Made by a program: the position numbers and the translations under genes. The notes under the pieces are model-generated. The model had not been told where the DNA came from and ran no database searches. It saw nothing but the letters and a program-made list of their open reading frames with translations. From contig JACWAM010000079.1 in the NCBI GenBank assembly GCA_014874265.1, positions 1 through 35,541 on the forward strand: a stretch of DNA of 35,541 nt, in the 5' to 3' direction. This document shows positions 1-35,541 of this stretch, piece by piece (position 1 is the first letter of the stretch; every line of letters starts with the position of its first letter). This DNA is from Thermoleophilia bacterium (lineage in GTDB: Bacteria; Actinomycetota; Thermoleophilia; BMS3ABIN01).

Positions 1-19
1 CAATAAGATAGACAGTCAT
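1..19 (-). CDS. cobA: Start of a probable uroporphyrinogen-III C-methyltransferase (partial, runs off left edge)
   Basis: An ATG lies 19 nt past the stop of the cbiG-cbiH gene and opens a frame reading MTVYLI before the window ends. Uroporphyrinogen-III methyltransferases (SUMT, which makes precorrin-2 with two SAM) commonly begin with an M-x-V-Y-L-V/I stretch leading into the GAGPGD SAM loop, and the operon otherwise lacks this enzyme. Only six codons are visible and no convincing ribosome binding site precedes them, so the call rests on position and a short motif. Another corrin methyltransferase or an unrelated gene is possible. Confidence 0.4.
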
Positions 20-38
20 CCGGCCGGCGTTTCCGGTT

Positions 39-2021
39 TTAAGCGTTGGGTTCATTCTCAAACTCAGGATCGCTTCCCGCCGCCGCCAGCTTGCTTTCAT
101 ATCCACGCCTGGTCACCATCTTGCCGCCGATTACTTCCGTCCGGGAATTGCCAATAATAATGATCGTCCGCATGTCAACACCAATTTTTGTAAGATTTAT
201 CAACTTATCCATGCCGGTCTTTTCATCCCGGCCGCCGGCGCTAAAGACCCATCCCACCGGCGTTTCCGGGGAACGGTGCTCAAGCAGGATCGCGCATGCC
301 TCTTCAAAGAGCGGCCGCCGCTTCCTGCTGGCCGGATTGTAAAGGCAGATCACCATGTCGGACGTTGCCGCCGCGCGGAGCCGGCGGATCACCTCTGCGC
401 GGGGCGTCAGCAGGTCGCTGAGACTGAGCGTGACATAATCGCACATGAGCGGGGCCCCCAGGCGGGCGGCGGCAAACTGCGCCGCCGTTACTCCGGGGAT
501 AACCTTGACCGGGGTATCGCCGGCAAGCTCCAGCAGGGGACCGGCCATGCCATAGACGCCGGGGTCGCCGCTGGAGACAAGCGCCACCGTCTGGCCGGAC
601 GTCGCCATCTCGATGGCCTGGCGGCAGCGCTCGATTTCCGCCCCCATGGAACCGGAAACATAATTCTGATGCGGAAATAGCTCCCGCAGTTGATCGATGT
701 AAGTGCGGTAGCCCAGCACTACGTCCGCGGTGGCGATGGCCTGACGCGCTTCCTCGGTAAGCAGCGGGGCCGTGCCGTCTCCCGTGCCCACCACCAGTAT
801 CCGGCCGGTGGGCTCATCCTGCCTCACTGGCTGGACCGCGGGGGCGGCCAGCGCCACAGTCACCGGACCGGCTGCTGTCTTGGGCGCCAGCAACATTGCC
901 CCCGGGCCCGCCGCCAGCAGCGCCGCCGGCTCCGACACCGCCGGCGACCCCACCTTTTCCGCCACGAACCGGCTGCCAGGCCGGTTCATCTGTTTAAGCT
1001 CATCCGGCCGGAAAAACAAAAGTCCCGCTTGCAGACGCTTGGCCGCCTGAACCAGTCCGGGCTCGTCGCGCTTGGCCTCGATGGAAGCCAGAGAGCCGAT
1101 CGCGCGCATGTCAAGTCCGGTGGCGGCGCAGACTGACTTAACCGCCTCGATGATCGCCTCCGCCGCCGTACCGCGGCGGCAGCCGACGCCGGCAGACAGG
1201 CAGCGGGGAATCAGGCGGGCTGTCGTGATCGCCTCCGCCGGGCGCGCGTCGCTGGCGCCGCCCTCAGATCCGTTCGCTGCGGCGGTGGCTCTGGCTGGTT
1301 GTGATTGGTCAGACCGATTGGGACCAGCCTCTGGTTCAGCGGTTTTATAGCTGATCAGCAGGCGGCCGTCAAAGCCGGCGGTGCTGCTCCCTGGAGTCAC
1401 CCATTCGTAGCCTTCTATCCCCGGATCGCCCGGCGATTCGACGCAGATGCGCTTGCCGCCAATCAAAAGCGCGGTAATCTCTCTGAGCATGACCGGATCG
1501 TCGATTTCCGCGCCCAGCAGCCGCGCTACCTCGTCCGGCGCCGTCAAGCCGAGGACATCGCTGGCGGTGGTGATCGCCGCCCGTCCGCCAAGAAATTCGG
1601 CAATCTGGCGGGCAAGCAGATTGGCGCCGGCCGCGTGGCCCCCGAGTAGCGGGATTATATGCCTGCCTTCCTCATCCAGGACGATCACCGCCGGATCTTC
1701 CTGCTTTGTTTTCAGGTGGGGAGCAAGCACGCGGAAAACAATGCCGGCGGCCATAACGCAGACGACCGTCTCGCCGGCTTGAAAACTCTTTGGCATGGCT
1801 TCACTGATGCTGTCAAACGGATCGCAGCGCTTGCAGCCGAGGCTGTGACAGCGGGGCAGGTGCGCCGTGCCGCCAAAACGGTCGCGCAATTTTAAAGCGA
1901 GCAGGGCGCCGCCCGCCGTCAGAGAAAAATAGCTGATCGGACTGCCGACGACCCCCTGTTGATCTTCGTTCCGGCGCCTTTGCCCTCGTCCGGCTCTGCC
2001 TTGATCCGCCGGGCCTCTCAC
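39..2021 (-). CDS. cbiGH: CbiG-CbiH fusion: cobalt-precorrin-5A hydrolase / (cobalt-)precorrin-3B C17-methyltransferase
   Basis: A 660-residue two-enzyme protein of the anaerobic corrin pathway. The first half (about residues 27-395) is CbiG, which opens the delta-lactone of cobalt-precorrin-5A and releases acetaldehyde. It has the MAAGIVFRVLAP and GGHAAGAN motifs of the N-terminal domain and the SAGVGCRRGT motif (about 277-285) that starts the C-terminal domain. The second half (about 407-645) is CbiH/CobJ, the ring-contracting C17-methyltransferase, with SSGDPGVYGMAG, IPGVTAAQ and YNPASRKR. The GTG start overlaps the cbiF stop (GTGA) and is preceded by GGAGGGGAA inside the end of cbiF, which fixes the start despite a basic 25-residue lead. 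Oddities are a C-x4-C-x2-C cluster at residues 58-66 in CbiG, and GTGDG where the methyltransferase SAM loop is usually GxGPGD. Fusions of these two enzymes are known; the domain calls are firm. Confidence 0.93.
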   Translation of the reverse strand: MRGPADQGRAGRGQRRRNEDQQGVVGSPISYFSLTAGGALLALKLRDRFGGTAHLPRCHSLGCKRCDPFDSISEAMPKSFQAGETVVCVMAAGIVFRVLAPHLKTKQEDPAVIVLDEEGRHIIPLLGGHAAGANLLARQIAEFLGGRAAITTASDVLGLTAPDEVARLLGAEIDDPVMLREITALLIGGKRICVESPGDPGIEGYEWVTPGSSTAGFDGRLLISYKTAEPEAGPNRSDQSQPARATAAANGSEGGASDARPAEAITTARLIPRCLSAGVGCRRGTAAEAIIEAVKSVCAATGLDMRAIGSLASIEAKRDEPGLVQAAKRLQAGLLFFRPDELKQMNRPGSRFVAEKVGSPAVSEPAALLAAGPGAMLLAPKTAAGPVTVALAAPAVQPVRQDEPTGRILVVGTGDGTAPLLTEEARQAIATADVVLGYRTYIDQLRELFPHQNYVSGSMGAEIERCRQAIEMATSGQTVALVSSGDPGVYGMAGPLLELAGDTPVKVIPGVTAAQFAAARLGAPLMCDYVTLSLSDLLTPRAEVIRRLRAAATSDMVICLYNPASRKRRPLFEEACAILLEHRSPETPVGWVFSAGGRDEKTGMDKLINLTKIGVDMRTIIIIGNSRTEVIGGKMVTRRGYESKLAAAGSDPEFENEPNA

Positions 2022-2809
2022 TTCCCCTCCTCCGGCTCTGCCGCCCGGTACCCGTGGCAGAAGTTCCTGGCGTACAGAAGCGATTTTTGACCTCCCGGTA
2101 CGAGGGCGCCGCCGACCAGAATCAGGGCGGTTCGTTTGACATTCTCCCTTTCCATTACTGCTGCCAGCTCTGACAGGCGGGTCCGGATGACCCGCTCATC
2201 CGGCCAGCTCGCCCGCTGCACCACCGCCACCGGCGTTTCGCCGCCGTAACGCTCGAGGAGCTGGTTCTGCACCTTCCCGGCCAGCCCGGCGCTGAGGAAA
2301 ATCGCCATGGTGGCTCCGTGTCCGGCCAGCGCCGCGAGGTCTTCCCCCGCCGGCACTGGCGTGCGGCCGGCAGCCCTGGTGATAATAACCGTCTGCGACA
2401 CCCCGGGCGCCGTTAGCTCGCGCTGAAGCGCCGCCGCCGCCGCGCCCAGCGACGAGACTCCGGGCACCACGCGGGCGGCAATCCCCTCATCCCGAAGAGC
2501 GTCAATCTGTTCGTTGATGGCGCCATAAAGGGAAGGATCGCCGCTATGTAGCCGGACAACCTGCTTTCCCCGGCGACAGCGGTCGACCATTAATTTGATA
2601 AGGTCCTCAAGACATAGCGGCGCGCTATCAACCAGCTCGGCGGCCGGGTTAAGCTCTAGCAGCACCGGATTAATCAGCGAACCGGCATAGACAATCACGT
2701 CCGCCTGCTGAAGCAGGCGCATTCCCTTGACCGTGATTAGCTCGATATCACCCGGACCGGCCCCGACAAAACAGACCGTGCCGCCTTTTTGATTATTGTT
2801 CTTTTCCAT
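2018..2809 (-). CDS. cbiF: Cobalt-precorrin-4 C11-methyltransferase
   Basis: CbiF/CobM adds the C11 methyl group of the corrin ring from SAM in the cytoplasm. The protein (263 aa from the chosen start, normal for the family) begins with the FVGAGPGDIELIT SAM loop. It continues with VIVYAGSLINP, LHSGDPSLYGAINEQ and VPGVSSLGAAAAAL, the tetrapyrrole-methylase signatures of this member. The reading frame is open further upstream to 2941, but that stretch translates to a peptide (IPSEARDLL) produced by a common dispersed intergenic repeat. I therefore start at the ATG at 2809, just ahead of the conserved domain. A GGGAGA stands about 13 nt upstream, a weak ribosome binding site. The stop overlaps the start of cbiG-cbiH by four bases, which suggests translational coupling. 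Confidence 0.93.
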   Translation of the reverse strand: MEKNNNQKGGTVCFVGAGPGDIELITVKGMRLLQQADVIVYAGSLINPVLLELNPAAELVDSAPLCLEDLIKLMVDRCRRGKQVVRLHSGDPSLYGAINEQIDALRDEGIAARVVPGVSSLGAAAAALQRELTAPGVSQTVIITRAAGRTPVPAGEDLAALAGHGATMAIFLSAGLAGKVQNQLLERYGGETPVAVVQRASWPDERVIRTRLSELAAVMERENVKRTALILVGGALVPGGQKSLLYARNFCHGYRAAEPEEGK

Positions 2810-2857
2810 AATTGAAAGTGGATCTCCCGCGTCGCTAAAGAGGTGACGTTTAAAAAG

Positions 2858-2886
2858 CAGATCCCTTGCCTCGCTCGGGATAACAA
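2858..2886 (-). repeat. Dispersed intergenic repeat, copy 1
   Basis: On the minus strand this reads GTTATCCCGAGCGAGGCAAG then GGATCT, in the 212-nt gap between cbiL and cbiF. It matches the widespread short element whose translation gives the IPSEARDLL-type peptide. Related copies lie at 13171-13200 and 26972-27004. It is the reason the upstream extension of the cbiF frame is not believed. Confidence 0.6.
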
Positions 2887-3021
2887 AATTGCGATAACCG
2901 GCCACACTCGCTTTCACGTAACTTACGCAACATTTCTTCATTTAGGCCGGGATGACAACCTCGGCAACCAGGCCCTGGACAATATTTCTTGTCTTTTTGC
3001 CGTCCATCTTATTTATGGCTC

Positions 3022-3723
3022 TTATGGCTCGCCGCCTGCTTTTATCCAGAGAACGGCAAAGTAGGGCAACTGCCGGGCGCTGTCCCGGTTGAGCCGTTTG
3101 ATGATCTTCTCCGCCGGGCTCCCCAGCTCAATGGCAGCCACGGCGCGGCTCCACGCCCCGTGCGCGTCCATCAGGTCCAGCGAAGCCGGCGGGAGCGCCC
3201 GCGGCTTGATGATGACAATGGAAGCCCTGATTTTCAGCGCCGCCGCCAAGCCGTCGCTATCGGCGCCCGTGACGATAACCGTCGGGGTATCGCCCTCCGC
3301 CAGAGGCAGGCCGATCCCCGCCGCCATGGCGCTCATGGCCGTGACGCCGCTGATCACTTCCACCCGGCCCGGATACTTCCCGGCCAGATAGCCGAAAGTA
3401 CTGTAAAACAGCGGGTCTCCCAGGGACAGGCAGGCAACGTCGCCGTCCTCTCCGGCCCGGGCCAGCAGCTCGGCGGCCTCCTTCCGCGACTGCTGGAGCC
3501 TGGCCCCGTCCCGCGTCATTGGCAAAACCAGCGGCAGCCGCGTTACCGTTTCGGGCAGATAAGAGGCAACCACGGCCAGCGCGCGGCTGGCCGCCCCTTT
3601 CCTGTGTACGGGAAAAGCAATGGTGGCTGCCTTCTGAAGCACCTCCACCGCCCGCACCGTTACCAGCCCGGGGTCACCGGGACCGACGCCGAGGCCGAAT
3701 AAAGTTCCGAGCTCAATGTTCAA
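3022..3723 (-). CDS. cbiL: Precorrin-2 / cobalt-precorrin-2 C20-methyltransferase
   Basis: CbiL/CobI transfers the C20 methyl group to (cobalt-)precorrin-2 to give factor III/precorrin-3. The 233-residue protein has the GLGVGPGDPGLVT SAM loop at the N-terminus. It also has FPVHRKG, SLGDPLFYSTFGYL and ISGVTAMSAMAAG, the last two specific to this tetrapyrrole-methylase subgroup. The start is a TTG: an in-frame stop lies five codons upstream (3736-3738) and no ATG or GTG intervenes. No clear Shine-Dalgarno is present, because the sequence up to and through the first eight codons is a 7-bp-period repeat tract. The first residues (LNIELGTL) are therefore repeat-encoded, much like those of cbiE. 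The gap to cbiET upstream is 68 nt, filled largely by the repeat. Confidence 0.93.
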   Translation of the reverse strand: MNIELGTLFGLGVGPGDPGLVTVRAVEVLQKAATIAFPVHRKGAASRALAVVASYLPETVTRLPLVLPMTRDGARLQQSRKEAAELLARAGEDGDVACLSLGDPLFYSTFGYLAGKYPGRVEVISGVTAMSAMAAGIGLPLAEGDTPTVIVTGADSDGLAAALKIRASIVIIKPRALPPASLDLMDAHGAWSRAVAAIELGSPAEKIIKRLNRDSARQLPYFAVLWIKAGGEP

Positions 3724-3752
3724 AGTTTTCCAAGTTCAAAGTTCCAAGTTAT
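3700..3752 (-). repeat. Heptanucleotide-period tract at the cbiL start
   Basis: Read on the minus strand the tract falls into 7-mers: AACTTGG, AACTTTG, AACTTGG, then AACTTTG, AACATTG, AGCTCGG, AACTTTA, with a 2-nt slip after the third unit. The last four units overlap the first codons of cbiL. The same unit family recurs at the cbiE start, the yacP start, the ispD start and the sigH 3' end. Confidence 0.8.
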
Positions 3753-3791
3753 GGTAACATCGAGGCGGAGATTGAAAAAATCTGATATACC

Positions 3792-5021
3792 TTATTCTTT
3801 ATCTCCGGTAAATAAAATCACGGGATTGTTCTCTGCCCATTCGTGCGCTTCCCCTCGGGCAATCGCGACCCGCACAGCCTGACGTTTTGTCAACCGGGAA
3901 GCCGCCAGCAGTTTGTGCGCCACTGACCTGGTTGCCTCCAGCACCGCGGTGACGGCAACGCGCCCGCCCGGTTGGACAAATTGTACTGCTTCGTGAAAGA
4001 TTTCCGCCAGGTTGCCGTCATGGCCGCCGATGACAACCAGATCCGGACGGGGCAGGCCGGTAAAGCTTTCCGGCGCCGCTCCACAGGCAATATTAACCTC
4101 AGCGCCAAAGCGGCGGGCGTTTGCGTCGATCAGGCGGCAGGCTTCCGGATTCTTGTCAATGGCGTAGATTTCCGCCTGCGGCGCCAGCAAAGCGCTTTCA
4201 ATCGCATATGTGCCCGTTCCGGACCCGACATCCCAGATGGTGCGCCGCAGCGCCGGCTGGACCCTGGCCATCAGCACCGCCCGAAACTCGCTTTTGGACA
4301 TCGGAATCCCTTCTTTTCTGATCCAGAGCTCATCGGGGATACCGGGCGCCGCCGCCACGGGCCGCTCTCCGATCTTTGCCGGACCGGTCCCGGTTGGCGG
4401 CGTCGGAAACACCAGGAGCAGCGAATTTCCCGGGAATTCTTCGCGGGCGGCTCCGCTTAAAGTCCCCTGCCAGAGCTGCTCCTCCTCAACTCCCAGATTC
4501 ATGCCGACCGCCGCGCCGGCGTCGGCATGCGATAGCAGATGCAGGGCAACCGCCTGGGGCGAGTTACCGGCGTCGCAAAAATAGAGCACCGGACGGCTCC
4601 CCGTGTGATAAACCGGTACGCGGCCGCGGCCGTGGAGACTCTCCAGGCGCCAATCATGCCAGGAAGCCGAAAGCCTCGCCGCCATCAGTTGCACCGACGA
4701 AATTCCGGGGATGACGGTAATCCGGTCCGGAAAATGCATTTTTAAAAACGGCAGGATGCTGAAACAGCCGGGATCGCCGCTGGTCAGCACCGCCACGTCT
4801 GACCGCCCGATGTTGCCGGCGATAAAGAGCCTGACACCGTCAAGATCAGAGCCGATTAAACAGGTTGTGGCGCCCGGGGGAGCCAGCGCCAGCAGCCGCT
4901 GGCCCCCGGCGATATATCGGCAGGAGGCAATAATCTCACGCGCCTGCGGCGTCAGCCGGTCCGGCCGGCCCGGACCGGCGCCAATGACAAACAAAGTTCC
5001 AGGTTCCGAGTTCAAAGCCAC
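3792..5021 (-). CDS. cbiET: CbiE-CbiT fusion: cobalt-precorrin-6B/7 C5,C15-methyltransferase and C12-decarboxylase
   Basis: A 409-residue fusion equivalent to CobL. The N-terminal part (about residues 9-195) is CbiE, a tetrapyrrole methylase for C5 with VIGAGPGRPDRLTP, LTSGDPGCFSILP and IPGISSVQLMAARL. The C-terminal part (about 220-405) is CbiT, a Rossmann-fold methyltransferase that methylates C15 and decarboxylates the C12 acetate. It starts at GIPDELWIRKEGIPMSK and carries the SAM motif WDVGSGTGTYAIE. Fused CbiE-CbiT is common. The start is GTG, giving MALNSEPGTLF. The codons from residue 3 to about 10 belong to a 7-bp-period repeat, so the N-terminal peptide is probably recent. A 121-nt gap separates it from cbiD upstream; the operon continues into cbiL downstream. 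Confidence 0.94.
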   Translation of the reverse strand: MALNSEPGTLFVIGAGPGRPDRLTPQAREIIASCRYIAGGQRLLALAPPGATTCLIGSDLDGVRLFIAGNIGRSDVAVLTSGDPGCFSILPFLKMHFPDRITVIPGISSVQLMAARLSASWHDWRLESLHGRGRVPVYHTGSRPVLYFCDAGNSPQAVALHLLSHADAGAAVGMNLGVEEEQLWQGTLSGAAREEFPGNSLLLVFPTPPTGTGPAKIGERPVAAAPGIPDELWIRKEGIPMSKSEFRAVLMARVQPALRRTIWDVGSGTGTYAIESALLAPQAEIYAIDKNPEACRLIDANARRFGAEVNIACGAAPESFTGLPRPDLVVIGGHDGNLAEIFHEAVQFVQPGGRVAVTAVLEATRSVAHKLLAASRLTKRQAVRVAIARGEAHEWAENNPVILFTGDKE

Positions 5022-5051
5022 GTCCCAGGTTAAAAGTTAAAAATTCAAAAT
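4992..5051 (-). repeat. Heptanucleotide-period tract at the cbiET start
   Basis: On the minus strand the tract reads AATTTTT, AACTTTT, AACCTGG, GACGTGG, CTTTG, AACTCGG, AACCTGG, AACTTTG. The units keep a 7-bp period with substitutions and one short unit. The final units encode LNSEPGTL at the CbiE N-terminus. It is the same family as 3700-3752. Confidence 0.75.
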
Positions 5052-5142
5052 CATCGAATCCCGCAATGCCAATGGACAGAACTTTACAACTTTGTCCGCA
5101 TCGAAGCCGATGTAGAATCAGGAGGCAGTCAAAAGCTCCGGC

Positions 5143-6216
5143 TCAGTCCCGGCTCTGGCCGACGATGGCGCCGGCGCCGTCCGTTAACATAATTTTTGCC
5201 TTCAAATCAAAATGTTGACTGACGGCGGCGGCCACCTTTTCGGCCACCTCATCCAGCACACCCGTCATGCCGGCGGCGATCAGCTGTTTAACCGCGGCTT
5301 CGGTGGTAGGAAGCCGCTTTAACACCAGCGCCTGCCCGGAGCTTAATCCTCTCTTTTCAGCCATCGCCGCCAGAACGTCCAGCGGAGGGCCGGACCGGCG
5401 CGAGTGCGTATCAAAGTCTCCGCGCGCCAGCTTGGCCAGTTTGGATACATGCCCTACCATGATTACCTGCCTGAATCCGCGCGCCCGGGCCGCCTTCAAC
5501 ATTATGCCGGCGTAATTTCCGGTCTGAATGATTTCTGCCGGAGTGTAACCGGATTTAAAGGCGGCCTTTTCCCCCTTGGCGCCCGGCACCAGCACCGGCT
5601 CCTTGAGACCGGACGCCGCGGCCACATCGAGTTGAGGGATGAGTGATTCCTGGTATGCCTTTGCCGACCAGGGCTCAACCCTGCCGGTAGTCCCCAGGAT
5701 GCTGAGGCCGCCTTCAATGCCCAGCCTGGGGTTGAAGGTGCGCCCAGCCAGCTTCTCGCCGCCCGGAATGGAAATAATCACACCGGCGCCTCCCGGCATC
5801 AGCGCGGCCGCCTCAGCCCGCAACTGCCGAAGCGGCGCCGGATTAATCGCCGGCCGTCCCGGCGCGACCGCCAGTCCGGGCAGGGTCACTTTTCCCACTC
5901 CTTCGCCCCCGTTGACCACGATCCGCCCATCCCTTCTGGCAGCCATCGACGCAAATATTTTCAGGCCGTGCGTGATATCGGGATCATCGCCGGCGTCTTT
6001 GACAACTGAACATATACCCGGTTCAATAAGATCCACGGGAAAGGATGCCTCTTCGCCGTCCGGAAGCTTTATCCTGACCGAGCCCGTGAAGCCGTCGCGC
6101 CCGGCCTCCCGGTCGCCGCGCAAGCCCTCCCGCGGCACTTTTACCGACCGCAGTGACAGCGCCGCCGCCCTGGTCGCCGCCTGAGCGCAGGCTCCGGTGG
6201 TAAAGCCGCGCCTCAT
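5143..6216 (-). CDS. cbiD: Cobalt-precorrin-5B C1-methyltransferase
   Basis: CbiD methylates C1 of the corrin ring and is a hallmark of the oxygen-independent cobalamin route. The 357-residue length is typical. The N-terminus MRRGFTTGACAQAATRAAA is the family signature. VKDAGDDPDITHG, INPAPLRQLR and VMVGHVSKLAKLARGDFDTHS-type motifs follow (here MVGHVSKLAKLA then GDFDTHSRRS). The ATG lies 1 nt past the stop of the cbiX-cbiC gene, so the two are almost certainly co-translated. It has no close relatives in the aerobic pathway, which makes the assignment of route firm. Confidence 0.96.
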   Translation of the reverse strand: MRRGFTTGACAQAATRAAALSLRSVKVPREGLRGDREAGRDGFTGSVRIKLPDGEEASFPVDLIEPGICSVVKDAGDDPDITHGLKIFASMAARRDGRIVVNGGEGVGKVTLPGLAVAPGRPAINPAPLRQLRAEAAALMPGGAGVIISIPGGEKLAGRTFNPRLGIEGGLSILGTTGRVEPWSAKAYQESLIPQLDVAAASGLKEPVLVPGAKGEKAAFKSGYTPAEIIQTGNYAGIMLKAARARGFRQVIMVGHVSKLAKLARGDFDTHSRRSGPPLDVLAAMAEKRGLSSGQALVLKRLPTTEAAVKQLIAAGMTGVLDEVAEKVAAAVSQHFDLKAKIMLTDGAGAIVGQSRD

Positions 6217-6217
6217 G

Positions 6218-7360
6218 TCAGACCTGCTCCCCGGGATCCAGCTTCATCAGCGCGTTGGCGATCGCCACGGCTATATTGCTGCCGCCGCGGTTCCCCGGCA
6301 GCGCGATGAAGTTCAGCCCCGAGTCAATCAGCGCCTGCTTACTCTCAGCGGCGCCGACAAAGCCTACCGGCGCGCCCACCACCAACGCCGGCCGCGCCCT
6401 CCCGTCAACGCACTGGCGCAGGACTTCAAACAGCGCCGTGGGAGCGTTGCCGATCACAACGAGGGAATTATCAATCCCGTGCGTGCCGGCCAGCAGCCTG
6501 ATTCCGGCGGCGCTCCGGGTGATCCCCTCAGCTCGCGCCAGCGCCGCCGCTTCCGGAGCGGCAACGCGGCAAAGAACCTGGTGACCCAGTCTGACCGCCG
6601 TCGGCCCCAGTCCCGCCGCCACCATGTTTACATCACAAATAATTGTGGTATTCGACGACAGCGACGCCATCGCCGCGGTCACCGCGCCGGCCGAGAATTT
6701 AAGGGAGCCGGCCAGCGACGGATCGCCGGTAGCATGAATCACCCTCCGTACAACCTGATACTCAGGTTCTTCATCTCCGCTAATCCCTAAAAGATCGTCA
6801 ATAATATCAAAGCTTTGTTTCTCGATTGATTCTGCCGCGGGGGAGCCTGCCCGGGTTGCGCTTGCCTTCTCATGCTCCACGTTTTGCCCGTCCGGCGCCA
6901 TGCCGCTGCCGCTCCCGGGCTCTTCATCAAGCGCGGCCTTCAGCATGCCATTGCCGGTGGCGGTAATCCGGCTGGCAACCACCTCGACCAGGCGCTCATC
7001 GGCCCCCAGCGGATCGGCCAGAACAAACTCGATGCCGGGCAGTTCAGCCCGCAGGGTATCCAGCTCGCCCGGGATGTCCCGTTGCATATGATTGCCTTCA
7101 AAAAGGAAATAAGGCGCAATGATGATGCGGCGGGCGCCCGCCGTCACGAGCCGCCGGCAACAATCGTCCAGCCCGGGGTCATTGAACTGCAGTGAAGCCG
7201 CCAGTACCGGCAGCCCGACCCTGGCCTCGAGCTTTCCGGCCAGCCACTTGAGCAACGGCGCGGCCTGAGGGGCGCGGCTGCCATGACCCAGAACCACCAC
7301 GGCCGTCGCTATTCCGCCGGGGTCCAGATTGATGTTTTCAGGACCCGGCACGGACGTCAT
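6218..7360 (-). CDS. cbiXC: CbiX-CbiC fusion: sirohydrochlorin cobaltochelatase / cobalt-precorrin-8 methylmutase
   Basis: A 380-residue protein joining an early and a late enzyme of the pathway. Residues about 18-132 are a single small CbiX chelatase domain: VLGHGSR with metal-ligand His26, and PYFLFEGNHMQRDIP with His91. About 50 residues of charged, low-complexity linker follow. Residues 184-375 are CbiC/CobH, which moves the C11 methyl to C12 to give cobyrinate. It has RVIHATGDP (catalytic His209), ICDVNMVAAG, VVIGNAPTAL and PVGFVGAAESK. The frame is open upstream to 7507, but that part is antisense-frame sequence inside the end of cbiA. The ATG at 7360, overlapping the cbiA 3' end by 23 nt, gives a sensible N-terminus. 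cbiD follows 1 nt downstream. No stop or frameshift is visible between the domains. Confidence 0.9.
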   Translation of the reverse strand: MTSVPGPENINLDPGGIATAVVVLGHGSRAPQAAPLLKWLAGKLEARVGLPVLAASLQFNDPGLDDCCRRLVTAGARRIIIAPYFLFEGNHMQRDIPGELDTLRAELPGIEFVLADPLGADERLVEVVASRITATGNGMLKAALDEEPGSGSGMAPDGQNVEHEKASATRAGSPAAESIEKQSFDIIDDLLGISGDEEPEYQVVRRVIHATGDPSLAGSLKFSAGAVTAAMASLSSNTTIICDVNMVAAGLGPTAVRLGHQVLCRVAAPEAAALARAEGITRSAAGIRLLAGTHGIDNSLVVIGNAPTALFEVLRQCVDGRARPALVVGAPVGFVGAAESKQALIDSGLNFIALPGNRGGSNIAVAIANALMKLDPGEQV

Positions 7361-8768
7361 CTCTTTTGAACCCGGCGCAGGCGGCAACAAACCGGGAGGC
7401 GGCCTCGCGGTTGCCGCCGAAGTGAATGTGCACGTAAGACGCCAGCACATTGTCGCGGTTATAGCCGTCCGGAGAGCCGCCGCCGGTGCGATTCGAATAG
7501 CAGTCATACGCCACGTCCCGGGGACTCCAGTCGACCGCCGACCAGTGGAACTCGTGGCCGCGGATAGCGCCGCCTCCCTTTAGCAGAATGCTGTCACGGC
7601 GCGCGGTTGCCTCCACATAACCAAGCGCCTGCCGCTTTGATTCCATCCGGGCCGGCAGGGGAATCGCGCCGCTCATCCCGCGGCGAACCCCATCCACCTC
7701 AATACTCTGGCAAAGATAGACCAGCCCCCCGCATTCGGCGTAGGTGGGAAGGCCTGCAGACACCGCCGCGGCGACGGACTGCCTCATGGCGCCGTTGGCC
7801 TCGAGCTTGTCCGCAAACATCTCCGGGAAACCGCCGCCCAAGTAAAGGCCGTCGCACGCCGGCAGCGCCTCGCCGCGAATCGGACTAAACGGGACCAGCT
7901 CGGCGCCGGCTTCCTCCAGCGCTTCCAGACTGTCAACATAATAGAAAGAGAAGGCTTCATCCCGGGCGATGGCAAGCCGCACGCGCTCCCGCCGGCCGGA
8001 GGGCGCGGCGGGTGAGACATTCCCGCCCCCGGCAACATGATCAGGCACCCCGGCGGCCTCCGGTCCGGCTGCCGCCCCGGCCAGCGACAGCAACGCATCG
8101 ATATCAACATTTTCCTGAACGTGCTCAATGATCCTCGTCAGTTTCTGCTCCAGCGGCCTCTCGCCGGCCGGCACCAGTCCCAGGTGGCGGGAAGGTATTT
8201 CGAGCCCTCGGCTCCGCGGCATGATGCCCAGCACCGGCACGCCGGCCTCGACAGCGGCAGCCGCGAGAATGCGCGCGTGTGAAGCGCCGCCAACATTGTT
8301 GAGGATGCAGCCCGCCAGTTTAACATCAGGGTCAAATGTGGCAAACCCATGAAGCAGCGGCGCCAGGCTGCGCGCCTGGCCGGAGCAGTCTGCCACCAGC
8401 ACCACCGCGCCCCCGATAAGGCCGGCAACCTCAGCGGTGCTGCCCTGGCTGCCGGCGCCGGTGCGGCCATCAAAGAGCCCCATGACGCCCTCAACAACAG
8501 CTATATCCGCTCCCGCGGCGCCGCGAACGTAGACCGCCCTGACTTCATCGGCGGAGGTGAGCCAGGTGTCGAGATTCCGGGAAGGGGCGCCGGTGACTTT
8601 CTGGTGAAACCCGGTGTCAATGTAATCCGGGCCCGCCTTGAACGGGGCAACCTTAAGGCCCCGCCGGCGGCAGGCTCCCATGATGCCAACCGCCACAGTT
8701 GTCTTCCCGACGCCGCTGGCGGCGCCGGCAATCACCAGCGGCCGGCCTGATTTCTGCTGACTATCCAT
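7338..8768 (-). CDS. cbiA: Cobyrinic acid a,c-diamide synthase
   Basis: CbiA/CobB amidates the a and c side chains of (cobalt-)cobyrinate using ATP and glutamine. The 476-residue protein has an N-terminal deaminating-synthetase-type ATPase domain with AGAASGVGKTTVAVG as P-loop, then FKAGPDYIDTGFH and VVEGVMGLFDG. The C-terminal class I glutaminase-like domain carries the nucleophile cysteine in YAECGGLVYL and the histidine in RGHEFHWS. The region between the domains (about 230-260) is glycine and proline rich and looks like a flexible linker. The ATG overlaps the stop of cobD by 8 nt. The 3' end overlaps the next gene. Length and motifs are normal. Confidence 0.95.
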   Translation of the reverse strand: MDSQQKSGRPLVIAGAASGVGKTTVAVGIMGACRRRGLKVAPFKAGPDYIDTGFHQKVTGAPSRNLDTWLTSADEVRAVYVRGAAGADIAVVEGVMGLFDGRTGAGSQGSTAEVAGLIGGAVVLVADCSGQARSLAPLLHGFATFDPDVKLAGCILNNVGGASHARILAAAAVEAGVPVLGIMPRSRGLEIPSRHLGLVPAGERPLEQKLTRIIEHVQENVDIDALLSLAGAAAGPEAAGVPDHVAGGGNVSPAAPSGRRERVRLAIARDEAFSFYYVDSLEALEEAGAELVPFSPIRGEALPACDGLYLGGGFPEMFADKLEANGAMRQSVAAAVSAGLPTYAECGGLVYLCQSIEVDGVRRGMSGAIPLPARMESKRQALGYVEATARRDSILLKGGGAIRGHEFHWSAVDWSPRDVAYDCYSNRTGGGSPDGYNRDNVLASYVHIHFGGNREAASRFVAACAGFKRDDVRAGS

Positions 8769-9903
8769 TTAACTTCTCCACCGCCCACCGGAGTGCGGAA
8801 AGCAGCTGGCTGTTGTCCCGCTCATCCCGCACCGCCACGCGGACATAACCGTCTCCCAGCCCGCGAAAAGAGCGGCAATCGCGCACGAGGATCCCCTGAA
8901 GCTCCAGCCGCTCGGCCAGATCCGCCGAGCTGCCCGCCCCGGCGCCGCCAGGCCCCGCGCCAAATGGCCCGGCACGGAAGAGAATAAAATTTGCCGCGGA
9001 GGGAAAAGTCCGGACCCCTTCGATGCCGTTTAAGTCGGTGAAAAGCCGTTCTCTTAATAGCGGCGTCAGCTTCCTGGTCCTGACCAGATAATCGCCGTCC
9101 GCCAGCGCCGCCCTTGCCGCCGCGCGCGCCAGGCAGTTGATGTTCCAGGCCGGCATGCGCGCCTTAAGCGCCGCCGCCAATGATTCCTCGGCGGCAAGGC
9201 AGCCGATTCTCAGACCCGCCAGGGCAAAAGATTTCGTGAAGGAGCGGATAACGTACAGGCCCTCGCGCACACCGCCCGACAGAACCGAGCTGCCCGCGCC
9301 GGCAAAATCGATAAACGCCTCGTCGACAACCAGCGCGGCGCCGGCGGCGCGGCACTTTTGCCACAAATATAATATCTGCTCAACATCGGCGAGATGGCCG
9401 GTCGGGTTGTTAGGATTGCAGACAAAGACAAGATCGCGCCCGCGAGGATCTACTGACTCCACATCGAGGGCGAAATCATCCGCCGGCGCAAGCATCAGGC
9501 TTTCGCACTCGGCTCCGGCAGCCTGACAGGCGGTCCGGTATTCCGAAAAGGTCGGCTCGACAATCAGCACCCGGCGCGGACCAAGCAGGACCGCCAGCCA
9601 GTAAATGATCTCGATGCTGCCGTTTCCCAGCGCGACCTCGGCCGGAGTAACGCCGAGGAACTCCGCCACATTTTCCGCCAGCCCGGCCCCGCTTTCTTCC
9701 GGATAGTAAGCCACCTCCGCCAGCGCCTTTGTGATTGCCTCCAGAGCGGCGGTGGGCGGCCCCAGCGGATTGATGCTGGCGCTGAAATCGATCAGCTCTT
9801 CCTTGGGTATTCCCAGCCGCCGCGCGGCTGCCTCCCGCCGGCCGCCATGCGCCGGAGCCGCGGAGGCGCCTACGTTCATCCCGGTGACGTCGAAGCCGGC
9901 CAT
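8761..9903 (-). CDS. cobD: L-threonine-O-3-phosphate decarboxylase, PLP-dependent
   Basis: CobD makes (R)-1-amino-2-propanol O-2-phosphate, the linker joining the corrin ring to the nucleotide loop; CbiB then attaches it. The protein (380 aa) is a fold-type I aminotransferase relative of HisC. It has the N-terminal HGG and IDFSASINPLGPP motifs, LGNGSIEIIY, NPNNPTG (about 163-169), DEAFIDF and the PLP lysine K224 in RSFTKSFALAGLRIG. Histidinol-phosphate aminotransferase is the main alternative, but the N-terminus and the location between cobO and cbiA favour CobD. An AGG directly precedes the ATG, and the gap to cobO is 14 nt. Confidence 0.92.
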   Translation of the reverse strand: MAGFDVTGMNVGASAAPAHGGRREAAARRLGIPKEELIDFSASINPLGPPTAALEAITKALAEVAYYPEESGAGLAENVAEFLGVTPAEVALGNGSIEIIYWLAVLLGPRRVLIVEPTFSEYRTACQAAGAECESLMLAPADDFALDVESVDPRGRDLVFVCNPNNPTGHLADVEQILYLWQKCRAAGAALVVDEAFIDFAGAGSSVLSGGVREGLYVIRSFTKSFALAGLRIGCLAAEESLAAALKARMPAWNINCLARAAARAALADGDYLVRTRKLTPLLRERLFTDLNGIEGVRTFPSAANFILFRAGPFGAGPGGAGAGSSADLAERLELQGILVRDCRSFRGLGDGYVRVAVRDERDNSQLLSALRWAVEKLNG

Positions 9904-9917
9904 CCTAATAATCCATC

Positions 9918-10529
9918 CTAATACTCCGTGCCTTCCCGGGCCCGGATGCCGCGCCGGAAGGGATGTTTGATCTCTCTCATTTCCGTAACATAATCACATG
10001 CGTCGATCAGCTCAGGCGGCGCGGCGCGGCCGGTAAGGACCAGCTCTACCGAGGGAGCTTTTTCCGCGAGGAGCTCCAGCAGGTCATTCACGCGGATGTG
10101 CCCGCACCTGACAATATGTGTTACCTCGTCAAGTATGACCAGGTCATACATGCCCTCCGTCACCGTCTCGCGGGCCGCCTTCCACCCGCGGGCCACCGTG
10201 TTGCCGCTTTTTTCCATGGCCTCCCGCTCCTGCGGCGAGGCAAACCGCGAGGCGCCAAACTGCCGGATGGTAAATCCTGGCCCCATTTTTTCCGCGAAAA
10301 CCAGCTCGCCGGTCTTGATGCTCGTCCGCTTTAAAAACTGGATCACCGATACCCGCCGGTCGCGGCCGAGCGCCCGCAGCGCCAAACCGAGCGCCGCCGT
10401 CGTTTTGCCCTTGCCGTCGCCGGTGTAGAGATGGATCAGTCCCTGCGGCCGCTTCTGTTCCCAGAGAACGCGGGCGAGCTTCTCTTTCTCAGCCGCGGCG
10501 CCCGCCTCCAGGGTATCGCCGGAGCTCAT
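9918..10529 (-). CDS. cobO: Cob(I)yrinic acid a,c-diamide adenosyltransferase (CobO/BtuR type)
   Basis: Transfers the adenosyl group of ATP to the reduced corrinoid cobalt. The P-loop is YTGDGKGKTTAALG (preceded by QGLIHL), followed by VSVIQFLKR, YDLVILDEV and LTGRAAPPELIDACDYVTEM. All are diagnostic of the CobA/CobO/BtuR family rather than PduO or EutT. An upstream in-frame start exists at 10550. I prefer the ATG at 10529 because it overlaps the cbiB stop as TGATG and has AAAGGG about 6 nt ahead, giving a 203-residue protein of usual length. This is an example of stop-start coupling within the operon. Confidence 0.95.
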   Translation of the reverse strand: MSSGDTLEAGAAAEKEKLARVLWEQKRPQGLIHLYTGDGKGKTTAALGLALRALGRDRRVSVIQFLKRTSIKTGELVFAEKMGPGFTIRQFGASRFASPQEREAMEKSGNTVARGWKAARETVTEGMYDLVILDEVTHIVRCGHIRVNDLLELLAEKAPSVELVLTGRAAPPELIDACDYVTEMREIKHPFRRGIRAREGTEY

Positions 10530-11494
10530 CAGAAACCCTTTCGCCAGCACCGGCGCATGAAAATGCCGGCGACAAGCATGATGCCGGCGCTATAATACAT
10601 CAGATTGGCCGCCCGGCCGATATCGTCGCTGTCTGGATGCCGCTTGCCCTCGCCGATCAGCGGGCCTTCGACCAGTTTTCCCTTGTAGCTTCTGGAGCCG
10701 CCCAGACAAATGCCAAGAGCTCCCGCGAACGCGCTTTCGCAAACGCCCGCGTTTGGGCTCCGGTGACTGCGCGAGTCACGACGCCAGGTCGCGATGGCGG
10801 CGCCTGGGCGGCCTCCCACGGCCGGCCCCGCCAGGGCCGCCGCCAGACCGGTAAGGCGAGCGGGAATAAAACCCGCGGCGTCATCCAGCCTCGCCGCCGC
10901 CCAGCCAAAGTCTTTATAGTCACGGTCCCGATAGCCGATCATCGAGTCGAGCGTATTGATCATTTTATACGTCATTGCCAGTGGCGCTCCGCCGATCAGC
11001 CCGTAAAACACAGGGGCGATGACGCCGTCGTTTGAATTTTCCGCCACGCTCTCGATGGCGGCCCTGGTCACGCCGGCGCCGTCGAGTTCGGCGGTGTCGC
11101 GGCCTACCAAATGGGCGACCGCTGCGCGCCCGTCATCAATCCCTGAGGCGAGATCCCGCTGAACATCCCTGGCTGCCTGAAAAAGGGAGTGGCCGGCAAG
11201 CGCCAGCGACAGCAGCATCACCTCGGTTGCAGGACGGATCCGGTCCGGCACTGCCTGAAGCAGCTTTCGCACTGCCCAGAAAGTTCCCGCCGGCAAAGCG
11301 ATAGCCACCACCGACCCGGAGACGCGCTCGGCGACCGGTCCATGGCGCCGCCCCGGAACTGCTTGGTCGGCAAGCCCGATTAACTTGCCCATCCAGGAAA
11401 CCGGGTGCAGGGCCTCCGGAGGCTCTCCCATGAGCGCGTCAACTGTAAACGCGAGCAGGAGGCCCGCGCCGTTTCTGTCAAACCAGTCCGGCAA
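10529..11494 (-). CDS. cbiB: Adenosylcobinamide-phosphate synthase, integral membrane
   Basis: CbiB/CobD joins adenosylcobyrate to aminopropanol phosphate. The 321-residue protein is hydrophobic with several predicted membrane segments (for example around VVAIALPAGTFW, VMLLSLALAGHSL and IAPVFYGLIGGAPLAM). It has the family motifs GEPPEALHPVSWMGK, SVAENSNDGVIAPVFY, YKMINTLDSMIGY and FGWAAARLDD. The start is TTG, lying inside the last codons of cobQ (17-nt overlap). No better start is available before the conserved GEPP region except internal GTG codons. The C-terminus ends at the TGATG junction with cobO. Confidence 0.94.
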   Translation of the reverse strand: MPDWFDRNGAGLLLAFTVDALMGEPPEALHPVSWMGKLIGLADQAVPGRRHGPVAERVSGSVVAIALPAGTFWAVRKLLQAVPDRIRPATEVMLLSLALAGHSLFQAARDVQRDLASGIDDGRAAVAHLVGRDTAELDGAGVTRAAIESVAENSNDGVIAPVFYGLIGGAPLAMTYKMINTLDSMIGYRDRDYKDFGWAAARLDDAAGFIPARLTGLAAALAGPAVGGRPGAAIATWRRDSRSHRSPNAGVCESAFAGALGICLGGSRSYKGKLVEGPLIGEGKRHPDSDDIGRAANLMYYSAGIMLVAGIFMRRCWRKGF

Positions 11495-13034
11495 TCCGGT
11501 AGATCTCCTCGACGTCGATCGACTGCCTCAGCTCACGGGCCAGACGGTCGTACTCATGCTCCTTCAGTGCCCCCAGCCCGAGCAGCGGCATATCGGCGGG
11601 ACAGCCAAAATACGCCAGCAGCTCAGCCAGCACCTCGTCGCAGTCAAAAAAGCCATGGAAATATGTGCCCAGCACGAGGCCGTTTCTGCTGATGGCGCCG
11701 TCCGGACCTTTCCCGGTGTCCAGCAGCGGGCTGGCATCCGGACCCAGAGCCGTCCGGCCCATGTGGATTTCGTAACCGGATACCTTTGTTCCCTTTCGCA
11801 GCAACGGGCTTTCACCGGTAACGGCGCCGTGAACGCGGGTGGTTTCCTTCTCCGGCCCGAAGGTAGTCTCAACGTCAAGTAAACCAAGAGCCTTTGCCCC
11901 GCCGGCGCCCCCGTCAATTCCCTGCGGATCCAGGATCTGCCTGCCCAGCATCTGGTAGCCGCCACAGATGCCGATTACCGGCGTACCAATGTCGGCCTGC
12001 CTGATTATTTCCGCGGCCAGGCCGCTCGACCAGAGAAACCGAAGGTCCGGCAATGTGCTCTTTGTTCCCGGAATGATGATCAGGTCGGCGCCGGATATGC
12101 CGGCGGGATGTTCCACATATTCGCATGCAAATCCGGAGCAACCGCCAAGCGCGTCAAAATCGGTAAAATTCGAAATCCGGGGCAGGCGCACGATCCGGAC
12201 CTGGACCGTCCTGGCAGAGCCTGACCCCTCGTTGCGGCGCGCATCCGACGGCCACAGGGCGTTCCCCGGCGTCCTCGGGAAATCGCAGGGAGCCGGCCGC
12301 GGTCCGGACAGGGCCACGGAATCTTCTTCCTCGATCCTGAGGTCCTTGATGAAGGGAACCACGCCAAGCACCGGCCGCTCGCAGCGTGCTTCCAGGAAAT
12401 CGATCCCCGGCTCCAGGATGGAGCGGTCTCCCCGAAACTTGTTGATGATCAAACCTGCCACCCGCTCCCGCTCGCCCGGTTCCAGCAGCTCCATCGTCCC
12501 CACCAGCGACGCAAACACGCCGCCGCGCTCGATATCGCCGATAAGACAGACCGGGGCGTCGGCGATCTCGGCCACGGTCATGTTGGCAATGTCATGCCCG
12601 CGAAAATTGATCTCGGCCGGGCTGCCCGCGCCTTCAATGATAACGACCTGAAAGTCGCGGCGGAGCCGCTCCAGCGATTCCGAGACGGCGTCCAGCAGAC
12701 CAAGCTTGTACCCATGATAGTCAATCGCGGTCATCGTTCCCACTGGTTTTCCCTGAACAATCACTTGCGCGCCCGTATCCGTGGTCGGCTTCAGCAGCAC
12801 AGGGTTCATGTCCACGGTGGGATCGATGCCGGCTGCTTCGGCCTGGACGACCTGGGCTCGCCCCATTTCGCCGCCGTCGATGCTGATGAAAGAATTAAGC
12901 GACATGTTCTGTGATTTAAACGGCGCCACGGCAAAGCCGTCCTGCGCCATGATCCTGGCCAGGCCCGCCACCAGCAACGTCTTGCCGGCGTGAGACGCTG
13001 TTCCCTGGAGCATAATCGTTTTTGCCAACTTCAC
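11478..13034 (-). CDS. cobQ: Cobyric acid synthase, glutamine-hydrolysing
   Basis: CobQ/CbiP amidates the b, d, e and g side chains of adenosylcobyrinate a,c-diamide. The 518-residue protein has an N-terminal ATPase domain: MLQGTASHAGKT as P-loop, PFKSQNMSLNS, and EGAGSPAEINFRGHDIANM. The C-terminal glutaminase domain carries the nucleophile cysteine in IGICGGYQMLG and the histidine in YFHGFFD. An extra segment of roughly 25-30 residues (around SGPRPAPCDFPRTPG) precedes VRIVRLPRISNFTDFD, making the protein slightly longer than usual. The GTG start has AAAGGG 6 nt upstream; an ATG seven codons in is an alternative. The gap to cobU is 183 nt and contains a dispersed repeat. Confidence 0.95.
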   Translation of the reverse strand: MKLAKTIMLQGTASHAGKTLLVAGLARIMAQDGFAVAPFKSQNMSLNSFISIDGGEMGRAQVVQAEAAGIDPTVDMNPVLLKPTTDTGAQVIVQGKPVGTMTAIDYHGYKLGLLDAVSESLERLRRDFQVVIIEGAGSPAEINFRGHDIANMTVAEIADAPVCLIGDIERGGVFASLVGTMELLEPGERERVAGLIINKFRGDRSILEPGIDFLEARCERPVLGVVPFIKDLRIEEEDSVALSGPRPAPCDFPRTPGNALWPSDARRNEGSGSARTVQVRIVRLPRISNFTDFDALGGCSGFACEYVEHPAGISGADLIIIPGTKSTLPDLRFLWSSGLAAEIIRQADIGTPVIGICGGYQMLGRQILDPQGIDGGAGGAKALGLLDVETTFGPEKETTRVHGAVTGESPLLRKGTKVSGYEIHMGRTALGPDASPLLDTGKGPDGAISRNGLVLGTYFHGFFDCDEVLAELLAYFGCPADMPLLGLGALKEHEYDRLARELRQSIDVEEIYRIAGLV

Positions 13035-13170
13035 TATAACCCTTTACTTTAGCCTTAATTACTCATTCCAGGTGATCATCAATTCGTTTAGGCTTCTATG
13101 ACGCATTCCGGCGCCCGGTGCGAAGCAACGGGCGCGAAGAACCGGCTTTTTCCAAAAGCAGTCAAGAGCC

Positions 13171-13200
13171 GACCGATCTTTCGCCTTCGCTCCGGATGAC
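13171..13200 (-). repeat. Dispersed intergenic repeat, copy 2
   Basis: On the minus strand this reads GTCATCCGGAGCGAAGGCGA followed by AAGATCGGTC, between cobU and cobQ. It is related to the copies at 2858-2886 and 26972-27004 and sits inside the cobalamin operon. Confidence 0.55.
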
Positions 13201-13217
13201 ACGCTGGAATATTCACT

Positions 13218-13751
13218 TTATTTTATTCGTACCGGTACGCCGGAGACGCAAAGGTAGACTTCATCCGCCAAGGCGGCCAGCTTCTGATTCGCGAGCCCGG
13301 CAACATCCCGGAAAAACCTCCCCAGGGGCGACTCGGGCACGATGCCCAATCCCACTTCGTTGCTGACCACGATCAGCTTTCCCGATCCGTTCTCAAGCCG
13401 GCAGGCCGCGGCCACCTGCTCGACCTCGTCGCTGAAGAGCTTCACCATGGCTCCTCCAGCCGCGATGTTCGGATCAGCCGTAAGCAGATTTGACAGGTAG
13501 ACAGTCAGGCAATCAACCAGGACGGTGCCACCCTCCTCCAGCGCCTGCTGGATGGCGCCCGGCAATCCCCTGGTTGCCTCAACCGTCTTCCACGACGGCG
13601 GCCGCCGCCGCCGGTGCTCGTCGATCCGTGCTTTCATCTCGGCGTCACCGGGCTCGGCCGTGGCGATATAGGTTACGCCGCCGCCTTCCAGCGCCAGTTT
13701 TTCGGCCAACGCGCTCTTGCCGCTCCGGGCGCCTCCCGTAATGAAAATCAT
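13218..13751 (-). CDS. cobU: Adenosylcobinamide kinase / adenosylcobinamide-phosphate guanylyltransferase
   Basis: CobU phosphorylates adenosylcobinamide and then adds GMP from GTP, activating it for nucleotide-loop attachment. The 177-residue protein has P-loop TGGARSGKS (5-13), YIATAEPGDAEM, RIDEHRRRRP with the guanylylated histidine about residue 46, LVDCLTVYLSNLL and VSNEVGLGIVPESPLGR. It is the first full gene after the riboswitch. No Shine-Dalgarno precedes its ATG. The start overlaps (ATGA) the stop of a nine-codon leader ORF, so translation may be coupled to that ORF. Confidence 0.95.
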   Translation of the reverse strand: MIFITGGARSGKSALAEKLALEGGGVTYIATAEPGDAEMKARIDEHRRRRPPSWKTVEATRGLPGAIQQALEEGGTVLVDCLTVYLSNLLTADPNIAAGGAMVKLFSDEVEQVAAACRLENGSGKLIVVSNEVGLGIVPESPLGRFFRDVAGLANQKLAALADEVYLCVSGVPVRIK

Positions 13752-13777
13752 GGGTAAAGATCCAACGGCAGATCCAT
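13748..13777 (-). CDS. Nine-codon leader ORF overlapping cobU (candidate)
   Basis: ATG at 13777 opens MDLPLDLYP and stops with TGA sharing ATGA with the cobU start. Its possible Shine-Dalgarno, AAGGGGG, is the 3' arm of the intrinsic terminator, 8 nt upstream. cobU itself lacks a binding site, so coupled initiation is plausible. The peptide resembles no family, and the arrangement could be chance. Confidence 0.3.
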   Translation of the reverse strand: MDLPLDLYP

Positions 13778-13807
13778 AAAAAAAGCCCCCTTCTTCCAGA
13801 AGCGGGC
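13778..13807 (-). terminator. Intrinsic terminator between riboswitch and cobU
   Basis: On the minus strand, GCCCGCTTCT and AGAAGGGGGC pair at nine of ten positions around a four-base loop and run into seven T residues. It lies about 55 nt beyond the B12 box, where a transcriptional expression platform would be expected. This argues that cobalamin binding causes premature termination. Confidence 0.8.
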
Positions 13808-13861
13808 CGGTAAATAAAAACCCTAGCCACTCCTTCCGCGAAGAGCTTCCTGACTAGAGCC

Positions 13862-14100
13862 CGCGGGCAGGTTTCCTGGCTCCTGGGTCTTTATGTTTCC
13901 ACGGCGCCTTCCCGAGCAAGAGCCAATCCGCAGATTTTTCACCGTCAGGATAGACTCTTAAGCCCAGTGGCCCGTTCCAACAGGAACGGAGCGCGAAAAC
14001 CCCAGTAACAGTGGCGGGACCGCGCCGGCTTTCAACCGGCTTCCCTCAAGCGCTCCGGGCGGCAAAAGCGCCCGCAGCGACCCGCAAGCTGATCCAAATA
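13862..14100 (-). promoter_or_regulatory. Adenosylcobalamin riboswitch
   Basis: Minus-strand leader of the cobalamin operon. It contains the conserved core GGGAAGCCGGTTGAAAGCCG running into GCGCGGTCCCGCCACTG (about 13998-14045), then GCCACTGGGCTTAAGAG, and the B12 box AGCCAGGAAACCTGC (13867-13881). The order and spacing match the cobalamin riboswitch class. Together with the promoter on one side and the terminator on the other it forms a complete transcription-attenuation leader. Exact 5' boundary is approximate. Confidence 0.95.
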
Positions 14101-14109
14101 GGTTAAAAA

Positions 14110-14139
14110 AGTATATGAGCTTTTACGCTGTTTTTTCAA
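14110..14139 (-). promoter_or_regulatory. Sigma-A-type promoter of the cobalamin operon
   Basis: Minus-strand TTGAAA (14134-14139), 18-nt spacer, TATACT (14110-14115), each one mismatch from consensus. Transcription would begin near 14103, directly at the 5' edge of the riboswitch. Confidence 0.75.
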
Positions 14140-14166
14140 GCGGCAGGATCGGCTGCTTTTACCGCA

Positions 14167-14844
14167 CTACTCCAGCACTTCGTCGAACTCCACCTGCAGT
14201 AGTCCCTTTCTGATCGCATAACGCACCAGTTCGGCGCGCTTGTGCAGATTGAGCTTCTCCATGATGTTCGCCTTGTGCGTCTCCACCGTCTTGACGCTGA
14301 TAAACAGATTATCGGCAATTTCCCGGTTGGTGTAGCCCTCGGCTACGAGAGTGAGGATCTCCCGTTCGCGTCCGGTTAGCATATCGTAGCTGGTGGCAGG
14401 CTCCTGACCCTGTTTGATCTTATCCAGATAATCCTCCACCACCATCTTCGCCGCCGATGGATAAAGGAAACAGTCGCCGTTGCTGACAACGTGGATGGCG
14501 TTGACAAGGTCGCTGTCCGCCGCCTTTTTCAGCACATAGCCGGAGGCGCCCGCCTGTAGAACCTGGAATAGATATTCCTCGTTATCATGCATCGTCAACA
14601 CCAGGATCTTGACGTCCCGGTCCCGCTTCTTGATTTGCTTCGTCGCTTCCATCCCGTTCATCACTGGCATGCCGATGTCCATTAAGACGACATCCGGGTG
14701 CAGCTCCTGCGTTTTTTGCATTCCCTCGAGACCGTTCTCCGCCTCACCAACAACCTCGATGTCGCTTTGCTCAGTCAGCAGCCGGTTTAACCCTGCCCGC
14801 AAAATTGCATGGTCGTCAACTAGTAAAACCTTGATCTTGCCCAT
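14167..14844 (-). CDS. NarL/DegU-type response regulator
   Basis: A 225-residue DNA-binding regulator. The receiver domain (1-120) has the acidic pocket VDDH at 9-12, phosphoacceptor Asp56 in VLMDIGMP, the TMHD switch region and lysine in YVLKKA. The LuxR-type helix-turn-helix (about 155-215) reads LTGREREILTLVAEGYTNRE followed by IADNLFISVKTVETHKANIM. AAGGAGAGGGG stands 4 nt ahead of the ATG. It lies 123 nt downstream of a DegS/NarX-like histidine kinase on the same strand and is its probable partner. Targets are unknown. The cobalamin operon lies next to it but has its own promoter and riboswitch. Confidence 0.93.
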   Translation of the reverse strand: MGKIKVLLVDDHAILRAGLNRLLTEQSDIEVVGEAENGLEGMQKTQELHPDVVLMDIGMPVMNGMEATKQIKKRDRDVKILVLTMHDNEEYLFQVLQAGASGYVLKKAADSDLVNAIHVVSNGDCFLYPSAAKMVVEDYLDKIKQGQEPATSYDMLTGREREILTLVAEGYTNREIADNLFISVKTVETHKANIMEKLNLHKRAELVRYAIRKGLLQVEFDEVLE

Positions 14845-14967
14845 GATACCCCTCTCCTTGACATTGTTGCCCTCCGCGTCCGGACCAAAGCTGCCCGTAG
14901 CCGGGCCTCATGACGCAGAGGATGGCAAAAATCATCCACAAAAACGATTTTGTCGGCAGGACGGATG

Positions 14968-16158
14968 CTACCAGATGCCGTCGCCGCTCCTGATCGGCGC
15001 CTCCATAAATATGCTGGTTCCTTCCCCGGGGCGCGAGTCAAACTCCAGGCTGCCCCCCACCAGTTCGATTCTTTCCTTCATTCCATGCAGCCCCAGGCCC
15101 CGGCCCCGGTCTTCGGACGCCATCGCGGCGGCCGCATCGAAGCCCTTGCCATTGTCCTCGATCATCCCCTGCACATGGTTTCCCTTTCGCCGGAGCGTCA
15201 CCCGGCATCTGGTCGCCCTCGAATGCCGGGCGACGTTGGTGAGCGCTTCCTGGACAACGCGGTATAAAACAGTTTCAAGTTCCGGCGTCAACCGTTCGGT
15301 CAGCGCCATCAATTGCACTTCCACGGGAATCCCGCTGTACTCTGAAAATTCCTTCGCATAGGAACGCAGTGCCGCCGGCAGGCCGAGATCGTCAAGTATG
15401 CTCGGCCGCAGCCGGACCGCCATCGTATGCACCTCATTAAGTGTTTGATGCGCAAGATCTTTGATGCTAAACAAGCGCTCCCGCAAGTCAGGCTGAGAAG
15501 CCGGAGCGGTTTCTTCCAGCATTTTGATGCCAATGATGAGACCTGTGAGAGACTGGCTGGTTTCATCGTGGAGTTCGCGGGCAATCCGCCGCCGCTCTTC
15601 CTCCTGGGCCTTGATCACAGACGCTGCCGCGCGCTTGCGAGCGCTCTCCATGGTCTTGATCATCTGGTTGAGGCTGCGTGACAGATCCTCGATCTGGGGA
15701 TCATCCGTGCTTTCCGGGATCCGAATGCCCCGGTGGCCGGCGCGAATCGCCTTGACGGCGTCGTTGACATCGTCAAGGGGGCGGAAAGCCATCTTCACCA
15801 TGAGGTAATTGATCAGAATTGACAGCGAGATGCCGCTGGTGAAAAAAAGCGCCATCAGGCCCAGCTCGGTACTCTCGAAATACCGTTTCTCAAGATAATA
15901 CCCGGCCAGACCACCCACGACGATCAGCGCGCTATTGATAATTACGACTTTTTGAAATAAAGACCGGCGCCTAAGCCGCATCATAATTGGGTTAACAAAT
16001 GCGCAGAGATGTTCTAAAGCGGACCCCGGACTGCTTTGCTCAGCCGGCGAAGCGCCGGCTCCGGCGTCGATCGGATCGAGTCCCCTGGACCGGCTCTCGC
16101 GCAGTGGGCCGCTTCCCGGCACGGGGCGTGACAGCGCTTCTTGACTTCCTGGTTCCAT
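14968..16158 (-). CDS. Membrane sensor histidine kinase, NarX/DegS (HPK7) type
   Basis: A 396-residue kinase. After a hydrophilic, proline-rich N-terminus of about 60 residues come two membrane helices (about 71-89 and 99-125) separated by only a short loop, so there is almost no extracellular sensor. A HAMP linker follows (about 126-180). The HisKA_3 box has His197 in RRIARELHDETSQ. The ATPase domain has VVQEALTNVARHS (N box), IEDNGKGFD and GLGLHGMKERIELVGG. The ATG is set by AAGGAATTGA directly upstream and an in-frame TGA just before it. The long N-terminus could instead be cytoplasmic leader, with translation from internal methionines at 59-60. It is paired with the regulator downstream. 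The signal is unknown. Confidence 0.9.
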   Translation of the reverse strand: MEPGSQEALSRPVPGSGPLRESRSRGLDPIDAGAGASPAEQSSPGSALEHLCAFVNPIMMRLRRRSLFQKVVIINSALIVVGGLAGYYLEKRYFESTELGLMALFFTSGISLSILINYLMVKMAFRPLDDVNDAVKAIRAGHRGIRIPESTDDPQIEDLSRSLNQMIKTMESARKRAAASVIKAQEEERRRIARELHDETSQSLTGLIIGIKMLEETAPASQPDLRERLFSIKDLAHQTLNEVHTMAVRLRPSILDDLGLPAALRSYAKEFSEYSGIPVEVQLMALTERLTPELETVLYRVVQEALTNVARHSRATRCRVTLRRKGNHVQGMIEDNGKGFDAAAAMASEDRGRGLGLHGMKERIELVGGSLEFDSRPGEGTSIFMEAPIRSGDGIW

Positions 16159-16471
16159 TCAATTCCTTGACGGAGCGGAACAGAAAATGGCGGGGCACCC
16201 GGGAGGAAAATAGCACAGCCATCCTCCCAAAGCCTCCTTTATAACCGCCGCAATCCTATCATTGGGCATGCAAACACATGGTAGCAAACAGCCGCCGGTT
16301 AGGCCATGAAAAATCAAAACCGGAATGACATTCCTTTTACCGATGTTCCGGGCCTGAAGGAATCTGCGCCGGAGATTTGCTGCCATCTCGCTTATTGGTT
16401 AATGTGGGGATTTTTCCAGGGCGCCTCGAATTAAGAAAGGCAGAAATAAGGCGTAAACTGGCGGGATTACG
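16159..16471. other. Gap between rrf2-like gene and histidine kinase gene
   Basis: 313 nt with no supported gene. It holds an inverted repeat GGGAGGA/TCCTCCC (16201-16207 and 16222-16228) and a minus-strand AAAGGAGG (16233-16240). The AAAGGAGG precedes a short out-of-frame ORF that overlaps the kinase gene. I see no clear promoter or terminator. Confidence 0.5.
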
Positions 16472-16981
16472 TCAGACAAAACGGCCGGGGCGGCCGCCGC
16501 TTTTAATCTGCGATGAGTCGACCGCCGGCGCTTTGCCGCGCGACTTCGCCGCCCGCCGGGGGGCTTTCGCTTCCACATAGGTGCCCGCCGTCAGGTCGGC
16601 AAAAGTTGTGCCCTCCAGCTGGCTCACCATCATACCCTGCATGTCTTCACACACCGCCAGAAATGAGCAACCATCCTGCAGGGCGCATCTACCGGGCTCT
16701 CTCTGGCACTGAACCAGCATGATTGGCCCTTCGATGGCCTCGATAACCTCCCGGAGGCTGATCTCTTCCGGCGGCCGCGAGAGCATGACCCCGCCCTGAT
16801 TCCCCCGGAGCGTCCGGATGATGCCTGCCCGAGCAAGCGTGCGTATGATTGAAGGCAGGTATTTACCCGGGATCTCTTCGTTGGCGGCGATATCCTTGGT
16901 CTGGAAAACCTCACCGTAAGGAAGGGCGGAAAGATGCAGCACCGCTCTGACCGCATAATCGCTTTGCCTGGTTAAATGCAA
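16472..16981 (-). CDS. Rrf2-family transcriptional regulator with four cysteines
   Basis: A 169-residue winged-helix repressor of the Rrf2 family. The family N-terminus MHLTRQSDYAVRAVLHLS is followed by the recognition helix region IPGKYLPSIIRTLARAGIIR and the wing RGNQGGVMLSRPPEEISL. Residues 92-111 contain C92, C99, C105 and C111 in the effector loop, a pattern compatible with an iron-sulfur cluster as in IscR, NsrR or RsrR. The spacing does not match IscR exactly. The C-terminal 35 residues are basic and low-complexity, absent from most members. It is preceded by a good sigma-A promoter and a 180-nt leader. It may sense iron-sulfur status, redox or nitric oxide. No iron-sulfur assembly gene is adjacent, so targets cannot be named. 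Confidence 0.88.
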   Translation of the reverse strand: MHLTRQSDYAVRAVLHLSALPYGEVFQTKDIAANEEIPGKYLPSIIRTLARAGIIRTLRGNQGGVMLSRPPEEISLREVIEAIEGPIMLVQCQREPGRCALQDGCSFLAVCEDMQGMMVSQLEGTTFADLTAGTYVEAKAPRRAAKSRGKAPAVDSSQIKSGGRPGRFV

Positions 16982-17166
16982 TAACCACCGTCCTCAAAGT
17001 GTTACACAACGAAACAGCCGGTTTCTGAATGACAGATCCCGCTTCCGGTCGCTGGCCGCAGCAGGGAGAACCCCCGCGCAAACCTTTGCCGCCTTCTACC
17101 CAGACGGCGATATGCCAAACCCCATCCCCAACAGCATGGCAGGAACAAACCCTGCATTGACTATTG

Positions 17167-17195
17167 AGTTTATTCCGTGCTGTAAAGAATGTCAA
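17167..17195 (-). promoter_or_regulatory. Sigma-A-type promoter of the Rrf2-like gene
   Basis: Minus-strand TTGACA (17190-17195), exact consensus, then a 17-nt spacer and TAAACT (17167-17172), four of six matches. It lies between the HD-GYP gene stop and the Rrf2-like gene and gives a leader of about 180 nt. Confidence 0.7.
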
Positions 17196-17249
17196 TCATT
17201 TTTTTACGAATCCTCAACCTAATCGGAATTGCCCTAGCCTTTGTCAGCG

Positions 17250-19340
17250 TCAACTGTTTTCGCCGCTGGCTTCCAAAGCTTCGAGAAAGATTTGCACGAC
17301 TTCCGGGTCAAACTGGCTCCCGGCGCACCGCCTCAGCTCGGCAATTGCGTCCTCCCTTGTCAGGGCCTGCCTGTAGGGCCTGCCGGATGTCATCGCTTCA
17401 AAAGCATCGGCGACGCCGAGGATGCGGGCGCCGACCGGGATGGAATTTCCCGCCAGCCCGTCCGGATAACCTTCGCCGTCGAAATGCTCGTGATGGTGCT
17501 TGATCATCAGTTTGATTTCGTTTGGGATGCTGGCATGTTCGAGAATCTTGTGACTGGTGCCGGGATGGCGCCTCATCGTGATCATTTCTTCCGGCGTGAG
17601 ATCGTCTTCCTTGTGCAGCACCGCATCTGGAGTGCCAATCTTACCCACATCGTGCAGGTAGCCGGCGTCGCGAATCGAAAGCACGCTTTCCCCCGGAAGA
17701 CCCATGCGTTCGGCAATGGCAACAGCAAAAGCGGAAACCCTTCCGGAGTGGCCCGTCGTATGCGAATCACGCGCGTCCACCGCTTCCGCGAGAGCCATGA
17801 TCGTGGAAAGATATGCCTGGCGCAAATTGTCATAAAGACGTATATTGTCAACAATCACGCCCAACTCGTCACCCACGGAGTCAAGCAGGCTCCAGGTAGC
17901 TTCGTCGAGCCCTTCCTGCCTGCGGACGATTGCAACTAGCCCCACGGTCTCGGTAAGCGAATTCATCGGAAAAAATATCATCGAGAGCCCGCCGGTGCTT
18001 GCACCGGGGAAAAAAGGCGCCAGATCTTTATCCGCGCTTATATCTTCGATAAATTCGCGGCCGCCTTCCGCGAGCACGGATTTGAGGATACCCTCGCCGT
18101 CTCCTGGCTGGCGCGACACCCATCTGAGGAAATCTCCCGGCATGTTCTGCTGTGCGCCCATTCGCAGCCGCTCAGTTTGCGGATCAACCACGAATGCCGC
18201 CAGCGACTCGGCGGCGAGCGCCGGCTCCAGTTCCTGAAGGGCAACCCCGAGCACCTCAAACAGGTCCAGGGTGCGGGCGGCGGCGCTGAGGACCGAATGG
18301 AGAACGGCCAGTTCGTCACTCCGCTGCTTCAAGTCATGGGCACGCTCATCGACCATCTGCTCCAGGCGTTCCGAATATACCCGGTTCTGCTCTTCGGCAG
18401 CCAGCAGCCTGTCGTAATGATTCATTAAGGTGATGCTGGAGTTTCTCAGCTCATTTATCAGCCGCTCCTTGTTTTCCAGCTCCGGTGAGGCGGCGCCCCT
18501 GAGCCGGGCCGCGACCCGATCCAGCCGCTGTTTCCGGAAAACCCGTTCAAGAGCAGCGTGGACAGCGTTCACGACGCTCTCTGCTTCCAGCGGCTTGATA
18601 ATATAATCGTCAGCCCCCCGGCGAAGAGCTTCGGCGGCGATTTCTTCCGAGCCGAAGCCGGTCATCATCACGACCGCGATTCCGGGATGGATCTCCTTTA
18701 CCTGTTTTAAGACATCAAGTCCATCAACATCCGGCAGTCTGATGTCCAGGAGCACCAGGTCATAAGGGCTTTCAAGAATCATATCCAGCGCTTCCCGGCC
18801 GCCGGCAGCCGTATCCAAGGAGTATCCTTCCGGCTCCAGCTGTTTAAGAACCAGGTGCGAAGAATCAGGGTCATCGTCAACTACAAGTATGCGGGACGGC
18901 CCGGCTTCCGCCACCGGCTCCCCGGGCTTCTCCACCAGCATCGCCGCCGCCTCGAGCAGCGTTTCCGCTTCCAGCGGCTTGCGCATCGCCAGATCGGCCT
19001 TGAATAAATAAGTTTCTGCACCAAGGTCAAATCCATGCGACATGTCTTCCTCGGTAACATAAATCGCCGACATCATGATGACCGGGATGCCTCCGGTATC
19101 GGGACTCGTTTTCAGTTGTTCCGTCAATTCAAAACCGTTCAGTTTTGGCAGCAGCACATCAGTGATGACCAGGTCCGGCAGTTCACGCTTTGCGAGGCCA
19201 AGCCCTTCCACACCGTCGGCTGCGGCCAAGGTTTGATAGCCGGCCGCCTCCAGCCGCTCTTGCAGCAGCAGCACATGATTGCTGTCGTCATCAACAATCA
19301 ACACCTTCTTTCCATTCCCAACCGGTAAATCCACGATCAC
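17250..19340 (-). CDS. Tandem-receiver HD-GYP cyclic-di-GMP phosphodiesterase
   Basis: A 696-residue cytoplasmic signalling protein. Receiver 1 (about 12-135) has acidic residues 17-19 and Asp61. Receiver 2 (about 150-265) has Asp199 in LLDIRLPDVDG and the usual KP lysine. A helical linker (about 270-345) leads to a GAF-like domain (about 345-500). The C-terminal HD-GYP domain (about 505-690) has H530-S-G-R-V, the HD pair 563-564 in YLHDVGKIGTPD, RHPGTSHKIL, HHHEHFDGEGYPDG and ADAFEAMTS. The metal and GYP residues are intact, so c-di-GMP hydrolysis is expected. Receiver 1 carries an insertion before its KP (FKADLAMRKP). The start is uncertain: GTG at 19340 is used, but a GTG two codons on and an internal GTG or TTG before VLIVDDD also have purine-rich leads. 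Confidence 0.9.
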   Translation of the reverse strand: MIVDLPVGNGKKVLIVDDDSNHVLLLQERLEAAGYQTLAAADGVEGLGLAKRELPDLVITDVLLPKLNGFELTEQLKTSPDTGGIPVIMMSAIYVTEEDMSHGFDLGAETYLFKADLAMRKPLEAETLLEAAAMLVEKPGEPVAEAGPSRILVVDDDPDSSHLVLKQLEPEGYSLDTAAGGREALDMILESPYDLVLLDIRLPDVDGLDVLKQVKEIHPGIAVVMMTGFGSEEIAAEALRRGADDYIIKPLEAESVVNAVHAALERVFRKQRLDRVAARLRGAASPELENKERLINELRNSSITLMNHYDRLLAAEEQNRVYSERLEQMVDERAHDLKQRSDELAVLHSVLSAAARTLDLFEVLGVALQELEPALAAESLAAFVVDPQTERLRMGAQQNMPGDFLRWVSRQPGDGEGILKSVLAEGGREFIEDISADKDLAPFFPGASTGGLSMIFFPMNSLTETVGLVAIVRRQEGLDEATWSLLDSVGDELGVIVDNIRLYDNLRQAYLSTIMALAEAVDARDSHTTGHSGRVSAFAVAIAERMGLPGESVLSIRDAGYLHDVGKIGTPDAVLHKEDDLTPEEMITMRRHPGTSHKILEHASIPNEIKLMIKHHHEHFDGEGYPDGLAGNSIPVGARILGVADAFEAMTSGRPYRQALTREDAIAELRRCAGSQFDPEVVQIFLEALEASGENS

Positions 19341-19535
19341 CTCGCTTTTTTGAATAATTTGTTGTCAATCATTAAACATTTAAATTATGTGAAAATATTC
19401 TCAATCTAAATTACACCAACGCCCTGAATCAGTCAGTCGATATATTTGCTGAAGACGCCGTTCTTCCTTCTTTTTTGCCTGCGAAGGGCCGGTTTTTGTA
19501 AGAACATCCGGCGGGATACGCCTGCAGGCCCGCTC

Positions 19536-20327
19536 TTAACTGAACAGCTTTTCGAAAAAATGCAGCAGGTTGTTGCCGCTGTTGTATACGATCTCCAGGG
19601 CGCGCCGCTGTTCCTCATTTATGGGGCCCTCCAGGCCGTCAAGGACCAGCTTGCTAAAGCCAATATTCGAGTTAAGCTCGGTCCTCAGCTCATGGCCCAT
19701 ATTTGCTTTGAGTTCTTTCCCGGGGCGATCCGCCGCTTCGAGCCTGTTGCCCAGATTCCGGAGCTGGCGGCGCAGACGAGCATTTTCAATCGTCACCGAC
19801 ACCATCCCGGCTGATGCCAGAGCCATCTTTTCATCCCGCTGGGTGAACTTTCGGCCGGGCCCTTTGCTGAACAAACCCAGCGCCCCCAGGCGGCGGCCGC
19901 CAAAGCTCAAGGGCACGGCCAGTAAGGCCTGAACGCCGGCGTCGGTAAAGGGCGCCAGATGCGCCGGCTCCGCGGCATAGTCATTCAGCAAAACGGGCTC
20001 GCCCGTTATAACAACGATCCCGGCTACGCCCTTTCTCCGGGGCACCCGCACGCTCGCGAGAGAATCGGGCATTTTATAGTGATAGGGATAGAAGATCTCG
20101 TTGGTTTCTTCGTCAAGAAGGGCGATGGTGCCGCCATCGGCGGCGGTCAGCTCCACCGCTTGCTCGATGGCGCTTGTCAGGACGATTGATAAATCCAGGC
20201 CGGAAGAAATCTTGTTGGCCAGCAAGGCCAGCCGCTCCAGCCCGATCGCCTCAGGCGGCTTTGCGATCATTGACAAATGATCCGTGACCGGTGTGATTTT
20301 TCCCTTGGAAACGCCCATCTCTCCCAA
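19536..20327 (-). CDS. GAF-domain protein with a histidine-kinase dimerisation helix and no ATPase domain
   Basis: A 263-residue protein. Residues about 30-185 form a GAF domain, with DGGTIALLDEET, VPRRKGVAGIVVITGEPVL and LLAVPLSFGGRRLGALGLFS. Residues about 190-263 resemble a HisKA domain, with ANMGHELRTELN including His212 and the typical GPINEEQRRALEIVYNSGNNLL second helix. The protein then stops. The HATPase_c domain is missing, and the usual proline of the H box (HELRTP) is glutamate. No ATPase remnant appears in any frame before the next gene. It may act as a sensor or dimerisation partner for another kinase, or for the HD-GYP protein encoded next. The start is either TTG 20327 or ATG 20318. 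Confidence 0.75.
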   Translation of the reverse strand: MGEMGVSKGKITPVTDHLSMIAKPPEAIGLERLALLANKISSGLDLSIVLTSAIEQAVELTAADGGTIALLDEETNEIFYPYHYKMPDSLASVRVPRRKGVAGIVVITGEPVLLNDYAAEPAHLAPFTDAGVQALLAVPLSFGGRRLGALGLFSKGPGRKFTQRDEKMALASAGMVSVTIENARLRRQLRNLGNRLEAADRPGKELKANMGHELRTELNSNIGFSKLVLDGLEGPINEEQRRALEIVYNSGNNLLHFFEKLFS

Positions 20328-20783
20328 ATATGGCGCTGCCGGCTGTGGCGGCTTTCCTTTTGCGCCAAAGCATCCGTGTACCGGTTATCGGCGCGAATGC
20401 CTCAGAACTTCAGCCGTAGCCTGTCACAATACGCATATCTGCCGTGCGCAGCTGCAAAGGCACGTGGACGGCGCCATCATGCTGGACTTCGCTCGACTTT
20501 ATTCCCGCTCAACGTTTTTTTAATCCCGCCGCGGCGCGAGTATTTTTTACGCGAATTGATATAAAAAATCACTCCGGTTGAAAATATCACAAAATTTATA
20601 TTGTTTAACCTATCTTTTTAAGTCAAACCAGCGCGACCCCTGAACTCGAAACAACCTCTTCGGACGTTTAAACAAGATTTAAGATGCTCAGGGGGCTTAA
20701 ACGGTATCGAATATTATCAAATCCAAAAAAGCCGGCTAAATTTGGGTTTTTCCATAAAACTACTTTTTAAGGACAACAAAGTC
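20328..20783. other. Non-coding region between tRNA-Thr and the GAF protein gene
   Basis: 456 nt without a supported gene. The part at 20520-20640 is strikingly AT-rich for this genome. It contains a minus-strand TTGACT (20617-20622) followed about 20 nt later by TATAAA, a possible weak promoter, which would give a leader of about 270 nt. Behind the tRNA a weak dyad CCAAA...TTTGG around AGCCGGCT may act as a terminator. I recognise no riboswitch class. Confidence 0.35.
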
Positions 20784-20860
20784 TGGAGCCGGTGACAGGA
20801 TTCGAACCCGTGGCCTGCTGATTACAAATCAGCTGCTCTAGCCAACTGAGCTACACCGGC
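20784..20860 (-). tRNA. tRNA-Thr (anticodon TGT)
   Basis: Minus-strand cloverleaf with acceptor GCCGGTG/CACCGGC and a D-arm starting TAGCTCAGTTGG. The anticodon stem GCTGA/TCAGC surrounds loop TTTGTAA, whose centre TGT reads ACA (Thr). The T-arm is GGGTTCGAATCC. Discriminator is T and the CCA end is encoded (20784-20786). It lies just downstream of sigH, where tRNA genes often sit in related genomes. Confidence 0.96.
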
Positions 20861-20870
20861 AAGCGGATAG

Positions 20871-20892
20871 TGGATTCTGGATTCTGGATGGT
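20871..20892 (+). repeat. Short TGGATTC tandem 7-mer upstream of tRNA-Thr
   Basis: TGGATTC, TGGATTC, TGGATGG in direct succession. Same 7-bp period as the AACTTTG tracts but a different unit. Confidence 0.55.
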
Positions 20893-21011
20893 AAAACAAT
20901 AACCGCCGCAGGCGTGTGCGTACAGCATAAATGATAAATGATCTAAGTACATTATTGCCAAGAAATACACGCGGAGAGCCGAAAGGGATGGCGACCGGAT
21001 CAAACCGCTCA

Positions 21012-21066
21012 AAGACAGAACTTTGAACTTTGAACTATTAACTTGGAACTTAGAACTTTGAACTTA
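21012..21066 (+). repeat. Heptanucleotide tract at the sigH 3' end
   Basis: Plus-strand units AACTTTG, AACTTTG, AACTATT, AACTTGG, AACTTAG, AACTTTG, AACTTAC, about seven in a row. The last one covers the sigH stop codon. This is the most regular copy of the family. It is in inverted orientation relative to the neighbouring gene compared with the other four. Confidence 0.85.
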
Positions 21067-21693
21067 CAGTATCACCTGCCGGCTCTGGAGATGAAGGTCA
21101 ACTTTTCGCTTGATGCGCTGCAGGGCGTTATCGACGCTCTTTGTGTCACAACCGAGTTGATCGGCAATCTGTTCGTATGAGCGGCCTTCCAGGTATAGCT
21201 TTAGCACCCGCGTCTCCAGCATGCTGAGCAGCCTGGTTAGGCAATCCTTAAGGCTGGCAACTTCTTCGGAGCTAATTACCTGATTTAGCGGATCCTGGAC
21301 CGATGATCCCGGAATAATGTCCCCCAGCGAGCATTCGCCGTCCTCGTGCGACGCGGGGGAATGGCTCAGCGAGAGGTAAGTGTTAAGCGGGGCGTGCTTC
21401 TGGCGCGAGGCTGTCTTGATCGCGGTGATGATCTGCCGGGTAATGCAAAGTTCGGCAAAACTGCGGAAGGAAGCCTCGCGGTCGTCGCGGTAGTCGCGGA
21501 TGGCCTTGGTCAGGCCAATCAAGCCCTCCTGCACCAGGTCATCCGTGTCTCCGCCCGACATAAAATATGAACTGGCCTTAAGCTTGACGAAACTTTGATA
21601 CTTGGAGACGATGACTTCGAAGGCCGCCAGTCTGCCTGATCGGGCCTGCTCAATCAGCCTTAAATCTTCGTCCTGTCCGGTTGAAGTTCTCAA
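21064..21693 (-). CDS. sigH: RNA polymerase sigma factor, SigH (sigma-30) family
   Basis: A sigma-70-family factor of the SigH type. Region 2 runs from FEVIVSKYQSFVKLKAS through GGDTDDLVQEGLIGLTKAIRD and FRSFAELCITRQIITAIK. Region 4 is LTRLLSMLETRVLKLYLEGR then SYEQIADQLGCDTKSVDNAL. The frame extends upstream to a TTG at 21777, but there the spacing of AAGGA is only 3 nt. The TTG at 21693 has GGAGGGAG five nt upstream and gives a 209-residue protein, the usual SigH length, so I use it. The gene follows yacP, as in Bacillota. The leader holds a cluster of overlapping palindromes (21798-21858). In relatives SigH controls stationary-phase or competence genes; its role here is unknown. Confidence 0.9.
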   Translation of the reverse strand: MRTSTGQDEDLRLIEQARSGRLAAFEVIVSKYQSFVKLKASSYFMSGGDTDDLVQEGLIGLTKAIRDYRDDREASFRSFAELCITRQIITAIKTASRQKHAPLNTYLSLSHSPASHEDGECSLGDIIPGSSVQDPLNQVISSEEVASLKDCLTRLLSMLETRVLKLYLEGRSYEQIADQLGCDTKSVDNALQRIKRKVDLHLQSRQVIL

Positions 21694-21797
21694 AGCATCT
21701 CCCTCCTCGCTCCGGCCGCCACACGCTGGCGGCGCCGGGTCGCGGTTCGTGGAAGGACTCTTCGCCGCATGTGCCAAAGTTCCTTCCGGACAGCCTT

Positions 21798-21858
21798 GAA
21801 CCTATCCCTGCAGGTTCATCCTGTGGCACAGGCTTTTAAAACCTGTCAGCGCCTGACA
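21798..21858 (-). promoter_or_regulatory. Cluster of overlapping palindromes in the sigH leader
   Basis: Four dyads lie in 61 nt, given in plus-strand order: GAACCT/AGGTTC (21798-21817), CCTGTG/CACAGG (21820-21832), ACAGG-TTTTAAAA-CCTGT with one extra C (21828-21846), and TGTCAG/CTGACA (21844-21858). Neighbours share bases, so as RNA the second to fourth cannot all form at once. They lie 105-165 nt before the sigH start, just after the yacP stop. They could be operator sites, an RNA switch, or a weak terminator. Confidence 0.45.
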
Positions 21859-21866
21859 AAGACTAA

Positions 21867-22403
21867 CTAATCGTCCGAATTACCGCCTCTGCGCAAATCC
21901 TCAAGCTTCTTTAAAGTCTCTACGTCAACTTTATGTTCAAGCTTCCAACGCATTCTATCTTTTTCCGGAGAATTTGCAACCCTGTTTTCAAAATTATTGG
22001 CGTCAGCGATGAAGTGACGGGGCGGGATGCGCTCAACCCGCTCCTTGAGCAAACCCTTTTGCACCTCCCAATCGGCGCTGACGACGCGGATGCGGACAAA
22101 TTCTTTGCCGCCCGCGATGCCAACCTTTTTGAGAGCCTCACCGACGAGCTTGCCGATGATGATGTCGGCGCTCTCCCGTCGGGTGGCAAAGCGCACGCTG
22201 ACGCTGGTGCCCGGGATATGACGGACGGTTTCTTCCCCGCCTGAAGACGAATCGAAAACAATCTCCGCCAGTCCGCCGCAGGCGCCGATGAAATTGACCA
22301 CATATTCAATCAGCCGCCGGCGCTTCTCCTCCAGGTTTTTAGCAGTGATCTCCCCGGGATAAAGCGCGTGCATCAGGTTGTAACCGTCGATGATGTATAA
22401 CAT
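21867..22403 (-). CDS. yacP: YacP-like NYN-domain ribonuclease (Rae1 family)
   Basis: A 178-residue NYN (PIN-like) nuclease-domain protein. Its acidic active-site motifs are IIDGYNLMH (Asp6), VFDSSSGGEE, RRESADIIIG and VVSADWEVQ. In Bacillus the homologue Rae1 cleaves mRNA in the ribosomal A site, and its gene precedes sigH as here. The ATG immediately follows a heptanucleotide repeat tract and no Shine-Dalgarno is visible. It either is translated from a nearly leaderless or weak site, or is coupled to something upstream. The C-terminal basic region (RRGGNSDD end) is ordinary. Function by family, not shown here. Confidence 0.88.
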   Translation of the reverse strand: MLYIIDGYNLMHALYPGEITAKNLEEKRRRLIEYVVNFIGACGGLAEIVFDSSSGGEETVRHIPGTSVSVRFATRRESADIIIGKLVGEALKKVGIAGGKEFVRIRVVSADWEVQKGLLKERVERIPPRHFIADANNFENRVANSPEKDRMRWKLEHKVDVETLKKLEDLRRGGNSDD

Positions 22404-22452
22404 AGTTTAAATGTTTAAAGTTCAAAGTTTGAAGATGCATGTTTCAAGTTAC
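22404..22452 (-). repeat. Heptanucleotide tract directly before yacP
   Basis: Minus-strand units AACTTGA, AACATGC, ATCTTCA, AACTTTG, AACTTTA, AACATTT, AAACT end at the yacP ATG. The period holds through all units although several have drifted. Confidence 0.75.
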
Positions 22453-22585
22453 CAGATTTAATCACAAGTAAACAATCATCCTGTTGTGGGATATGCCATC
22501 CATTACTCACTGAGAGCAAGCCGTTAGTTAAGGCCAAAGCCCTTTTAATTTATAAAACGTCAAATAGGTGCCGATAACAAACCAT

Positions 22586-22927
22586 TTATATTTTCTCATA
22601 GTCGACCAATTCGCTGTTTTCGTGGGCTATTTTTTGCCCATTTCCTGTTTTATGGCACACTAGAACTCGTGGATACAATAATTGTTTCCTGACAAGGTAA
22701 AGGTTGGCGAAGCTAAATAGCGTGAACCGCCGCATGGGGTAGATTCTGGGCATTTTCTCCACGCTCACGGGCGGGCGGCCGTTTCCTGCCTTGGGGTAAT
22801 ACGGGCTTATCAGCCGCACTAACTGCTTCCAGGGGCTGATCTGGTCCGTCTCGGAAAGGAATTTCCCTTTCCTGGTCTGCTTTTTCTTGCCTTCGTAAGC
22901 CAGAGCGGCGAAACCGGGCTGTGGCAA
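22586..22927 (-). pseudogene. Truncated IS5-family transposase remnant
   Basis: A 113-codon frame whose first 65-70 residues look like the N-terminus of an IS5-group transposase: PQPGFAALAYEGKKKQTRKGKF, then SPWKQLVRLISPYYPKAGNGRPP and a degraded form of the LETMLRI-LMQ-W-LSDPA region. From about residue 75 the similarity fades (RRFTLFSFANLYLV) and the rest is unrelated. The DDE catalytic domain is absent. The TTG start keeps a good AGGAAGG. It sits between cysS and yacP, where mrnC and rlmB stand in related gene orders. No terminal inverted repeats or target duplication could be identified by eye. Confidence 0.7.
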
Positions 22928-22981
22928 GATTACCTTCCTGGTTGACTTTCTGCTATTTTATCATAGAATGGAGGCATAGGG

Positions 22982-24427
22982 TTAATCAGAGGTTCTCAAG
23001 TTTTTTTTAACCAGCCTTGGCCCTTGCGGCGTGTCACGAACTTCATAGCCGGCAGCGGCGATTCGGTCCCGGGCGGCGTCGGCGTCGGCAAAATCGCCGG
23101 CGCGGCGGGCTTCTTCCCGCCGCTTGATTAACTCCAGCAACTCCGCTTCCACTTCTGTTTCGGCGTAATCGCCCTCCCTTATCTCAATCCCGAGAATGCC
23201 CAGCAGGCTCGCCAGCAAATCACGGCCGCGGCCGAGCAGCCCGGCGTCAACGGCACCGGAATTAGTGGCGGCCACGGTATATTCGTTGATCTGACGGACG
23301 AGTCCGAACAAAGCAGCCAGAGCGCCGGCCGTGTTGAGATCGTCCTGCATCTCTGCCTGGAATTCCGTTTCGACACGCTTAATTGCGGCAGCAAGGCCCT
23401 CACCCTGGCCGGCGGGGCCAGCCGCTGACAGCTCCATATCCGCCAGGACGCTGCCGGCTTTCCAGAAACAGTTTTTAAACCGCTCCAGCCGGCTGGCCGC
23501 TTCTTCGAGATTGGTGGTTGAGAACTCCAGCGGGCTCCGGTAATGAGAGCCAAGAAAAAACAGGATGAGCACCCGTGGATCATACTTTTTGAGAAACTCC
23601 CGCAAAAGAAAGATGTTTCCAATGGACTTGCTCATCTTCTCTTCTTTGGTAGTTATCATGCCGTTGTGCATCCAGTAGCGCGCGAAGCTTTCACCGGTAA
23701 CCGCCTCTGCTTGCGCTATTTCATTTTCATGATGAGGGAAGATCAGATCCTGGCCGCCGCCATGAATATCAAAGCTTTGTCCCAGGTACTTTAACGACAT
23801 GGCTGTGCACTCGATGTGCCAGCCGGGCCGTCCCGGCCCCCAGGGGCTGTCCCAGCTCGGCTCGCCCGGTTTGGCGCCCTTCCAGACAGCGAAATCGAGC
23901 GGGCTTTCCTTGGACTCGCCCTCCCGTTCCAGCTCGCAGTGCTTCATCTGGTCCGTCTTCTGGCCGGAAAGTTTGCCGTAACCCGCAAATCTGCCGACCC
24001 GGTAGTAGACACTGCCGCCGGTTTCGTAAGCCATGCCGGCTTCGACCAGCCGGCGGCAGAGATCGATGATTTCCGGAATGTGACCGGTTGCCTTGGGCTC
24101 AATGTCAGGCCGTCCCAAACCAAGGGCGTCCGTGTCTTTAAGGTACGCTTGCGCATATGCCTCCGCGACCTGCTCCGCCGGAACCCCCTCTTTGGCGGCG
24201 CGCTCGATGATCTTGTCATCAATATCGGTAATATTCTCAACCAGGTTGACTTCGTAACCGATGCTTCGAAAGAACCGCGCCACCACCGCAAAGAAGACGT
24301 AGGGCCGGGCGTTACCGATGTGGACATAACCGTAGACCGTCGGCCCGCAGACATAAATGCCGACCTTGCCGCCGTCACGCGGCACAAACTCTTCCTTATT
24401 ACGTGTGAGCGTGTTGTAAAACTTCAT
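22982..24427 (-). CDS. cysS: Cysteinyl-tRNA synthetase
   Basis: Class I synthetase charging tRNA-Cys, 481 residues, normal length. Visible are YVCGPTVYGYVHIGNARP with zinc ligand Cys27 and the HIGH-type motif HIGN, then ENITDIDDKII, GWHIECTAMS and HGGGQDLIFPHHENEIAQ (remaining zinc ligands), and the KMSKS motif in EEKMSKSIGN. The C-terminal DALR and anticodon part (about 350-475) is intact. The Shine-Dalgarno is weak. It lies 30 nt after gltX, probably in the same transcript. Confidence 0.97.
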   Translation of the reverse strand: MKFYNTLTRNKEEFVPRDGGKVGIYVCGPTVYGYVHIGNARPYVFFAVVARFFRSIGYEVNLVENITDIDDKIIERAAKEGVPAEQVAEAYAQAYLKDTDALGLGRPDIEPKATGHIPEIIDLCRRLVEAGMAYETGGSVYYRVGRFAGYGKLSGQKTDQMKHCELEREGESKESPLDFAVWKGAKPGEPSWDSPWGPGRPGWHIECTAMSLKYLGQSFDIHGGGQDLIFPHHENEIAQAEAVTGESFARYWMHNGMITTKEEKMSKSIGNIFLLREFLKKYDPRVLILFFLGSHYRSPLEFSTTNLEEAASRLERFKNCFWKAGSVLADMELSAAGPAGQGEGLAAAIKRVETEFQAEMQDDLNTAGALAALFGLVRQINEYTVAATNSGAVDAGLLGRGRDLLASLLGILGIEIREGDYAETEVEAELLELIKRREEARRAGDFADADAARDRIAAAGYEVRDTPQGPRLVKKNLRTSD

Positions 24428-24457
24428 GCGTCTTTTTTTACTTTGGTTGGATGCATC

Positions 24458-25972
24458 TCACATCGCGGTTTTGACGTACTCAAGCGCGCGTGTCAACCGC
24501 GTCGTGACCGTGTCGCGGGCCAGGCCGGCCAACAGAAACGGAAGCTCCGGCCCGGACGTTTGTCCGGTGAGGGCAAGCCTGAGTGTCTGGAACATCCGCT
24601 TGGGCGCGATCTTCTCCCGCTTTGACTCGATCTTGAGCTCCGCCAGCAGCCGCCGCGCCGTCTCGATCTCGCTATCGGCCGCATCCGGCGCAAAATCGTC
24701 ATCGCCGCTTAACGCCGCCGCCTTGACCAGGGCCAACTCCAGGACCCGGGCCGACTGCAGATTAACCAGTTCAGCGAGATTCCCCGCTTCCGCGGGATCG
24801 AAATCGTCGAAGAAACCTTTCAACTGCCCCTCCGTATCCGCCAGAGTCACGAGCGAAGTCTGGATCGCCCGTTCGGCCACCGCCAGCTGGCTGCCGGTGG
24901 CGCCAAGGGCAGCACCCCGGCGGAAAGGAGCGGTAAGATCATGAAAACTCTGCGGGTCAAGATCGCGAATGTAAAGGCCATTCAACCAATTAAGCTTCTT
25001 AAGGTCAAAAATTACGGCGCTGCGCGAAACACGGTAGATCTCGAAATCACGAATCATTTCCTGCTTCGAAACCTTCTCCCGGTCTTCCGCCGGCGACCAA
25101 GACAGGAGCGCCAGATAATTGATGATGGCTCCCGGCAGATAGCCCATCCGCCGAAACTCTCCCACCGAAGTAGCCCCGTGCCGCTTTGAAAGCTTCCCGC
25201 CTTCCGGCCCCATGATCAGGGAGTGATGCGCGTAAGCCGGCGGCTCCTCATCCAGGGCCTGAAACAGCAGCATCTGCCGGGCGGTATTCGTAAGGTGATC
25301 CTCCCCCCTGATAACATGGGAAATCGCCATGTCAATATCGTCGATCACAACGGCAAAATTATAGGATACGCCGCCATCAGACCTGATGATGATAAAATCG
25401 CCGAGCACATTCGAGGAAAATGAGGTGCGCCCGTGAATCAGATCCGTGACTTCCACCTCGTTGTCGTCAGGGACCCGGAACCGGATCGTCGCCGGCTCGC
25501 CCGCCTCTACCCGGGCGGCCGCCTCGCCGGCCGGGATCTGTAAGCAGCGGCGGTCATATTTTGGCATTTCGTCCCGGTTCAGACATTCCTGTTTGAGCTG
25601 CTCCAGCCGCTCCTGAGAACAGAAACAGTAATACGCCTTGCCCTCGTCCAGCAGGCGGGCCGCGGCTTTCCGGTAGATGCCAGCAGCCGATCTCTCGCTT
25701 TGGCGGTAGGGCCCGTAGTCTCCGCCTTTGTCAGGGCCCTCATCCCAATCGAGACCCAGCCAGGCGAGATCATCAAGGATGGCGCGCTCGAACTCCGGAG
25801 CCGATCGCGCCACGTCAGTGTCCTCGATCCGGACGATAAAGCATCCCTGGACATGCCGGGCAAAGAGATAATTGTAAAGCGCCGTCCGGGCGGCGCCAAC
25901 GTGCAGAGTCCCCGTGGGACTGGGCGCAAACCTGACCCGGGCCGGAAGTCTTAAAGATGGCTGACCTGTCAT
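24458..25972 (-). CDS. gltX: Glutamyl-tRNA synthetase
   Basis: Class I synthetase of 504 residues. The catalytic domain has RFAPSPTGTLHVGAARTAL (HIGH-type motif), RIEDTDVARS and a zinc-type YCFCSQERLE...YDRRC segment, then HVIRGEDHLTNTARQ and GGKLSKRHGA (KMSKS-type). The anticodon-binding domain has an alpha-helical C-terminus ending in the LARDTVTTRLTRALEYV region. Whether it is discriminating, or also charges tRNA-Gln for GatCAB, cannot be told from this alone. The start ATG has only a weak binding site. It lies 14 nt after the ASCH-like gene and 30 nt before cysS, as in Bacillota gltX-cysS clusters. Confidence 0.97.
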   Translation of the reverse strand: MTGQPSLRLPARVRFAPSPTGTLHVGAARTALYNYLFARHVQGCFIVRIEDTDVARSAPEFERAILDDLAWLGLDWDEGPDKGGDYGPYRQSERSAAGIYRKAAARLLDEGKAYYCFCSQERLEQLKQECLNRDEMPKYDRRCLQIPAGEAAARVEAGEPATIRFRVPDDNEVEVTDLIHGRTSFSSNVLGDFIIIRSDGGVSYNFAVVIDDIDMAISHVIRGEDHLTNTARQMLLFQALDEEPPAYAHHSLIMGPEGGKLSKRHGATSVGEFRRMGYLPGAIINYLALLSWSPAEDREKVSKQEMIRDFEIYRVSRSAVIFDLKKLNWLNGLYIRDLDPQSFHDLTAPFRRGAALGATGSQLAVAERAIQTSLVTLADTEGQLKGFFDDFDPAEAGNLAELVNLQSARVLELALVKAAALSGDDDFAPDAADSEIETARRLLAELKIESKREKIAPKRMFQTLRLALTGQTSGPELPFLLAGLARDTVTTRLTRALEYVKTAM

Positions 25973-25986
25973 GACCCGACCGGCAG

Positions 25987-26334
25987 TTACTCGGCCACGT
26001 CTGAAAAGTGCACCACGGTGACGGTATCCTGGAGCGTTACCGGCCGATTGTAAATCTGTCCCAGCAGATGGATGACCTCCTCAACGCGGCGGAATTCAGG
26101 ATTCTCCCGCTCGATGTCTCGGGGGCTAAGGTCGTCAATCGGCTTGACTTCGACACTGTCGATGATCGCTGTGAACAGCTTTTGCCTGGGTCCATACTTG
26201 CGGCCGATGGTGATCCAGACCAGTTGACCTTTTTTGTATTTGTGGCTCTTGTCTCCCAGCCGGACGGTCGCCGTTTTGCGCCGATTTTTTAACTGATCGT
26301 CATAAAAATGAGAATAAAAATTGATTGCATACAT
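25987..26334 (-). CDS. Small ASCH-like domain protein
   Basis: A 115-residue protein. The N-terminal segment NRRKTATVRLGDKSHKYKKG followed by QLVWITIG matches the ASCH superfamily pattern. That pattern is a basic residue plus K-T-x-T-x-R, then a short loop and a G-x-x-V/I-x-I strand in a PUA-like beta-barrel thought to bind RNA or modified nucleotides. A strong GGAGGAAGT precedes the ATG, and it ends 14 nt before gltX, so it is probably expressed with the tRNA synthetases. No catalytic residues are obvious. A tRNA- or translation-related role is inference from neighbours. Confidence 0.65.
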   Translation of the reverse strand: MYAINFYSHFYDDQLKNRRKTATVRLGDKSHKYKKGQLVWITIGRKYGPRQKLFTAIIDSVEVKPIDDLSPRDIERENPEFRRVEEVIHLLGQIYNRPVTLQDTVTVVHFSDVAE

Positions 26335-26411
26335 TTACTTCCTCCAGAAAATGGTCCGGAAACACGCTGAAGCGAAGAAGAAATTCGTGCGGGCCGTTTA
26401 TCCCGGCCCTT

Positions 26412-26912
26412 CTATGATATGTCTTCCCTCACGATTTGGCATTCTAACAAAGACACCGCGGTGGCCGCGATTCCTTCTTTCCTGCCGGTAAATCCCATCC
26501 CCTCAACGGTGGTCGCCCTGACCGAGACATCGGCCATCGCAATGCGCAGCGAGCCCGCGAGGGCGGCGCGGATTTGCTCGCGGACAGGAGCTACTCGCGG
26601 CTCCTCCAGAACAAGTACGGCATCGACATTCCCTATCCTCCAACCGGCCGACTCGATCAAAGCCGCTACCTTGCTTAAGATCTCCAGGCTCGAGATCCCG
26701 GCAATTGCAGGATCGCTGTCCGGAAAATAATGGCCGATATCCTCGAGGCCGGCGGCTCCCAGCAAAGAATCGGCGATGGCATGGGACAGGACGTCGGCGT
26801 CGGAATGCCCTTCCAGACCCAGATGGTGCCCGATCTCGACCCCGCCTAAAATCAAGGGACGTCCAGCGGCAAACCGGTGGGCGTCAATTCCAATGCCGAC
26901 CCTGGTTTTCAT
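26412..26912 (-). CDS. ispF: 2-C-methyl-D-erythritol 2,4-cyclodiphosphate synthase
   Basis: IspF cyclises CDP-methylerythritol phosphate in the MEP route to isoprenoid precursors. The 166-residue protein has GIGIDAHRF (metal ligands Asp10 and His12), GHSDADVLSHAIADSLLGAA (third ligand His44), DIGHYFPDSDP and ATTVEGMGFTGRKEGIAA. It lies 131 nt downstream of ispD, the previous-but-one pathway step. The gap contains one copy of the dispersed repeat. GAGGA is present 11 nt upstream of the ATG. Confidence 0.97.
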   Translation of the reverse strand: MKTRVGIGIDAHRFAAGRPLILGGVEIGHHLGLEGHSDADVLSHAIADSLLGAAGLEDIGHYFPDSDPAIAGISSLEILSKVAALIESAGWRIGNVDAVLVLEEPRVAPVREQIRAALAGSLRIAMADVSVRATTVEGMGFTGRKEGIAATAVSLLECQIVREDIS

Positions 26913-26971
26913 GAAAGAATCATCCTCTGCTCAACTTTTTTACTTATTGTTCATCCAACTGGCTCATCAAC

Positions 26972-27004
26972 CGTCATCCTGAGGCGTGAAGCGGTTAAGG
27001 ATCT
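26972..27004 (+). repeat. Dispersed intergenic repeat, copy 3
   Basis: Plus-strand GTCATCCTGAGGCGTGAAGC then GGTTAAGGATCT, between ispD and ispF. It is related to copies 1 and 2 with several substitutions. Confidence 0.55.
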
Positions 27005-27043
27005 AATTTTGCAATGGGCGATTATGCGCTTCGCCTTAGAATT

Positions 27044-27745
27044 TTACGATCCTAATCTCATCTTGATGATTTCCTCGGCCAGCAACATATCAACCGGCTT
27101 TGTCAGTTTGATATTTTGCTCACTTCCCATAATTATTTTGACACGGCCGCCGGCTTGTTCCACCAACTGAGCATCATCGGTGGCAGAGGCCAGCACCTCC
27201 GCAGGCTGGTTGTATGCCTTTGCCAGCATCGGGAGCGTGAATATTTGCGGCGTCTGCGCCGCCCAGAGGCGACTGCGTTGGAGCGTGCCGGTAATGATAC
27301 CGCCCTTGTCAGCCTTCTTGATTGTGTCTGTCACCGGAACTGCGAAAATCACGCCGTCCATTCCGTCTTTCCGAATCTCCGCCAGGCCCTCGTTCAGAAG
27401 TTCCGCGGGAAACAGAGGCCGGGCGCCGTCGTGGATGGCGACGACTTCCGCGCCGGGGGCCACAGCCGCCAGGGCATTTTTTACAGAATCGGCGCGTCTC
27501 TCCCCGCCCGGCACCACCGCCGTAACTTTATTAAAACCATACTTATCCAAAATTTCCGTCCGGCAACGTTCAGCATCTTCGGCGCCGATGGCGATAACGA
27601 TCTCGCTAACATCCGCCAGGCCTGCAAAGATGGCCAGAGCATGCGCCAGCACCGGTTTGCCCGCCAGTGGCGCCATCTGCTTGGAGCCTCCCAGCTTCAT
27701 CCGGGATCCAATTCCCCCGGCGGCGATGATAACGGATAAAAACAT
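27044..27745 (-). CDS. ispD: 2-C-methyl-D-erythritol 4-phosphate cytidylyltransferase
   Basis: IspD couples CTP to methylerythritol phosphate. The 233-residue protein has the nucleotide-binding IIAAGGIGSRM, MAPLAGKPVLAHAL, VVAIHDGARPL, VPVTDTIKKA and LWAAQTPQIF motifs, the last followed by ATDDAQLVE, all in family order. The ATG abuts a short heptanucleotide tract (27746-27766) and no Shine-Dalgarno is evident, as for yacP. carD lies about 300 nt upstream, as in many actinobacteria where carD, ispD and ispF are linked. Confidence 0.96.
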   Translation of the reverse strand: MFLSVIIAAGGIGSRMKLGGSKQMAPLAGKPVLAHALAIFAGLADVSEIVIAIGAEDAERCRTEILDKYGFNKVTAVVPGGERRADSVKNALAAVAPGAEVVAIHDGARPLFPAELLNEGLAEIRKDGMDGVIFAVPVTDTIKKADKGGIITGTLQRSRLWAAQTPQIFTLPMLAKAYNQPAEVLASATDDAQLVEQAGGRVKIIMGSEQNIKLTKPVDMLLAEEIIKMRLGS

Positions 27746-27766
27746 GGTTCAAAGTTCAAAAGTCAA
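27746..27766 (-). repeat. Short heptanucleotide tract before ispD
   Basis: Minus-strand GACTTTTG, AACTTTG, AACC, ending at the ispD ATG. A shorter member of the AACTTTG family. Confidence 0.65.
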
Positions 27767-28042
27767 TGCTGGCGTTCCAGTTGATCAATGACGGAGCAGG
27801 GTTTGACAAGATTTGGCCGCGCAAAGCCGAAGCAGAGCCAAGAGGACGGCAGCGTCCTTAAACAAGCGTGCTGCCGGCGAGGATGTCTGCCCCTTCAGGG
27901 GCGAGTCCCGCAGCCGGCGCTCAATGGGTCCGAACAGATATTGGGCCGCCGTCCGACGCCCCGGAGCCGGCGTAGATCAGGCAAACCCAAGGCAAGCCCG
28001 GCGACGCCAATTTTGTTATTAATCCAGTTTCCTGTTGGTTGT
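27767..28042. other. Non-coding gap between carD and ispD
   Basis: About 276 nt without a supported gene. On the minus strand it holds GCCGGC arms around a CCCCTGAAGGGG hairpin (about 27890-27905), so an RNA structure is possible. It also has TTGTCA near 27807, without a convincing -10. No riboswitch class is recognised. Confidence 0.3.
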
Positions 28043-28564
28043 TTAATCGTCATTTGCCGTGCGGCCAACCGACGTGGGCTTCAACTCTTCCAGAACCGAG
28101 TCCAGGAACCGGTCAGCTTCGTGCTCGTCCATGCTGCGGGCGTACATCAACTCACTGGCGAGAATTTTCTTGGCGCGGTTGAACATCTGTTTCTCACCGG
28201 TGGAAAGGCCTTTTTCCGTCTCCCGGATGGAAAGGTTGCGCACCACCTCGGCCAGCTCGAAGATATCCCCGGTCTTGATCTTTTCCCGGTTGTGCTTAAA
28301 ACGACGGTTCCAGTTTTTCGGCATCTGCGTTTCATCCTGCCGCAAAACAGCAATGACGTCATTTACGTCCCGTGTCGCAATTACCTTTCTCAGGCCTGCC
28401 TTGTCAGCGCTGTCAACAGGAACCAATACAGTCATATCATTATGTAAAATCTGAATCGTGAGGTACTCGCGTTTTTTTCCCAGAACTTCACGCTTTTCCT
28501 TCTTGACAACCGTACCGGCCCCATGGTGTGGGTAAACCACTTTGTCGCCCACTTCATACCCCAA
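28043..28564 (-). CDS. carD: CarD/CdnL-type RNA polymerase-binding regulator
   Basis: CarD binds RNA polymerase beta and stabilises open promoter complexes at rRNA and housekeeping promoters. The N-terminal Tudor-like RID domain reads YEVGDKVVYPHHGAGTVVKK. The C-terminal helical DNA-binding part includes MPKNWNRRFKHNREKIKTGD and LSTGEKQMFNRAKKILASEL. The frame opens at GTG 28585, but AAAGGAGG lies inside it, 7 nt before the TTG at 28564. That makes the TTG the likely start (173 aa, MGYEVGDKVVYP). It sits between disA and ispD. Confidence 0.94.
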   Translation of the reverse strand: MGYEVGDKVVYPHHGAGTVVKKEKREVLGKKREYLTIQILHNDMTVLVPVDSADKAGLRKVIATRDVNDVIAVLRQDETQMPKNWNRRFKHNREKIKTGDIFELAEVVRNLSIRETEKGLSTGEKQMFNRAKKILASELMYARSMDEHEADRFLDSVLEELKPTSVGRTANDD

Positions 28565-28635
28565 TGCTTCGCCTCCTTTCGTCACAAACCATTACAGATG
28601 TGCTACAAGAGCAAAACAAAAACCTGAGCCAGGCG

Positions 28636-29727
28636 CTAGCGGAATGTGTATTTCTCCGCCAGGGACAGCTCGCGCAGTTGCGCCAGGCCTTCCGCGATCT
28701 CTCGAGCGCGCACCCTGCCAACGCCCTCCACTTCGACCAGGTCGTCTTCATCAGCCAGCATGATCGCTTTCAGGCTGCTGAACCGGGAAACAATATTTTC
28801 AATCACGGCTGCCGGCAACCGCGGCACTTTCATCAGGATCCGGTAACCCCGTGGCGAAAGCATCGTTTCGGACGGCTTCCCCTTTCTCCGGTACCCGAGG
28901 ATCCGGGAGATCATGTCGGATTCAAACAACTCGTCCGCGGACAGCATGCACACCTTGCCCTCAACCCGATGCGGATCAACCGCCCGCGTGCTGGAATAAT
29001 CACGAATGAGCGCATCCCGATCCCGCGCCACGCCTGTCATCAGCTCTTCCAGCTGCATTTCAATCAGCCGCCCTTCAGTGCCGAGCTCGATCAGATACCG
29101 CTCGATCTCGGTGGCGACGCGGGCAACCATCTCCGCCCGCTGCAGCACACCAATGACCTCGTGCAGGGTTACCGCATCCTCCAACTCAAGCGCCGTCAGG
29201 TTGTCCGCCACCTGGTCGAAGCGGGCGCGGTACTTTTCCAGTGTCTGCAGCGCCTGATCCGCCTTGGCCAGCAGCAACCTGATTTCGTTCAAGACATACT
29301 TGTTATCATCAATATAGATGCTGACAAGGTCACGGGCTTGTGATATCGAGATCGCCAGCGCCTTTGTCTGCTTGGCAACCCGCTCGGCCGTCCGGTGCCT
29401 GGTGCCGGTTTCGGTTGACTCAATTTTTGCCTCCGGCATCAACTGGATATTGGCGCCATGGATCCGCGTCGCGTTCCTGTTGAGAATGATGGCCCCGTCC
29501 ATCTTGGCCAGCTCATAAACGATATTTGGCATAAACTCCATGTCAAGTTTGATGCCTCCGGAAAACAAAAAAGAGATCTTGTTGACTTCTCCCAGCACGA
29601 TTAGCGAGCCTGTCTTGGCGCGGATAATGTTATCCATGGCGTCGCGCAGTGGCGTCCCCGGCGCCACCATGTGCAGGGCCTCCACCAACCTGTCGTCCAG
29701 CTTCGACTCGCCTCTGCCTTCAACCAT
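28636..29727 (-). CDS. disA: Diadenylate cyclase with DNA-integrity scanning domain
   Basis: DisA makes c-di-AMP from two ATP and reports DNA damage or stalled forks by slowing synthesis. The 363-residue protein has the DAC domain (about 15-140) with DGAIILN (Asp77) and GTRHRTAER (108-116), a helical spine (about 150-290), and a helix-hairpin-helix tail with LVEVEGVGRVRAREIAEGL. AAGGAGA is 3 nt ahead of the ATG. The radA neighbour upstream matches the known RadA-DisA functional pairing at branched DNA. Both catalytic motifs are intact. Confidence 0.97.
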   Translation of the reverse strand: MVEGRGESKLDDRLVEALHMVAPGTPLRDAMDNIIRAKTGSLIVLGEVNKISFLFSGGIKLDMEFMPNIVYELAKMDGAIILNRNATRIHGANIQLMPEAKIESTETGTRHRTAERVAKQTKALAISISQARDLVSIYIDDNKYVLNEIRLLLAKADQALQTLEKYRARFDQVADNLTALELEDAVTLHEVIGVLQRAEMVARVATEIERYLIELGTEGRLIEMQLEELMTGVARDRDALIRDYSSTRAVDPHRVEGKVCMLSADELFESDMISRILGYRRKGKPSETMLSPRGYRILMKVPRLPAAVIENIVSRFSSLKAIMLADEDDLVEVEGVGRVRAREIAEGLAQLRELSLAEKYTFR

Positions 29728-29784
29728 AAGTCTCCTTGCCGTCCATGTCAGAACTGCTGCCCGGAGCCCCGATCCCGGGAAAAC

Positions 29785-31117
29785 CTAAAATACGTGTGAC
29801 AGCGCCGCGGACAGGCTGCCTGCCGGCAGCAGCCGGACGCCGTTCATGGCTCCAATCGCGCCGGCGTTCTTTTCCGGCAAAACCACGGCGCCGACCCCCA
29901 TCTTGGCCGCCTCGTCAAGGCGGCGCTCGGCGCCGACGCAAAACCTGAGGTCGCCGGTCAGGCTCAGCTCGCCAAAACACGCCGTCTGGACACGCAGCGG
30001 AGAATCCCGGTGCGCCGAAGCAATTGCGAGGGCGACAGCCAGGTCGGCCGCGGGCTCCTCGACACGCATCCCACCGGCCACGTTGACAAACACGTCACTG
30101 CCAGACAGGTTCAGCCCCGCCCGCCGGCCCAGTACAGCCACGATCATTGCGAGCCGGCCTCGGTCAATGCCGGTGCCCACCAGTTTGGGATAGGCCATGC
30201 CGCTGCCGGCAACCAGCGCCTGCACCTCGATCAGCAGCGCCCGGCTGCCTTCCAGTGCCGCCAGGATCGCGGAGCCGCAACTTCGCTGCCCGTCCTCCAG
30301 AAAGAGAGCCGAGGGGTCATCAACGATCTGAAGCCCTGACTCTCTCATCTCGAACACACCGATCTCATTGGTCGATCCGAACCTGTTCTTGACCGACCGC
30401 AATACCCTGTATGCCAGATTCCGGTCTCCCTCAAACTGCAGCACCGTATCAACCAAGTGTTCCAGAACCCGCGGCCCGGCGAGGGCTCCTTCCTTCGTCA
30501 CATGCCCAACCAGGAAGATGGAGACGCCATCTTCCTTGGCCAGTCGCATAAACCTGCCCGCTACCTCCCGCACCTGGCTCACGGACCCAGGAACAGAAGA
30601 AATCTCCCCACTGAACAGAGTCTGCACTGAGTCAACCACAATCAGGTCCGGCTTTGACTTTCGCACCGCCGCCAGTACGGCGTCTACATCCGTTTCGGCC
30701 AGCACCTCAACCGGTCCCACATTCTGCAGCAGCCGGTCCGCCCGCAGTTTCACCTGGGCGGCCGATTCCTCACCGGAAACCAGTAAGACCCGCAGCTCGC
30801 GGCAAAGGTTTCCCAAGACCTGCAACAGCAGCGTGCTCTTGCCAATGCCGGGTTCTCCGCCCACCAGGACCAGCGAGCCGGGAACAATGCCGCCACCCAG
30901 AACCCGGTCCAGCTCCGAAATGCGGGTCGCGACCCGGGTGGCCGCCTGCACTTCTACATCAGACAGCCGCATGGGAACCGCATCCCGCCGCGGCCGGCCC
31001 TGGCCGCTCCCGCGGCTGTCAAGGCGTTCCTCGCTAAAACTGTTCCAGGCGCCGCAGCCGGGACAGCGCCCCAGCCACTTGTGCGCCTCGTAGCCACACT
31101 GGCCGCAGACAAACAGG

Positions 31118-31134
<17 letters not shown>
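29785..31134 (-). CDS. radA: DNA repair/recombination ATPase RadA
   Basis: RadA (Sms) is a RecA-like hexameric helicase that promotes branch migration. The 449-residue protein has an N-terminal four-cysteine zinc finger (C10, C13, C24, C27), a Walker A GGEPGIGKST (92-101), LIVVDSVQTL as Walker B, the RadA-specific VKNRFGSTNEIG motif and a Lon-like C-terminal domain with SGSDVFVNVAGG. The ATG lies 17 nt inside the end of clpC with no clear Shine-Dalgarno, so translation is probably coupled. disA follows after 57 nt. Confidence 0.97.
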
Positions 31135-33628
<2,494 letters not shown>

Positions 33629-33755
33629 AATCTGTCACCTTTTGTTGGGAGAGCCCGCTGGGGGCGTCTCAAACATTTTGTTCCCGGCCGGCGATGGCTT
33701 GAAACAAGACGCTTAAGCCTTAATACGCCGAACGGCTGCCGCCGGTTATGAGCCT

Positions 33756-33777
33756 AAAAAAGCACCGCCCGGCGGTC
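33756..33777 (-). terminator. Intrinsic terminator upstream of clpC
   Basis: Minus-strand dyad ACCGC-CGG-GCGGT (33764-33776) followed by GCTTTTTT. It ends transcription 125 nt before clpC, so the unit upstream is separate or attenuated. Confidence 0.75.
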
Positions 33778-34081
33778 TTGAGGTTTTCGTTCGCCGGGCG
33801 CCGGCGCTTTCCTTTGATAGGCCAATCGGCCTGGCGCGGCTTCGGCTTGAGCGCCTCTGTCTATTCCCCCTGCTTGCAGGCATAAAGCACGCCATTCAGG
33901 GAAATTAGTGGTGTGTAAGACTGTCTGACGAGGTTTGCCGCCTGCCTTGAGCGTCGCTTGACACCGACCTCCAAAAACTGCGCCGGCTCAAAAAGCGCCG
34001 GCAGGAAATATTCGGTGGAATGCGGTTACGGCATCTCGCCGCCCGCTATGTTCGGGCAAAACGGCTCTCCCCCGGTTCAGT
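33756..34081 (-). ncRNA. Candidate structured small RNA or attenuated clpC leader
   Basis: About 325 nt bounded by a strong promoter and an intrinsic terminator on the minus strand, without a coding frame. In order it contains a GCCCG/CGGGC hairpin, a CGGC/GCCG hairpin, and a long arm closed by CACCGA/TCGGTG with an inner GCCGGC/GCCGGC stem. These are followed by a GCAGGC/GCCTGC pair enclosing TCCCTG/CAGGGGGA, then GGCC-GATT-GGCC, and the terminator stem. It does not match tmRNA, RNase P RNA, SRP RNA or a riboswitch that I recognise. It may be a stand-alone RNA, or a leader that controls read-through into clpC. Confidence 0.5.
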
Positions 34082-34087
34082 TGTATC

Positions 34088-34114
34088 ATTATAGCACATG
34101 CCTGCTACTGCCAA
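34088..34114 (-). promoter_or_regulatory. Extended -10 promoter for the candidate RNA/clpC leader
   Basis: Minus-strand TGCTATAAT (perfect -10 with TG extension, TATAAT at 34088-34093) and TTGGCA (34109-34114) 15 nt upstream. The spacing is short but the extended -10 compensates. Start near 34081. Confidence 0.7.
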
Positions 34115-34220
34115 AACCGGGGTAAAACCGGACTCTGGACCCTGGCCTTCGGCCATGGACGGGGCCCTCCGGCCAGTATGATAGTCTTTGCCTAACTGCC
34201 AAGTCGTGATGGGAGGCATC

Positions 34221-34883
34221 ATGAGCGTTACCGAGGCACTAACGGCCCGCCATAGCGTCAGAGCCTACCGGCCCCAGCCGGTCCCCGAGAAAACAATCAT
34301 GGAGATCATGGAAGCAGCGCTCAAGGCGCCGTCCTGGGCCAACACGCAGCCGTGGGAGGTATTCGTCGCTACGGGCGACGCCCTGGAGCGGGTGCGGGCG
34401 GCATATGTGGGCGGCTTCGAGCAGGAGACGCCGCGCAGCGCCGACATCCCCCGGCCGGAGCAGTGGCCGCCGGCAAACCTGCAGCGAATGGAAGAGCTGC
34501 GGGAGCAGCGCCTGAAACAGCTGGAGCAGCACGGGCAGGGGCCGGCCCGGGAGGACATCGCCCGGCTCAACCATGAGTTTTTCCGGGCGCCGGCGGTGAT
34601 CTACCTGTGCATGGACCGCTCGTTGACGCAATGGTCGATTTTCGACATCGGCATGCTGGCCCAGAGCATCATGCTGGCGGCGACAGAGCGGGGGCTGGGG
34701 ACGGTTCCCGCCTACAACCTGGTGGTCTATCCAGGCATCCTCCGCCAAGAACTTGACATTCCTGAAGAGATGGCCGTGATCATCGGCATCGCCATCGGTT
34801 ACGAAGACGAGGACCATCCGCAGAACCGCTTCCGCAGCAACCGGCGGCCGGCGGAGGAGGTTGTGCGCCTGCGCGGGGATTGA
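34221..34883 (+). CDS. Nitroreductase-family flavoprotein
   Basis: A 220-residue protein and the only clear plus-strand gene. The N-terminal TEALTARHSVRAYRPQPVPE, APSWANTQPWEV (FMN-phosphate and ring contacts) and the C-terminal GLGTVPAYNLV and IIGIAIGYEDEDHPQNRFRS motifs place it in the FMN-dependent nitroreductase superfamily, NAD(P)H-using. A 35-residue charged helix (about 83-115) is an insertion common in one subgroup. The frame opens at 34188, but GGGAGG sits 4 nt before the ATG at 34221, which I use. A TATGAT near 34176 could be its -10. The substrate is unknown. BluB, which makes dimethylbenzimidazole, is a distant relative, but its motifs are not visible. Confidence 0.88.
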   Translation: MSVTEALTARHSVRAYRPQPVPEKTIMEIMEAALKAPSWANTQPWEVFVATGDALERVRAAYVGGFEQETPRSADIPRPEQWPPANLQRMEELREQRLKQLEQHGQGPAREDIARLNHEFFRAPAVIYLCMDRSLTQWSIFDIGMLAQSIMLAATERGLGTVPAYNLVVYPGILRQELDIPEEMAVIIGIAIGYEDEDHPQNRFRSNRRPAEEVVRLRGD

Positions 34884-34914
34884 TCAGCGGCCGGCAAGCC
34901 AGTCTCAGGATCGA

Positions 34915-35541
34915 TCACTGATCGGCCCAATCTTCACATAGCGCCTCGGCCTGCTCCAGAACCGTTTGTGTCGCCTTTTCCTGCTTATCCGGCGGATAAC
35001 CATACTTGCGCAGTATACGTTTAACCAAAACGCGCAGGCGTGCACGGACATTTTCACGGACGGTCCAGTCGATGCTGACGTTCTTGCGAACCGTGGCCAC
35101 CAGCTCCTGGGCGATCCTTTTCAAGGTCTCGTCACCCATGACCGCCACGGCGCTGTCGTTCGTTTCCAGAGCGTCGTAGAAGGCCAGCTCGTCGCCGGTC
35201 AGGCCCAGCTCTTCGCCGCGCCTGTCAGCGGCGCGGATTTCCCGCGCCAGCCCGATCAGCTCCTCGATCACCTGGGCCGCTTCGATGGCCCGGTTTTGAT
35301 ATTTGCGAATAGCCTGCTCCAGAAGCTCCGCAAAGGAACGGGCCTCGACCACGTTCTTGCGCCGCCTGCCTTTAATCTCGCCGTCGAGAAGTTTCCTGAG
35401 CATCTCCACTGCCAGATTTTTCTGCGGCATATCACGGACTTCTTCGAGAAATTCCTCCGAAAGGATGGAAATATCTGGTTTCTTCAGTCCGGCGGCATCA
35501 AAAATGTCAACGACCTCGCCGGCGACGACCGCGCCCGAAAC
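34915..35541 (-). CDS. hsdR: Type I restriction enzyme HsdR, C-terminal part (runs off right edge)
   Basis: The frame is open from the window edge to the stop at 34915, 208 residues visible. The stretch [20 protein letters not shown] then [20 protein letters not shown], and later [20 protein letters not shown] with AAQVIEELI, is the typical C-terminal helical region of HsdR (DUF3387-type). It contacts the methyltransferase complex. The nuclease and helicase motor domains lie outside the window, so activity cannot be judged. It converges on the nitroreductase gene with a 31-nt gap. hsdM and hsdS are not in view. Confidence 0.9.

Follow-up and report, generated by a model that had tools for sequence, protein, structure and literature searches.

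A family-wide candidate cis-regulatory leader upstream of the clpC-radA-disA operon in uncultured actinobacteria

The window analysed here, a 35,541-nucleotide stretch of a Thermoleophilia genome (contig JACWAM010000079.1), contains a clpC gene preceded by several hundred non-coding nucleotides, which raises the question of what this segment encodes and how it acts. clpC is the first gene in the order clpC-radA-disA-carD-ispD-ispF (the downstream products being RadA-like, DisA, CarD, IspD and IspF). A first-pass annotation, made from the letters alone, had described the segment as a single promoter-to-terminator unit without a reading frame, rich in nested hairpins and belonging to no known RNA class, and had proposed either an independent RNA or an attenuator that replaces control by CtsR. 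No long ORF lies on the clpC strand between promoter and clpC, as had been claimed. In front of clpC at this locus there is no ctsR or mcsAB, but a divergent nitroreductase gene on the plus strand. Control by CtsR and McsAB is a feature of the Firmicutes, and since actinobacteria ordinarily lack CtsR, the idea that something replaces it carries little weight here. The features of the region are collected in Table 1.

Table 1. Features between the upstream promoter and clpC, in window positions
Feature	Position	Strand	Details
P1 promoter with extended -10	34088..34118	-	extended -10 TGTGCTATAAT at 34098-34088; -35 region GGTTTTGGC at 34118-34110
GGGGGAG motif close to RNA 5′ end	34067..34073	-	Shine-Dalgarno-like, not followed by any conserved start codon or peptide
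T1 intrinsic-terminator-like hairpin	33972..34003	-	TGCCGGCGC-TTTTT-GAGCCGGCG, then CAGTTTTTG
Conserved core	33792..33857	-	CTCAAGCC..GGCCGATTGGCC..AAAGGAAAGCGC..GGCGAA; models R1 and R2, invariant alignment columns
T2 GC-rich hairpin with TTTTTT (the terminator of the first-pass annotation)	33756..33811	-	5′ arm overlaps core
P2 sigma-B-type promoter-like site	33680..33705	-	GTTTCA-N14-GGGAAC, between T2 and clpC
clpC Shine-Dalgarno AGGTGA	33635..33640	-	AGGTGA a few nucleotides ahead of ATG in all loci
clpC, 836 aa	31118..33628	-	Pfam Clp_N, AAA_2, ClpB_D2-small, UVR; first operon gene

The proposed promoter sequence was borne out. Its extended -10, TGCTATAAT, lies on the minus strand at 34096-34088, with a predicted transcript start at about 34081. 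Only 15 nt separate the TTGGCA -35 from the -10; P1 is therefore best read as an extended -10 promoter, and for the same reason a pattern scan that found the T2 terminator returned P1 only as a weak -35/-10 pair. Across the family a GGTTTAAGC-like -35 region and (T/A)TG(T/C)TATAAT recur in nearly all of 17 complete loci, and GGGA(G/A) stands at +9 to +13 in 17/17. A 5′ hairpin around GGGGAG, suggested by flank complementarity seen by eye, was rejected, as cognate flanks showed no pairing advantage over swapped ones (p 0.81). The terminator at the other end was also found, its TTTTTT at 33761-33756 being separated by 127 nt from the clpC ATG at 33628. The segment is nevertheless not one promoter-to-terminator unit, because T1 (hairpin 34003-33981 followed by GTTTTTG) lies within it; a second promoter-like site, P2, beyond T2, had also been overlooked.

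No Rfam 15 family matched the segment at gathering thresholds, in agreement with the claim that no known class fits, and no Rfam family recurred among 12 homologous loci. Permissive thresholds yielded nothing beyond a weak glmS candidate, which was discarded: its 16 bits fall short of the gathering score of 37, the match skips the catalytic core, and AGCGCC is not kept in relatives. 6S RNA was likewise dismissed, the genome's own copy (RF00013, 71.7 bits) being on another contig, as was CsrA as a binder of the GGA motifs, since its domain (PF02599) occurs in 0/19 family genomes.

Conservation among relatives had been named beforehand as a point on which the proposal could fall, and the region proved to be kept and always attached to clpC. 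When 40 related genomes were searched at the DNA level, short islands of conservation emerged; they came from seven loci, each of which leads into clpC. Those seven loci served to build R1, a covariance model of the 3′ core, which matched eight further family genomes (G007, G009, G010, G012, G014, G015, G016 and G017). As these eight were absent from the model, the result is an independent test, and tblastn placed every R1 family match directly upstream of clpC. G006 and G013 joined the set once the regions upstream of clpC were inspected. The contig of G018 ends too early for the full element, with P2 still visible, and no clpC start was found in G005 and G008. A refined model (R2) was built from 17 loci in 16 of the 19 family genomes. 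Since its family matches are training sequences, R2 is informative through what it does not match: it gave no match outside the family among 399 class and 397 phylum genomes (about 380 and 390 of them non-family), searched with stricter filters under which weak matches can be lost. Three weak R1 matches outside the family (E 0.007-0.009) were not beside clpC and disappeared with R2, and a pattern match on a viral contig (L018) fell within a coding frame and was set aside as chance. The clpC leaders of the inspected sister-family genomes are short and do not have the element, and neither R1 nor R2 found a second copy elsewhere in the genomes. One genome, G011, has two clpC loci (L011, G011:C175, and L017, G011:C212) with different leader versions, one of which resembles the G004 leader very closely and might be assembly contamination.

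In the 17 complete loci the order P1, GGGGAG, T1, core, (T2), P2 and Shine-Dalgarno is constant and on the clpC strand, and the leader measures 402-483 nt from -10 to ATG. A window-centred comparison with clade representatives showed similarity to peak over T1, with z 10.8, over the core, where z rises as high as 14.6, and over T2 (z 6.4), P2 (z about 4-5) and the Shine-Dalgarno, and to stay mostly at background in between. The upstream neighbour varies, being the nitroreductase gene in the window and a lysS-like C-terminus in L053 (by eye). The element is not a chance arrangement. Judged on these sequences it is a real candidate cis-regulatory leader of the clpC operon, family-wide in an uncultured actinobacterial family, uncatalogued and narrowly distributed.

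The two hairpins are kept to different degrees. T1 appears as GCCGGC/GCCGGC at +58 to +124 in most relatives; its U-run is strong in G000, G001, G002, G003, G006 and G010, weaker elsewhere and weakest in G007. T2 is present in genus g1 and some others and absent in g6, the largest sister genus, so the 3′ terminator is not conserved family-wide. The core, about 65 nt, is held together across the 17 loci by the islands UYAAGC, CCGA(U/A)(U/A), AAGGA and GGCGAA. Covarying nested hairpins found no support: with 17 sequences, covariation was not demonstrable by the swap test, by RNAalifold, whose core consensus structure has just five pairs and no compensatory change, or for the H1 helix, in which 73.8% of cells are paired against 70.7% in shuffles, not clearly above them. 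The core has no universal fold. The 331-nt RNA of the window folds at -133 kcal/mol, only moderately better than shuffles (z -2.5); the longer leader reaches z -4.2, and the relatives range between -0.2 and -2.5. A predicted fold of the nascent window RNA has the core pairing with and hiding the 5′ arm of T2, with the completed T2 10.9 kcal/mol more stable. Such exclusive pairing is clear in the window only, and the predicted folds of relatives differ. A TTAGG(G) motif also recurs in the clpC leaders L038-L055, often after hairpins, with 25 copies against about 9 expected in shuffles, the leaders themselves being related sequences.

Between the leader and clpC, GTTTYR-N14-GGGAA was aligned in 18/18 loci, G010 and G014 included, with an invariant 14-base spacing; in the window it is the sole site of its type. 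The published SigB-family consensus is GTTTAA-N12-14-GGG(A/T)A(A/T), with GTTTCG-N14-GGGCAT as a Streptomyces example (PMC8346170), and for B. subtilis SigB promoters a spacing of 14 bp appears optimal (PMC9847131). P2 fits this consensus, and a SigB-family sigma factor is encoded in the same genome. This genome, G000, has two SigB/F/G sigma factors over the cut-off, one of which adjoins an RsbW-like HATPase protein. The strict P2 motif has about 1-2 matches per genome, mostly clpC itself, and because it marks almost only this gene the site draws no support from a sigma regulon. At L093:1068-2646 of G000, a SigB/F/G sigma factor gene is flanked by RsbW-like genes on both sides, the upstream one very divergent, and by its gene content this cluster is likely a partner-switching stress module.

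From these features we infer the use of P1 and P2, termination at the hairpins, core/T2 switching and regulation in cis. P1, housekeeping in type, would give rise to an RNA of about 450 nt ahead of clpC; most such transcripts would end after about 105 nt at T1 or, in genomes that have it, after about 325 nt at T2. Expression of clpC from P1 would then be readthrough, set by the folding of the leader; in the window, pairing with the conserved core could hide the 5′ arm of T2. Under stress, P2 would allow the leader to be bypassed. The sequences contain the parts of an attenuating leader, namely a promoter, a terminator before the gene (T1 in most genomes, T2 in some), a common strand and linkage to clpC. 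We favour, with a little more than even confidence, a family-specific, attenuator-type cis-regulatory leader of the clpC-radA-disA operon with a housekeeping-type P1 and a P2 stress bypass, which probably decides the amount of ClpC protease. An attenuator of uniform design is not supported, because T2 is missing in g6 and the T1 U-run is weak in several genomes. More tentative is the suggestion that the leader represents a new class of signal-sensing RNA, a riboswitch or an attenuator that depends on a protein, which would set the basal expression of ClpC, RadA and DisA (the c-di-AMP synthase) and be bypassed through a stress sigma factor.

An operator region in DNA, a trans-acting RNA and a leader peptide are all less likely than a cis-acting leader. 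If control lay in the DNA, the core would be a cluster of sites at which transcription factors activate or repress P2, with hairpins that are incidental to GC-rich palindromes. Sequence conserved without demonstrated covariation suits this idea, as does the g6 core, which ends about 17 nt ahead of the P2 -35. However, core and P2 stand anywhere from about 17 to more than 100 nt apart, the parts behind P1 keep one order and one strand, and T1 is kept as a terminator-like unit of hairpin and U-run; we consider control in the DNA unlikely. That the element is RNA is probable, and this reading is favoured because the element lies downstream of a conserved promoter, in fixed order and strand, with a terminator-like T1 and the nascent fold predicted for the window.

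An RNA need not act in cis, and with its own promoter and terminators the segment could yield an independent trans-acting sRNA of about 105 nt (ending at T1) or 325 nt (ending at T2) with other mRNAs as targets, clpC being expressed from P2 alone; a promoter of the P2 type could drive clpC without the leader. Yet clpC is the fixed partner in every genome, whereas the gene on the other side varies, no second copy exists elsewhere in the genomes, and without a 3′ terminator in g6 such an RNA would continue into clpC. Because the element stays with clpC as its upstream neighbour changes, action in cis is most likely, and of the two roles first proposed, leader or attenuator is preferred and an independent RNA is improbable. 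Attenuation by ribosomes would make GGGGAG the Shine-Dalgarno of a short upstream ORF, and translation of this ORF would control T1. In its favour, the SD-like motif occurs at +9 to +13 in all loci, and several loci offer possible short ORFs (MVTTT, MVKTT, MVTTI, MRQL). The peptides of different genera, though, bear no relation to one another; in several loci no such ORF stands at a plausible distance, and a frameshift separates G009 and G012. With no conserved peptide, start or ORF near the leader 5′ end among the loci, this last explanation was rejected as highly improbable.

Clp protease operons are known to be regulated by the repressors CtsR and HspR, by activators (ClgR) and by stress sigma factors. 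The B. subtilis ctsR-mcsA-mcsB-clpC operon has sigma-A and sigma-B promoters, with CtsR as repressor. Like this Bacillus/Listeria arrangement, the present locus encodes a stress Clp ATPase, pairs a housekeeping promoter with one of stress type and has radA-disA downstream. Unlike it, the locus has no repressor genes in front, belongs to an actinobacterial host and carries a conserved non-coding leader of about 330 nt, with terminator hairpins, between its two promoters. With clp control in Corynebacterium, Streptomyces and Mycobacterium, through ClgR and stress sigma factors, it would share stress-responsive control of Clp genes and shares a SigB-family sigma factor with an RsbW-type partner, but it differs in its apparent RNA leader, and no ClgR palindrome was recognised by eye. 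T-box and ydaO c-di-AMP leaders offer the same succession of promoter, conserved core, mutually exclusive helices (predicted, in the window), terminator and downstream gene; here, in contrast, there is no Rfam match and no covariation-supported aptamer, and the terminator is not universal. In being conserved upstream of a gene, the element also resembles candidate structured RNAs of actinobacteria (msiK, mraW, ykkC-III; PMC2864571), a paper whose text does not mention 'clp' and describes no candidate upstream of clpC. A conserved leader RNA, if real, would be an extra layer of control on the Clp operon, coupled to DNA repair by RadA and c-di-AMP synthesis by DisA. Being precisely located, restricted to one family and laid out clearly around two promoters, the element is experimentally testable.

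Elsewhere in the window, a cobalamin riboswitch (RF00174, 81.9 bits) at 13849-14100 (-) has two genes downstream of it, one cobU-like (13218-13751) and the other for a cobB/cobQ-type amidotransferase (11478-13034). A tRNA-Thr (TGT) lies at 20784-20860 (-), near a gene for a sigma-like protein with Sigma70_r2 and r4 domains (21064-21777). At the contig end, 34915-35430 (-) encodes the C-terminal part of an HsdR-like type I restriction protein (T1RH-like_C).
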